From Candidatus Eubacterium faecigallinarum (GTDB lineage Bacteria; Bacillota; Clostridia; Oscillospirales; Acutalibacteraceae), in the NCBI GenBank assembly GCA_019115455.1, contig DXDN01000005.1, forward strand, positions 124,001-188,000: a stretch of DNA of 64,000 nucleotides, given 5' to 3'. Below the pieces are notes generated by a model that made no database searches, was not told the DNA's origin, and saw only the letters and a program-made list of their open reading frames with translations. The translations under genes were made by a program, and so were the position numbers. Below are positions 1-64,000 of the stretch, one piece after another. Position 1 is the first letter of the stretch. The number at the start of each line of letters is the position of its first letter.

Positions 1-354
1 CGTGAACACATGAAAAAGCATGCAAAGATTCTTAAGCCGAAGTTTGATATGGTTATTGAGCATCTGGAGAAAGAACTCGGCAACAGGGGAATCGCTCAGT
101 GGATAAATCCAAACGGCGGATATTTCATCAGCCTTGACGTAATGAACGGCTGTGCCAAGAGAACAGGCGAGCTTTGCAAGGAGGCAGGAGTAACCCTTAC
201 ACCCGTTGGTGCAACATATCCTTACGGCATAGACCCTAACGACAGCAATATACGTATTGCTCCGTCATATCCTCCGGTTTCAGAGCTTGATGTGGCGGCA
301 GAGCTGCTTTGCATCTGTGTGCGTCTTGCATGCGTAGAAAAATTGTTAGGATAA
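1..354 (+). CDS. PLP-dependent aminotransferase class I/II, C-terminal fragment (truncated by window start)
   Basis: Open frame from base 1 (REHMKKHAKILKPKFDMV...); GGYF and NIRIAPSYP motifs typical of aminotransferase C-termini (MocR/alanine-aminotransferase-like). Confidence 0.75.
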   Translation, partial: REHMKKHAKILKPKFDMVIEHLEKELGNRGIAQWINPNGGYFISLDVMNGCAKRTGELCKEAGVTLTPVGATYPYGIDPNDSNIRIAPSYPPVSELDVAAELLCICVRLACVEKLLG

Positions 355-359
355 TTTGA

Positions 360-1148
360 ATGAAAATCGGTGCATCTACTGCCTGCTTTTATCCCATGGA
401 GACAGAGCAGGCGCTTAAGAAAATATGCAAACTGGGTTTTGAAAAGGCAGAGGTGTTTATGAACGCCCCCAGCGAGCTTGAGGAAAATTTTGTCAGGGAA
501 CTTGACAAAATAGCGAAGGACGGAGGGACGGATATTATATCCGTTCATCCGTTTTCCAGTTTTTTGGAATCATCGTGTATTTTTGGTGATTATAAAAGAA
601 GATTTGACGATTATATCGGGCTTTATCAGAAGACATGCCACGCTGCGGCACTCCTGGGTGCAAAGTACGTCGTTATACACGGCGCAGTAGCTTCGCCTAA
701 AATTCCAATCCCCGACGAGAGGTATTTTGAGCGGTTTCGCCTCCTAATTGATATAGGAAAATCAGAGGGCGTGACCGTATGCCAGGAGAATGTAAACAGA
801 TTCAAAAGCCAGTCCATGGAATTCTGTAAGAAGATGCGGGATGAACTGGGCGAGGATTACAATATGGTTTTTGATATAAAACAGACTGTCAGAGCCCGTC
901 AGGACACCTTTGCGTTTTTAAAGGAATTCAGTCATCAGATAAGGCATCTTCATATCAGTGACAACAGCAGGGAGGGCGACTGCCTGCCTCCCGGCAAGGG
1001 TAATTTCGATTTTAAAAAGCTTAAGGATATTATGGATTCAGCCGGATATGACGGCGACGCTGTTATTGAGATATATTCCGGCAGTTATGACGTCTTTAAA
1101 GAGCTGGAGGAAAGTAAGGTTTATCTTAACGGAATATGGCAAAGGTAG
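360..1148 (+). CDS. Sugar phosphate isomerase/epimerase-like TIM barrel (AP endonuclease 2 family fold)
   Basis: 262 aa; motifs VVIHGA, CQENVNR, HLHISDN, VIEIYS typical of xylose isomerase-like TIM barrels. Confidence 0.8.
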   Translation: MKIGASTACFYPMETEQALKKICKLGFEKAEVFMNAPSELEENFVRELDKIAKDGGTDIISVHPFSSFLESSCIFGDYKRRFDDYIGLYQKTCHAAALLGAKYVVIHGAVASPKIPIPDERYFERFRLLIDIGKSEGVTVCQENVNRFKSQSMEFCKKMRDELGEDYNMVFDIKQTVRARQDTFAFLKEFSHQIRHLHISDNSREGDCLPPGKGNFDFKKLKDIMDSAGYDGDAVIEIYSGSYDVFKELEESKVYLNGIWQR

Positions 1149-2032
1149 AATTAAGCAACAGAACCAAGGGTATAATTTGTATTCTGCTGTCCGCTCTTTC
1201 GTTCAGCGGAATGAGCAGTTTTATTAATCTTTCGGGCGACGTGCCTGTTTTTCAAAAAGTGTTTTTCAGAAATTTGGTGGCATTTTTTATTGCCGCAGCA
1301 ATGCTTTTGAAAAATCATGAAAAATTTTTGCCGAAAAAGGGCATGATAAAATATCATCTTTTAAGGTCAAGTGCCGGTCTTATCGGCGTTTTCGGCAATT
1401 TTTATGCCACTACAAAAATGGCGTCAACGGCGGACGCGGCAATTCTTAATAAGATGAGCCCGTTTTTTACGCTGATTTTTTCGGCAATTTTTTTAAAGGA
1501 AAAAGTAAAGCCGCGCCAGGCAATAGCTATCGGAATAGCTTTTATCGGGGCGATGTTCGTCATTAAACCCACTATGGGCAACTCTGAGCTTTTTCCGTCA
1601 TTATGCGGTTTTGTGGGCGGCTTGTGTGCCGGCGCTGCGTATACATGCGTGCGCCATATGGGTAATAAGGGAGAAAACGGAAGATTCACCGTGTTTTTCT
1701 TTTCACTCTTTTCCTGCGTGGTAACTGCCCCGTACCTGATATTCGACTTCCATCCGATGACGAAAATGCAGTGGTTCTACCTTATCATGGTGGGACTTTG
1801 CGCCGCCGGCGGTCAGTTTGGTATTACAGCGGCATATACCTTCGCCCCCAGCAGGGAAATTTCGGTTTACGATTATTCAAATGTTATTTTCACGGCAATC
1901 AGCGGCTACTTCTTCCTGGGCGGTCAGGTGCCTGACTTGTGGTCGTTTGTCGGCTATTTTATCATCTGTGCAATGGCTGTCTGGATGTTCGTATACAATA
2001 ACAGGGAGTACAATCTCAAAAAGCAGGGATAA
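1136..2032 (+). CDS. DMT family transporter (EamA)
   Basis: 298 aa, about 10 hydrophobic segments, EamA-like repeats; overlaps the upstream ORF end. Confidence 0.85.
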   Translation: MAKVELSNRTKGIICILLSALSFSGMSSFINLSGDVPVFQKVFFRNLVAFFIAAAMLLKNHEKFLPKKGMIKYHLLRSSAGLIGVFGNFYATTKMASTADAAILNKMSPFFTLIFSAIFLKEKVKPRQAIAIGIAFIGAMFVIKPTMGNSELFPSLCGFVGGLCAGAAYTCVRHMGNKGENGRFTVFFFSLFSCVVTAPYLIFDFHPMTKMQWFYLIMVGLCAAGGQFGITAAYTFAPSREISVYDYSNVIFTAISGYFFLGGQVPDLWSFVGYFIICAMAVWMFVYNNREYNLKKQG

Positions 2033-2062
2033 AGTCAATATATTGTTGTAAAGTAAAAATAC

Positions 2063-2091
2063 TTGCATTTTTCTATATGTTGTGTTATAAT
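2063..2091 (+). promoter_or_regulatory. Sigma-A promoter of nrdR (TTGCAT-17-TATAAT)
   Basis: TTGCAT 2063-2068 and TATAAT 2086-2091 with 17-nt spacer. Confidence 0.65.
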
Positions 2092-2121
2092 GCAAATATA
2101 TTGACCTTGGAGGGAAGTCAG

Positions 2122-2565
2122 ATGAGATGTCCGTTTTGCGGTTATGAGGAAAGTAAGGTTATAGATTCTCGCCCCACAGACGAAAATGAGCGCATACGCC
2201 GCAGGCGTGAGTGTCTTCAGTGCAGCAAGCGCTTTACTACGTACGAAACCATTGAGGACGTGCCTATAATCGTTATAAAGAAAGACAAGAGCAGGGAAGT
2301 TTTCGACAGGAATAAGATTCTCAAGGGAATGCTTCGTGCCTGCGAAAAAAGGTCTGTCAGCGTATCTGAGCTGGAAACCGCAATATCCGAGATTGAGGCG
2401 ACGCTCCAGTCCGCTATTGACAGGGAGGTTACTTCCGTAAGAATCGGCGAGCTTATTATGGAAAAGCTTAAGCAGATCGACGAAGTGGCATATATCCGCT
2501 TTGCCTCTGTATATAAAGAATTTGATTCGGTCGAGGCTTTCCGTGAGGAAATTTCAAAAATGTAA
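2122..2565 (+). CDS. nrdR: Transcriptional repressor NrdR (Zn ribbon + ATP cone)
   Basis: MRCPFCGYEESKVIDSRPTDENERIRRRRECLQCSKRFTTYE is the canonical NrdR N-terminus; start moved from the listed ORF start to ATG 2122 after AGGGAAG. Confidence 0.97.
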   Translation: MRCPFCGYEESKVIDSRPTDENERIRRRRECLQCSKRFTTYETIEDVPIIVIKKDKSREVFDRNKILKGMLRACEKRSVSVSELETAISEIEATLQSAIDREVTSVRIGELIMEKLKQIDEVAYIRFASVYKEFDSVEAFREEISKM

Positions 2566-2569
2566 ATGT

Positions 2570-2647
2570 ACTCACAACCACCGGTTGAACTGGTAGTCTG
2601 AGTAGGAACTAAAAGAGCCGCTACCGGCTCGCTGACAGAAAGTCGGC
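2570..2647 (+). other. Compact array of three hairpins (unidentified structured element; possible IS200/IS605-type end remnant or RNA)
   Basis: ACTCA..ACCACCGG(ttgaa)CTGGTAGT..TGAGT (2570-2603), GAGCCG(ctac)CGGCTC (2615-2630), GCTGAC(agaaa)GTCGGC (2631-2647). Confidence 0.6.
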
Positions 2648-2677
2648 ACTGAAATTTGATATTGTATTACTATTTTA

Positions 2678-2712
2678 AACAGCCGCTTTCGTGCGGCTGT
2701 TTTGCTTTTTGC
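2678..2712 (+). terminator. Rho-independent terminator downstream of nrdR
   Basis: ACAGCCGC(tttcgt)GCGGCTGT followed by TTTGCTTTTT. Confidence 0.85.
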
Positions 2713-2831
2713 TTACTTAATATCTTACATTTCGTTTGGAAATCTAAAGGCATTTAAACATAGCTATACTGATTTTGATAAAAATAAAGTATTTTATATT
2801 ATATAGTGAAAATGCTAAATTCAGCAGAGCT

Positions 2832-2909
2832 AACAGTTCAATTGAACTGTTCTATTCTATTCTATTCTTAATGATATTAACTGAGAATATGAATAAACTC
2901 AATAAACTC
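2832..2909. repeat. 20-bp perfect palindrome followed by TTCTA pentamer repeats and a 9-bp tandem duplication
   Basis: AACAGTTCAATTGAACTGTT 2832-2851; TTCTA x3 plus TTCT 2850-2868; AATAAACTC x2 at 2892-2909. Confidence 0.85.
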
Positions 2910-2918
2910 TCCTATTAA

Positions 2919-2947
2919 TTGACAAAGAATGCATTTATTGTTAATAT
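2919..2947 (+). promoter_or_regulatory. Sigma-A promoter for the retron ncRNA/RT (TTGACA-17-TAATAT)
   Basis: TTGACA 2919-2924 and TAATAT 2942-2947; predicted start about 2954, at the 5' end of a1. Confidence 0.85.
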
Positions 2948-2954
2948 TAAATTA

Positions 2955-3133
2955 TAACAGTGGTGATAGCGTTACCTTGGTGATTGCAGGTCAAGGTTGA
3001 ATAGCGAGTCGCTATTCGTGATTATAAAATTATGTTCAACTTACGAAAGTTGTTCCACTTGATAAGAATAATCGCTTCACGATTTACAATCAAGCTTCAC
3101 AACATTTCTTATCACATTGTATCACCACTGTTA
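2955..3133 (+). ncRNA. Retron msr-msd ncRNA
   Basis: 14-bp perfect a1/a2 inverted repeat TAACAGTGGTGATA (2955-2968) / TATCACCACTGTTA (3120-3133); candidate branching G at 2969 in TAGC; msr hairpins ACCTTG/CAAGGT (2974-2997), GAATAGCG(agt)CGCTATTC (2999-3017), CAACTT(acga)AAGTTG (3037-3052); msd stem TGATAAGAA/TTCTTATCA (3060-3068/3106-3114); directly upstream of a retron-type RT. Confidence 0.9.
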
Positions 3134-3146
3134 ATTGGGAGTAACT

Positions 3147-4040
3147 ATGGAAAACGAACTGATAAACGGAATTAGCAATAGAGAACTTTATTATTTATCA
3201 AATAACGCTAATAAACTGTATCATAGAATTACAATCCCAAAGAAAAACGGCAAATATAGAATTGTGTATGCACCAAGCCAAAATTTAAAATGGTGTCAAA
3301 AGCAAATTGCAGAAAACTATCTTAACGATTATCATATTTCTAAATATGCTACAGCATATCAAAGGAAAATCAGCATTGTTGATAATGCAGCAGTACACTC
3401 AAACAAGAAATTTATACTAAAGCTTGATATTGAAAATTTTTTCGGAAGCATTGATTTCAATAAAGTTTTCAATATGTTTTATAGGCATTATCCAAAGAAT
3501 ATAAGCAAGCTGTTTGCAGAAATATGCACATATAAGGATACCCTTGTGCAGGGCTCTCCGGCATCACCTGTAATATCAAACATTGTTATGTACGATATTG
3601 ATACTATTATTGGGAATCTATGCCGGGAGAGGGGAGTTACTTACACTCGTTATTGTGATGATTTAACTTTTTCGTCAAACGCTAAACTTTATGATGTGTA
3701 TCATTTTGTGAAGCGATTACTGTTGAAATATGGTTTTTATCTGAATGGCAGAAAGACTCACTTTGTCAATAACAGTCATCAACAAAATGTAACCGGAATA
3801 GTTGTAAACAAAAAGCCACAGGTATCCGCAGAATATAGAAGAAAACTTAGGCAGGAAATATATTACTGTAAAAAGTACGGTGTTGAAAATCACATTGCAC
3901 ACTGTAATTTAAACTATAGCGCCTGTGAATATTTGTATAAATTAAAGGGAAAAATTGGTTTTGTTTTATCCGTGAATAAGAATGACAAGGAATTTACGGA
4001 ATATCTGGTTTTTATAAATGATTTGATAAAGATATTCTGA
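3147..4040 (+). CDS. Retron-type reverse transcriptase
   Basis: About 297 aa from ATG 3147 (RBS GGGAG 3137-3141). NAAVH (retron region X), LKLDIENFFGSI, QGSPASPVISN, YTRYCDDLTFS (YxDD), NVTGIVVN (region Y VTG). Confidence 0.95.
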   Translation: MENELINGISNRELYYLSNNANKLYHRITIPKKNGKYRIVYAPSQNLKWCQKQIAENYLNDYHISKYATAYQRKISIVDNAAVHSNKKFILKLDIENFFGSIDFNKVFNMFYRHYPKNISKLFAEICTYKDTLVQGSPASPVISNIVMYDIDTIIGNLCRERGVTYTRYCDDLTFSSNAKLYDVYHFVKRLLLKYGFYLNGRKTHFVNNSHQQNVTGIVVNKKPQVSAEYRRKLRQEIYYCKKYGVENHIAHCNLNYSACEYLYKLKGKIGFVLSVNKNDKEFTEYLVFINDLIKIF

Positions 4041-4117
4041 ATATCTGCTGCCGAGTGCAATTATATGCTGTCATAGCGTTCTGGCAGACACACGAATATA
4101 AAATCCAAAAAATTAAA

Positions 4118-4153
4118 AACAGACTGTTGTGAAAATCATAACAGTCTGTTTTA
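4118..4153 (+). terminator. Rho-independent terminator downstream of the retron RT
   Basis: AACAGACTGTT(gtgaaaatcat)AACAGTCTGTT followed by TTTA. Confidence 0.75.
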
Positions 4154-4264
4154 CTATTTGATTAAGAGGATAATAAAGCACAGCGCATAACAGGATTGTC
4201 ATAACAGTTAGAACTCACTAAATTGTTATTACGTTATTTACCTGCCTTTATGTGCTTTTTTGTT

Positions 4265-4984
4265 TTACTGTTCGCCCAGGGATTTGACGAAATTAGTTAT
4301 ATTTTCTTTTGCCGCAGCTTCGTCCAATCCGGCAGAATAGGTTATCTGATAAATCGTATTGCCGTTAGCGTAGAAAATAAATCCTGAGTAACCGAATTGC
4401 TCGTCGCCCATGTATGTTACGACTACGTCCATACCGTTTACATTTATGATTTCGCCGGTGCTGTTTTCATCGCCCGTGCTCCAGAATCCGTCAATATCTT
4501 CTTGTTCTATGTCCTGTATAACGGTCATGGAAATTGAACCACCATTGTCGTTTGACATGTCGTACATTGCGGATGTGTATTGGGGGAGGAAATCAATTTT
4601 ATTGTCGATATGGTATTCTTTACTTATAAGATCTCCCGGGATTATAACATCTTTAAAGCCTGAGTCCATAAGAGTTTTTACGATATCGTTATCAGTATCG
4701 CTTAACTTCTTCGGATTTTTCTGTGCTTTTGAAAACTGGAGCGAGAAGTCGCTAAATTCCGTTATTTCAACAATTCCCTTGTTATCATTCATAACTCTGA
4801 CAACGGCGGCTGTAACACTTGTTGCCGCCAGCAGGAAAACGACTGCCGCAATCAGAGCGATTACTTTTTTACTGAGCTTGATTCTTTTCTTTTCGGTATC
4901 TTTTGACACAGCTACCATCCTTTCTACTAATTCACTGTCAGGCTCTATGCCGTCAAAATACTCTGTAATTCTATTCTTAAGCAT
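4265..4984 (-). CDS. Putative anti-sigma factor/DUF4367-like membrane protein
   Basis: Single TM segment after a cytoplasmic N-terminus; C-terminal domain with GNTIYQITYS...; overlaps an upstream ECF sigma gene. Confidence 0.7.
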   Translation of the reverse strand: MLKNRITEYFDGIEPDSELVERMVAVSKDTEKKRIKLSKKVIALIAAVVFLLAATSVTAAVVRVMNDNKGIVEITEFSDFSLQFSKAQKNPKKLSDTDNDIVKTLMDSGFKDVIIPGDLISKEYHIDNKIDFLPQYTSAMYDMSNDNGGSISMTVIQDIEQEDIDGFWSTGDENSTGEIINVNGMDVVVTYMGDEQFGYSGFIFYANGNTIYQITYSAGLDEAAAKENITNFVKSLGEQ

Positions 4985-5459
4985 TTGAACCCTCCTTTTC
5001 CAAAATGGATTTTAGTTTTTTTCTTGACCTTGAAAGTGATGTTCTGACTGCGGAGTGATTCATGTTCATCATGTGGGCAATTTCCTTAGTGGTATAGCCC
5101 TCATAATAGTACAGGTAAATTATCGTCCTGGCGTCAGAAGTAAGCTTTTTCAGCGCAAATTCAAGGTCGATTTTTTCATTGTCACGGTATTCAATTTCGT
5201 TGCTGATTGCCTCAGTTCTTTTATTCCATGCCTGAGTCATAAAGCTTTTGGAACAGTTGAGAGCTACTTTGATAAACCATGCTTTTTCGTGTGCTTCATC
5301 GTTAAAATGAGGCTTTTTTCTTATGTAGCGCAAAAAAACATTTTGGTAAATATCATCGCTGTCGGCACGGTTTGATGTGACTGAATAGGCGATCCTGTAT
5401 ACTGCTGATGAGTATTTTCTTATGATTTCTTCTTCATTCGTCGACGAATTTTTGACCAT
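4977..5459 (-). CDS. RNA polymerase sigma factor, ECF/sigma-70 family
   Basis: sigma2/sigma4-like sequence (ADSDDIYQNVFLRYIRKKP; YYYEGYTTKEIAHMMNMNHSAVRTSLSRSRKKLK); RBS AAAGGAGG before ATG at 5459. Confidence 0.9.
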   Translation of the reverse strand: MVKNSSTNEEEIIRKYSSAVYRIAYSVTSNRADSDDIYQNVFLRYIRKKPHFNDEAHEKAWFIKVALNCSKSFMTQAWNKRTEAISNEIEYRDNEKIDLEFALKKLTSDARTIIYLYYYEGYTTKEIAHMMNMNHSAVRTSLSRSRKKLKSILEKEGSNA

Positions 5460-5528
5460 TATGAAGCCTCCTTTCATCAATAAAACCTTTTAAGGTGCCG
5501 AAATGTTACATAATATTGTAAAAAAAAT

Positions 5529-5562
5529 AAAGCCGGCGGGATATCAGTTCTTCGTCGGCTTT
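5529..5562 (-). terminator. Rho-independent terminator of the 5594-7554 minus-strand operon
   Basis: AAAGCCGACG...CGCCGGCTTT with U-tract on the minus strand. Confidence 0.75.
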
Positions 5563-5593
5563 AATAAATGTATTAATTTTTACTGTGAGAGCT

Positions 5594-6097
5594 TCATTCT
5601 CCCTGCGTGTTGTCACTGCTTGCGCTGATTTCATTTTGCGCTGACTGCGGCAGACGTGAGATAATCTCGTCGCTTACCTTCTTTAATGTGCTCTTTGTGG
5701 TGATTCCGATATAAACGGTGACAACTCTCTCATCTTTTAATGTGAAAATAATTTTTGACTGCCTGTCAACAAAGTTTTTAACAAGGCTTGCTTTTTCGTC
5801 TTTCTCAGTTTCAACCTTGACGATATCCTCATAGGCAAAAATATTGTCGTTGTCAATGCCGGTAAACTCCAGCTCGTCGTCATGAAATTTTACACCGTGG
5901 GATACGATTTCCTTGGTTACCAGCACCGCCACAATAAACGCTAACACAACGCACGCCGCAAAAAATATTACGGAGGTTGCCTGACGCTTGGCAAGAGTCT
6001 TTACGGCGAAGATTGCATATCCGATAACTGCTATGTCAAGTAAACCCACAACAAAAATCTGTATCGGCGACAGTATTCTTATAAATTTATCTTTCAT
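5594..6097 (-). CDS. Hypothetical membrane protein (two N-terminal TM segments)
   Basis: 167 aa; hydrophobic N-terminal half; overlaps the downstream start of the RluA-family gene. Confidence 0.7.
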   Translation of the reverse strand: MKDKFIRILSPIQIFVVGLLDIAVIGYAIFAVKTLAKRQATSVIFFAACVVLAFIVAVLVTKEIVSHGVKFHDDELEFTGIDNDNIFAYEDIVKVETEKDEKASLVKNFVDRQSKIIFTLKDERVVTVYIGITTKSTLKKVSDEIISRLPQSAQNEISASSDNTQGE

Positions 6098-7038
6098 ATG
6101 AACTTTCTCTCCTTATAGTCTGTTAAGAGTTTAATGTTTTTTGCCTGAAATTCTTTTTTGTCAAGATAGCTCAGATTATTTTCATCGCTGAAATCAAATA
6201 TAAGCTTATAGCTGTAAAGCGCCTGCCTGTACCGCCCTTTGTTCTCACCGTATTTTCCGTCGCCGAACAACGGGTGACCCACGTGGGCAAGGTGAGCTCT
6301 TATCTGGTGAGTCCTTCCGGTCAGAAGCTTTATCTCAAGCAAAGATGCGTCGGGGTAGTAATCAAGAACGCTGTATCTTGTGATTATCTTTTTTGAGCCA
6401 GGTTGTTCCTGCTCGCTTACGCTTACTTTGTTTTTCCTTTCGTCCTTGGTGAGATAAGCAGTCAGGGTCTCGCCGGGCTGGGGCATCTTTCCGTGCACTA
6501 CGGCAAGATAGTATTTATCTATTTCACGGCTTTTCAGTTTGGTGTTTAGTGTTTTGAGTGATGCTGAATTTTTCGCCGCTATAACGATGCCGCCCGTGTT
6601 GCGGTCAAGCCTGTTTGCCAGGGACGGAGTAAAGGAGGATGAATCGGGCGACCACTCGCCTTTTTCATACAAATACCGCTTGAGCCTTGCCACCAGGTTG
6701 TCTGTGTAATCTCTGCCGTCGGGATGGCACAGAACACCTATCTCTTTATTTATAAGTACAATGTTTTCGTCTTCATAAATTATGTCAAGCTTGGTACCGG
6801 CTTTTAAAAAATCATAGTATTTAGTCTTTTCGTGCAGTACGTCATCCTTTAGATATAGCTCCAGCACATCGCCCTGATTCAGTATCTGCTCAGGGGCGCA
6901 GCGTTTTTTGTTGACCTTTATGTTCTTTTTTCTGATTTCTTTGAACATCAGGGATTTGGGCATTTTGTCAAAAGTTTTGAGTATGTACCTGTCAACTCTC
7001 TGACCTGCGTCGCCTGCCGTTATTGTAATGCTTTTCAT
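6094..7038 (-). CDS. RluA family pseudouridine synthase
   Basis: S4-like N-terminus, ANRLDRNTGGIVIAAK catalytic motif, LLTGRTHQIRAHLAHVGHPLFGDGKYG. Confidence 0.95.
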   Translation of the reverse strand: MKSITITAGDAGQRVDRYILKTFDKMPKSLMFKEIRKKNIKVNKKRCAPEQILNQGDVLELYLKDDVLHEKTKYYDFLKAGTKLDIIYEDENIVLINKEIGVLCHPDGRDYTDNLVARLKRYLYEKGEWSPDSSSFTPSLANRLDRNTGGIVIAAKNSASLKTLNTKLKSREIDKYYLAVVHGKMPQPGETLTAYLTKDERKNKVSVSEQEQPGSKKIITRYSVLDYYPDASLLEIKLLTGRTHQIRAHLAHVGHPLFGDGKYGENKGRYRQALYSYKLIFDFSDENNLSYLDKKEFQAKNIKLLTDYKERKFI

Positions 7039-7041
7039 AAG

Positions 7042-7554
7042 TCAGTTTTCCGTGGCGTTTTTGTTTTTCTTTTCTTCCTCAAGTTCCTGCATTTCTTTAT
7101 AGAAAATGTTTGCCCTTACATACACCTGGATAAAATCCTTTATAATTTCCGCAAGCTCACCCTTTTTATAGGGATTTGCAAGGATTCTTTCGTCATCGTC
7201 GATGGCAAGAGGACCCTTTTCAAAATCGTTAAAGGTGGGCATAAGCGAATAATTCAATGCTGTTTTTACTATGGACAGCAGAGTAAGGTCCTTTGTTGCG
7301 TTTACAAAGCCCTTTTTCTTAGTGTATTTTTCTATTGTGGAGTAGGGAGAAGAGTCATTGTGCTTTTTTGTATAGCAGTATGAGATTACCTCTTCGATAA
7401 AATTTTCTATCTGAGTATCGGAATACGGTGCTTTTAGCAGAACTACCTTGTCGATATCGGCAATTCCGTACTGGTCGCTTTCTCCGCAGGGGATACCGAT
7501 AAGATTTTCGTCATTGTCAACATAAACGGAAATAGTATAAAATTCTTTTTCCAT
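7042..7554 (-). CDS. Hypothetical protein
   Basis: 170-aa ORF, 3 bp from the RluA-family gene, RBS-like AACGGAGG upstream. Confidence 0.65.
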   Translation of the reverse strand: MEKEFYTISVYVDNDENLIGIPCGESDQYGIADIDKVVLLKAPYSDTQIENFIEEVISYCYTKKHNDSSPYSTIEKYTKKKGFVNATKDLTLLSIVKTALNYSLMPTFNDFEKGPLAIDDDERILANPYKKGELAEIIKDFIQVYVRANIFYKEMQELEEEKKNKNATEN

Positions 7555-7649
7555 TTGAAAACCTCCGTTAATCTGTTGGATAAAAACAATTATAACCCAT
7601 ATAATTGAAAATTACAACCTTGTATGCTACAATAATGTACGGTGATTTT

Positions 7650-8318
7650 ATGAAAAAAGTGTTAATAACAGGCGGCGCAACCGGCATAGGTAAGGCTACG
7701 GCGCTGTTGTTTTTAAAAAACGGATACGATGTTTTTATTACGTATAACAGCACGCTCCCTGATTACGACGGCGTTGCTGCCGTTAAGTGCGACCTGTCGT
7801 CCCACGGCGATATAGAAAAGCTTTTTAAAACCGTGGGGGATATCGACGTGCTGGTGAACAATGCCGGCATAAGCCTTGTTAAAATGATAAATGATACTGA
7901 CGAAGATGATTATGACAAATTAAGCGATATTAACGCCAAGGCGTGCTTTTTTACCTCAAAGTACGCTGCGCTTTCGATGATTAAGAACCATACAGGCGCT
8001 ATAATTAACATATCGTCAATGTGGGGGCAGTGCGGGGCTTCGTGCGAGGTGGCGTATTCCATGAGCAAGGCGGCGGTAATAGGGCTTACAAAAGCGCTGG
8101 CTCAGGAACTTGCTCCGTCGGGCATTACTGTAAACTGCGTTTCGCCAGGAATAATAGACACACGCATGAACGCACAGTTTGATAAGCAGGAGCTTGAATC
8201 AGAGGTTCCCATGGGAAGACTCGGAACGCCTGAGGAGGTTGCCCGGGCGGTACTGTTTCTTGCCGAAAGTACATATATCACAGGGCAGGTAATCGGAGTC
8301 AACGGAGGCATTGTATAA
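7650..8318 (+). CDS. SDR family oxidoreductase (YmfI/FabG-like)
   Basis: TGGATGIGKA, NNAG, YSMSKAA, GGIV end; start at MKKVLITGG. Confidence 0.9.
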   Translation: MKKVLITGGATGIGKATALLFLKNGYDVFITYNSTLPDYDGVAAVKCDLSSHGDIEKLFKTVGDIDVLVNNAGISLVKMINDTDEDDYDKLSDINAKACFFTSKYAALSMIKNHTGAIINISSMWGQCGASCEVAYSMSKAAVIGLTKALAQELAPSGITVNCVSPGIIDTRMNAQFDKQELESEVPMGRLGTPEEVARAVLFLAESTYITGQVIGVNGGIV

Positions 8319-8416
8319 TTCATAGAAAAAAGTTGCAAAATAAAATTCTGATTCTTTGTAACACTTTCTTTTCCGCTTCATAGGATGGTTTAGAAACGGG
8401 AAAGGAGGTTGCGATT

Positions 8417-8545
8417 ATGGGTTGCGGATGCAATAACTTCGGTTGCGGCGGTTCTTCTTGGATCATTATCCTTATCATCATCCTTTTACTCTGCGGCGGT
8501 TGCGGTAACAATTGCGGCAATAACGATTGCGGCTGCGGTTGCTAA
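8417..8545 (+). CDS. 42-aa Cys/Gly-rich single-TM microprotein
   Basis: MGCGCNNFGCGGSSWIIILIIILLLCGGCGNNCGNNDCGCGC; strong RBS AAAGGAGG 8400-8407; terminator downstream; not in the supplied ORF track. Confidence 0.8.
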   Translation: MGCGCNNFGCGGSSWIIILIIILLLCGGCGNNCGNNDCGCGC

Positions 8546-8566
8546 TTGGATAGCATGAAACCAGGG

Positions 8567-8594
8567 GCGCTCGGTTTATACCGAGCGCTTTTCT
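8567..8594 (+). terminator. Rho-independent terminator downstream of the 42-aa ORF
   Basis: GCGCTCGG(tttata)CCGAGCGC then TTTTCTT. Confidence 0.85.
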
Positions 8595-8608
8595 TATATA
8601 TAATTTTA

Positions 8609-8652
8609 TATACTTTAATAATAGAAAAGATATACTTTAATAATAAAAAAGG
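8609..8652. repeat. 22-bp imperfect tandem duplication
   Basis: TATACTTTAATAATAGAAAAGA / TATACTTTAATAATAAAAAAGG. Confidence 0.8.
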
Positions 8653-8674
8653 ATGACTTGCGTCATCCTTTTTT
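8645..8674. terminator. Bidirectional terminator
   Basis: AAAAAAGGATGAC(ttgc)GTCATCCTTTTTT; lies at the 3' end of the minus-strand cotJAB operon. Confidence 0.8.
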
Positions 8675-8676
8675 CA

Positions 8677-8919
8677 TTAATTATCGGCATTGTCCCAGGG
8701 CCACGGGTCTTTCAGCCATTCGTCAGAATTATAGCCGTTAAGCGTAAGCGGTCCGAACTGCTTTTCGTATTCTTCCTTTGCGGCTTCATATTTCTTTTTG
8801 CAGGTGTTAAAGAGCTCCGTTGCCTGAGGATCGCCCGGATGTGTGTCAAGAAACAGTCTGTACTCGTGCATGGAAAAGCCGAGAGAGCTTATTCTTCTGA
8901 GCAATTTGCTTTTGTTCAT
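8677..8919 (-). CDS. cotJB: Spore coat protein CotJB
   Basis: LYLDTHPxD-like FLDTHPGDPQA, YGPL-like FGPLTLNGYNSDEW, C-terminal DPWPWDN. Confidence 0.9.
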   Translation of the reverse strand: MNKSKLLRRISSLGFSMHEYRLFLDTHPGDPQATELFNTCKKKYEAAKEEYEKQFGPLTLNGYNSDEWLKDPWPWDNADN

Positions 8920-9122
8920 TATTTGCCGACCATCCTTCCCATAAAAGGTTTGTTAAGCGCCGGGAATATTGTGCCGTTGTCAAGCCCTTCGTCGTTATCA
9001 TATGTGATTATCTCAAGCTGCAATGGAACATACGCCATTGTAACTGTGGCATCCTCGGGAATAGCAGTGCGTTTATCCTTTTTCAAAAAGCTGGGCTGAA
9101 AAAGGTCAACATAATTTTCCAT
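8919..9122 (-). CDS. cotJA: Spore coat associated protein CotJA
   Basis: 67 aa; AYVPLQ...GLDNGTIFPALNKPFMG typical of CotJA; 1-bp overlap with cotJB. Confidence 0.88.
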   Translation of the reverse strand: MENYVDLFQPSFLKKDKRTAIPEDATVTMAYVPLQLEIITYDNDEGLDNGTIFPALNKPFMGRMVGK

Positions 9123-9340
9123 AGTGATCTCCTTTCGTTTTACATAGCCATAAATTAGGTTCTATGCTATTTCATAATATGAAATATTTTGTTATTTGAC
9201 AAAATGCCAATAAAAATAATTAACATATAATGGTATAGGACCCGTAAAATTTGGCAATGATATTTTTGAAGATACAGTGCCGTTGACGTCAGCTCAAAGA
9301 CGGCGCTCAAAGATACAAGAATTTTATGAAGGTGATTTAA

Positions 9341-9682
9341 TTGATGATTAAACGAGGCGAAATTTATTATGCCGACCTTAGCCCGGTAGTAGGCTCTGAA
9401 CAGGGAGGGGTAAGACCCGTGCTCATAGTTCAAAACGATGTCGGCAATAAATTTTCTCCCACAGTGATTGCCGCCGCCATAACCTCTCAGAAAGATAAAA
9501 ACAATCTGCCCACCCACATTGAGGTGGACGCCAGACACTGCGGACTGGCAAAGGACAGCATAGTCCTGCTGGAGCAGGTCAGAACCATTGACAAACGCAG
9601 ACTGAAAGAAAAGATGGGCAGCCTTGACAACGGCGACATGGGAAAAGTGAATCAGGCGCTCAGCGTAAGCTTCGGTCTTTGA
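9341..9682 (+). CDS. MazF/PemK (NdoA) family endoribonuclease toxin
   Basis: KRGEIYYADLSPVVGSEQGGVRPVLIVQND...TSIVLLEQVRTIDKRRL-like; canonical PemK/MazF family. Confidence 0.95.
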   Translation: MMIKRGEIYYADLSPVVGSEQGGVRPVLIVQNDVGNKFSPTVIAAAITSQKDKNNLPTHIEVDARHCGLAKDSIVLLEQVRTIDKRRLKEKMGSLDNGDMGKVNQALSVSFGL

Positions 9683-9812
9683 CCTATAAGCAGGCGGGAA
9701 TATTTTTTCAGATATTCTTGTTTGCTTATTTTTTATATATTTTTAATTTATATTGTTTTCTTTTTTTTAGTATGATAATATAAACTCATAAATAATATTA
9801 CAGGAGAAAGCA

Positions 9813-10322
9813 ATGAATAAAATAGCAAAATTTGAAAAAGTATCCTTTGAACAGTTTGAAAAGGACTGGATGAAAAATTTTCCCGAAACTGCCGATGTTA
9901 GAGCAGTTTATGACGGAATAAAGCTCCCGAAAAGAGCGACTGTCGGCTCTGCCGGATATGATTTTTACGCACCGGCAGACATATGCTTTAAAAAGGGCGA
10001 ATCCACACTCGTTCCCACAGGAATCAGGTGTAAAATTGATGAGGGCTGGGTGCTGTCAATCTATCCCCGTTCAGGACTCGGATTTAAACACAGATGCCAG
10101 CTTGACAATACAGTCGGCATCATTGACTCGGATTATTATAATTCCTCAAATGAAGGACACATTATGATAAAAATCAGCTGTGACGCTCACGACGAGGGGC
10201 ACAAGGCGGAAGTTGCCTGCGGCGACGGTTTTTCTCAGGGCATATTCACCCAGTTCGGAATTACAGTTGACGATGAGACCGACGGTATAAGAAACGGCGG
10301 CTTCGGTTCCACCACAAAATAA
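9813..10322 (+). CDS. dut: dUTP diphosphatase-like protein
   Basis: ATVGSAGYDFYAP, YPRSGLGFKHRCQLDNTVGIIDSDYYN, GGFGSTTK: dUTPase motifs. Confidence 0.9.
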   Translation: MNKIAKFEKVSFEQFEKDWMKNFPETADVRAVYDGIKLPKRATVGSAGYDFYAPADICFKKGESTLVPTGIRCKIDEGWVLSIYPRSGLGFKHRCQLDNTVGIIDSDYYNSSNEGHIMIKISCDAHDEGHKAEVACGDGFSQGIFTQFGITVDDETDGIRNGGFGSTTK

Positions 10323-10323
10323 T

Positions 10324-11280
10324 ATGGGACACAGATTAAACCTCAGCAAGGCTTTGAGGAAACCGGTGGGTTTGTGTCTGGCGGCAATGCTCTGCTGTGC
10401 ATTGTGGGGCAGTGCGTTCCCGTTTATCAAGATAGGATATTCACTCTTTTCCATAAACTCGGCTGATACGGCGTCGCAGATACTGTTTGCAGGAATACGG
10501 TTTGCGGCAGCGGGCATAATGGTGATAATCTTCGGAAGCGTTTTGTCCTCAAAGCCTTTGGTGCCGAAGAAAGAAAATTTACCGAGAGTCGCAATTCTCT
10601 CGCTGTTTCAGACAATACTTCAGTATGTTTTCTTTTATATCGGACTTGCAAACACTACCGGCACAAAAAGCTCTGTTATAAATAGTACAAGCGTGTTTTT
10701 TGCCGTTATAATATCCTGCGTTTTGCTTAGGCAGGAACGCCTTACCGTTCAAAAAGCGGCAGGCTGTGTTATCGGCTTTGCCGGCACTGTTATAATCAAT
10801 GTGGCAGGAGCGTCTGTGGACGGCGGATTTTCACTGTTAGGAGAGGGATTTATTCTCTTTTCCTCCTTGTCCTATGCTGTGTCAACAGTGCTGATAAAGC
10901 GCTTTTCGCAGTATGAGAATACCGTTACTCTCAGCGGCTATCAGTTTGCCCTGGGCGGTGCTGTGATGATTTTGGCAGGTTTTATTTTCGGCGGAAGACT
11001 CAGTGCTGTCAGCTTAAAAGGTATTGCGCTTCTTGTGTATCTTGCGTTTCTGTCCGCCGCCGCATATACCTTATGGGGATTACTGCTAAGGTATAACGAC
11101 GTTTCAAGAGTGGCAGTTTTCGGATTTATGACGCCTGTGTTCGGCTGTGTTTTTTCAGCGCTGTTTCTTGGGGAAAGTCTGGCAGAAAACGGAATTAAAA
11201 CCGTTGCGGCACTTGTGCTGGTATGTATCGGTATCGTAATGGTTAATTATAAAAATAATAAAAGGAGGCAAACAATATGA
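10324..11280 (+). CDS. DMT family transporter (EamA)
   Basis: 318 aa, ten hydrophobic segments, EamA duplication. Confidence 0.88.
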   Translation: MGHRLNLSKALRKPVGLCLAAMLCCALWGSAFPFIKIGYSLFSINSADTASQILFAGIRFAAAGIMVIIFGSVLSSKPLVPKKENLPRVAILSLFQTILQYVFFYIGLANTTGTKSSVINSTSVFFAVIISCVLLRQERLTVQKAAGCVIGFAGTVIINVAGASVDGGFSLLGEGFILFSSLSYAVSTVLIKRFSQYENTVTLSGYQFALGGAVMILAGFIFGGRLSAVSLKGIALLVYLAFLSAAAYTLWGLLLRYNDVSRVAVFGFMTPVFGCVFSALFLGESLAENGIKTVAALVLVCIGIVMVNYKNNKRRQTI

Positions 11281-11879
11281 TTGAAAAAACGGCTGCGTTT
11301 AAGCTTAGTTACGGTTTGTTTGTGCTGACAGCCAGGGACGGAGAAAAGGATAACGGATGTATTGTTAATACTGTTTTTCAGGTTACTGATAATCCGTTTA
11401 AAATTTCAGTAACGGTAAACAAAAATAATTACACCCACGATATGATTAAGAAAACAGGTGTGTTTAATATATCGGTGCTGACTGAAAGCGTGCCTTTTTC
11501 CGTCTTTCAGCATTACGGATTCAAAAGCGGAAGAGACACTGAAAAAATCAACTCCTCCACCATGCCCAGAAGCGAAAACGGCGTAGTTTATCTCAGCGCG
11601 TTTACAAACGCTTTTATGTCGGCAAAGGTTGTTGAGGAAACGGACTGCGGCACTCACACTATGTTTATTGCAGAGGTTACTGAGGCTCAGACTCTCAGCG
11701 ACGAAAGATCAGTAACATATCAGTACTATTTTGACAATATCAAGCCAAAGCCACAGCCTCAGAAGAAAAAAGGCTTTGTGTGCCAGATATGCGGCTATGT
11801 GTATGAGGGCGACGAATTGCCCGAAGATTTTGTTTGCCCGATTTGCAAACACTCAGCAGACGCATTTAAGCCTTTATAA
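11277..11879 (+). CDS. Flavin reductase domain fused to C-terminal rubredoxin
   Basis: N-terminal flavin reductase-like region; C-terminal FVCQICGYVYEGDELPEDFVCPICKHSADAFKPL rubredoxin. Confidence 0.9.
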   Translation: MIEKTAAFKLSYGLFVLTARDGEKDNGCIVNTVFQVTDNPFKISVTVNKNNYTHDMIKKTGVFNISVLTESVPFSVFQHYGFKSGRDTEKINSSTMPRSENGVVYLSAFTNAFMSAKVVEETDCGTHTMFIAEVTEAQTLSDERSVTYQYYFDNIKPKPQPQKKKGFVCQICGYVYEGDELPEDFVCPICKHSADAFKPL

Positions 11880-11889
11880 ATAATATTGA

Positions 11890-13401
<1,512 letters not shown>

Positions 13402-13428
13402 CGATCAAAAATATAACAATATAAAAAA

Positions 13429-13457
13429 ATCCCCCGATGTTTGTTCATCGGGGGATT
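13429..13457. terminator. Bidirectional terminator between convergent genes
   Basis: AATCCCCCGATG...CATCGGGGGATT. Confidence 0.8.
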
Positions 13458-13472
13458 CTCTGTTTATACATA

Positions 13473-15662
13473 TTATTTAACTTTTATTGTTTTTACTGCG
13501 CTCCAGGAGCCGTAGGTCTTTTTACCGTTCTTCTCGGTGTAAACTCTTGTGCGTACATAGTAGTTCCTGCCGCTCTGGGCGGTATTGAGAGTTGTTGAAA
13601 GAGTGTTCTGACCCTTTACATAAACCGAAAGGAAATTGCTTGAGAAGTTGCTTGTGGTGGACCACATAACCTCATAGCCGGTGCAGGAAAACCAAGCCTT
13701 GTTCCATTTTACCGTTATGCGCTTCTTGCTGGGCGAGGTAACACTGTTCATTGTCACCATATTTAATTTGGTGGACGCTGACAGAGCGCTGCTGCAATAT
13801 CCGTTATAAGTTCCTACACTGCCTTTATAGTAAGCATAGATCTTGAACTGGTATTTGGTGTTGTTTTTAAGCCCGGTTACGCTGAGAGTTGTGTTGTTAG
13901 CTCCTTTGATATCCTTGTAAAGAACATCTTTTTTAGTTGAGGGATCATATTTAAATACCTTATAACCCGTGGCTCTTGAATTCTTAGACCAGGAAAGATA
14001 TATAACGCTGTTGTTGCTTCCTGTCGAGCGGAAATTGCTGACCTTGGCTGCACGTGTGCCGTAGGTTACACCAACCCAGTATTTTCCGTAATAAGTGGTG
14101 CCGGAAACATTTTTATAAGCTTTTACTCTAAAGGTATATTCCTGGAAGCTGTTGAGACCCTTTACGCTGATTTTGTTTGAAGTAGTGGAGCCGTATCTCA
14201 CGTACTTGCCATTTTTCATTATGTCAACATAATATCCGCTGGCTCCGGATACCTTGTTCCAAGTCAGGTCAATCTGCTTGGTGTCGCTTCCTGTAGCCTT
14301 AAGCCCGGTTACGCATGGAAGAGTATTAGTAGCTGTAGATGTACTTCCCGAACCTGAACCTGAACCTGTATCTTCGCTCGTGTCGTCGTTCGGCATATTT
14401 TTAAATACCGGAATTGAGAATGTCTTTGTTATTGACAGTATGCCGGCACTCTTATATGCGTTATAGGTGGTCTTTGACTCAGATGCAGCGGCGGCGACAT
14501 TTGCCATGTACTCGTGAGAGTAAAGAGTGTCTGATTCAGGATTTACATTGAATTTCTGAAGATATCCCGTAAACTGCGTTTTATAATTCTGGGCAATATA
14601 TTTTGCGCCGTAGTAGATTGAAAGATGCGGAGTGTACCATGGTCTTCCCCAGCCGGAGCCGCTGGTTCCGGTGTAGGTGGTACGAAGGTCACTCTTAAGA
14701 ATATATCCTACTCTTCCTGCTATGTAACCACTGGAAGTTTCAGCATAAAGCCTTACACGGTAATACTTGCCGCAGTTTGCCATCCATGTCATATATTGAC
14801 CTGATTTCAAAGTGGTTTTTGTTCCGCTTACCTTGCCTGTTGAGGAGTTGTAGTCGGAATAAAGAGTAGCGGTTTTATTTGTTCTGAGATAACCTGCCGC
14901 CCAGGCAAGTCCGTCATACGCGCCTGAATATGCGCCGATATTGTAGTAATTGTAAATTCCCTGGAACGGACTTGCAGTGCCTTTTACCGCAGTCGCTGTT
15001 GCCTTAGAGCCTCCGTTTTCCTGACGGATTTTAGATGCAAGATAATAAGCGCTCATTCCGCTGTCGTTGGCAGCTTTCATGATTGAATCGGAGTATGTAA
15101 TCTTCGATTTCATGGTAACGTAGCTTCCGGCTGTGTTGTAATATGAAATCAAGCTGTCATGCATCCATGTGCCGTCGAGTATTGCCTCTACACCCTCCTG
15201 AGTCTGAGTACCATTATATCTGGTAGATTCAAACTGGAAGATTCCTTCTTCGTTAAGGAAGTTTCTGGGGTCCATATAATATTCAACAGCTTTTTGAGAG
15301 GCTGAAACCCAGTTGCTTGCTTCCTGAATAACGTAATTGCCGTTTTTCTTGCAGCTTGAACAGTTGCAGTACATAGAAGAGCTTGTCCCTGAGCTTTTCT
15401 GAATAAGCTGCTGTGAATGGTTTTTACGCTCGCCTTTTACAGCGGTGGCAAAATCAAGATTTGTGTTTAAAGGCTCAAAAATCCAGTTTGGATATTTTTT
15501 ATGAAGAGCTACAAGCGAGTCAATGTAGCTTTCCGGGAACCCTTTGCTTCTTAATTCTGCAGCATAGTCTGCCGCCTCGGCGCTGATGTCGTTTATTGAA
15601 AACAAAGCAAAAACATTAATTATCATTACGAGTGATAAGAAAACAGATATTATTTTTTTCAC
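13473..15662 (-). CDS. Secreted cell-wall hydrolase (glucosaminidase-like) with fibronectin type III repeats
   Basis: Signal peptide; KGFPESYIDSLVALHKKYPNWIFEP N-terminus; YYLASKIRQENG; two to three C-terminal FN3-like repeats. Confidence 0.85.
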   Translation of the reverse strand: MKKIISVFLSLVMIINVFALFSINDISAEAADYAAELRSKGFPESYIDSLVALHKKYPNWIFEPLNTNLDFATAVKGERKNHSQQLIQKSSGTSSSMYCNCSSCKKNGNYVIQEASNWVSASQKAVEYYMDPRNFLNEEGIFQFESTRYNGTQTQEGVEAILDGTWMHDSLISYYNTAGSYVTMKSKITYSDSIMKAANDSGMSAYYLASKIRQENGGSKATATAVKGTASPFQGIYNYYNIGAYSGAYDGLAWAAGYLRTNKTATLYSDYNSSTGKVSGTKTTLKSGQYMTWMANCGKYYRVRLYAETSSGYIAGRVGYILKSDLRTTYTGTSGSGWGRPWYTPHLSIYYGAKYIAQNYKTQFTGYLQKFNVNPESDTLYSHEYMANVAAAASESKTTYNAYKSAGILSITKTFSIPVFKNMPNDDTSEDTGSGSGSGSTSTATNTLPCVTGLKATGSDTKQIDLTWNKVSGASGYYVDIMKNGKYVRYGSTTSNKISVKGLNSFQEYTFRVKAYKNVSGTTYYGKYWVGVTYGTRAAKVSNFRSTGSNNSVIYLSWSKNSRATGYKVFKYDPSTKKDVLYKDIKGANNTTLSVTGLKNNTKYQFKIYAYYKGSVGTYNGYCSSALSASTKLNMVTMNSVTSPSKKRITVKWNKAWFSCTGYEVMWSTTSNFSSNFLSVYVKGQNTLSTTLNTAQSGRNYYVRTRVYTEKNGKKTYGSWSAVKTIKVK

Positions 15663-15777
15663 CGATAAATCCCCCTTTTATTCTCTGTAAGATATATAGT
15701 AACACATTTGTAATAAAAATGTCAAATTATATTACGAATTGTAATATTTTTTATATTATGACAAAATGTGTTTGTGA

Positions 15778-15806
15778 TTGACAATTTATTTAAATTTGTA
15801 TATACT
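15778..15806 (+). promoter_or_regulatory. Promoter of the XRE regulator, overlapped by an inverted repeat
   Basis: TTGACA 15778-15783, 17-nt spacer, TATACT 15801-15806; IR TTTGTATA-TACT-TATACAAA at 15795-15814. Confidence 0.75.
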
Positions 15807-15839
15807 TATACAAAAGATGAGTGAAACGGAGGTGTCGTA

Positions 15840-16220
15840 ATGTCTGAACTGGCTGAACGGCTTAAATATTTCAGGAAAAAGTCGCACCTTACTCAGAAAC
15901 AGGTTGCGTCAGCTCTTGGTATGGACAGAAGTACTTATTCGTATTACGAAACCGGCGCAACAAGGCCTAAGCTTCACACTCTTCAGTCATTGGCAAGGCT
16001 TTACAACACTAATGTGGACCTGCTTTTGAATTCTCCCCATACTGAAGATGAAACAGTGCTTAACAGTCCCGACCCGTTTGAAAAATGGTATATGGACGAC
16101 AAGTTTAATCAACTGTCTGATTTTGAACAGGCAGTGCTGCTGAGAGTAAGACTCATGAATGTGGACGAAAAAAAGAAACTCTTAGAGTATCTTGATAAAA
16201 CTTTTGATTCTCAGCAGTAA
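15840..16220 (+). CDS. XRE-family HTH transcriptional regulator
   Basis: LKYFRKKSHLTQKQVASALGMDRSTYSYYETGATRPKLHTLQSLARLYNT HTH_3. Confidence 0.92.
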   Translation: MSELAERLKYFRKKSHLTQKQVASALGMDRSTYSYYETGATRPKLHTLQSLARLYNTNVDLLLNSPHTEDETVLNSPDPFEKWYMDDKFNQLSDFEQAVLLRVRLMNVDEKKKLLEYLDKTFDSQQ

Positions 16221-16257
16221 GAATCGTTGTTGAACTTTATTTGTTATATAAAAATTT

Positions 16258-16292
16258 ATCCCCCTGCTTTCTCATGCAGGGGGATTTTTTTA
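16258..16292. terminator. Terminator between convergent genes
   Basis: ATCCCCCTGC(tttctcat)GCAGGGGGAT then TTTTTT. Confidence 0.85.
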
Positions 16293-16298
16293 TTAAGA

Positions 16299-17723
16299 TT
16301 ATTGTGTTTTTTTCTTAAGTTTCTTTAACTTCTTTTCCTCTTTGATCTGTTTCTGATATTCATTTGTATCTTTGGCAAGCTTTCCGGACAGTACCAGCAG
16401 GCATATGAGGTTAGGTATAGCCATAAGTCCGTTTGCAATATCTGAGAATGACCATGCTATGTCAAGAGCAGTAACACTGCCGAAGAAAACAATTACTGTA
16501 AAGATAACTCTGTAGATATAGCATATAGTTCTGTTTTTGAAAAGGTATTCCAGCGCCTTTTCGCCCTGGTATTCCCAGCCGAGGATGGTGGACCAGGCAA
16601 AGAGAAGTATGCCGATTGATACAACTATTGTTCCGGGCTTTCCGAGTACGTTCTCAAATGCAGCGAGTGTGAGGTTTGCACCGTCCAGCAGGTTGCCGTT
16701 TGCGTCGGTTGTGCCCAGTACTCCTGATGAAGCAATAGCGAGTCCTGTAATCGAGCAAACGATTATTGTGTCGATGAATGTTCCGCACATGTTAATGTAA
16801 CCCTGCTTTACCGGGCTGTCAGTAGTAACGGAGGAGGCGGTAATGGCGGCTGAGCCGAGACCGGCTTCGTTTGAAAATACTCCTCGTGAAACGCCGTATC
16901 TGATGCTATCCATTACAGATGCGGTTATCGTTCCTGCAATTCCGCCAGCAATCGCTTTTCCGCCGAACGCCATTGACCAAATTGTGCCGAGTCCGGCAGG
17001 AATGTTTTTGTAATTAGCGAAAATTACGATAAGTCCGAATACTATGTAAAAAATAGCCATAACAGGTACAAGCACGGAGGATACCTTTGATATGGATTTT
17101 ATACCGCCGAAAATGATTATTCCTGTGAGTATCGCCAAAACAACACCCGTTACCCAGCTGGGAATTGAGAAAGTGTCGCTAAGTGAAGATGATATCGAGT
17201 TTGCCTGCGACATGTTGCCTATTCCAAAAGAAGCAAGTACCGTAAACACGGAAAAGGCTCCTGCCAGCACCATGGCGATTTTTTTGTGCTTGAAAGCGTT
17301 TTTGATGGTGTACATAGGTCCGCCGCACATCTCGCCTTTAGAGTTTGTTTCTCTGTATTTTACGGCGAGGGTGCATTCAGCATATTTGGTTGAAATTCCA
17401 AACGCAGCGGCAACCCACATCCAAACAAGCGCCCCGGGTCCGCCGGTAATCATAGCTGTTGCAACTCCCACGATATTGCCGGTTCCTATGGTGCCGGCAA
17501 GGGCTGTCATCAAAGCAGAGAAGGGAGAAATGTCACCTTTTCCTTTGTCTGTTTTCCTCGATTCGGGGCTGAAAACCATTTTTAGTGCAGACGGAAGATT
17601 GCGCCACGGCAGAAATTTCAGCCTTATTGTTAGAAATATACCAGTACCTACCAGAAGCACAAGCATTACGGGACCCCACACAAAACCACTTATGGAGTCT
17701 AAAATTTCCTGAAGCTTTTCCAT
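16299..17723 (-). CDS. Sodium:alanine/glycine symporter (AGCS family)
   Basis: ALAGTIGTGNIVGVATAMITGGPGALVWMW, GVFSNEAGLGSAAI: AGCS motifs; start at MEKLQEIL. Confidence 0.93.
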   Translation of the reverse strand: MEKLQEILDSISGFVWGPVMLVLLVGTGIFLTIRLKFLPWRNLPSALKMVFSPESRKTDKGKGDISPFSALMTALAGTIGTGNIVGVATAMITGGPGALVWMWVAAAFGISTKYAECTLAVKYRETNSKGEMCGGPMYTIKNAFKHKKIAMVLAGAFSVFTVLASFGIGNMSQANSISSSLSDTFSIPSWVTGVVLAILTGIIIFGGIKSISKVSSVLVPVMAIFYIVFGLIVIFANYKNIPAGLGTIWSMAFGGKAIAGGIAGTITASVMDSIRYGVSRGVFSNEAGLGSAAITASSVTTDSPVKQGYINMCGTFIDTIIVCSITGLAIASSGVLGTTDANGNLLDGANLTLAAFENVLGKPGTIVVSIGILLFAWSTILGWEYQGEKALEYLFKNRTICYIYRVIFTVIVFFGSVTALDIAWSFSDIANGLMAIPNLICLLVLSGKLAKDTNEYQKQIKEEKKLKKLKKKTQ

Positions 17724-17765
17724 ATCTGTTCCTTTCAAATAAAATATCCGTGATATGATATCATA

Positions 17766-17803
17766 ATACAGACCTGAAATCAAGATACAGACCTGAAATC
17801 AAG
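17766..17803. repeat. Perfect 19-bp tandem duplication
   Basis: ATACAGACCTGAAATCAAG x2, adjacent copies. Confidence 0.95.
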
Positions 17804-17826
17804 TTTGCAGCACTGTATAACCTAAT

Positions 17827-18597
17827 CTATATGTCAAGAGAGTAGAGCCTCTTGGCATTTTCATATGTGATATCCAGAAGTTCCTGAGCGTCAATGTTTA
17901 GAACCTCTGCTATTCGTTGAGCTATATAAGGAATGAACGAAGAATTATTCGTTTTGCCTCGCATGGGAACTGGGGCAAGATACGGGCAGTCCGTTTCAAG
18001 GACCAGCCTCTCAATGGGTATCTCCCTGACTACTTCAAGGCTCTTTCTTGCGTTTGGAAATGTCACAACTCCGTTAAGACCGATATACATGCCCATCTTT
18101 ATAATTTCTTTTGCCATTTCCTTTGAACCGGAAAAGCAGTGCACAACACCTTTTGGCTTAGTTTCCTTAAGTATCTCAAGAGTGTCGCCATGAGCGTCCC
18201 TGTCATGGACGATGACAGGCATATCCAGTTCCTTTGCAAGTTCTATCTGCGCTTTGAAAAATTCTTTCTGCGTTTCTTTAGAAGACGCCATCCAGTGGTA
18301 GTCAAGTCCGATTTCACCTATTGCCACGCATTTGTCTTTTTTGGCAAATTTATTTATTGCCTGCAAATCCTCAAGAGTTGCCCCCTCAAGATTTTCAGGA
18401 TGATATCCTGACGCAAAATAAATAAAATCGTACTTTTGTGAAAGCTCAAAATTAAATTTAGTAGTGTCAGTATCACACCCACAGCTTACAACAAAGCTAA
18501 CGCCCTGACTTTGAAGCGAGTTTAGAATCGCCTCTCTGTCAGGGTCGAATTTTTTGTCGTCATAATGGGCGTGAGTATCAAAAATATTATGATACAT
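17827..18597 (-). CDS. TatD family hydrolase
   Basis: FDTHAHYDDKKF, AIGEIGLDYHW, VHDRDAH, VLETDCPYLAP. Confidence 0.95.
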   Translation of the reverse strand: MYHNIFDTHAHYDDKKFDPDREAILNSLQSQGVSFVVSCGCDTDTTKFNFELSQKYDFIYFASGYHPENLEGATLEDLQAINKFAKKDKCVAIGEIGLDYHWMASSKETQKEFFKAQIELAKELDMPVIVHDRDAHGDTLEILKETKPKGVVHCFSGSKEMAKEIIKMGMYIGLNGVVTFPNARKSLEVVREIPIERLVLETDCPYLAPVPMRGKTNNSSFIPYIAQRIAEVLNIDAQELLDITYENAKRLYSLDI

Positions 18598-18622
18598 ATT
18601 TCAGCCTTTCTGAACGTAGTTA

Positions 18623-20563
18623 TTATCTGATTTTTGTGCCTGCCGGCATACCGTCGACAAAAAGTACCTTAACGTCGTCTTCGCTGACGTCACCGGCAAG
18701 AAGCATTCCGTTGCTCATCTCACCGCAAAGCTTAGCAGGTTTGAGATTTGCCACGATAACAACCTTTTTGCCTGTCAGCTCTTCGGGTTTGTACCATGGA
18801 GCGATACCTGAAACAATTTGTCTTGGTTCAGCACTGCCGTCGTTTACCGTGATTTTCAAAAGCTTTTTAGCTCTCTTTATCGGTTCGCATGATGTGATCT
18901 CCGCAACTCTGAGCTCAACCTTGGAAAATTCATCAAAGGTGATCTGAGCAAGTCCCTCAATTTCAGTTATGCTTTTTTCCTTGGGAGCTGCCGCCTGCTT
19001 TGCAGCAATGTCCGCAAGAGTTTTCTCCGCGTCAATTCTTACAAACAGCGCCTTAGCTTCGCCGACTTTTGTGCCAGCCTTTGTTTTGCCAAACTCAGAC
19101 AGAGAGTCATAGCTCTTTTCGTCGCAGTTCATCTGAGCAAAGATTTTTTCTGATGTTTCAGGCATGAACGGGGAAAGGAGGACGGCAATATATCTGATGG
19201 CTTCCAGCAGGTTATAAAGAACCGTGCCGAGCCTTGCCTTTTTGCTTTCGTCCTTGGCGAGCGCCCAGGGCATGGTTTCGTCGATATACTTGTTGGAGCG
19301 CTTTGCAAGGTTTAAAACAGCCTCGATAGCATCGGCTACTCTGTAAGTCTCAAAGCATTTGTCAACCTTTGCCACGGTATCGTATGCAAATTTTTTCAGC
19401 TCTTCGTCGACTTCATCGCCCTCACACGGTTCGCAAACTACACCGTCAAAATATTTGTTCTGCATTGCGATGGTGCGGTTTACAAGATTTCCGAAAGTGT
19501 TGGCAAGGTCGGAGTTGTAGCGCTCAATAATTGTCTCGTAGGTTATTGAACCGTCGGAGGCATACGGCATCTCGCTTAAAAGATAATATCTTACAGCGTC
19601 TACGCCTAAAAGATTAACCAAATCATCCGCATAGATAACGTTGCCCTTGGATTTGCTCATCTTGTCCTCGCCGAACAGGAGCCACGGATGCCCGAATACC
19701 TGCTTGGGAAGGGGCTCGCCCAGCGCCATGAGCATAATCGGCCAGTATATGGTGTGAAAACGCACGATGTCCTTACCGATAATATGAACGTCTGCCGGCC
19801 AGTATTTTTTATACATATCTGACGATCCGTCAGGGTCGTAACCAAGCGCCGTAATATAGTTTGAAAGGGCGTCTAACCATACATAAACAACATGCTTGTC
19901 GTCGAAATCTACCGGCACTCCCCATTTGAACGATGTACGGCTTACGCAGAGATCCTGCAAACCGGGTTTGATGAAATTGTTGAGCATTTCTTTTTTCCTG
20001 GCTTCGGGATAAATGAAATTCTCATTGCTTTCGATAAATTCTTCAAGCTGTTTCTGATATTTTGAAAGTCTGAGGAAATACGCCTCTTCCTTTGCAGGCT
20101 TTACTTCTCTGCCGCAGTCGGGGCATTTACCGTCAACAAGCTGGCTTTCCGTCCAGAATGACTCGCACGGCGTGCAGTACATTCCCTCATATGTGCCTTT
20201 GTATATATCGCCCTGTTCATAGAGCTTTCTGAAAATTTTCTGAACTACCTTTTCATGGTAATCGTCAGTTGTTCTTATGAATTTGTCATAGCTTGTGTTG
20301 AGGAGATCGCAGATTTCCCTGATTTCTCCCGCAACCTTGTCAACGTACTCTTTTGGAGTAACGCCGGCTGCCTTTGCATATTCCTCAATTTTCTGACCGT
20401 GCTCGTCAGTGCCTGTGAGCATGAATACGTCATATCCCTGAAGCCTCTTATATCTTGCAATGGAGTCAGTCAGAACTATTTCATAGCTGTTGCCGATATG
20501 CGGCTTGCGTGAGGTATATGCTATAGCCGTGGTTATATAGAATTTTTTCTTTTCTTCTGCCAT
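18623..20563 (-). CDS. metG: Methionine--tRNA ligase
   Basis: PHIGNSYE, FMLTGTDEHGQKI, KMSKSKGNV, C-terminal tRNA-binding domain. Confidence 0.97.
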   Translation of the reverse strand: MAEEKKKFYITTAIAYTSRKPHIGNSYEIVLTDSIARYKRLQGYDVFMLTGTDEHGQKIEEYAKAAGVTPKEYVDKVAGEIREICDLLNTSYDKFIRTTDDYHEKVVQKIFRKLYEQGDIYKGTYEGMYCTPCESFWTESQLVDGKCPDCGREVKPAKEEAYFLRLSKYQKQLEEFIESNENFIYPEARKKEMLNNFIKPGLQDLCVSRTSFKWGVPVDFDDKHVVYVWLDALSNYITALGYDPDGSSDMYKKYWPADVHIIGKDIVRFHTIYWPIMLMALGEPLPKQVFGHPWLLFGEDKMSKSKGNVIYADDLVNLLGVDAVRYYLLSEMPYASDGSITYETIIERYNSDLANTFGNLVNRTIAMQNKYFDGVVCEPCEGDEVDEELKKFAYDTVAKVDKCFETYRVADAIEAVLNLAKRSNKYIDETMPWALAKDESKKARLGTVLYNLLEAIRYIAVLLSPFMPETSEKIFAQMNCDEKSYDSLSEFGKTKAGTKVGEAKALFVRIDAEKTLADIAAKQAAAPKEKSITEIEGLAQITFDEFSKVELRVAEITSCEPIKRAKKLLKITVNDGSAEPRQIVSGIAPWYKPEELTGKKVVIVANLKPAKLCGEMSNGMLLAGDVSEDDVKVLFVDGMPAGTKIR

Positions 20564-20584
20564 TTTTATTTCTCCTGTCAGTTG

Positions 20585-21310
20585 TCAGATTTTTGATGCG
20601 GCACCGGTATCGAGCATCAGTGTTACGTCTGTATGGAATTGGAGCACTGAAGCAGGGCACTGGGGCGTTACGTTGCCGTCGATAAGCTGCTTTATGGCGT
20701 CTGCTTTGTTTTCGCCGATTGCGATTATAAGTATTCTTTTTGCCTGCATTATGGAGCCTATGCCCATTGTAACGGCATGGGTGGGAACCTCGTCAACAGA
20801 ATCAAAGAAGCGGCTGTTGTCATTTATGGTGCTTTCTTTTAGCTTTACCACATGGCTCCATCTCTGGAAGCTGTCAGAAGGCTCGTTGAATGCGATGTGA
20901 CCGTTTGAGCCGATACCCAGAAGCTGGATGTCGATTCCGCCGGCTCTCTTAATCTTCTTTTCATATTCCTTGCATTCTTTTTCCAAATCTTCAGCATTTC
21001 CGTCAAGGAAATTGATATTTTCATTGCTGATGTTGATGTGATTGAAAAGATTGTTATACATGAATGTGTGATAAGAGTTTTTGTCGTTAACATCAAGATT
21101 GCAGTACTCATCAAGGTTAAAGGTGGTTACCCTGCTGAAATCCACTGCTCCTTTTTTGTAAAGCTCTATCATGTGACCGTATGGTTTCAGCGGTGTTGAG
21201 CCTGTTGCGAGACCCAGCACTGAGTCAGGCTTTGCAAGGACCTGACCGCACATGTAATTTCCTGCGGCGATGCCGATTTTTTCATCATTGTCATAAACAA
21301 GTACGTTCAT
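20585..21310 (-). CDS. nagB: Glucosamine-6-phosphate deaminase
   Basis: LGLATGSTPLKPY, NLDEY, LLGIGSNGHIAFNEP. Confidence 0.95.
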   Translation of the reverse strand: MNVLVYDNDEKIGIAAGNYMCGQVLAKPDSVLGLATGSTPLKPYGHMIELYKKGAVDFSRVTTFNLDEYCNLDVNDKNSYHTFMYNNLFNHINISNENINFLDGNAEDLEKECKEYEKKIKRAGGIDIQLLGIGSNGHIAFNEPSDSFQRWSHVVKLKESTINDNSRFFDSVDEVPTHAVTMGIGSIMQAKRILIIAIGENKADAIKQLIDGNVTPQCPASVLQFHTDVTLMLDTGAASKI

Positions 21311-21363
21311 TTTATGTATATCCTCCATTTGGAACATTTATAAATATTTGTAAATATTATAAA

Positions 21364-21843
21364 CTAATTATTTTCACTGTCAACAAATTTATTACCTAAT
21401 TTTTTCTTTTTTTCACAGATTTTAACCGTTACCCAAATAACAGCAAAGAAAATAAGAGTTCCTACAGCGGCTCCGCAGGTATCTATCACCCAGTCGGAAA
21501 ACTGGCATGAGCGCCCGGGAACAAATAACTGATGGAATTCGTCCGTTGCCGCATAAAGCGACGTAAGTGCAATTGAAACGAGCGGCATTTTCCGCTTGCA
21601 GGTTTGAAAAAACGCTATGTTAAATAGAAAAGACAGCCCGGCAAATTCCGAAAAATGCGCCGCTTTCCTCACAATAAACTGGGTAAACATATTGTCGCCG
21701 AATACGTCAATAAGCATTTGAAGTACCCGTCCGCTTTGAGCCGCGGATTCGTCAGCAGTTCTGGAGGAGAGCCAAAATATTATTATCATGCACGCGGCAA
21801 CCGCCGCCCAGCTCAGCGCTGATTTAATCTTCTCTTGTGGCAT
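21364..21843 (-). CDS. VanZ-like family protein
   Basis: IRKAAHFSEFAGLSFLFN, ATDEFHQLFVPGRSCQFSDWVIDTCGAAVG. Confidence 0.88.
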   Translation of the reverse strand: MPQEKIKSALSWAAVAACMIIIFWLSSRTADESAAQSGRVLQMLIDVFGDNMFTQFIVRKAAHFSEFAGLSFLFNIAFFQTCKRKMPLVSIALTSLYAATDEFHQLFVPGRSCQFSDWVIDTCGAAVGTLIFFAVIWVTVKICEKKKKLGNKFVDSENN

Positions 21844-23491
21844 TTACAAAATTGACCCTTCCGCTTCCGGCATGAAACTGAACTCCGCTGACGCCTTCGG
21901 CTTGTACATAATATGATGATTCAAACATTACCGGCAATATGGAGTAGTCGCTCATAATGCTCTCTTCGCACTCCCTGCATGCTTGGGCAAGTTCGTCTGC
22001 GGTAGCTGACTGCGCCTTGTGCAGTGCCTCTTCCACATTGCTGACCTCGCCTATATAATTGCCGTCAATAATACCGCTTAAAAATGATACGGCATTTTGA
22101 TTTACCGTTTCAAATTTGTACAGCGCCAGATCGTAGTCGCCCTTGTTGAATGCCGAGTTGAAATCTTCCTGGCTGAGCACGCTCAGCTTGAGAGAAAATG
22201 AAATTCGGTTGTCGTCACCGTAGTTTGTTATCTTTCCTATACTGCCCTGTATTCCCTGAACCAGCTGTTTTGCCGTTTCTTCCATTTCAGGTGTAACGAT
22301 AACTGTCAGGTCGGCAGAGGTGAATTTGGTTTTAACAAGTCCCTGTTTCCACAATTCGATTGCCTTGTCAGCATCTGAGGAAACCACCGTGCTGCCCACA
22401 GCTTCGGTTGCGCTCTGATTGCCTATCTTGCAGCTGGGTGGAGCAAAGGACGTTGCCTCGCTCAAATATTCATACTCTGTAGTGTCCAAGTCTGAAATAC
22501 TCAGGCATACCGCCTGACGTAAATCTTTTTCGCTGAATATCTCTCTGTTTTTGTTGAGCACCATTGCCCACATGGCGTTTTCGTACGGCTGTGCAGTAAT
22601 CTTGTCGCTGTTAATGGTTTCGTATTCCGCACCTGAAATGTATGCGCAGTCATAATATCCCTTTTCAAGATTTTCGGCTATTTCGGAGTTTTCATCCGTT
22701 ATGTTCAGTGTAAGGTCCGTTATTGTTGCAGGATAATCACCAACGTATTTCTCATTTTTTTCAAGAATATATGATGATTCAAGAATTGAACTGACGTAAA
22801 ACTGCCCGTTAAACAGCGTGTAGTCAAGCCCAAGACCGTACCTGCCTTTTGTGGCATAAAAATATTCTTCGTTGCAGGGCATAGCCACCGCAGTTGAAAG
22901 CGTGCTCATAAAGCTTTCATCAGGGGACGCGAGTTTAATTACAAGTGTGTAATCGTCCGTTGCGCTTACTCCCAGCTCGTCAGCAGATTTTTTGCCTGAG
23001 TGTATATCGTTGGCGTTTACTATGTTTGAGACCGAGGAGAACAGGGGACTGTCCGTGGTCTTGTCAACGGCACGCTGAAGGGCAAAAACAAAGTCGTTTG
23101 CAGTAATATCAGGGTTGAAATCATTGCCCATGAGTTCATGCACTTTCAGCGGATTTTCGTCATCGGGTTCGGGTATGTTCCATTTTGCACCCTGTCTGAG
23201 ATTAAATGTGTAGGTGAGTCCGTCCTCGCTCACATTCCAGCTTGTTGCGACTCCTGCCTGAACGGTGCCGTCGTCAAGCACTCTGACAAGTCCTTCAAAG
23301 CAGTTTTCTATAACAAGAAATTCATCTGCAGTAGAGGCTATTTGCGGGTCAAAGCTGACGATATCTCCGCCAAAGGGATATATGAAATCAACGATTTCGT
23401 CCCCCTTTGAGCATCCGCCGAAAGAGGCAACTGATATTATTATGCAAAGCGCTAAGGCTATTATTTTTCTGATTTTTTTCATATTATTCAC
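21824..23491 (-). CDS. ABC transporter peptide-binding lipoprotein (SBP family 5)
   Basis: Lipobox FGGCSKG; DPQIASTADEF, LRQGAKWN; OppA-like. Confidence 0.88.
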   Translation of the reverse strand: MNNMKKIRKIIALALCIIISVASFGGCSKGDEIVDFIYPFGGDIVSFDPQIASTADEFLVIENCFEGLVRVLDDGTVQAGVATSWNVSEDGLTYTFNLRQGAKWNIPEPDDENPLKVHELMGNDFNPDITANDFVFALQRAVDKTTDSPLFSSVSNIVNANDIHSGKKSADELGVSATDDYTLVIKLASPDESFMSTLSTAVAMPCNEEYFYATKGRYGLGLDYTLFNGQFYVSSILESSYILEKNEKYVGDYPATITDLTLNITDENSEIAENLEKGYYDCAYISGAEYETINSDKITAQPYENAMWAMVLNKNREIFSEKDLRQAVCLSISDLDTTEYEYLSEATSFAPPSCKIGNQSATEAVGSTVVSSDADKAIELWKQGLVKTKFTSADLTVIVTPEMEETAKQLVQGIQGSIGKITNYGDDNRISFSLKLSVLSQEDFNSAFNKGDYDLALYKFETVNQNAVSFLSGIIDGNYIGEVSNVEEALHKAQSATADELAQACRECEESIMSDYSILPVMFESSYYVQAEGVSGVQFHAGSGRVNFVNATRED

Positions 23492-23622
23492 CTATGCGCT
23501 ATTATATCAAACTTTGATATTCAAATCAACGGAAGATGAGGGAATTTTAAGGAAATTTACAAACACACGGAAACGTGTATCAAAAAGTTTTTGATTATTT
23601 GCAAAATTATCTTAAAAAATTC

Positions 23623-23651
23623 TTGACAATATTATTTCAATGTTTTATATT
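23623..23651 (+). promoter_or_regulatory. rpoB promoter (TTGACA-17-TATATT)
   Basis: TTGACA 23623-23628; TATATT 23646-23651. Confidence 0.8.
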
Positions 23652-23653
23652 AT

Positions 23654-23743
23654 ATGGCACTTAAATGGAATTATATGCTCAGGCGGGAGGTTTGCGAACG
23701 CAGAAAATGCGTTTTTGAACCCTGCCTAAAAGGGAAGTGCCAT
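23654..23743 (+). ncRNA. Structured 5' leader of rpoB
   Basis: Closing helix ATGGCACTT/AAGTGCCAT (23654-23662/23735-23743), inner AGGCGGG/CCCtGCCT (23681-23687/23720-23727), apical AACGCA(gaaaa)TGCGTT (23697-23713). Confidence 0.65.
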
Positions 23744-23774
23744 TTACATAATTTTCGGATTGGAGTGACATTTT

Positions 23775-26700
23775 ATGGTAAATGTGAAGGATGTACAGCT
23801 TGGTACAACCACGCGTAAGAACTTTGCGAAAATCAATGAAGTTATGCAGATGCCAAACTTGATTGAAGTTCAGAAAAGCTCATACAAATGGTTTCTTGAC
23901 GAAGGACTCAGGGAGGTTTTCAGGGATATCGGTTCAATCACCGATTATACCGGCAATCTCGTTTTGGATTTCATTGATTATTCAATGGACGATGAGCCTA
24001 AATACACTATCGCTCAGTGCAAGGCTCGTGACACCACATATGCAAGACCGCTGAAGGTCAGAGCAAGACTTATCAACAAGGAAACAGGAGAGGTTAAGGA
24101 AAACACCGTATTTATGGGTGATTTCCCGTGGATGACCGATGCAGGCACATTTGTTATAAACGGCGCTGAAAGATGCATCGTATCCCAGCTTGTTCGTTCT
24201 CCCGGCGTTTATTATCATATGGACCATGACAAGACCGGTAAGGAACTGTTTACCAACACAGTTATTCCGAACCGCGGCGCATGGCTTGAATATGAGACAG
24301 ATGCGAATGATATTTTCTATGTCCGTATAGACAAGAACAGAAAAATCTACATTACCACTTTCCTTAGAGCATTAGGACTCGGCACAGATAATGAAATCAT
24401 AGATTTCTTCGGCAATGACGAAAGAATTCTTGCCACCATCGAAAAGGATACAACAAAGAACAAGGAAGAGGCTCTTCTTGAAGTTTACAAGAAGCTTCGT
24501 CCCGGCGAGCCGCCTACGCTTGAAACAGCTCAGGCTCACCTTGACGGCCTGTTCTTTGACGCTCACAGATATGATCTTTCAAGAGTGGGCAGATATAAAT
24601 ACAACAAAAAGCTCGGCATGAGCGACAGACTCACAGGATGTACAATTACTCAGCCTATTATCTCCCCTCAGGGCGAGCTGCTTGCTGACGCAGGTGAGAA
24701 GATTTCCGCTGAAAAGGCAATGCAGATTGAAAATGCCGGCGTTATGTTTGCTTATGTTGACGTTGACGGCAGAGAAATCAAGATAGCTTCCAACGGTATG
24801 GTTGATATCAACGAGTATGTTGATTTTGACTGCAAGGAGCTTGGAATAAGAGAAAAGGTATCCTATCGCGTTCTCGCAGAAATTCTTGAAAAATGCGGCG
24901 ACGATGAGGCAGCGCTTAAAGAAGAAATTGAGCGCAGGGCAGACGACCTTGTTCCAAAGCATATAATTGTCGACGATATTTTCGCCACAGTATCATATCT
25001 TATTAACCTTGCATTCGGCGTTGGCAGCGTTGACGATATCGACCACCTCGGAAACAGAAGAATTCGTGCTGTGGGCGAACTTCTCCAGAATCAGGTAAGA
25101 ATCGGCTTTACGAGAATGGAAAGAGTTATCCGTGAGAGAATGACTCTCCAGGCTCAGGACGATGAGGAGTCAATCACTCCCCAGGCGCTTATCAATATCA
25201 GACCTGTTGTTGCGGCGATTAAGGAATTTTTCGGTTCATCACCGCTTTCACAGTTTATGGACCAGAACAACCCGCTGGCTGAGCTTACTCACAAGAGAAG
25301 ACTCTCAGCACTTGGCCCGGGCGGTCTTTCAAGAGACCGTGCAGGATTCGAGGTTCGTGACGTACATTATACCCATTACGGCAGAATGTGTCCTATCGAA
25401 ACTCCTGAAGGTCCTAACATCGGACTTATCTCATATCTTGCTTGCTACAGCCGACTTAATGAATACGGCTTCATCGAGGCTCCTTACCGTAAGGTAGATA
25501 AGGAGACAGGTATAGTAACCGACGAGGTTGTTTATATGACAGCCGACGTTGAGGATAATTACGTAGTAGCTCAGGCTAACGAACCTCTTGATGAAAACGG
25601 CAGATTTGCTAACCAGAGAGTTACATGCCGCTGCCGTGACGAGTTCCTCACTCTTCCTCCGGAAAGAGTTGACTATATGGACGTATCGCCTAAGATGGTT
25701 GTATCTGTTGCTACAGCAATGATTCCTTTCCTTGAAAACGACGACGCTAACCGTGCTCTTATGGGTGCGAACATGCAGCGTCAGGCAGTGCCGCTTCTTA
25801 AAACAGTAGCTCCTGTAGTCGGCACCGGTATGGAATATAAAGCAGCTTATGACTCAGGCGTTGTAGTAATTGCAAAGCGCGGCGGTACAGTCAGCGCAGT
25901 AGATGCAGACACAATCGAAATAACAACCAAGGACAACGAGGTTGACAAGTACGAGCTTGTTAAATTCTCCGGCTCCAACCAGGGCACCTGCATTAACCAG
26001 AGACCAATTGTTTCCCTCCACCAGAAAGTAGAGGACGGTCAGGTAATTGCCGACGGTCCTGCTACCTGCAACGGCGAGATTTCTCTTGGTAAAAACGCTC
26101 TCATCGGATTCATGACATGGGAGGGTTATAACTACGAGGACGCTGTTCTTATAAATGAAAAAATAGTACGTGATGATGTTTATACCTCAATCCATATCGA
26201 GGAGCATGAGGTAGAAGCACGTGATACAAAGCTCGGACCTGAGGAAATAACAAGGGATATTCCGAACGTGGGCGATGACGCTCTCAGGGATCTTGATGCC
26301 GACGGTATTATCCGTGTGGGCGCTGAGGTTCATTCAGGCGATATCCTTGTAGGTAAGGTAACACCTAAGGGCGAGACAGAGCTCACCGCTGAGGAAAGAC
26401 TCCTCAGAGCGATATTCGGCGAAAAGGCAAGAGAAGTCAGGGACACATCAATGCGTGTTCCTCACGGCGAATACGGTATCGTTGTGGACGTAAAGGTATT
26501 TACAAGAGCCAACAGCGACGAGCTTTCTCCGGGTGTAAATAAAGTAGTAAGAGTTTACATTGCTCAGAAGCGTAAGATTCAGGTGGGCGACAAGATGGCA
26601 GGTCGTCACGGTAACAAGGGCGTTGTATCAAGAATTCTTCCTCAGGAAGATATGCCTTTCCTTCCGGACGGCAGACCGCTTGATATCGTTCTTAATCCCC

Positions 26701-27521
26701 TTGGCGTTCCGTCACGTATGAACATCGGTCAGGTGCTTGAGGTTCATCTTGGTTATGCGGCTATGGCACTGGGCTGGAAGATGATGACTCCCGTATTCGA
26801 CGGCGCTCACGAGCAGGATATCCGTGACTGTCTTGAACTTGCGGATATCGGTTACTATATTGATGAAAACGGCAATAAGGTATTCGACGGCAAGACAGAG
26901 CTTATCGACGGACGTACAGGTGAGAAGTTTGATAACAGAATCACCGTAGGATATATGTATTTCCTTAAGCTCCACCACCTTGTTGACGATAAGATTCACG
27001 CTCGTTCAACAGGCCCGTACAGCCTTGTTACCCAGCAGCCTCTGGGCGGTAAGGCACAGTTCGGCGGACAGCGTTTCGGTGAGATGGAGGTTTGGGCTCT
27101 TGAGGCTTACGGCGCAGCTTACACTCTTCAGGAGATTATCACTATCAAGTCCGATGACGTTGTAGGCCGTGTAAAGACTTACGAGGCAATCGTTAAGGGC
27201 GAGAACATCCCGACAGCCGGAACTCCTGAGTCATTCAAGGTTCTCTTTAAAGAGCTTCAGGCACTTGGTCTTGATACCAAGGTGCTTGACCGAGAGGGCA
27301 ACGAGGTTGAACTCAAGCAGGATCTTGACGACGGCACAGGTATCCAGCCGATAGATGCACAGGCATTTACGACTGTTAATGATTTTGAGGGACAGGAAGG
27401 CTTCGGCGTGGAAAATGCCGAGGGCGAAAACAGTGACGAAGAAGCAGACGGTCAATCAGATGATTTTTCGGATTTGTTTACGGATTCGTTCGGCGATGAC
27501 GATTATGACGACGAAGAATAA
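23775..27521 (+). CDS. rpoB: DNA-directed RNA polymerase subunit beta
   Basis: 1248 aa; canonical RpoB motifs ([39 protein letters not shown]). Confidence 0.99.
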
Positions 27522-27562
27522 AATCTGATTTGACAACGCCAGTTTTAAAAGGAGTGCTTACT

Positions 27563-30500
27563 ATGGATAATTATGAAAATGAATTCAGTTCTATAAAAAT
27601 CGGCCTTGCTTCTCCGGAACAGATCCGTGAGTGGTCCTACGGCGAAGTAACAAAGCCAGAAACAATAAACTACAGAACTCTCAAGCCGGAGCGTGACGGT
27701 CTTTTCTGTGAAAGAATTTTCGGACCTATGAAGGACTGGGAATGTCACTGCGGCAAATATAAGAGAGTACGCTATAAAGGTAAGGTCTGCGAAAAGTGCG
27801 GAGTTGAAATAACACGCTCAAAGGTTCGCCGTGAGCGTATGGGTCATATTGAGCTTGCTGCTCCTGTATCCCATATCTGGTATTTTAAAGGCATACCAAG
27901 CCGTCTTGGCCTTGTGCTTGACATAAGCCCAAGGTATCTTGAAAAGGTACTTTATTTCGCACTTTATATCGTTACCGATCCCGGCGATACCCCGCTTGAA
28001 AAGATGCAGATCCTCAACGAAAAAGAATATGCAGAAATGCGTGAGAGATATGAGGACGATTTCAAGGCAGGTATGGGCGCCGAGGCAATTAAGGAGCTGC
28101 TTCAGGGCATTGACGTGGCTCAGCTTCGTGACGAGCTTACAGCAGAGCTTGAAACAGCCACCGGTCAGAAGAGAGTCAGACTTCTCAAGAGGCTTGATGT
28201 TGTAGACGCTTTCTATCACAGCGGCAATAAGCTGGAGTGGATGATACTTGACGTTATTCCGGTAATTCCTCCGGATATCCGCCCAATGGTTCAGCTTGAC
28301 GGCGGAAGATTTGCAACATCTGACCTTAATGACCTTTACAGACGTGTTATCAACCGTAACAATCGTCTTAAGAGACTTATTGAGCTCGGAGCTCCTGAAA
28401 TCATTGTAAGAAACGAAAAGAGAATGCTTCAGGAATCCGTTGACGCTCTTATTGATAACGGACGCCGCGGCAGACCTGTAACCGGTCCTAACAACAGACC
28501 GCTTAAATCTCTTTCCGATATGCTTAAGGGTAAGCAGGGACGTTTCCGTCAGAACCTTCTCGGTAAGCGTGTTGACTATTCCGGACGTTCCGTTATCGTT
28601 GTAGGCCCTGAGCTTAAGATGCATCAGTGCGGTCTTCCTAAGGAAATGGCAATTGAGCTTTTCAAGCCGTTTGTTATGAAAAGACTTGTTGAGACCGGCG
28701 TTGCGTCAAACATCAAATCTGCCAGAAAGATGGTAGAAAGAGCAAATAATCCGGCAGTTTGGGACAGCCTTGAAGTTGTTATCAAGGATCACCCGGTTAT
28801 GCTTAACCGTGCTCCCACACTTCACAGACTTGGTATCCAGGCATTTGAGCCGGTGCTTGTAGAGGGCAGGGCTATCAAGCTTCATCCTTTGGCATGTACA
28901 GCGTTTAACGCCGACTTCGACGGCGACCAGATGGCTGTTCACGTACCTCTTTCAGCTGAGGCTCAAGCTGAGGCAAGAATGCTTATGCTTGCCGCCAACA
29001 ACCTGCTCAAGCCTTCAGACGGTAAGCCTGTTGCCGTTCCTACTCAGGATATGGTTATCGGTTCTTATTACCTTACAATGATTAAGGAAGGCGAGCCCGG
29101 TTGTCCTCATACTGAGGTTATCAACGGCGAGGAGATTACCAAGTATAATATTTACCGTGACACAGACGAGGCTATGATGGCTTATCAGGAGGGCTCACTT
29201 GGTCTTCATTCTGAATGTCTCATCCGCTTCACTAAGGAAATTGACGGCGTTGAGAAATCAAAGCTTGTTAAGACAACTATCGGACGCGTTATCTTCAACA
29301 GACCGGTTCCTCAGGACCTTGGCTTTGTTGACAGAACAAATCCTGATAATGCTTTTGACCTTGAGGTTTCCTTTGTTGTTAAGAAGAAGCAGCTCGGTCA
29401 GATTGCCGAGAAGTGCATAAGCGTTCACGGTGTTTCAATTGCTTCCAAGGTGCTTGACGAACTCAAGGCACAGGGCTATAAATATTCAACAATTTCAGGT
29501 ACAACCGTTGCCGTATGCGACGCTCTTATCCCTGAGAAGAAGAAAGAATATCTTGCTGAAGCAGAAAAGAAAGTTGACGAGATCACATACAATTATAACT
29601 ATGGTCTTATTACTAACGAGGAGCGTTCCTCTGCGGTAATTAAAGCATGGGAGGATTGTACAAACAAGGTATCTAACGAGCTGACCGGCAACTTTGACGG
29701 TGCTCATAACCCGATTCACATGATGGTTGACTCTGGCGCCCGTGGTAGTACATCTCAGCTTCGTCAGCTTGCAGGTATGAGAGGACTTATCGCCAACACA
29801 GCAGGTAAGACTATCGAAGTACCTATCAGAGCTAACTACCGTGAAGGTCTTAATATTCTTGAATACTTCATCTCATCACGTGGTGCACGTAAGGGTCTTG
29901 CCGATACAGCGCTTCGTACTGCTGACTCGGGTTACCTTACAAGACGTCTTGTTGACGTATCTCAGGATGTTATCATCCGTGACGACGACTGCGGCTGCCA
30001 CGACGGTATCGAGGTTTCTAAAATCATGGACGGAAACCGTGTTCTCGAGCCGCTGGAGGAGAGACTTACAGGCAGATACTGTGCAGAGCCTGTTGTTGAT
30101 CCTAAGACAGGCGAGGTTATCATGGATACAGACAGAATGATAACTGCCGATGACGCTAAGCGTATAGTTGACGCAGGCATTGAGTCAGTTAAGATACGTT
30201 CACTTATCACATGTAAGTCACGCCACGGCGTATGCCGCAAGTGCTACGGCGCAAACCTTGCTTTCAACGAGCCTGTACAGGTGGGTGAGGCAGTTGGTAT
30301 TATCGCCGCTCAGTCAATCGGTGAGCCCGGTACTCAGCTTACTATGAGAACGTTCCATACCGGCGGTGTTGCCGGCGGCGCCGATATCACTCAGGGTCTT
30401 CCCAGAGTTGAGGAGCTGTTTGAGGCAAGAAAGCCTAAGCAGCTTGCAATCCTCTCTGAAATCGAGGGCGATGTCAGATTTGAGGAAATCAAGAAGAGCC

Positions 30501-31207
30501 GTCACGTTGTTGTATTCAACAGCGAAACTGCTGAGGAGAAGAAATATCTTATTCCTTACGGTGCTCGTCTTTGCGAGAATATCGTTGAGGGCGCTCATAT
30601 CAAGAAGGGCACAGAACTTACAATGGGTGCTGTTAACCCTCACGACGTGCTTGCAATTCTCGGCGAGGAAGCTGTTTATAACTACCTTATCAAGGAAGTT
30701 CAGTTTGCTTACCGTACACAGGGTGTTGATATCAACGACAAGCACATCGAGGTTATCGTTCGTCAGATGCTTAAGAAGTGCACCGTTGACAAAGCCGGCG
30801 ATACTGATCTTGTTGCCGGAACAATGGTTGATGTTGCCGCAGTTCTTGAGGAGAATGACAAGATAGAGAAGAGAATTCAGGCAGGCGAAACCGAGCTTCA
30901 GAAAGCAACGTATATCCCGATTCTTATGGGTATTACCAAGGCTTCACTTGCAACAGATTCCTTCCTGTCTGCAGCATCCTTCCAGGAAACAACAAGAGTT
31001 CTCACCGATGCCGCTATCAAGGGCAAGAGCGATCCGCTTATCGGTCTTAAGGAGAACGTTATCATCGGTAAACTTGTTCCTGCCGGAACAGGTATGGATG
31101 TGTTCAGAAATGTTGAGGCTGTTCCCAGCTACTTCTCATCTGAGGGCAGCGACGAAATTTTAAATCTCGAACAGCTGCAACAACTGTTGACAAATACGAT
31201 GAATTAA
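27563..31207 (+). CDS. rpoC: DNA-directed RNA polymerase subunit beta'
   Basis: [12 protein letters not shown], canonical RpoC; ATG 27563 after AAAAGGAG. Confidence 0.99.
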
Positions 31208-31215
31208 TGTATAAT
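31187..31215 (+). promoter_or_regulatory. Perfect-consensus sigma-A promoter overlapping the rpoC stop codon
   Basis: TTGACA 31187-31192, 17-nt spacer, TATAAT 31210-31215; upstream of rpsL. Confidence 0.85.
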
Positions 31216-31221
31216 GCAAAT

Positions 31222-31407
31222 TTGCGTGGATGCATTTGTCTAAAATAGACAAATAATTGTGTTCAGCTTTGTTAAAAAACACAACATTTTGGGGCGAAGA
31301 TATCTTCGCCCCAAGGTGTGCGTTTAAATGATGCAGTAAAATTAATTTTTATTGTATGATTTATACGCACACTGCGTATAAAATATTAATTGAAAGGAGA
31401 TAAACTA
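31222..31407 (+). ncRNA. Structured leader of the rpsL-rpsG-fusA(-tuf) transcript
   Basis: Hairpins ATTTGTCTA/TAGACAAAT (31234-31254), TTGTGTT/AACACAA (31257-31284), 26-nt perfect palindrome (31289-31314), and overlapping alternatives GTGTGCGT/ACGCACAC (31316-31323/31365-31372) versus TATACGCA/TGCGTATA (31362-31380). Confidence 0.6.
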
Positions 31408-31830
31408 TTGCCTACCTTTAATCAACTCGTAAGAACAGGTCGTAAGTCTATTGAGAAAAAATCAAAGACACCTGCACTGTTAAAGAGTCTTGACACCAAG
31501 AAGAATGTTATGAACAATAACAATTCTCCTCAGAAGCGCGGCGTATGCACAGCTGTTAAAACAGCTACACCTAAGAAGCCGAATTCAGCTCTTCGTAAGA
31601 TCGCCAGAGTTCGTCTTACAAACGGAATCGAAGTATCTGCATACATTCCGGGCGTAGGTCATAACCTTCAGGAGCACTCCGTAGTTATGATCCGCGGCGG
31701 CCGTGTTAAGGACCTTCCCGGTGTACGTTACCACATCATTCGCGGTACACTTGATACACAGGGCGTAAACGGAAGAATGCAGAGCCGTTCAAAGTACGGC
31801 GCAAAGAGACCAAAGGCTGCAAAGAAGTAA
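31408..31830 (+). CDS. rpsL: 30S ribosomal protein S12 (TTG start)
   Basis: [12 protein letters not shown]...[38 protein letters not shown] 31408 after AAAGGAGA. Confidence 0.98.
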
Positions 31831-31964
31831 GCCGAATTTATTTCTTATGGAATAACAATAGTTTATATACCTTATTATATAAAGCGTATATGATCTTTTG
31901 TTGACTCCACGGGAAAACCGAGTACCTATGAACTCATTGAAAATTTATGAAGGAGGGAAGCGAG

Positions 31965-32435
31965 ATGCCAAGAAGAGGTCAAATCGCTAAGCGTGACGTA
32001 TTGCCTGATCCGCTTTACAATTCAAAGCTTGTTACAAGGCTGATCAACAATATCATGCTTGATGGAAAAAAGGGTGTCGCTCAGAAAATTGTTTACGGAG
32101 CATTCGACATCGTTAAAGAAAAGACAGGCAACGATCCTCTTGAGACTTTTGAAGCCGCAATGGAAAATGTAATGCCTGTACTCGAGGTAAAGGCTCGCCG
32201 TGTAGGTGGTGCCACATACCAGGTTCCTCTTGAGGTTCGTCCTGAGAGAAGACAGACACTTGGACTTCGTTGGATCACTCTTTATGCCCGTCAGCGTTCA
32301 GAAAGAACAATGAAAGAGCGTCTTGCCGCAGAGATTATGGATGCGGTTAACAAGACCGGCGGCGCAGTAAAGAAGTGCGACGATACACACAAGATGGCAG
32401 AAGCAAACAAAGCCTTTGCTCATTTCAGATATTAA
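31965..32435 (+). CDS. rpsG: 30S ribosomal protein S7
   Basis: [31 protein letters not shown] 31965 after AGGAGGG. Confidence 0.98.
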
Positions 32436-32447
32436 TAGGAGGATATT

Positions 32448-34556
32448 ATGCCAAGAAAAGTATCTCTTGAAATGACAAGAAATATTGGTATTATGGCTCA
32501 TATTGATGCAGGTAAGACAACCACCACCGAGCGTATCCTGTATTACACAGGTATCAATCACAAGATTGGTGAAACTCATGACGGTTCTGCAACAATGGAC
32601 TGGATGGAGCAGGAGCAGGAGCGTGGTATCACTATTACATCTGCTGCTACAACTTGCTTCTGGAAAGACCATAGAATCAATATTATAGATACACCGGGTC
32701 ACGTTGACTTCACTGTTGAGGTTCAGCGTTCACTGCGTGTACTTGACGGTTCAGTAACCGTTCTTTGTGCAAAGGGCGGCGTTGAGCCACAGTCTGAAAC
32801 CGTATGGAGACAGGCTGACGAATATAAGGTACCCAGAATGATCTTTGTAAATAAGATGGATATTATGGGCGCCGATTTCTACAGAGCACTGGATATGGTT
32901 AAGGAGCGTTTCAAATGTAACGCACTTCCGATTCAGCTTCCTATCGGCAGCGAGGATACCTTTAAGGGAATCATCGACCTTATCGAAAATCATGCTATCA
33001 TTTATATTGATCCTGACAAGGAAAAGGGCATGAAGTTCGAGATTCAGGAAATTCCTGATGACATGAAGGAGCTTGCCGCTAAATACAGAACCGAACTTAT
33101 CGAGCATGTTGCCGAGCAGGACGAGTCTCTGATGGAAAAATACTTTGAAGACGGTGAGGACGCAATCTCTGTTGACGAGATTAAGAAAGTAATCCGTAAG
33201 TCTACAATTGCCAACGAAATGGTTCCTGTATGCTGCGGTACTGCTTATCGTAACATGGGCGTTCAGCCGCTTCTTGACGCAATTGTTGAATTTATGCCGG
33301 CTCCTACCGACATTGAATCAATCAGAGGTACAAACCCTGATACAGATGAAGAGGAAGTACGTCATTCATCTGACGACGAGCCTTTCTCAGCTCTTGCATT
33401 CAAGATCGCAACCGACCCGTTCGTAGGAAAGATCTGCTTCTTCCGTGTTTATTCCGGTAAGATTGAAGCAGGTACAGCCTGCTACAACTCTGTTAAAGGA
33501 CAGAAGGAGAGAATGGGCCGTATTCTTCAGATGCATGCAAATCACAGAGAGGATATCCCTGTATGTTATTCAGGTGATATTGCTGCCGCTGTTGGTCTTA
33601 AGAACACAACCACCGGTGACACACTCTGCGACGAGGCGCATCCTATCATCCTTGAATCAATGAATTTCCCTGATCCGGTTATCAATGTAGCTATTGAGCC
33701 TAAGACTAAGGCAGGTCAGGAAAAAATGGGTATCGCTCTTGCTAAGCTTGCAGAAGAGGATCCGACATTCAAGGCATATACAGACGAGGAAACAGGTCAG
33801 ACTATTATCGCAGGTATGGGTGAGCTTCACCTTGAGATCATTGTTGACCGTCTTCTTCGTGAATTTAAGGTTGAGGCAAACGTAGGCGCTCCTCAGGTTT
33901 CTTATAAGGAAACAATTCAGAGCGAAGCTGCTTCTGACCTTAAGTATAAGAGACAGTCTGGTGGTAGCGGTCAGTACGGTCACGTTAAGATTCGCATTAT
34001 GCCAAATCTTGACGAGAACGGTATCGGCAAGGGTTATGAATTTGTTAACCAGATCGTCGGCGGCGCAATCCCGAAGGAATATATCCCTGCTGTTGACGCA
34101 GGTATCCAGGGCGCTATGAAGAGCGGTATACTTGCAGGTTACAATGTAGTTGACGTAAAGGTAGAGCTCTACGATGGTTCTTACCACGAGGTTGACTCAT
34201 CTGAAATGGCATTTAAGATTGCCGGTTCAATGGCATTTAAGGATGCTGCTAAGAAAGCAAACCCAATCATTCTCGAGCCTATGATGAAGGTTGTTGTAAT
34301 CGTTCCTGAGGAGTACATGGGCGATGTTATCGGTGACCTTAACTCACGCCGTGGACAGATTCAGGGTATGGAAGATAGATCAGGCGCAAAGCAGATCAAC
34401 GCAAGAGTTCCGCTTTCAGAAATGTTTGGTTACATCAACGACCTCCGTTCCAAGACACAGGGACGCGGTCAGTATACCATGGAGCCGGACGGCTATGAGC
34501 CTGTACCTAAGTCAATCAGCGAGTCCATCATCAGCGAAAGAGCCAAGAGGGACTAA
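32448..34556 (+). CDS. fusA: Elongation factor G
   Basis: [24 protein letters not shown]; 702 aa. Confidence 0.99.
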
Positions 34557-34581
34557 TTAGCTATAATTTATAAAAAAACTC

Positions 34582-34610
34582 TTGATATTTTTATATGTAT
34601 TTGATAGAAT
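34582..34610 (+). promoter_or_regulatory. Promoter of tuf (TTGATA-17-TAGAAT)
   Basis: TTGATA 34582-34587; TAGAAT 34605-34610. Confidence 0.65.
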
Positions 34611-34655
34611 ATCAATAACAATTTATGTATTGTAAATTTTAAGGAGGAAATTCCA

Positions 34656-35849
34656 ATGGCAAAAGAACATTTTAATCGTACCAAACCACATGTAAATATT
34701 GGTACAATCGGTCACGTAGACCATGGTAAGACAACTCTTACTGCTGCTATTACAAAGTACCTTGCTAACAAGGGTTACGCAAAGTTTGAGGACTATGCTG
34801 ATATCGATAAGGCTCCTGAAGAGAGAGAGCGTGGTATCACAATCAACACAGCTCACGTTGAGTATGAGACAGATGCTCGTCACTATGCTCACGTTGACTG
34901 CCCCGGTCACGCTGACTATATCAAGAACATGATCACCGGTGCTGCTCAGATGGACGGTGCTATCCTTGTTATCGCTGCTACAGACGGCCCGATGGCTCAG
35001 ACAAAAGAGCACCTTCTTCTTGCTCGTCAGGTAGGCGTTCCTGCAATCATCGTATTCCTTAACAAGACTGACCAGGTTGACGATGAGGAACTCCTTGAGC
35101 TCGTTGAAATGGAAGTTCGTGAGACTCTTGCTGAGTATGAGTTCGATGACGAGTGCCCAATCATCAAGGGTTCAGCTCTTAAGGCACTTGAGGCTACATC
35201 AAACGACGATCCTGCTTGCGCTTGCATCGCTGAGCTTATGGATGCTGTTGACAGCTATATCCCAACTCCTGACCGTAAGTCAGATCTTCCTTTCCTTATG
35301 CCTGTTGAGGACGTATTCACAATCACCGGCCGTGGTACAGTTGCTACCGGTAGAGTAGAGCGTGGTACTCTTAAGACAAACGACACCGTTGAGATGGTTG
35401 GCCTTCACGAGGAAATCAGATCAACAGTTTGCACAGGTATCGAAATGTTCAGAAAGATTCTTGATTACGCTGAGGCTGGCGACAACATCGGTTGTCTTCT
35501 TCGTGGCGTTCAGAGATCTGATATCGAGAGAGGCGAGGTTCTTGCTGCTCCTGGTTCAATCAAGCCACACACTAAATTCTCAGGTCAGGTTTACGTTCTT
35601 TCAAAGGACGAGGGTGGACGTCATACTCCTTTCTTCAACAACTATCGTCCTCAGTTCTATTTCAGAACAACAGACGTAACAGGTGTTATCACTCTTCCTG
35701 AAGGAACAGAGATGTGTATGCCTGGCGATAACGTTGTAATGAACGTTGAGCTTATCACTCCTATCGCTATTGAAGAGGGTCTTCGTTTTGCTATCCGTGA
35801 GGGCGGCAGAACAGTAGGTTCAGGCGTTGTTACCGCTATCAACGACTAA
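34656..35849 (+). CDS. tuf: Elongation factor Tu
   Basis: [33 protein letters not shown]. Confidence 0.99.
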
Positions 35850-35872
35850 TTATATATAATAACTCAATTTTA

Positions 35873-35903
35873 AGAGCAAGCCTTTGGCTTGCTCTTTTTT
35901 TAT
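35873..35903 (+). terminator. Terminator of the str/tuf operon
   Basis: AGAGCAAGCC(ttt)GGCTTGCTCT then TTTTTT. Confidence 0.9.
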
Positions 35904-36567
35904 TCCTGTGTTATACTCGGACAGGGGGAAAATCGTGGAACCGTATCTGATTTCGGCTGTATTTGCCGTCGTTGTTGTAATACTATTTCTTATTTTCAGC
36001 CATAAATCATATATAAAAGTGAAACAGGCGGCAGAAAAGACTGCTCCGCCTAAGAAAGCTGCGTCAGTCAAGGGCGTCAGAGCATTTATGTCTGTGGCAG
36101 TGTTTGTGTTGGCTTTCAATATTGTGTGCCTGCCTTTGGTGCTGGGCTTTGATTTTGTCAGTGCCCAGAGCAGATACTATGATATTTTCGGCAGCAAATA
36201 TGATTCTTTTGTAAGTGTGCCTCTGTATGACAAAGAGGGAAATATGTACACCCTTGATAAAGATAACGAGCGCTATATCTCGGATTCAAAAAGCTATGAA
36301 TTCGGTGAAATTTATTTAACAGAAGGCGGATATATAACAATTATCAATCCGCAGGATATTGAAGTTGAATATAGGATAACAAATTACACAAATTACTATT
36401 TTTCCATGGGTACGGACACATATTATTCTGTATCTTACGGTCCTTATTGGGATAATGAAGGAAACCTCCACTTAATTAATGAAGATGAAGAGTTGTTTGT
36501 TATTGAGAAAGAGCGGCAGGAGGCTTTTAGAACAGAAGAAGGCGTAAATATTTTTGATAAAAAATGA
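35884..36567 (+). CDS. Hypothetical membrane protein
   Basis: 227 aa with two hydrophobic segments; the listed start lies inside the tuf terminator, so the true start may be the GTG at about 35935. Confidence 0.6.
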   Translation: MACSFFIPVLYSDRGKIVEPYLISAVFAVVVVILFLIFSHKSYIKVKQAAEKTAPPKKAASVKGVRAFMSVAVFVLAFNIVCLPLVLGFDFVSAQSRYYDIFGSKYDSFVSVPLYDKEGNMYTLDKDNERYISDSKSYEFGEIYLTEGGYITIINPQDIEVEYRITNYTNYYFSMGTDTYYSVSYGPYWDNEGNLHLINEDEELFVIEKERQEAFRTEEGVNIFDKK

Positions 36568-36643
36568 CGCCAAACCTCCTTTTTTCAGTATGATTAACTT
36601 TGATTGAGCAGTGTATTTTAACTGTGTTTATTTATATTAAAAA

Positions 36644-36671
36644 AAGAGCGGAGTTTACCGCTCTTATTTTT
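36644..36671. terminator. Terminator hairpin between convergent genes
   Basis: AAGAGCGG(agttta)CCGCTCTT flanked by A- and T-rich tracts. Confidence 0.75.
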
Positions 36672-36765
36672 ATACTTTTATTTGGATTTAAAATTCGTCT
36701 GATTGATTATCTGATGTATCATCGGTTTATGATACTCTGGAATAGTCAAAATTTCGATGCCTGCT

Positions 36766-37377
36766 TCATATCTTCTTATTTTCTTTATCATTATAAAACG
36801 GATAACTGTTTTTGTCTGTTTCGTTTATTTTTCTCTGCACTTTGCAAGGCACACCCACGGCAACTACATTTGCAGGAATAGGATTGGTTACAACACTTCC
36901 TGCGCCTATAACAGAATTATCTCCGATTGTTACGCCTGCCAAAATAACTGCGCCTGCTCCGATCCAGACGTTATTTCCGATTTTTATTGGCTTTGCAATT
37001 TCTATGCCATCTTTGCGCATTTGAGGGTCGATCGCATGTTCAGCAGTAGTAAAAGTAACATTCGGACCTATAAAAACATAATCCCCAAATGTTATTCCGG
37101 CACCGTCTTGAATGATAAGATTATGATTTGCATAAAAATAGTTACCTACTTCAATGTTATAACCATAGTCACACCAAAAAGGCGGAACAAATGTTACTTC
37201 TTGCCCCATTTTACCAAGCAAATCCCTAAGTATTTCTTGCTGTTTTTCACTGTCATTTGGATTTAGTTGATTATAACGATAACATTTATCTTTACATTTT
37301 TTTATTACTTTCTCATATTCGGGATTATAACTTCCTTTAAAAAAGCAATTTAAAGGCACAAATGGTTTTTTTGACAT
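36766..37377 (-). CDS. Sugar O-acetyltransferase (maltose/galactoside acetyltransferase-like hexapeptide)
   Basis: Left-handed beta-helix repeats; GNNVWIGAGAVILAGVTIGDNSVIGAGSVVT. Confidence 0.92.
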   Translation of the reverse strand: MSKKPFVPLNCFFKGSYNPEYEKVIKKCKDKCYRYNQLNPNDSEKQQEILRDLLGKMGQEVTFVPPFWCDYGYNIEVGNYFYANHNLIIQDGAGITFGDYVFIGPNVTFTTAEHAIDPQMRKDGIEIAKPIKIGNNVWIGAGAVILAGVTIGDNSVIGAGSVVTNPIPANVVAVGVPCKVQRKINETDKNSYPFYNDKENKKI

Positions 37378-37640
37378 AATATAACCTCATAAAACAAAAT
37401 TAATTGTTCTCATATTCTTTTGCCTAATTATAACAGTTCGTAAGATATATTTCAATGGTAAAACCATCTTTCTAATGCAGTGAGGATAGCTGTCAATCGT
37501 AAATGCACTTGTATTTCCGAGAATCCTACGGTATATATTCGCACATATGCTTTGTTTTCTTGCTTTTATTTTTCACTTGGATTTGAAAAAAGCATGCTGC
37601 GTTCTTTATTTTTTTATATAATTATGTTACAATTCTATCG

Positions 37641-39878
37641 GTGAAAAATATGGCGGAAGAACTGGAAAATTTAACAGGAACTATCGAGGAAATAACATAC
37701 CGAAATGAGTCAACCGGGTTTGCCGTGGTTGAGCTTGACGCTGGTGATGAGTACGTTACAGTAGTAGGCGTGCTGGGTAACGTTGTTGTTGGCGAAGAGG
37801 CTGTTTTTCAGGGTGAGTGGGTGATGCATCCGTCCTTTGGCAGGCAGTTTAAGGCACAGCGTATGCAGCGCACTCTCCCTGCTGATGCCGCCGGTATGCT
37901 GCGCTTTCTTGCAGGGGGTATAGTTAAGGGTATACGTGAAGCCACCGCCACAAAAATTGTTGAGAAATTCGGCAGCGATACTTTTAATGTTATAGAAAAT
38001 GAGCCTGAAAGGCTTGCAGAAATAAAGGGAATAAGCAAGTCAAAGGCGAAAAAAATCAGCAATGAATTCAAAATGCAGTTTGCTGCCAGGGATGTTATGA
38101 ACGGCTTGGCAGAACTGGGACTCAATCAGCAGGAGGCTTTTCAGGCATATAATCTTTATAAATCATACGCACTGGATATAATTAAGGAAAACCCTTACGC
38201 ATTTGTCGGCGAAGGCAACGGAATTTCCTTTGAGAGAGCGGATGAAATTGCCTTTTCCATGCAGGATGAGCCGCTGTTTGACTACAGAAGTCAGGCTGGG
38301 GTTGTGTATGTTGTTCGCCATAATCTTTCAAACGGTCATACCTGTGTTCCCAGAAACAGCCTGATAAAGCCTGCCATGTCGCTTCTTGACTGTTCTGAGG
38401 ACGATGTTGAGATTGCTATAGACAATGCGATAGAGGCAAAGCAGCTTGTTCAGGAAAATATTGACGGACGTGATTTTTTGTTTTTGCCGGAGATATACCG
38501 AGCAGAGTCCTCAATTGCCGAAAGAATAAACGTTATGCTGAAATTTCCTCCTCAGCAGAGAGAAATCTCCCAGGAAGAAATTTTTGCCTTTGAAGAGGCG
38601 AACAAAATTACCTTTGATGAAAAACAGCGCCGTGCTATTGAAATAGCGGTAAATAAAGGCATGCTGATACTGACAGGCGGACCCGGTACCGGTAAAACGA
38701 CCACGGTTAAGGGCATTATAACCCTTATGAGCAACAGGGGTCTTGACGTAGCCCTTGCCGCACCCACAGGCAGAGCCGCCAAGCGAATGAGCGAGCTTAC
38801 AGGCTATGAAGCGAAAACAATTCACAGACTGCTTGAGGTAGAATACCGTGACGGTGCCACCGAACCCAGCTTTGTACATAATCTGAGAAATCCCCTTGAA
38901 TGTGACGCCGTTATAGTGGACGAGCTTTCTATGGTGGATGTAACTGTTTTTTCGGCACTGTTGGATGCTCTGCCGCTTTCGTGCAGGCTTATAATGGTGG
39001 GGGACAAGGACCAGCTTCCGCCTGTTGGCGCAGGAAACGTGCTTGCCGACCTGATTAAAAGCGGACTTATCGGAGTGGTGAGCCTTGACCGTATTTTCCG
39101 CCAGGCAATGCAGAGTAATATTGTATCTAATGCTCACAGGATTGTGGCTGGTGAAATGCCGCTTCTTGATAACGCTGACCCTGATTCCGATTTTTTCCTG
39201 ATGTCTGAGGATTCAAAATATATTGCGCCAAGGAAAATAGCGGACCTTGTTACAAAGCGTATTCCTGCCGGCTACGGACTGAATCCCATGGAGGATATCC
39301 AGGTGCTTTGCCCCAGCCGTAAAGGCGAAGTGGGAACCGAAAATCTCAATGCGATTTTGCAGGATATTTTAAATCCGCCGTCGCGTGAAAAGGCGCAGCT
39401 TAAAAACCGTGGTTATATTCTGCGTGAGGGCGACAAGGTCATGCAGATAAAAAATAATTATGACGTGCCGTGGTTTAAGGACGACGAAAACGGCTCCGGT
39501 GTGTTTAACGGTGATATCGGCGTGCTTACGAGAATTGACAAGGCTAATGATATTATCAATGTACGCTTTGATGACAGAGAAGCAATGTACAGCGTGGAAA
39601 GTGCTTCGGAACTTGAACTTGCATATGCCATGACCGTTCACAAAAGCCAGGGCAGTGAATTTGACGCGGTGGTGCTCGCCACAATAAACACACCGCCCAA
39701 GCTTGCTTATAGGAATCTGCTTTATACCGCTGTCACCAGAGCAAAAAATCTGCTTGTAATTGTGGGCAATAAAAATTCTGTAAGAGCCATGGTTGAAAAC
39801 GATAAAAAAAGCAGACGTTACAGTGCGCTTATTCACTTTCTTTTTAAGGAAACGGGTGAAAAAGCGGGCGAAGATTAA
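37641..39878 (+). CDS. recD2: ATP-dependent RecD-like DNA helicase (RecD2)
   Basis: 745 aa; N-terminal HhH region; LTGGPGTGKTTTVKGI, VDELSMVD, AMTVHKSQGSEF, YTAVTRAK. Confidence 0.95.
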   Translation: MKNMAEELENLTGTIEEITYRNESTGFAVVELDAGDEYVTVVGVLGNVVVGEEAVFQGEWVMHPSFGRQFKAQRMQRTLPADAAGMLRFLAGGIVKGIREATATKIVEKFGSDTFNVIENEPERLAEIKGISKSKAKKISNEFKMQFAARDVMNGLAELGLNQQEAFQAYNLYKSYALDIIKENPYAFVGEGNGISFERADEIAFSMQDEPLFDYRSQAGVVYVVRHNLSNGHTCVPRNSLIKPAMSLLDCSEDDVEIAIDNAIEAKQLVQENIDGRDFLFLPEIYRAESSIAERINVMLKFPPQQREISQEEIFAFEEANKITFDEKQRRAIEIAVNKGMLILTGGPGTGKTTTVKGIITLMSNRGLDVALAAPTGRAAKRMSELTGYEAKTIHRLLEVEYRDGATEPSFVHNLRNPLECDAVIVDELSMVDVTVFSALLDALPLSCRLIMVGDKDQLPPVGAGNVLADLIKSGLIGVVSLDRIFRQAMQSNIVSNAHRIVAGEMPLLDNADPDSDFFLMSEDSKYIAPRKIADLVTKRIPAGYGLNPMEDIQVLCPSRKGEVGTENLNAILQDILNPPSREKAQLKNRGYILREGDKVMQIKNNYDVPWFKDDENGSGVFNGDIGVLTRIDKANDIINVRFDDREAMYSVESASELELAYAMTVHKSQGSEFDAVVLATINTPPKLAYRNLLYTAVTRAKNLLVIVGNKNSVRAMVENDKKSRRYSALIHFLFKETGEKAGED

Positions 39879-39964
39879 TTGTTAATATCTTATTTCTTGA
39901 CATTGAACCTGTTTTAAAGTAACATATTTTTTATGATATTGAATTGATATTAAGGAATGTTTTT

Positions 39965-40993
39965 ATGTTCGGATATGATTTGGGAATAGACCTGGGTACA
40001 AGCAAAGTGGTGATATCAGTTGTCGGCAAGGGAGTCGTGCTGGAGGAGCCATCCTATGTTGCCTATGATACCCAGAGTGAAAAAATACTTTACGCCGGAA
40101 AAAGAGCATATTATCTTCAGGGCAGGGAGCCTGCCGGAGTCAGCGTTATCCAGCCGATTATGGAGGGCGCTGTGGGCAATTATTCCCTTGCATGTCAGAT
40201 GGTGCGCTATTTTATGAACAAAGTGCTCAAAAAGACCGTGTTTAAGCCCAGAGTAGTGGCGAGCGTTCCGTCAATGAGCACCGATGTTGAAAAGAGAACT
40301 CTGGTTTCCGTTCTCATAAACGCCGGCGCAAGATCAGTCTGCCTTATAGAAGAACCCCTTTGTGCCGCTTTCGGAGCAGGTATTGACCCGCTTAATCCCG
40401 GCGGTGTTTTCGTAATTAATATCGGCGCCGGTACCACCGATATGGCGGTTATCAGTCAGGGTTCAATGAGCCAGATAGAAACGATAAAGGTTGCAGGCGA
40501 TTCGTTTGATGAGGCTGTGGTAAAATATCTGCGCGATACCTACGGCCTTCTTGTGGGTATCAGGACTGCCGAGGATATAAAAATAAATGTCGGCAGCGCC
40601 ATACCGAGAGTGGCTGACGTCACAGTTCAGGCAAAGGGCAGGAATTCTTCTTCAGGACTTCCCATGGTAGTTGAAGTTACAGGTAACGAAATCTGCAATT
40701 GCCTTCAGCCCCAGCTTGAGCGTATAACAGCCGCGGCAAAGGCGCTTTTTGAGCGCACGTCACCGCAGCTTGTTGCTGATATAACTAACGGCAGCCTGCT
40801 TCTTACAGGCGGAATGTCCCAGCTTTACGGACTCGATACGCTTATCTCAAAAGCGCTTTCCATTGATGTTACCATACCGTCAAAGCCTGATTTGTGCGTA
40901 TCCAAGGGGTGCGAGGTAGCGCTTAAAAAGATGCATATACTTGACCAGTACGGCTACTCGTTTAAAACAAAGGAAGAGGTGCGCACCAGGTAA
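39965..40993 (+). CDS. MreB/Mbl-like actin homologue
   Basis: GIDLGTSKVVISV, VASVPSMSTDVEKR, INIGAGTTDMAVIS, LLTGGMSQL. Confidence 0.9.
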   Translation: MFGYDLGIDLGTSKVVISVVGKGVVLEEPSYVAYDTQSEKILYAGKRAYYLQGREPAGVSVIQPIMEGAVGNYSLACQMVRYFMNKVLKKTVFKPRVVASVPSMSTDVEKRTLVSVLINAGARSVCLIEEPLCAAFGAGIDPLNPGGVFVINIGAGTTDMAVISQGSMSQIETIKVAGDSFDEAVVKYLRDTYGLLVGIRTAEDIKINVGSAIPRVADVTVQAKGRNSSSGLPMVVEVTGNEICNCLQPQLERITAAAKALFERTSPQLVADITNGSLLLTGGMSQLYGLDTLISKALSIDVTIPSKPDLCVSKGCEVALKKMHILDQYGYSFKTKEEVRTR

Positions 40994-41014
40994 CGTACTG
41001 TTTCTCATCAAAGT

Positions 41015-41905
41015 GTGCTTGAATTATTAATAATAAAAGGGGGTAATTTTACGGATAGATTTTCTAAATTTAATCCATTTGTTACCTTCCTTTTTTTTAT
41101 ACTGTGTATCGCGTCCACCCTTATATGGTTTGAACCTCTTTTTCTTGCGGCAGGGCTTCTGGCTTCGGTACTATATAAAATAAAGCTTGAGGGCAAAAAG
41201 GGAATATCATATTTTTTCAAAATACCGCTGCCGCTTACTGTGTTAACTGCTTTGTTTAATATGCTCTTTGCACATTACGGCATGACGGTGCTTTTTACCA
41301 TAGCTCAAACGCAGTTTACTCTTGAAAGCCTTTTTTACGGCATGTGTCAGGGAATAATGTTCAGCGCTGTTATAACATGGTTTTCGTGCTATTCCCAGGT
41401 GGTGACATCTGAACGCTTTATGGCAGTTATGGGCAGATTTGCGCCCAACTGCGCTCTTGTGCTTTCCATGGCGCTGTCGTTTATTCCGAGGCTTAAGAAA
41501 AATGCCGCTGAAATAAACGACGCAAGAATGCTCCTTGATTCAGGCTCAAACCGCCTTTCAAAAAGTGTTAAGAACTTTTCTGCTCTTCTAACTCTCACGC
41601 TGGAGGAGAGCATCGATACAGCGGATTCAATGAAATCCAGGGGATTTTGCGGCGGCAGAAAAGCTTATTCAAAATACTCTTTTTCTTTCAGAGACGGGCT
41701 TTGCATAGTATTTACGGCGGCAATGTTTCTGGCTCTGTGCGTTTTCAAGGCGCTTAGGGTAAGCGAGTTTTTGTTTGACCCGGTTATTAAGGTTCAGAAT
41801 TTTTCTATCGCGCCATTACTTGTTTACTGCGTGTTTTCTTTTTTGCCGCTTATTGTTGATTTTACGGAGGATATGAGATGGCTTCTTTTAAAACAGAAAA
41901 TTTAA
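41015..41905 (+). CDS. ECF transporter T component
   Basis: Integral membrane protein with EcfT-like coupling region (DARMLLDSGS; ADSMKSRGF); precedes ECF ATPase. Confidence 0.88.
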   Translation: MLELLIIKGGNFTDRFSKFNPFVTFLFFILCIASTLIWFEPLFLAAGLLASVLYKIKLEGKKGISYFFKIPLPLTVLTALFNMLFAHYGMTVLFTIAQTQFTLESLFYGMCQGIMFSAVITWFSCYSQVVTSERFMAVMGRFAPNCALVLSMALSFIPRLKKNAAEINDARMLLDSGSNRLSKSVKNFSALLTLTLEESIDTADSMKSRGFCGGRKAYSKYSFSFRDGLCIVFTAAMFLALCVFKALRVSEFLFDPVIKVQNFSIAPLLVYCVFSFLPLIVDFTEDMRWLLLKQKI

Positions 41906-43338
41906 GTTTTACATATCCTCAAAGAAATAAAAAGGCGCTTGACGGAGTGAGCCTGAACATTTCAGACGGCGAATTCATAGTCGTTATGGGAAAAACAGGG
42001 AGCGGAAAATCAACCCTTCTTAGACTGCTGAAAAAAGACCTTGCCCCCTTTGGTAATATTGAGGGGAGTATGGATGTCAGCTCGTCAAACATAGGCTTTG
42101 TGCCGCAGAATCCTGATGTTACATTTGTTGCCCAAACAGTCAGAAGCGAGCTTGCTTTTGCGCTGGAGAATATGAAAATGGCAAGCAGTGATATAACAGT
42201 CAGAATTGGCGAGATAGCCTCGTTTTTCAATTTGTCCGATATGCTTGACCGTAATATTTCTGAGCTTTCAGGCGGCGAGCGAGCCACCGTGGCGATTGCA
42301 GGAGCAATGATTTGCGACGCTGACGCTCTGATACTTGACGAGCCGCTGGCTCAGCTGGACCCAAAAGCAACGTCACAGATAATAAGTCTTTTAAAGCGAG
42401 TGAACAGCGAACTCGGCGTTACCATATTAATATCATCCCATACAAGCCAGGGACTTGCGGATATCTGCGACAGAATTATTATTATGGACGGCGGCAGGAT
42501 AATTTTCGACGAAAGTCCCGATAAGATAAAATACGATGATTCATCCCTTGATTATCTGCCTGTTTATACTGCTCTGTTTCCTGAGCGGCCTCTCACGGTA
42601 AAGGATGCCATACCACTGGCGGAAAATCTTAAGGAAAAGCCTTTGGTAATGCCTGAAAAATCCGATATCGCAGTCAGAGTAAAAAATATCACCTTTGCCT
42701 ATGGGAAAAAAGAAAGGGATATTCTTTCAAATCTGTCCTTTAAGGCATATAAGGGCAGAGTACATGCAATTATCGGCGCCAACGGCTCGGGCAAGACAAC
42801 GTTTTTAAAGGTTGCGGCAGGTATTAAGAAACCCCTTACAGGCAGCGTTAAGGTTAGCGGGAAAATAGCATATCTTCCTCAGGACCCGAGATTTCTTTTC
42901 ACCTCGGATACCGTCGGTGAGGAGATTGACGCAAAAACCGCCGGAGTGTTCGGACTGAATGAATATTTGGACAGCCATCCCTATGACCTCAGCGGAGGAC
43001 AGATGCAAAAGCTCGCTCTTGCAATGCTGTCACAGACGGAATTTGATGTTCTGCTTCTGGACGAGCCATCAAGATCCCTTGACGTTTTTGCAAAACGGGA
43101 GCTAAAGCAATATCTTAAAGAACTTGCCTTAAAGGGAAAAACAATTATTATGGTGTCCCACGATCTTGATTTCGTGGGTGACACGTCGGATTATGTTTCG
43201 TTTCTTTCCGACGGTGTTATTTCCGTCAGCGGCGAAAGACGCAGGGTATTAAGTCTTTTGAAATTTTATACAACCCAGATAAGACGCATTACAAAATCTT
43301 GCCTTGACTTTGCCGTTTCCGTGGAGGACCTGCAATGA
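41878..43338 (+). CDS. ECF transporter ATPase with two fused ABC domains
   Basis: Two Walker A motifs (GKTGSGKST, GANGSGKTT), two signature motifs (LSGGE, LSGGQ), two Walker B motifs. Confidence 0.95.
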   Translation: MASFKTENLSFTYPQRNKKALDGVSLNISDGEFIVVMGKTGSGKSTLLRLLKKDLAPFGNIEGSMDVSSSNIGFVPQNPDVTFVAQTVRSELAFALENMKMASSDITVRIGEIASFFNLSDMLDRNISELSGGERATVAIAGAMICDADALILDEPLAQLDPKATSQIISLLKRVNSELGVTILISSHTSQGLADICDRIIIMDGGRIIFDESPDKIKYDDSSLDYLPVYTALFPERPLTVKDAIPLAENLKEKPLVMPEKSDIAVRVKNITFAYGKKERDILSNLSFKAYKGRVHAIIGANGSGKTTFLKVAAGIKKPLTGSVKVSGKIAYLPQDPRFLFTSDTVGEEIDAKTAGVFGLNEYLDSHPYDLSGGQMQKLALAMLSQTEFDVLLLDEPSRSLDVFAKRELKQYLKELALKGKTIIMVSHDLDFVGDTSDYVSFLSDGVISVSGERRRVLSLLKFYTTQIRRITKSCLDFAVSVEDLQ

Positions 43339-44021
43339 AAAAGATAGTCTTTTGCATATTTATTGCTCTTTGCTTTGCAGGCATTATCCTTTGGCAGCTT
43401 TTCAGTAAAAACACAAGTTACTATCTTGTCAGCGTGCTGGTGCTGATTGTTTCGATGATGCCGTTTTTTCTCTTCTTTGAGCTTAAAAAGCAGAGTGCCA
43501 GGGAAGTTTCACTTGTTGCAGGGCTGATAGCCGTGGCGGTAGTCAGCCGTGCAGTGTTTTATCTGATACCCCAGGTGAAGCCCATTGCCGCTGTGGTGAT
43601 TGTCAGCGGAGTTTGCCTTGGAGCAGGAAGAGGATATATCGTGGGGGCGTTTTCCGCTTTTGTGTCGAATTTTATTTTCGGCCAGGGAGTATGGACTCCG
43701 TTTCAGATGGTGGCGCTGGGAGCTGTTGGATTTGCGGCAGGAGTGATTTTTTCAAAGCTCAAGGCAGGCAGGATAAGCCTTGCCGCCGTGGGTTTTGTTC
43801 TCGTTTTCGTGCTGTACGGACTGATTGTTGATACCTGCACGGTAATTACAGTAAATACTCAGTTTAGTTTGGAATCCGTAGTGGCGGTGTATGCTGCCGG
43901 CGTTCCGTTTAATCTTGTTTTTGCCGCGGCAACAGCGGTGTTCCTGTTTGTGTTCGGTCAGCCTTTTGCCAAGAAGGTAAACAGGCTTTGTACTAAGTTC
44001 GGAATAATTCAGAAAGGATAA
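43335..44021 (+). CDS. ECF transporter S component
   Basis: 228-aa multi-TM protein co-operonic with ECF T/A genes. Confidence 0.8.
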   Translation: MKKIVFCIFIALCFAGIILWQLFSKNTSYYLVSVLVLIVSMMPFFLFFELKKQSAREVSLVAGLIAVAVVSRAVFYLIPQVKPIAAVVIVSGVCLGAGRGYIVGAFSAFVSNFIFGQGVWTPFQMVALGAVGFAAGVIFSKLKAGRISLAAVGFVLVFVLYGLIVDTCTVITVNTQFSLESVVAVYAAGVPFNLVFAAATAVFLFVFGQPFAKKVNRLCTKFGIIQKG

Positions 44022-44024
44022 GAT

Positions 44025-44273
44025 ATGAATAACGATATTATAAAAAATTTATCAAAATTTGCTTTTGTGATGTCCGTGCTGGGAGTTTGCACCCTTGGCA
44101 TATGCCCTGCCTTTGGAATTATGGGAATAGCAGTGGGCATTGTTTTTAGAAATAAAGGCGTGCGCCTTGATGAAAAGCAAAGTAAGCAGATACGTCTTTC
44201 TTTTATTCTGGGAGCGGTTTCGCTGGTGCTTTTTGTTGTAGATATTGTGCTTGCCTATATTTTCCTTGTGTAA
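44025..44273 (+). CDS. Small membrane protein (DUF4190-like)
   Basis: 82 aa, two TM segments, adjacent to the ECF operon. Confidence 0.65.
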   Translation: MNNDIIKNLSKFAFVMSVLGVCTLGICPAFGIMGIAVGIVFRNKGVRLDEKQSKQIRLSFILGAVSLVLFVVDIVLAYIFLV

Positions 44274-44297
44274 AAATTTATAATATTTATGATTATT

Positions 44298-44328
44298 AAA
44301 AGGACGGATTTTATATCCGTCCTTTTTG
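44298..44328 (+). terminator. Rho-independent terminator of the ECF operon
   Basis: AAAAGGACGGAT(tttat)ATCCGTCCTTTT. Confidence 0.85.
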
Positions 44329-44429
44329 TATTTTAATAAAAAATATACGAAAAATAATAAAAAATTATTGACAAACGATAATTTACGAATATAATAAAGG
44401 TAGAAAATGTAATTTACGGAGGAATTATT

Positions 44430-44909
44430 ATGAACAGTAAAGAACGCTCTGTATTTCTGACTCAGCTTATTGTGCGTGCGTGCTACGTGCTTTTGGCGGC
44501 GGCGGTTATTGTACTTCCGATTATGTTTAAAACTTACAATGCCCCCGACAAAATCAATATGATATCAGAACTCGGCAAGTACGTTATGGGACCGTTTTAT
44601 GCCATGGTGCCGGCTGGATATGTGGCTCTTGTTTGCATAGACAAACTGCTGATGAATATCAAAAAAGATATAGTTTTTGACAAGAAGAATGTTAAACTTT
44701 TAAGAATTATAAGCTGGAGCTGTTTTTATGCGGCAGCGGTATGTATCGTAGCCTTTGTTCTTGTGTGGCTGACTTTTAGCTACGGAGCGGGGATAGGTCT
44801 TATACTCCTGACGGCTGGCGCAGGCTTTATGGGTCTTGTGGTAAGAGTTGTAAAAAATGTCTTTGAAGCCGCCATAGAAATCAAGGACGAAAACGATTTG
44901 ACGATATAG
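44430..44909 (+). CDS. DUF2975-like membrane protein
   Basis: 159 aa, four hydrophobic segments, followed by a YozG-type small XRE regulator, a common pairing. Confidence 0.75.
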   Translation: MNSKERSVFLTQLIVRACYVLLAAAVIVLPIMFKTYNAPDKINMISELGKYVMGPFYAMVPAGYVALVCIDKLLMNIKKDIVFDKKNVKLLRIISWSCFYAAAVCIVAFVLVWLTFSYGAGIGLILLTAGAGFMGLVVRVVKNVFEAAIEIKDENDLTI

Positions 44910-44918
44910 GAGGGTATT

Positions 44919-45125
44919 ATGCGCATTGTTGTAAATCTGGACGTAATGCTTGCCAAGCGCAAAATGTCGTCAAACGAGCTTGCGTCTAAAATCGGAATCA
45001 CTCCGGCTAATTTATCAATACTCAAAACAGGCAAGGCAAAGGCAATACGCTTTTCCACGCTGGAGGCGATATGTAACGAGCTTGACTGTCAGCCGGGAGA
45101 TATACTTGAATTTGTCAGGGAGTAG
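44919..45125 (+). CDS. Small XRE-family (YozG-like) HTH regulator
   Basis: RIVVNLDVMLAKRKMSSNELASKIGITPANLSILKTGKAKAIRFSTLEAICNELDCQPGDILEF. Confidence 0.93.
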   Translation: MRIVVNLDVMLAKRKMSSNELASKIGITPANLSILKTGKAKAIRFSTLEAICNELDCQPGDILEFVRE

Positions 45126-45130
45126 TTATT

Positions 45131-46927
45131 ATGAAAAATGACAATATTTTAAATAATCCAAACATTCAGCCTACGTCAGGTTTGCCTGATTTAGGCAAAA
45201 AGAATGATATTGAGCTGAATAAAAAGGACATTATCCTTTCGGTTTTGTTCTTTGTTTCGGCATTTTTAATAGTTGATTTTGTGATTTTTAACGGGTTTAA
45301 TCTCGGTTTTACTATTGCGTTTGCGGTGCTTTTCGGAGTGCTGACAGCTTATCTTTACACTAAAGAGAGCCGCATCAGCGTGTTTTCGTGTCTGTGCGGG
45401 GCAATGTCCCTTGCCGGGGCAGTTACATTCAGCCTCTATGATGACTGGCTTATGAATTTGATAATGCTGTTTCTTATATGTGCGCTGTTTTGCATTTATA
45501 TATGCTCTGTCAGCTCAGTGTTCAAAAATAGAACGGGCAGTTTTAAAATGTTGCTTGACGTGCTGGAAAGCGTTTTTATTGCGCCTTTTTCCAACGCAGG
45601 CAGGATATGCTCGGCTTACAACAGAGCTGCGTCTAAAAACAAAATCAGCAAAAACGTTATTGTCGGCATACTTTTGGCGCTGCCTGTACTGCTGGTGATT
45701 ATTCCGCTTCTTGCAAGCAGTGACGCTGCCTTTGAAAATCTATTGACAATAGTTTTAAAAAATATCGGCATATACCTTGTAGAGCTTGTGCTGGCAGTGA
45801 TAATCACGCCGTTTATCGTGTTTTATGCGATGTCAAAAAAGTACAGCTTAAAAATACAGAAAACCGCATCCGTATCAGGCGGCAAAGGCGTTATACAGCC
45901 TCCTCTTACAATCTCTTTTCTCAGCGTTATTTCGCTGACTTATGTTGTTTATCTTTTCTCACAGCTGGCGTATTTTTTCAGCGCCTTTTCGGGAATTTTA
46001 CCTGAGGGATATACAAAAACGGCAAGCGAATACGCAAGGCGCGGATTTTACGAAATGTTTGCCATATGCGTTATTAACATGGTGATTATCGGGCTTGCAA
46101 ACGCCCTTACAAAAAGAAAAAAAGGCAAAATTACTTTGTCCATAAAACTTTTGTCAACTTTTGTTTTAGCCTTTACCGTGTTGATTTTGATAACGGCAAT
46201 GCAGAAAATGAAGCTCAATGTGGAAATATACGGCTTGTCAAAAAACAGACTTTTGGTGTTTGTTTTTATGCTGATGATAATGATAATAATTTTCTTTTAT
46301 ATCCTCCACATATTCTTGCCGAAAGTTAGCTATATGCAGCCTATTATCGTGATTTGCAGTGCAATGTTCATAGCACTGTCCTTTGCGGATATTAACAGTA
46401 TCGTGTGCGATTATAATATCAGGGCATATAATAACGGCGATATTAAGAGCATTGACGTAAATTATATCAATGACCTTTCCGATTCGTGCATTGACGGTAT
46501 AATTGAGCTTGCAGACTGCGACGACCACATTGTTTCAAAGCAGGCTAAAAGCATTATAATGCAAAAGCTCAAGGTGGATTACAGATCTTATTTCGGACTT
46601 GCGGATGATATAAACGCAAATGATGAGATTACGTACAAACCAGACTTTGATTTTCGCAGTTACAATAAATCAGAGGACACGGCGTGCAGACTTCTTGAGG
46701 AATATTACAATTCTCTTTCTCCTGAAGACAGGGAAAAGCTTATAATCCAGTATAATTTTGATAACGGCGATTATTATTACAATGAAAACGAGGATATCTA
46801 TGAGCTTTATGGCAGTGAATATTATACCGAATATGCCTATAATGAGGACAGCGGTATGTATGAATTATCGCAAAGATATGAACTAAATGAGTACGGAGTT
46901 TATGATGAAACACAGCAGCAGGTTTAG
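45131..46927 (+). CDS. DUF4173/DUF4153-like multi-TM protein
   Basis: 598 aa with about 10 TM segments and an acidic, Tyr-rich C-terminal tail. Confidence 0.8.
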   Translation: MKNDNILNNPNIQPTSGLPDLGKKNDIELNKKDIILSVLFFVSAFLIVDFVIFNGFNLGFTIAFAVLFGVLTAYLYTKESRISVFSCLCGAMSLAGAVTFSLYDDWLMNLIMLFLICALFCIYICSVSSVFKNRTGSFKMLLDVLESVFIAPFSNAGRICSAYNRAASKNKISKNVIVGILLALPVLLVIIPLLASSDAAFENLLTIVLKNIGIYLVELVLAVIITPFIVFYAMSKKYSLKIQKTASVSGGKGVIQPPLTISFLSVISLTYVVYLFSQLAYFFSAFSGILPEGYTKTASEYARRGFYEMFAICVINMVIIGLANALTKRKKGKITLSIKLLSTFVLAFTVLILITAMQKMKLNVEIYGLSKNRLLVFVFMLMIMIIIFFYILHIFLPKVSYMQPIIVICSAMFIALSFADINSIVCDYNIRAYNNGDIKSIDVNYINDLSDSCIDGIIELADCDDHIVSKQAKSIIMQKLKVDYRSYFGLADDINANDEITYKPDFDFRSYNKSEDTACRLLEEYYNSLSPEDREKLIIQYNFDNGDYYYNENEDIYELYGSEYYTEYAYNEDSGMYELSQRYELNEYGVYDETQQQV

Positions 46928-47243
46928 GGATATTCCTTTTAAAATAAGCAAAAAAGTTAAGGTAATCATCATAATAATATTTGTCCTGATAGCAATACCT
47001 GTAGGCAGTTATTATGCCATAGGCCCCAGGTATATCACAAGCAGCGGGCTTACCACAGACCTGACGATATACTATATGGGCGATGAATACAAATGTATCA
47101 GCGCATATCCCGGCGCAGTGGATACAGGCAGGAAAATCGGTTATCTCAATGTTTTCGAGGACGCTTTTAAGGTAAAAGGACAGGACGATTTGATATATGT
47201 TCGCTCCTGGCAGGCAAGATATCTTTATGAAAAAGCCGAATGA
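46905..47243 (+). CDS. Hypothetical single-TM protein
   Basis: Starts inside the preceding gene's 3' end with RBS CGGAG; N-terminal TM then extracellular domain. Confidence 0.65.
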   Translation: MKHSSRFRDIPFKISKKVKVIIIIIFVLIAIPVGSYYAIGPRYITSSGLTTDLTIYYMGDEYKCISAYPGAVDTGRKIGYLNVFEDAFKVKGQDDLIYVRSWQARYLYEKAE

Positions 47244-47532
47244 AAAAAGAGGTGTAAAGCTTGTTGTCCTAACACTTTGCGCCGTACTGATTGCCGCATT
47301 TACTATGTGCCTGGCTTATCTGTACTTTACACCGAGATTTGATGAGTGCGGTGTTTCGCATGAGCGCATAATAGTCTATAAATCAGACAAATATTATTCA
47401 TCAATTATCGGCGGTGAAGAAAAGGAGCGCTTTGTGGGCACGGTCGGCGGCGAAAAGCTCTATACCGTAAAGGGGGATAATAACAGCTTAATACTTGGTG
47501 AGCGCCTTTATGTCAAGGGGAATATATCATAG
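47227..47532 (+). CDS. Hypothetical single-TM protein, same layout as the preceding gene
   Basis: 101 aa, overlaps the previous ORF; N-terminal TM. Confidence 0.6.
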   Translation: MKKPNEKRGVKLVVLTLCAVLIAAFTMCLAYLYFTPRFDECGVSHERIIVYKSDKYYSSIIGGEEKERFVGTVGGEKLYTVKGDNNSLILGERLYVKGNIS

Positions 47533-47569
47533 CTAATTATTTATTATTCAACAGTTAAAAATAAACATA

Positions 47570-47608
47570 AAAAAACAGGACCGTGTAAATCACAGTCCTG
47601 TTTGCTTT
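47570..47608. terminator. Terminator between convergent genes
   Basis: AAACAGGAC...GTCCTGTTT with flanking A/T tracts. Confidence 0.75.
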
Positions 47609-47610
47609 AT

Positions 47611-48354
47611 TTAGCCCTCGTATTCGCTTTCATTTTCCCAGTTGTGCCAAATGTTTTGAACGTCGTCGTTTTCCTCAAACATTTCAATCATTCTTGCCAT
47701 GGCTTTCATATCGTCCTCAGATTCAAGCCTTGTGTATGTCTGGGGGATATAAGCCGCTTCTGACGAAATAATGTTGTATCCCTTTGCCTCAAGGTCGTCT
47801 CTGACAGCGCCCACGTCGTTTGCCTCTGTGCGGATTTCAAATATATCCTCGTCGTCAGTCAGAAAATCAGTTGCGCCGGCTTCCAAAGCGTCCATCATAA
47901 GAGCGTCTGCGTCAACGTCCTCTTTCTCAATTATGATAACGCCCTCTCTGCCGAACATAAATGTAACTGAACCCGGGGTGCCCATATTGCCGCCTGCCTT
48001 GTCAAAGTAGTGGCGAACCTCTGAGGCGGTTCTGTTTCTGTTGTCGGTCAGTGTTTCTACAACTACTGCCACGCCTGAAGGACCGTAGCCCTCGTAAACA
48101 ATCTCCTCATAGTTTGCGCTGTCGCCCTCGCCGGCAGCTTTTTTAAGCATTCTGTCAATATTGTCGTTGGGAACATTGTTCTGCTTTGCCTTGGCAATAA
48201 CATCCCTGAGCTTTGCGTTGTTGTTTGGGTCAGGGCCGCCGTTTTTAACGGCAACAGCCAGCTCCCTTCCGATTTTTGTAAATATTTTTGCACGTGCGGC
48301 GTCATTGGCGCCCTTTTTTCTTTTAATCGTGCTCCATTTGTTATGTCCGCTCAT
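47611..48354 (-). CDS. YebC/PmpR family transcriptional regulator
   Basis: MSGHNKWSTIKRKKGANDAARAKIFTKIGREL. Confidence 0.97.
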   Translation of the reverse strand: MSGHNKWSTIKRKKGANDAARAKIFTKIGRELAVAVKNGGPDPNNNAKLRDVIAKAKQNNVPNDNIDRMLKKAAGEGDSANYEEIVYEGYGPSGVAVVVETLTDNRNRTASEVRHYFDKAGGNMGTPGSVTFMFGREGVIIIEKEDVDADALMMDALEAGATDFLTDDEDIFEIRTEANDVGAVRDDLEAKGYNIISSEAAYIPQTYTRLESEDDMKAMARMIEMFEENDDVQNIWHNWENESEYEG

Positions 48355-48511
48355 TTTCTCACTCCGTTTTTATAATTACTAAATTAACAAAGAAGATTTT
48401 ATCACATTACCGACCGTCTTTCAAGTGTTAAAATTTCTGTTGTATATTCGTATCTTTTGTGTTATTATATTATATATTTTATAATATTTTAAAGATACGG
48501 AGGAATTAACA

Positions 48512-49765
48512 GTGTTTGCTGATTACTACGATTCAATTGCCAAGGTGGCTGAAACCGACAAAGAGGTAGCCGACGCAATGGCGCTGGAACTTAAACGCCA
48601 GAGAGAAAACATAGAGCTTATCGCATCTGAAAACCTTGTTTCACCGCAGGTTATGGCGGCAATGGGCTCAGTCCTTACAAACAAATATGCCGAGGGACTC
48701 CCGGGAAAGAGATATTACGGAGGATGCCAGTATGTTGATGTTGTTGAGGAAATAGCTATCAAAAGAGCCTGCGAGCTCTTTGGCTGCAAGTTTGCCAATG
48801 TTCAGGCTCATTCAGGTGCTCAGGCAAACACTGCTGTTTATCTTGCGCTTCTTAAGCCGGGCGATACCGTTATGGGTATGAGCCTTGATAACGGCGGTCA
48901 CCTTACCCACGGTTCACCTGCCAATATCAGCGGCAAGTATTTTAACTTCGTGCCTTACGGCGTTGATGACAACGGATTTATCGACCTTAAGGAATTTGCA
49001 AAACAGGTTAATAAGGTTAAGCCAAAGCTTGTAGTTGCCGGTGCATCAGCTTATCCGAGAGAGATTGATTTTAAGGAAATGGCTGACATTGCTCACGCTA
49101 ACGGCGCAATGTTTATGGTGGATATGGCTCATATTGCCGGTCTTGTTGCCGCCGGACTTCATCAGTCGCCAATCCCGTATGCCGATGTTGTTACCACAAC
49201 TACTCATAAAACTCTGCGCGGACCCCGCGGCGGACTTATCCTTTGCAATAACGAATATCTTGCAAAGAAGCTCAACTCCGCTGTGTTCCCGGGCACACAG
49301 GGCGGACCGCTTATGCACGTAATTGCCGGTAAGGCAGTTTGCTTCGGCGAAGCTCTTAAGCCGGAGTTTAAAGAGTATCAGAAGAGAGTTATCGAAAACA
49401 CAAAGGCTCTTGCCGACGGACTTATGAAGAGGGGACTCAATCTCGTTTCCGGCGGTACGGACAATCACCTGTGCCTGCTTGATCTGCGTGGTACAGGAGT
49501 TACCGGCAAGGAGCTTGAAAACAGACTTGACGAGGTTCATATCACCCTCAACAAGAACACTGTTCCAAATGAGCCGCTTTCTCCGTTCGTTACCTCAGGC
49601 GTTCGTATCGGCACGCCTGCCGCTACTACCAGGGGACTTAATACAGACGATATGGACCGTATTGCGCAGTATATTTACCTTGCTGTTACAGACTTTGAAA
49701 ACAGCAGGCAGACCATTACCGACGGTGTGGCTGAAATATGCGCAAAATACCCTCTCTATGAATGA
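48512..49765 (+). CDS. glyA: Serine hydroxymethyltransferase
   Basis: [55 protein letters not shown]. Confidence 0.99.
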
Positions 49766-50880
49766 TTATGAAAGTTTTTTTATTCACAATATTGAAATTA
49801 GGTTTAAGGGTGCTTTATGCACCTTTAAAACTGTTTAAAACAAAAAACAGGATAGTATATCTCTCCCGTCAGAGTAACGACAAGAGCGTTGATATGCGTC
49901 TGCTGGAGAAGGCTGTTTCTGAGGAAATGCCGGATACCCAGCAGGTGTTCAGGCTCAGGATGATACCTGACGGTCTTGGGGCAAAGATAAAATACTGCGT
50001 TGCAGTTATCGGCGATATGTACTATCTTTCAACTTCAAAATTAGCCATACTTGACACCTACTCCATAACTGTTTCCTGCCTTAAACACAAGAAAGAGTTA
50101 AAGGTGATTCAAATGTGGCATGCCCTTGGCGCAATCAAGAAGTTCGGTCTTCAGAGCGTCGGAACAAAAGAGGGCAGGGACGAAAGAATAAGCAAGGCAA
50201 TGTGTATGCACGAAAATTACGACTACGTTTTGGCTCCTAGCAGAGCCGCAGCGCAGTTTTATATGGAGGCATTCGGCTGTAAGGCAGATAAAATGAAAAT
50301 TTGCTCTCTGCCGCGTGTTGACGAATTGCTCACAAACGACGGTGTATCCGCAAGATTTTTCAGCGAGAATCCGGCGCTGAGCGATAAAAAAATCGTGCTT
50401 TATCTGCCAACCTTCCGTGACAGGGAGGCATATGTTGCCCAGGAGCTTAAGGTGGAGTTTTCCGACAGCATGGACGACTATCATCTTATTATTAGTCCGC
50501 ATCCGCTGTTTTCTAAGGTGAAGAGGGACGAAAAGTATTTTTATAACGGCGATTTCTCCACCTATGATTTGATGAAGATTGCGGATATAGTTATTACCGA
50601 TTATTCCGCCTGCGCTTTTGAAGCCGCAGTGCTTATGAAACCGCTGTACTTTTTCGTACCTGATTATGAACAGTACAAAAAGGAACGCGGACTTAATATT
50701 GACCTTAAGGCTGAGATGCCTGCCGTAACCTTTGAGGACGCGCAGCAGCTTTGCAGCGCCATCAGAGCGGATAACTACGACTTGGACGCGCTGTTTGCAT
50801 TTAAGACAAAGTATGTTGAAAATACAGGCAGTAACAACACCAAAATTCTTGCAAAATTTATTTCAATGACAGCTCAGTAA
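49762..50880 (+). CDS. CDP-glycerol glycerophosphotransferase family protein
   Basis: [40 protein letters not shown]; translationally coupled to glyA. Confidence 0.88.
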
Positions 50881-50902
50881 TTTCTGTTGAGGAGATGTGA
50901 CC

Positions 50903-53900
50903 GTGATACGCAGAATCTTAAAAAAAGTAAATAAAGCCGGCGCTTTGCTAAATAAATTCAAGACGGCGGTTAGGCCGGATTATCTTAAGTATCTGCAGCT
51001 TGAGCTGGACGATAAGCTTGTTTTGCTGGAGGGCGGACAGGGCTCTAATATTAACGGCAATATGTTTTCCATGCTCAGGGAGATAAACACAAATCCCGAG
51101 TGGCAGGATTACAAAGCAGTATTTGTTGTTACCGTGGACACCGCCGCATCAGCTGAAAAAAGGATGAAAAAGTACGGCTTTGACAGAGTTATACTCTCTG
51201 TCAGGGATTCAAAGGAGTATTGCAGATATCTTGCTACGGCAAAGTATATTATGACGGATAACTCCTTCCCGCCGTATTTTAATAAACGAAGCGAACAGGT
51301 ATTTCTCAATACATGGCACGGTACGCCTCTTAAAACTCTGGGTAAATCCGACAAGTCCTTTAACGGCAGTATGGCGAATATTCAGAAGAATTATCTTATG
51401 AGCGATTACGCACTGTTTCCAAACGAATTTACCAGGCGCGTGTTTATGGATGATTATGACTTGAGGCATATCTTTGCCAACAAGTCGCTGATAGCAAATT
51501 ATCCGAGAAATTATATCTTCTATTCTCCCGAAGCCGGAGTTAAGATGAAGAAAAAGCTTGGTCTTGACGGCAAGAGCGTGTTTGCCTATATGCCCACCTG
51601 GAGAGGTACCGGCAGAAAGGCAAATACCGCCAAGCAGATTTCCTCAACAATGAAAATCCTGAAAGAGTTTGACAAGAAGCTCTCTGATGACCAGGTGCTT
51701 TTGGTCAATCTTCATTTCCTGCTTGCCAGCAATATTGATTGTAGCAAGTTCAGGCATATTAAGTATTTTGATACATCTTATGACACCTATGAGGTCTTGA
51801 ATGCGTGCGACGGACTTGTTACCGATTATTCCAGCGTGTTTTTTGATTTCGCAGTTACCGGCAGGAAGATAATTCTTTTCGCCTACGATAAAAAAGAATA
51901 TTTTAAAACAAGGGGTGTATATATTCCCTTTGACGAGCTGCCGTTTCCAATTACTGAAAATGTAAGCGATACTGTGGCTGAGATGAAAAAAGACACCGCT
52001 GATTATACAGAATTTAAAAATGAGTATTGTCCTAACGGCTCATACTCACAGTGCGGTGACCTCTTCAGAATGATGGTGAACGCTAAAACGGACAAATTCA
52101 CCCTTGAGAAAAATGAGTCTGACCGTAAGCTTTGCCTTATCTATGCCGGCAAATTCAGACCGCTTCATTTTGATAATATCAGAAACTATATCGACGAAAA
52201 TCCTGATTATGAGTGTGTTGTTGCGTACAGCAAGAATCTCAATGACAGCAAAAAGGAATTTATTAATTCCCTTAGAGGCAAAGCATCATTTTACGGTATA
52301 GTGACAGCTTTTCAGTTTGGCTATTCCGATATCCTGCCGCTGATAAAGTTCAGATATCTTCATAAAATTAAAAGCGCCCGTGCTCTGGACCGCTTTTTTG
52401 AAAGCGAGGCAAACAGGCGTTTCCATTCGCTGAAACCTGCAAAGGTCGTTGATTTTTCCTGCGGCGACCCGATAATTGCCGGTGCACTTTCAAAACTCAG
52501 CGGAGAAAAAGAGTTTGTTATTCACGGCGACTATTATCTTAATTCAAAAAAATACGCAAATACAGTCAGCTTTGTGAAGCGGTTTGAGAAATCCTGCGGC
52601 TTTAATGAGATTGACAACGCCGAAAAGGAGACAAAGGTTTATCTTGAAGCCAACAGTGAAAACCCCATTGCACATTGCTCTTTCAGGAAACATTCTGCGT
52701 TTAAAAATATTATTCCGATTTATCTTTCATCTTCAAAAGCGCTTAAATGTATAAGCCTTGTCAGCTTTAAAGCCTATATGCCGGTGGCGATGAAGGACAC
52801 TTGGCTTGTAATCGGAAATGAAGAATATCCGTATAAATTTATCGGAAACAAAAATAAGATTTCAAAAAAACATGTGGGTATATTATCCTTCAGCGTTCCT
52901 GTTGAAAAGATACTCGACATGCCCTCTAACAATAAAGTGATGCTGTGCTATAATAATAAATATTCCAAAACGGTACAGTGCCACGCTTCGTATCTGGCTG
53001 CTCTTGGCAGGATCTTTCTGGGCTTAAGAAGCTCAATGCTCAGAGAGAAAGAAACGAACACCATTGCCATCTTCCGCCAGACCACGGGAAATAATCTTAA
53101 TATATATGTCAGATCCTTTATTACCTCGGACAGGGTAATTGAGAGGTTTAAGCAGATGGCTGCATATTTTGCAGCGCTTCTTTGGCACGGCAAAAAAGCG
53201 AAAAAGCTGGTTTTACTCTTTGAGAAAAACTCATCAAAATATGAGGAGAGCGCCAGCGTTCTGTTTGAAAAACTGATTGATTCCGGATACAATGACGCTT
53301 ATTTTATAGTTGACAGAAATTATCAGTATTTTGATTCAATACCTAAGAAATATCTGTCTAATATCCTTTATAAAAACTCCTTTAAGCATTACTTGTATTT
53401 CTTTAAGGCAAAGACCTTTATCGGCACGGAAATGCTTGTTCATGCCATAGATCTTAAAACCTTTAACGTGTTTGCGCTGAAAAAGGTTGCGGATAAAAAT
53501 ATCAACTATGTTTTCCTTCAGCACGGAGTTATGTACATGGTTTCGCTGGACAGCGAGTCGAGAACATTCTTTAAGCGAAAGGAATTAAACGGAAAATACC
53601 GTGTGGTTGTATCTTCACGTGCTGAGGCGGACCATTTTGTGGAACTCGGCAGGCATGAATACGAGGATCTGTATATTTCTGGTCTGCCGAAATTTGACAG
53701 AAACGTCATGAACGACGACGCAGATAAAATCATTATTATGCCTACCTGGCGTCCTTGGGAAATCAATATGGCGCGTGATGATTTCCTTCATACCAGTTAT
53801 TTTAAGATGATAATGAGGATATATGACTGCGTTCCTGAAGAGCTCAGGAGTAAAGTGATTATTCTTCCTCATCCGCTTATTGTAAACGAGCTGAAAAAGC

Positions 53901-54280
53901 TTCCCAAGGCGGTTAGCGATACCATAGTCACCAATGCCAAGTATGACGACGTGCTCAAGCAGGCAAGAGTGCTCATAACGGATTATTCCTCAATAGCATA
54001 TGACGCTTTTTACCGCGGAACACGAGTTATATTCTACTGGGAGGAAAAGGACGAGTGCCTTGCAAACTACGGCCCCACAACGAAGCTGATGCTCAATGAG
54101 GCTAATGTTTACGGCGATTATTTCTATTCCACGGACGGTCTGAGAGAGTCGATTGAGTATAACTACTACAATCCTCAGAGCAGTGAATATAAAGATAAGT
54201 ATTCAAAAATTGTCACGTATCATGACGGACATAATACAGACAGGCTTATTAAATTTCTTAAAAATGATAAGATTATATAG
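50903..54280 (+). CDS. Large CDP-glycerol glycerophosphotransferase-like protein with two transferase modules
   Basis: First module NTWHGTPLKTLGKS / YMPTWRGTG / GLVTDYSSVFFD; second module FLQHGVMYMVSLDS / IMPTWRPWE / VLITDYSSIAYDAFYRG; GTG start after GAGGAG. Confidence 0.9.
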   Translation: MIRRILKKVNKAGALLNKFKTAVRPDYLKYLQLELDDKLVLLEGGQGSNINGNMFSMLREINTNPEWQDYKAVFVVTVDTAASAEKRMKKYGFDRVILSVRDSKEYCRYLATAKYIMTDNSFPPYFNKRSEQVFLNTWHGTPLKTLGKSDKSFNGSMANIQKNYLMSDYALFPNEFTRRVFMDDYDLRHIFANKSLIANYPRNYIFYSPEAGVKMKKKLGLDGKSVFAYMPTWRGTGRKANTAKQISSTMKILKEFDKKLSDDQVLLVNLHFLLASNIDCSKFRHIKYFDTSYDTYEVLNACDGLVTDYSSVFFDFAVTGRKIILFAYDKKEYFKTRGVYIPFDELPFPITENVSDTVAEMKKDTADYTEFKNEYCPNGSYSQCGDLFRMMVNAKTDKFTLEKNESDRKLCLIYAGKFRPLHFDNIRNYIDENPDYECVVAYSKNLNDSKKEFINSLRGKASFYGIVTAFQFGYSDILPLIKFRYLHKIKSARALDRFFESEANRRFHSLKPAKVVDFSCGDPIIAGALSKLSGEKEFVIHGDYYLNSKKYANTVSFVKRFEKSCGFNEIDNAEKETKVYLEANSENPIAHCSFRKHSAFKNIIPIYLSSSKALKCISLVSFKAYMPVAMKDTWLVIGNEEYPYKFIGNKNKISKKHVGILSFSVPVEKILDMPSNNKVMLCYNNKYSKTVQCHASYLAALGRIFLGLRSSMLREKETNTIAIFRQTTGNNLNIYVRSFITSDRVIERFKQMAAYFAALLWHGKKAKKLVLLFEKNSSKYEESASVLFEKLIDSGYNDAYFIVDRNYQYFDSIPKKYLSNILYKNSFKHYLYFFKAKTFIGTEMLVHAIDLKTFNVFALKKVADKNINYVFLQHGVMYMVSLDSESRTFFKRKELNGKYRVVVSSRAEADHFVELGRHEYEDLYISGLPKFDRNVMNDDADKIIIMPTWRPWEINMARDDFLHTSYFKMIMRIYDCVPEELRSKVIILPHPLIVNELKKLPKAVSDTIVTNAKYDDVLKQARVLITDYSSIAYDAFYRGTRVIFYWEEKDECLANYGPTTKLMLNEANVYGDYFYSTDGLRESIEYNYYNPQSSEYKDKYSKIVTYHDGHNTDRLIKFLKNDKII

Positions 54281-54290
54281 GAGGAAAACA

Positions 54291-55481
54291 ATGAATTTTA
54301 CTTTTTCAAACAAAATTTCCTCTTTGCAGCCAAGCGCTATCAGAGAGATATTAAAAGCTACCGCCGATCCGGCTATAATTCCGCTGGCAGCGGGCAATCC
54401 GGCTCCTGATGCGTTTCCTGTTGATGAGGTCAGGGCAATAGCTGCCGAAATACTTGAGAAGAAGCCTATCGAGGCGCTTCAGTACGGTGTGTCTGAGGGC
54501 TATCAGCCGCTGAGAGATACCATCCTTGACTGGACAAAAAAGCGTGAGGGCATCGGCAGGAATTTTGACAATATCATCATCATGTCGGGCGCCACTCAGG
54601 TTATGGATCTTGTTACTAAGGTACTGTGCAACGAAGGGGACACCGTTATATGTGAGGAGCCTTCGTTTATTGGTTCCCTCAACTGTTTTCGCTCTTATGG
54701 CTGCAAGCTTAAAGGCGTGCCTGTTGAGGCAGACGGTATAGACACCTGCGCTCTGGAAGAAGCGCTTAAAACTACGCCAAACGCTAAGTTTATCTATACA
54801 ATACCTAATTTCCAAAACCCGTCAGGAGCTACAATGTCTCTTGAAAAAAGGAAGAAGATGTACGCTCTTGCAAAGCAGTACGGCGTAATAATCCTTGAGG
54901 ATAATCCTTACGGCGACCTGCGTGTTGCAGGGGAGAAAATACCGACCATTAAGTCAATGGACGACGAGGGGATCGTTGTCTATGCAGGCTCTTTTTCTAA
55001 GATACTTTCTCCCGGAATGCGTGTGGCCTACTGTATTGCTCACAAGGATCTCCTTGCTAAAATGACAGTGGGCAAGCAGGCGGCGGACGTTCATACCCCA
55101 TGCCTCAATCAGATGATAGTTTACGAATGGTTCAAACAGTACGATGTTGAGGCGCATATCAAAAAAATTCAGGGCATTTACAGGAAGAAACTTGATTTGA
55201 TGTGCGACTGCATAGACAAGGAACTTGGGGATTTTGTGGAGTATGTAAGACCTGAGGGCGGTTTGTTCATATGGTGCAAGCTTCCTGATAATGTTGATAT
55301 GCTGGAATTCGTTAAAAAAGCGGTGGACAAAAAAGTTGCCGTTGTGCCGGGCAACGCTTTTCTTATGAACGATACCGATAAGACTCAGTATATCCGTCTT
55401 AATTTCTCGACCCCAACTGACGAGGGCATCGTCAACGGCATAAAGGCTCTCGGCGAGGTAGCCGCTGAGTACAGAAAATAA
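54291..55481 (+). CDS. PLP-dependent aminotransferase (2-aminoadipate/LysN-like)
   Basis: IPLAAGNPAPDAFP, NPSGATMSLEKRK, EDNPYGDLR, YAGSFSKILSPGMRVAY; ATG 54291 after GGAGG. Confidence 0.92.
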   Translation: MNFTFSNKISSLQPSAIREILKATADPAIIPLAAGNPAPDAFPVDEVRAIAAEILEKKPIEALQYGVSEGYQPLRDTILDWTKKREGIGRNFDNIIIMSGATQVMDLVTKVLCNEGDTVICEEPSFIGSLNCFRSYGCKLKGVPVEADGIDTCALEEALKTTPNAKFIYTIPNFQNPSGATMSLEKRKKMYALAKQYGVIILEDNPYGDLRVAGEKIPTIKSMDDEGIVVYAGSFSKILSPGMRVAYCIAHKDLLAKMTVGKQAADVHTPCLNQMIVYEWFKQYDVEAHIKKIQGIYRKKLDLMCDCIDKELGDFVEYVRPEGGLFIWCKLPDNVDMLEFVKKAVDKKVAVVPGNAFLMNDTDKTQYIRLNFSTPTDEGIVNGIKALGEVAAEYRK

Positions 55482-55508
55482 GGTTAATATTCTTGGAGAT
55501 AAATTATT

Positions 55509-56522
55509 ATGTCAGAAGAAATTAAAAAAGAACGCAAGAAGAGAAGTCTTTCTCTTATTCAGCCTACATCCATACCGACTTTGGGCAATTATTTAGGTGC
55601 GATGAAAGGCTGGAGCTCATTTCAGAACGACTATGATACGGTGTTCGGTATAGCCGATCTTCATTCCATAACAGTAAGACAGGATCCCAAAAAGCTCAGA
55701 CAGCAGACGATTGAGCTTTATGCCCTGCTGCTTTCAGTTGGTCTTGACCCCGACAAGAGCATACTTTTCATCCAGTCCCATGTGCCGCAGCATTCCCAGC
55801 TTGGCTGGATACTCAACTGCTACACAATGTTCGGCGAACTTAACAGAATGACCCAGTTTAAGGACAAATCTCAGCAGCATTCGGACAACGTAAATTCAGG
55901 ACTCTTTACCTATCCCTGTCTGATGGCGGCGGACATACTGCTTTATCAGGCAGATATCGTACCTGTAGGCGCTGACCAGAAACAGCATCTTGAGATTACA
56001 AGGGATATCGCAGAGAGGTTCAACGGTATTTACGGAAACGTGTTTACCGTTCCGGAGGCTTATATTCCTAAGAACGGCGCAAGAGTAATGAGCCTTGCCG
56101 ACCCCACAAGGAAAATGAGCAAATCAGACCCCAACCCGAAAGGTACGGTTTATCTTACTGATGAGCCGTCAGTCATAATGAAGAAATTTAAGAGCGCCGT
56201 TACCGACAGCGAAATGAGCGTCAGATATGCCGAGGGCAAGGACGGAATAAATAATTTGATGACTATTTATTCTGCAGTGACCGGCAAGGACTTTGACGCC
56301 ATTGAAAGCGAGTTTGCCGGCAAAGGCTACGGAGATTTCAAAAAGGCTGTGGGTGAAGCAGTGGTCGCTGAGCTTGAACCTGTTCAGAAGAAATATAACG
56401 AGTATATGGCTGATAAAGCATATCTTCAGGAGCAGTGGACCAAGGGTGCCGAAATTGCTTCAAAGGTGTCACAGAGGACTCTTGACAAGGTAATGAAGAA
56501 AGTCGGCTTCCTTCAAAAATAA
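55509..56522 (+). CDS. trpS: Tryptophan--tRNA ligase
   Basis: PTSIPTLGNYLGAMKGW, GADQKQHLEITRDIAERFN, RKMSKSDPN. Confidence 0.97.
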   Translation: MSEEIKKERKKRSLSLIQPTSIPTLGNYLGAMKGWSSFQNDYDTVFGIADLHSITVRQDPKKLRQQTIELYALLLSVGLDPDKSILFIQSHVPQHSQLGWILNCYTMFGELNRMTQFKDKSQQHSDNVNSGLFTYPCLMAADILLYQADIVPVGADQKQHLEITRDIAERFNGIYGNVFTVPEAYIPKNGARVMSLADPTRKMSKSDPNPKGTVYLTDEPSVIMKKFKSAVTDSEMSVRYAEGKDGINNLMTIYSAVTGKDFDAIESEFAGKGYGDFKKAVGEAVVAELEPVQKKYNEYMADKAYLQEQWTKGAEIASKVSQRTLDKVMKKVGFLQK

Positions 56523-56530
56523 ATAAAACC

Positions 56531-56564
56531 AAACGGCGGGAATTATCCTGCCGTTTTTTGTTTT
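56531..56564 (+). terminator. Rho-independent terminator downstream of trpS
   Basis: AAACGGCGGG(aattat)CCTGCCGTTTTTT. Confidence 0.88.
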
Positions 56565-56638
56565 ATAATATGGTTAAAACAGCGCATTTGACTGCTTATT
56601 GTATTGAAAAAATACAGATTAATTGTTATAATACAGAT

Positions 56639-57370
56639 ATGTATAAATTTGAAAGATTATCAGACGATATAAGCATTGCCGTCAGCAATGATCACACCTT
56701 TGGAACGGATGCCGTATTGCTTTCGCATTTTGCAGTCATCAAAGCAAAGGACAAGGCTATGGATATGGGCACTGGATGCGGAATTATTCCGCTGCTGTGG
56801 CTCCGTGACAAAAGAATAAGCAATGTTTCTTGCCTGGATATTCAAAAGCAAGCCTATGATCAGGTCTGCTGTTCTATTGAAAAAAACGGGCTTGAGGACA
56901 GACTGACTCCGTATAACTGCGATTTGCGTGAAATAGATAAGACTTTCAGCGCTGAGGAGTATTCGCTGGTAACAATGAATCCGCCGTATAAGCCGGTGGG
57001 TACCGGCATACAGTCAATGAGCCAAAGCGCCGCCATAGCAAGGCACGAACTTTGCTGCAATATTGAGGACGCCGTGAAAGCGGCGGCATATCTGCTCAAG
57101 TACGGCGGCAGATTCTGTATGTGCCACAGACCTGAAAGGTTGGTGGACACCCTTGAGCTGATGCGTGAATATAAGCTGGAGCCCAAAAGGCTCAGGTTTG
57201 TTCAAGACAGGCAGGGCGAACAGCCGTTTTTATTCCTTGTTCAGGGGCAGAAGGGAGCAAAGCCCTTCTTGCGTGTTGAGCCTGTGCTGATTATCAATGA
57301 GGACGACGGCAGGCTTAGCAGTGAAATGCGTGATATTTACGGCACTTATGCCGACGGGTATGACAGATGA
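56639..57370 (+). CDS. tRNA1(Val) (adenine-N6)-methyltransferase-like (TrmN6) family protein
   Basis: FGTDAVLLSHFA, DMGTGCGIIPL, MNPPYKP. Confidence 0.9.
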   Translation: MYKFERLSDDISIAVSNDHTFGTDAVLLSHFAVIKAKDKAMDMGTGCGIIPLLWLRDKRISNVSCLDIQKQAYDQVCCSIEKNGLEDRLTPYNCDLREIDKTFSAEEYSLVTMNPPYKPVGTGIQSMSQSAAIARHELCCNIEDAVKAAAYLLKYGGRFCMCHRPERLVDTLELMREYKLEPKRLRFVQDRQGEQPFLFLVQGQKGAKPFLRVEPVLIINEDDGRLSSEMRDIYGTYADGYDR

Positions 57371-58200
57371 GTATGGATATAAAAGGGAAATTATATGTAG
57401 TTGGGACTCCGATAGGAAATCTCGGTGACCTTTCGCCGAGAGCCGTTAAAACGCTTGAGGATGTCGATTTTATTGCGGCAGAGGATACGCGGGTCACAAT
57501 GAAACTTCTTAACCATTTCGGTATAAAAAAAGAAATGGTTTCATATTTTGAGCACAACAAAAGGGAACGCGGAGAAATTATTTGCAGCAGAATTGCAAAC
57601 GGCGAGACGTGCGCCATTGTTACGGACGCCGGTATGCCTGCTATCTCCGACCCCGGGCAGGACCTTGTGGCGTTGTGCTATGAAAGCGGGATTGAGGTGG
57701 AGTCAGTTCCCGGTCCTACTGCCTTTGCCACTGCTCTTGCTATATCGGGTATGGACAGCGGACGCTTTACTTTTGAGGGCTTTTTGTCCGTAAGCAAAAA
57801 ATCAAGGCGCGAGCATCTTGAATCCATTAAGGATGAAAAAAGAACAATGATTTTTTACGAGGCGCCTCACAAATTGTCTGCCACGCTGGGCGACCTTTGC
57901 AGTACTCTGGGCGACAGAAATATCGCTATCGTCAGGGAACTTACTAAAATTCATGAGCAGGTTATAAGAACATCGCTTAGGCAGGCTTGCGAGGATTACT
58001 GCGACAAGAGCCTGAAAGGCGAGATAGTCCTGATTGTAGAGGGCAAAAAGGAAGAGCCTGAAAGTGAGATAACGCTTGAAGAAGCCGTTTTAAAAGCCAA
58101 AGAGCTGGTTCAAAACGGTATGTCGGTAAATAATGCCGCAAGGGAAATTGCCGCTCGCACCCCTTTCAGAAAAGGAGATATATATAAACAACTGATATGA
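57367..58200 (+). CDS. rsmI: 16S rRNA (cytidine-2'-O)-methyltransferase RsmI
   Basis: LYVVGTPIGNLGDLSPRAVKTL, EDTRVT, ALAISGM. Confidence 0.96.
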   Translation: MSMDIKGKLYVVGTPIGNLGDLSPRAVKTLEDVDFIAAEDTRVTMKLLNHFGIKKEMVSYFEHNKRERGEIICSRIANGETCAIVTDAGMPAISDPGQDLVALCYESGIEVESVPGPTAFATALAISGMDSGRFTFEGFLSVSKKSRREHLESIKDEKRTMIFYEAPHKLSATLGDLCSTLGDRNIAIVRELTKIHEQVIRTSLRQACEDYCDKSLKGEIVLIVEGKKEEPESEITLEEAVLKAKELVQNGMSVNNAAREIAARTPFRKGDIYKQLI

Positions 58201-59063
58201 TATGTTCAATTTGCCCCAGGCACTGTAATATAGACCGGGATGTTCAGACAGGATACTGCATGAGCAAAAGCGGCTTTAGAGTTGCCAGAGCAGCGCTTCA
58301 TTTCTGGGAAGAGCCATGCCTCAGCGGCAGCGCAGGAAGCGGCACTGTCTTTTTCAGCGGATGTAATCTTCGGTGCGCATTTTGCCAGAATTATGAGATA
58401 AGCCGCGACAATAAGGGCGCTGATATTTCAGACCAAAGGCTCGTGGATATTTTTGAATCCCTGATTGAGCAGGGAGCCCAAAATATTAATCTTGTGAATC
58501 CTACTCACTATGCCCACCGCCTGGCGTCTGTTTTAACAAAATGGAAAAGTCCCGTGCCTGTTGTGTATAACTCCGGCGGCTACGAGGAAGTGGATACGCT
58601 GAAAAGACTTGAGGGACTTGTTGATATTTATTTGCCCGATCTGAAATATATCAGACCTGACAAGGCTCAGAGATATTCCTGCGCATCGGATTATTTTGAA
58701 AAAGCATCAGCCGCCATACTTGAAATGAGACGTCAGACAAAGGACGTTTTTGACGGCGAAATGATGAAAAGCGGGCTCATTATCCGTCACCTTATATTGC
58801 CGCAGAATACAAATTCCGCTGTGGAAATCCTTGACTGGATATGTGACAACCTGCCGGATACATATGTTTCGCTGATGGCTCAGTATGTGCCTTGCGGCAA
58901 TATTGAGAATATGCCTGAATTAAACAGAAAAATCACCAAAAGGGAATATGAAAAAGTGCTTTCCCACGCCATTGACAAGGGTATGGAAAAGCTTTTTATT
59001 CAGCAGCTTGATTCTGCAAGCGATAAATTCATTCCCGATTTTGATTTGACCGGCGTATTATGA
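58197..59063 (+). CDS. Radical SAM protein (PflA-like, AmmeMemoRadiSam-type)
   Basis: N-terminal CSICPRHC; FFSGCNLRCAFCQNYEIS (CxxxCxxC). Confidence 0.92.
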   Translation: MICSICPRHCNIDRDVQTGYCMSKSGFRVARAALHFWEEPCLSGSAGSGTVFFSGCNLRCAFCQNYEISRDNKGADISDQRLVDIFESLIEQGAQNINLVNPTHYAHRLASVLTKWKSPVPVVYNSGGYEEVDTLKRLEGLVDIYLPDLKYIRPDKAQRYSCASDYFEKASAAILEMRRQTKDVFDGEMMKSGLIIRHLILPQNTNSAVEILDWICDNLPDTYVSLMAQYVPCGNIENMPELNRKITKREYEKVLSHAIDKGMEKLFIQQLDSASDKFIPDFDLTGVL

Positions 59064-59105
59064 TATAAATTCTTTATTTACAGTGCTTTGAAAAGAGGGA
59101 GCAGT

Positions 59106-59564
59106 ATGCTTAAGAAATTTTTTGAAGAATTCAAGGAGTTTATCTCCAAGGGTAACGTGATGGACCTGGCTGTCGGCGTTATTATCGGCAGCGCGTTTTC
59201 GTCAATCGTAAAATCCCTTACGGATAATATTATAAAACCGCTAATCAACTGTATCGGCGGCGCTGATATCCAGGGAAAAATCCACCTGGTGGGCGAAAAT
59301 TATATTGATTACGGAACTTTTTTGTCCGCTGTAATCAACTTTATTATAATGGCATTTGTTATTTTCTGCATAGTAAAAGCAGTTAATAAGCTAATGTCGC
59401 TGACTAAAATTAAACATGATGAGCCGCAGGCGGCGCCGACAACAAAAACCTGCCCGTACTGCAAGAGCGAAATACCGATTGATGCCACAAGATGCTGTCA
59501 CTGCACATCTTATCTTGTTGAAGAGGAGCATCAGGAAAATAATAAGAACGGAGAAGAAGAGTGA
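59106..59564 (+). CDS. mscL: Large-conductance mechanosensitive channel with C-terminal zinc ribbon
   Basis: FKEFISKGNVMDLAVGVIIGSAFSSIVKSLTDNIIKP; C-terminal CPYCKSEIPIDATRCCHC. Confidence 0.95.
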   Translation: MLKKFFEEFKEFISKGNVMDLAVGVIIGSAFSSIVKSLTDNIIKPLINCIGGADIQGKIHLVGENYIDYGTFLSAVINFIIMAFVIFCIVKAVNKLMSLTKIKHDEPQAAPTTKTCPYCKSEIPIDATRCCHCTSYLVEEEHQENNKNGEEE

Positions 59565-60568
59565 ATAAAATAGGAATCCTCGGCGCAGGCACCTGGGGCA
59601 TTGCGCTGGCAAGAATGCTTTGCAACACCGGCAGAGACGTTACAGTATGGTCTGCGCTGGAAGACGAGATAACTTATCTTAAAGAGAATAACCGACACCC
59701 CAAATTTCCCCGAACCCAACTGCCGTCAGGTATAAAATATACTTCCGGTCTTGAAGAAGCGTGTACGGATAAAGACGTAATTATGTTTGCGGTACCGTCA
59801 GTTTTCGTCCGCCAAACAGCGGCGGCGGCAAAGCCGTATATAAAAGACGGTCAGATAATAGTTGATGTGGCAAAGGGCATTGAGTCGGACACTCTTATGA
59901 CTCTTACAGAGGTTATTGCCGACGAGCTTGATAACAGCACTGTCCGCCTTGTAGCGCTTTCAGGGCCGACCCATGCTGAGGAGGTCATACGTGATATGCC
60001 CACAACGATTGTTTCTGCATGCCGTGATATGGATACCGCTGTTTTTGTTCAGGAATTTTTCAGCAGTTCTTTTATGAGAGTGTATACTAATACTGATATC
60101 ACAGGCATAGAAATTTGCGGAGCTATGAAAAATATCATAGCCTTAGCAACGGGAATTTCCTCAGGGCTCGGCTACGGCGACAATGCCAGGGCAGCGCTGA
60201 TTACAAGGGGACTTGCTGAGCTTTCAAGGCTCGGAGCTAAAATCGGAAGCGCCCACGAGACATTCAGCGGACTTACCGGTATGGGGGATCTGATAGTGAC
60301 TTGCACCAGTATGCACAGCCGTAATAACAGAGCCGGTTACCTGATCGGTCAGGGACTTTCGCCTGAAAATGCCATAAAGCAGGTTGGTATGGTAGTAGAG
60401 GGTATCAACGCTCTGCCTGCCGCTGTAAGTATGGCACGCAAATATGATGTGGATATGCCCATTATTTTTGCGGTAAACGATATCGTCAATAATGGTATGA
60501 AACCGCTTGATGCGGTAAACTCACTTTTAAACAGGGAACGTAAGACGGAAATTGACAGCGCAAGATGA
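59561..60568 (+). CDS. gpsA: NAD(P)H-dependent glycerol-3-phosphate dehydrogenase
   Basis: IGILGAGTWGIALARML, ALSGPTHAEEV, GLTGMGDLIVTCTS. Confidence 0.97.
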   Translation: MNKIGILGAGTWGIALARMLCNTGRDVTVWSALEDEITYLKENNRHPKFPRTQLPSGIKYTSGLEEACTDKDVIMFAVPSVFVRQTAAAAKPYIKDGQIIVDVAKGIESDTLMTLTEVIADELDNSTVRLVALSGPTHAEEVIRDMPTTIVSACRDMDTAVFVQEFFSSSFMRVYTNTDITGIEICGAMKNIIALATGISSGLGYGDNARAALITRGLAELSRLGAKIGSAHETFSGLTGMGDLIVTCTSMHSRNNRAGYLIGQGLSPENAIKQVGMVVEGINALPAAVSMARKYDVDMPIIFAVNDIVNNGMKPLDAVNSLLNRERKTEIDSAR

Positions 60569-60609
60569 TATCTTAGCTCTGTTTATTAAATGATTTAAGG
60601 GGCAAAATT

Positions 60610-61545
60610 ATGAAAACTGTTGAATACACTTTCAGGTCAGCCACACAGATTTGCGATATATACGCCTGTGAATACCTCCCTGACAATTCAGACGTCAGGG
60701 CGGTTGTGGTAATTAACCACGGTATGGCGGAGCATCAGGGCAGGTACCGTGATTTTATCGAATATCTTGTAAGCTGCGGATACGCTGTTTTTATGCACGA
60801 TATGGCAAATCACGGCAAATCAAATCAGGATTTCAGCCAGTCGGGATATTTCGGTTCAAAGGACGGATGGAAAAATCTTGTAAAAGACCTTAATACCAAT
60901 TTTGAACGTGCAAAATCCGCTTTCCCCGATAAAAAAATAATAGTCCTAGGGCACTCTATGGGCTCTTTTGTGGCAAGATGCTTTGCCGCTAAGCGTACTG
61001 TCGACGGACCCGACGCAGTCATATTTATGGGCACCGGCGGTTCAAACCCTGCCGCCCCGGTGGGTGATTTGCTCTCCGGCATAGTTGCTTCGTTAAAAGG
61101 AGAACTTTATAAATCGCCACTTTTGGATAAGCTGACTTTTGGTTCATATAACAATAAGTTCGAAAAGCGAACCGCCTTTGACTGGCTTACAAGGGATAAC
61201 AATATAGTTGATAAGTATATTGCTGACAAGTACTGCGGATTTTTATTCTCTGCCAAGGGAATGAACGACCTTGTTAAGCTCAATATCAGCGCCAACAGCG
61301 ACGAGTGGTACAGTAAACTGCCTAAGGAACTAAAGATTCTGCTCATCAGCGGCGAAATGGATCCCGTAGGCAATTATTCAAAGGGAATAAAAGAAATATA
61401 TGAAAAGCTTGTGAAAACAGGTCATCTTAAAACACAGCTCAAGCTTTTTGCCGATGCCAGACACGAGGTGCTAAATGAAACAAATAAGGATGAGGTTTAC
61501 GCCTGTATCCGTGATTTTATTGAAGAAGCGGCAGAATTAAAGTAA
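60610..61545 (+). CDS. Alpha/beta hydrolase (monoacylglycerol lipase/lysophospholipase-like)
   Basis: INHGMAEHQGRYRDF, VLGHSMGSFVAR. Confidence 0.92.
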   Translation: MKTVEYTFRSATQICDIYACEYLPDNSDVRAVVVINHGMAEHQGRYRDFIEYLVSCGYAVFMHDMANHGKSNQDFSQSGYFGSKDGWKNLVKDLNTNFERAKSAFPDKKIIVLGHSMGSFVARCFAAKRTVDGPDAVIFMGTGGSNPAAPVGDLLSGIVASLKGELYKSPLLDKLTFGSYNNKFEKRTAFDWLTRDNNIVDKYIADKYCGFLFSAKGMNDLVKLNISANSDEWYSKLPKELKILLISGEMDPVGNYSKGIKEIYEKLVKTGHLKTQLKLFADARHEVLNETNKDEVYACIRDFIEEAAELK

Positions 61546-61547
61546 TA

Positions 61548-61580
61548 AAAGCCCCGAACTCTTAACAAGTTCGGGGCTTC
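61548..61580. terminator. Bidirectional terminator between convergent genes
   Basis: AAGCCCCGAACT...AGTTCGGGGCTT. Confidence 0.85.
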
Positions 61581-61601
61581 GCAATTGACTTATATATTAA
61601 T

Positions 61602-62288
61602 TTATACTTCAATTATTTCGTTGAATACTGCGGTCATTTTTTTGCTGATATTTAAATCGATATGCAGCGAGCCGAAATACCAGTGCATATATTCCACGTT
61701 GTGCATAATTTCCTGAAGATAGGTGTTAAGCGGCGTGATGATAATATTCTGGTTTGTGCGCTGTTTAAGAATATCCTTTGCGATTGTGGGCGCTTCGTAC
61801 GTCAGAATATAGTTGATATTCCTTTCGGTGTCGTTAAGGTTTGCCACGCCGTTTTTTAGTTCTTCGGCATTGGGGAGCTCGTCCTCCCACCACGATGTGC
61901 CCTTGTCACGCATGTAGGCGTCTTCGCTTTCTCCGCCGCCCATAACGAAAAATGTTTTGCCCTCAAAGGTGAATACCTCGCCGCGCATCAGGTGGTAGAT
62001 GTTGTCGGCAATTTTGTGGGTGTTTCCGCCCTTCCAGCGGTATGGGGTGTAGGAGTTGAGAATATCGAAATTTTCGTGGGCTCCGTCCACAAAGCATATG
62101 GTGTATTTTCTCTTTTTCAGCCACTCCATGTTCTTCTTTTCTTTGGGGTCATCGGGGTTCCAAATAAAGCCGAAATCGCCGCAGACAATAAGGATGTCCT
62201 TTTCTGCAAGCTTGGAAAGGCGCGGATTTTTAAAGCACGAAATATCTCCGTGAGTATCGCCGGTAATGTAAATCATAATTTTCTCCAA
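61602..62288 (-). CDS. Metallophosphoesterase
   Basis: YITGDTHGDISCF, IVCGDFGFIW, CFVDGAHENFD. Confidence 0.9.
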   Translation of the reverse strand: MEKIMIYITGDTHGDISCFKNPRLSKLAEKDILIVCGDFGFIWNPDDPKEKKNMEWLKKRKYTICFVDGAHENFDILNSYTPYRWKGGNTHKIADNIYHLMRGEVFTFEGKTFFVMGGGESEDAYMRDKGTSWWEDELPNAEELKNGVANLNDTERNINYILTYEAPTIAKDILKQRTNQNIIITPLNTYLQEIMHNVEYMHWYFGSLHIDLNISKKMTAVFNEIIEV

Positions 62289-62373
62289 AAAAATATAAAA
62301 TGGTCTTTAAAACAATAATAAAAGATGTTAAACTATTAATATAATATATTTTTATAATTAAGGTGTCAAGTCC

Positions 62374-63753
62374 ATGAAAAGAACACTTTCCTATATTTTA
62401 ACCATTTGTATTATTGCGGCAACGCTGTTTGGCGTGCCATTCACCGCTCAGGCGGCAACTTATGAGCCTGACAGAAAAATTTATGCCGAGGCTTATATGC
62501 TTATTAATCTCGACGATGATTCTTATCCTGTTGTGGCTCAGAAAAATATCGACGAGCGGCTTTATCCTGCCTCACTTACAAAAATAGTTACCGCAATGGT
62601 GGTACTTAATAATGTTAAGGATCTTCAGGCAAAAACTGTTATGAGCCAAACCGCCTATGACGCGCTTCTTGGTACGGGAGCACAGGTTGCCGGTATCGAA
62701 GTGGGCGAGGAAATTACCATTGATATGCTTTTGTACCTGACCATGGTGTATTCGGCGTGCGACGCCTGCCATGTGCTGGCGGAATATGTTGCCGGTTCAG
62801 CTGATGCTTTCGTTTCAATGATGAACGAATACGTCAAGTCTCTTGGATGCAAGGATACTCATTTCGTCAATCCCGACGGACTGCACGACGAAAATCATTA
62901 TTCCACAGCAAGGGATCTGGCAACCATTACAATTGCTGCTCTTAAAAATCCAAATTTTGTAAAATATTCCACCACTACCCAGATTGAATATAAGGATATG
63001 ACTCTCACCCATACCAATCTGATGCTTCAGCCGGGCTACCTGACATACTATTATGAGTATGCCCAGGGAATCAAAACCGGCTCTACGGAAGAAGCGGAAT
63101 ATTGTGTTATAACAAAAGCGTCAAAGGACGGATACAATTATCTTGCCGTCGTTTTAAAATCCCCTCAGCAGAGGATAAACGGCGAATCATATGAAACAAA
63201 ATGCTCGTTTGTAGATGCGAAATCGCTGTTTGAATGGGCTTTTGACAGCTTGAAATATACTACTCTTGCCAGTCAGAACGAGGTTATCGGCGAAATTGCA
63301 GTTGAGGACGGCAAGGACGCCGACAGCGTTTTGCTTGTTGCCAAGGAGGACGTAAACGTTATTGTTCCTGCGGCGCTGGATAAGTCCGCCGTTATCGTTG
63401 AGATGGTTGACAAACCGGAGTATATCGAGGCACCGGTTGCCAAAGGGCAGGAAGTTTGCAAGGCGAATATTATTTACGGCGACGAGGTTATCGCAACCAT
63501 TGATCTTGTTGCCGCAAATGATGTTGAGCTTTCAACATTTTTAAAGGTTATAAATGCCGTTAAATCATTTTTCGGCAGCACCGTTGTGAAAATTATTCTT
63601 GTGGTGATAGTTTTGTTGGCGGTCATTTATGTGTACCTCTTGGTAAGCAATAATATGAGAAAGAAAAAGCGCCGCATGCAGAAAGCACAGCGCGCTCAGA
63701 TGAGGGACGATAATCCTGACGACTTCTTGCCGCCCCCTCAAAGACGTGAATAA
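62374..63753 (+). CDS. D-alanyl-D-alanine carboxypeptidase (peptidase S11)
   Basis: Signal peptide; RLYPASLTKIVTAMV (SxxK), YSACDACHVLAEY (SxN-like), IKTGSTEEAEYC (KTG); C-terminal TM. Confidence 0.94.
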   Translation: MKRTLSYILTICIIAATLFGVPFTAQAATYEPDRKIYAEAYMLINLDDDSYPVVAQKNIDERLYPASLTKIVTAMVVLNNVKDLQAKTVMSQTAYDALLGTGAQVAGIEVGEEITIDMLLYLTMVYSACDACHVLAEYVAGSADAFVSMMNEYVKSLGCKDTHFVNPDGLHDENHYSTARDLATITIAALKNPNFVKYSTTTQIEYKDMTLTHTNLMLQPGYLTYYYEYAQGIKTGSTEEAEYCVITKASKDGYNYLAVVLKSPQQRINGESYETKCSFVDAKSLFEWAFDSLKYTTLASQNEVIGEIAVEDGKDADSVLLVAKEDVNVIVPAALDKSAVIVEMVDKPEYIEAPVAKGQEVCKANIIYGDEVIATIDLVAANDVELSTFLKVINAVKSFFGSTVVKIILVVIVLLAVIYVYLLVSNNMRKKKRRMQKAQRAQMRDDNPDDFLPPPQRRE

Positions 63754-63789
63754 CCCGTAAAACAGGGCGAAAATAGCAAATAAAAAATT

Positions 63790-63902
63790 AAGGTCAGAAA
63801 AAGTCAAAAAAACTATTGACTTTTTCTGACCTTTGTGCTATTATGACAACAGAAGGTCAAAGAAAGTCAAAGTCAAAAGAGAATTTGGCCTTCGTTTGAC
63901 CA
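63790..63902 (+). promoter_or_regulatory. ctsR promoter with multiple CtsR operator heptads
   Basis: AAGGTCAGAAAAAGTCAA (63790-63807) and its exact inverted copy (63816-63833); GGTCAAAGAAAGTCAAA (63855-63871); TTTGGCCTTCGTTTGACC (63885-63902); TTGACT-17-TATTAT promoter (63816-63844). Confidence 0.88.
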
Positions 63903-63922
63903 TAAAAGGAAGTGATTGGAAA

Positions 63923-64000
63923 ATGAAGCTAAGTGACGTAATTGCGGATATGATTCTTGACATGTTTGATGACAACACATCAACTGTTCAGATACAGCGT
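63923..64000 (+). CDS. ctsR: CtsR transcriptional repressor, N-terminal fragment (truncated by window end)
   Basis: MKLSDVIADMILDMFDDNTSTVQIQR matches the CtsR N-terminus and follows CtsR boxes. Confidence 0.88.
   Translation, partial: MKLSDVIADMILDMFDDNTSTVQIQR

Follow-up and report, generated by a model that had tools for sequence, protein, structure and literature searches.

Among the described retrons, Ec107 (Retron-Eco5) of E. coli has been validated experimentally; its reverse transcriptase (RT) carries a YCDD box, and the element is described as taking the place of 34 bp of intergenic sequence, no mobile element being close by (PMC6868368). Its expression goes up in phosphate starvation and in stationary phase (PMC6868368), a pattern compatible with either a stress-linked or a defence role. 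The E. coli locus is ordered pyrE, retron, slmA, and a related sequence was found in 378 of 5426 complete genomes. The best match, in E. coli 2020CK-00188 (L160, 2670-3629), is an annotated pseudogene with an internal stop; E. coli strain Z0117EC0005 (L164) holds an intact Ec107 copy. Retron-Bth1 has also been described without an obvious effector (PMC12548924), and a literature search for work on effector-less retrons found nothing specific in the papers covered. Ec107 is the type case for the question of what retrons without an effector gene do.

A 64,000-nt stretch of DNA from Candidatus Eubacterium faecigallinarum (the window) was analysed, and the locus studied here is a retron of the Ec107 type, a fresh member of a family already known and ordinary within it. 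An intact RT under purifying selection, a retron RT fold, a covarying Ec107-class ncRNA and the lack of an adjacent effector were found by computation, and the best explanation is, with high confidence, an intact, self-contained Ec107-type (Eco5-type) solo retron. Its features are listed below.

Whole element: a compact unit between nrdR, which ends at 2565, and the anti-sigma gene at 4265-4984, which is convergent.
2919-2947, + strand: predicted promoter of the sigma-A type for the ncRNA, TTGACA-17 nt-TAATAT (consensus scan, 10/12 matches).
2955-2968, + strand: a1 arm of the msr-msd ncRNA (pairs with 3120-3133 as a perfect inverted repeat; covariation).
2968-2970, + strand: A-G-C with the predicted priming or branching guanosine, G2969 (alignment invariance, AGC context).
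2974-2997, + strand: msr hairpin 1 (fold; compensatory changes among four same-genus copies).
2999-3017, + strand: msr hairpin 2, whose GCG-AGU-CGC apex is the clade signature (recurrence and covariation).
3019-3038, + strand: weak third hairpin (fold only).
3045-3108, + strand: msd hairpin, GAAAGTTGT..CTTGAT / ATCAAG..ACAACATTTC, with an inner AATCG/CGATT stem (fold, covariation).
3025-3119, + strand: predicted reverse-transcribed template (msd), ~94 nt (mapped from the Ec107 msDNA; ends +/- several nt).
3120-3133, + strand: a2 arm (inverted repeat with a1; covariation).
3137-3141, + strand: Shine-Dalgarno GGGAG of the RT (read directly in the sequence).
3147-4040, + strand: ORF of the Ec107-like retron RT, 297 aa, ATG at 3147 and stop at 4040 (models, tree, fold).
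RT motifs: NAAVH, residues 80-84; QGSPASP; YCDD, residues 169-172 (nt 3651-3662); VTG, residues 215-217.
4116-4152, + strand: strong intrinsic terminator-like hairpin, 17 pairs with a 3-nt loop (scan).

By the consensus scan, the transcription start expected from the predicted promoter lies within a few bases of a1. The preliminary description had reported a 14-bp inverted repeat at 2955-2968/3120-3133, ending 13 nt before the RT ORF, within a unit bounded by a promoter and a terminator and lying between nrdR and an ECF/anti-sigma pair. The coordinates of the repeat were right, with 13 nt from the end of a2 to the RT ATG; the promoter and the terminator were both located by scan (2919-2947 and 4116-4152), and the genomic position was borne out. 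Elsewhere in the window, at 9341-9682, a MazF/PemK-like toxin ORF was recognised by eye from its translation.

The comparison of the RT with 61 PADLOC models gave RT_Ec107-like as the best model (370 bits; next RT_III-A, 321), which was also the best for E. coli Ec107 (440 bits) and for the close relative L170 (385 bits). The window RT scored 244.7 bits with NCBIfam NF038233 (retron St85 family; cut-off 235) and weakly, 57 bits, with group II RT models. The AlphaFold model of the RT had a pLDDT of 92, and the best 18 PDB chains in the fold search were all retron RTs; the PDB sequence and fold searches returned Ec86, Eco7/Ec78, Eco2/Ec67 and Ec83 first, followed by Eco8 and then by group II introns. 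NAAVH, YCDD and VTG were confirmed in the translation and in the alignment, every retron or catalytic motif is kept, and the hallmarks read earlier from the sequence (NAAVH, QGSPASP, YCDD and VTG) are all present. The YCDD box had further been proposed to mark an uncharacterised subtype, a proposal that fails because the validated Ec107 has YCDD (PMC6868368).

A tree of 144 RTs placed the window RT with E. coli Ec107 in a 70-row clade, with an SH-aLRT of 94 that is just below the starred level in what is a quick tree. This Ec107-like clade is sister to the clade containing the type III retrons, and the window RT groups with retron RTs, not with group II intron, DGR or Abi RTs. RT matches were present in 32 of the 300 genomes searched in the family sample and in 5 of 80 genomes of the genus, the window counted. 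In the species-representative collection 591 candidates were confirmed and 80 kept, and the Bacillota share of the clade is biased upward because the kept loci were picked by similarity to a window-based alignment. A viral scan with a single protein query gave no match, and one with an alignment gave more distant retron RTs only. A 16-row clade of the tree unites L035, L042, L051 and L070 with E. coli Ec107 (L160, L164), and the enterobacterial Ec107-like RTs are nested among Lachnospiraceae and Mycoplasmatota sequences. A transfer of Ec107 from gut Bacillota would fit this nesting, in a sampling skewed to the kin of the window.

The two closest relatives of the RT are 64% and 60% identical to it. 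The dN against both was ~0.3 (0.31) with dS saturated, indicating that the RT is under purifying selection. This selection on an intact RT, together with the strongly covarying a1/a2 stem described below, agrees with the earlier claim of an intact retron and makes it likely that msDNA is produced from the locus.

The a1 and a2 arms match perfectly as inverted repeats over 14 bp and are 151 nt apart. Of 3000 Markov resamplings of this region 7 held a repeat of such length, which puts the repeat beyond chance. The fold of the ncRNA strand was better than that of all 200 dinucleotide shuffles (200/200, z -4.1), and no Rfam family was found at its gathering score in the window. The alignment of 40 relatives showed compensatory changes at 9 of the 9 modelled a1/a2 pairs, and the covarying elements were the a1/a2 stem, the GCG-AGU-CGC hairpin and the msd stem. 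The consensus of these three had 89% of its cells paired, a value that is biased upward because the consensus structure was drawn from the alignment used for the pair counts. Double-change cells numbered 283, against a mean of 92 in shuffles and no more than 113 when the partners were slid. All ncRNA pairs are kept in the window copy. The G after a1, previously assigned to the branching context, lies in AGC at 2968-2970 and is invariant (G16 of the alignment, equal to G2969; 40/40 sequences).

The msd pairing supported by the fold and by four close copies comprises 3045-3053/3099-3108, 3058-3063/3089-3094 and 3070-3074/3080-3084, and its CTTGAT/ATCAAG part covaries both in the 40-sequence alignment and in the four close copies. 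The 9-bp stem 3060-3068/3106-3114, which had been taken as msd-like, is present and is intact in the window only; close relatives break it and none compensates. It was rejected as the msd for its lack of covariation, the homologues supporting a different, longer hairpin. The third hairpin (3019-3038) was absent from the consensus of the four same-genus copies.

An ncRNA architecture like that of the window was found upstream of most clade members, a1/a2 being conserved in these homologous loci. Within the Ec107-like clade the GCGARTCGY hairpin precedes 56 of 64 RTs, and it is present in E. coli Ec107 too. The sister type III clade had it at only 3 of 17 loci, and among 13200 shuffled regions it turned up in 15. 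The a1 arms of the clade have wholly different sequences and end in (T/C)A, with GC or GT as the usual next bases; the a2 arms begin after TTG or a similar triplet, with a junction that is often TTG|T(A/G). Since relatives mostly have an ncRNA of 150-220 nt, the length of about 180 nt does not mark the uncharacterised subtype that had been suggested.

A covariance model was built from the upstream regions of 40 clade members, among them the window (102 bits) and E. coli Ec107 (100 bits), whose scores are therefore scores inside the model. Clade members left out of the model were found by it at 117 bits (L162), 98 bits (L026) and 94 bits (L020), and these matches are free of the bias that affects the paired percentage. 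A set of 68 loci from type III retrons and other retrons gave no score above 20 bits. Genus-wide, the model matched the window, its two closest relatives, and a broken copy and a fused-RT copy in genome G021, as well as a degenerate RT-less copy in G344 and one marginal sequence in G313. The degenerate msr-msd-like RNA of G344 (L181, ~6552-6729, minus strand; 55 bits) has a1/a2 pairing and adjoins an apparent tRNA array.

Two same-genus Ec107-like RTs are longer, with 532 aa in G021 (L031, 11369-12967) and 526 aa in G358 (L184, 4879-6459). The two fused proteins are 42% identical over their length and have a C-terminal region of ~170 aa in common. This region was not recognised by Pfam, and a search for it in the 300 family genomes returned G021 only, G358 not being among the matches. 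The fused C-terminal domain is possibly an effector, and a fused effector within an otherwise solo clade would be informative. G021 also holds a broken Ec107-like RT with 5 stops (L031, 6821-7757), ~5 kb away from the fused RT and in the neighbourhood of WYL, DUF2779 and GmrSD genes; its ncRNA keeps a perfect a1/a2 of 17 bp.

Between nrdR and the anti-sigma gene no effector gene was found, and besides the retron there are only short spurious ORFs; none of those within the gaps or on the strand opposite the RT is longer than 61 aa. The window RT carries no fused effector and has no PRTase or winged-helix gene beside it. The preliminary description called the retron complete; this holds for the RT and the ncRNA needed for msDNA synthesis, and not for an effector gene, which is absent, so that, measured against a tripartite defence retron, the locus is missing its third component. 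Across ~60 clade relatives no neighbouring gene family recurred, close strains and background genes aside. In comparison, 11 type III or related loci have a common upstream gene, which at L163, a type III locus, is annotated as uracil phosphoribosyltransferase. A homologue of the type III PRTase, sought elsewhere in the genome of the window, was not found; effector absence was assessed by synteny, and an unlinked effector unlike the tested PRTase would escape. In the close relative L170 a co-directional metallophosphoesterase gene lies ~30 nt downstream of the RT and is not beside the RTs of other members.

The flanking nrdR lies within a conserved gene order, and the anti-sigma/ECF pair is at the same site in a same-genus genome without the retron. 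In the same-genus genome G309 (L186, 908-1498, compared with window 2566-4264) two small ORFs occupy the interval between the same flanks, nrdR and anti-sigma, where the window has the retron, indicating that the spacer is variable and that the flanking genes are outside the retron system. By eye, the small ORFs of G309 are spore-coat CotF-like. A precise empty site could not be defined because they fill the spacer. A preference for insertion between convergent genes, prompted by the pyrE/slmA and nrdR/anti-sigma sites, was rejected, since the orientations of flanking genes at 54 clade loci were near random (18/13/12/11).

In the proposed working of the locus, the promoter would give the ~180-nt msr-msd RNA and then the RT message, and a1 would pair with a2 to close the msr-msd RNA. 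Recognition of the msr by the RT would probably involve the AGU-loop hairpin and, on the protein side, the C-terminal region Y; the RT would then prime from the 2'-OH of G2969 in its AGC context (context per PMC6868368). The msd would be copied to a fixed stop, giving a single-stranded msDNA kept in complex with the RT, and the host RNase H would strip the template RNA during copying. Template removal by RNase H is established in other retrons and is reported to affect the length of the Eco5 RT-DNA (PMC8989520). The predicted msDNA length, ~94 nt, comes from mapping the extent of the 107-nt Ec107 msDNA through the alignment. The 2'-5' priming, the msDNA product and the RNP are expected by analogy with the family. 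Most likely, the RT-msDNA complex would act by itself or together with an unlinked host factor. The locus may have a part in phage defence, a possibility to which we give somewhat less than even credence.

Most studied retrons defend with an effector (PMC12548924), and the locus could accordingly belong to a tripartite phage-defence retron, with its toxic effector either at another place in the genome or among the flanking genes, nrdR or the ECF/anti-sigma pair. Two close relatives do sit in islands with WYL, DUF2779 and GmrSD-type genes, one of which starts with a serine recombinase-like gene. We consider this reading unlikely, as the flanking genes are chromosomal, no gene family is recurrent beside the clade and the genome has no homologue of the type III PRTase. 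Decay of a former defence retron after loss of its effector is a still less probable account. It draws on the broken RT (L005) and the degenerate RT-less ncRNA of G344 within the genus, on the internal stop of the E. coli copy in L160 and on the rarity of the element in the genus (5 of 80 genomes); against it, the window RT is intact with low dN versus saturated dS, and the catalytic motifs, ncRNA pairs, promoter and terminator are all kept. The solo state, moreover, extends across the clade from Bacillota to Enterobacterales, which argues that no fresh loss of an effector took place.

An RT of the group II intron, DGR or Abi/DRT type accompanied by a chance inverted repeat could appeal to the weak 57-bit group II scores, but this reading has a negligible probability and is refuted by the model scores, the tree, the fold matches and the covarying ncRNA, which all point to a retron. 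The intact Ec107-type solo retron is thus preferred. A broader and more tentative proposal, plausible to us without being probable, is that effector-less Ec107-like retrons form a large lineage that has its centre in gut Bacillota and also takes in the E. coli element, with RT and msDNA as the whole functional unit or as partners of unlinked host proteins, outside the tripartite toxin model. If so, the fused-RT branch in two same-genus genomes would have acquired an effector of its own.

Within the collections searched, gut Bacillota commonly carry Ec107-like solo retrons that share one covarying ncRNA, the effector-free state being common to the clade across Bacillota and Enterobacterales, and a covariance model for the Ec107-like ncRNA is an outcome of this work. 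The window copy is a compact, intact example, of modest interest by itself and of more interest for the solo-retron question.

Compared with known retrons, the window RT exceeds the cut-off of the St85 family model NF038233, whereas the cassette of St85/Sen2 has an accessory gene (PMC6868368) and the window has none. The type III-A retrons are the sister clade in the RT tree, the second-best PADLOC family and a group in which a few members have the AGU-loop hairpin; they differ in their PRTase and winged-helix effectors, none of which is upstream of the window RT, and in giving no match above noise with the ncRNA model of the window clade. Ec107 itself lies at pyrE-slmA in E. coli, while the window copy is AT-rich and sits at an nrdR/anti-sigma site in a gut Bacillota host, with a predicted msd of ~94 nt versus 107 and an RT of 297 versus 319 aa. 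Both elements are without an adjacent effector and lie between chromosomal housekeeping genes. Their RTs are 43% identical and have the YCDD catalytic box in common, the AGU-loop msr hairpin, the a1|GCG junction and the msd layout are alike, and one covariance model fits both.
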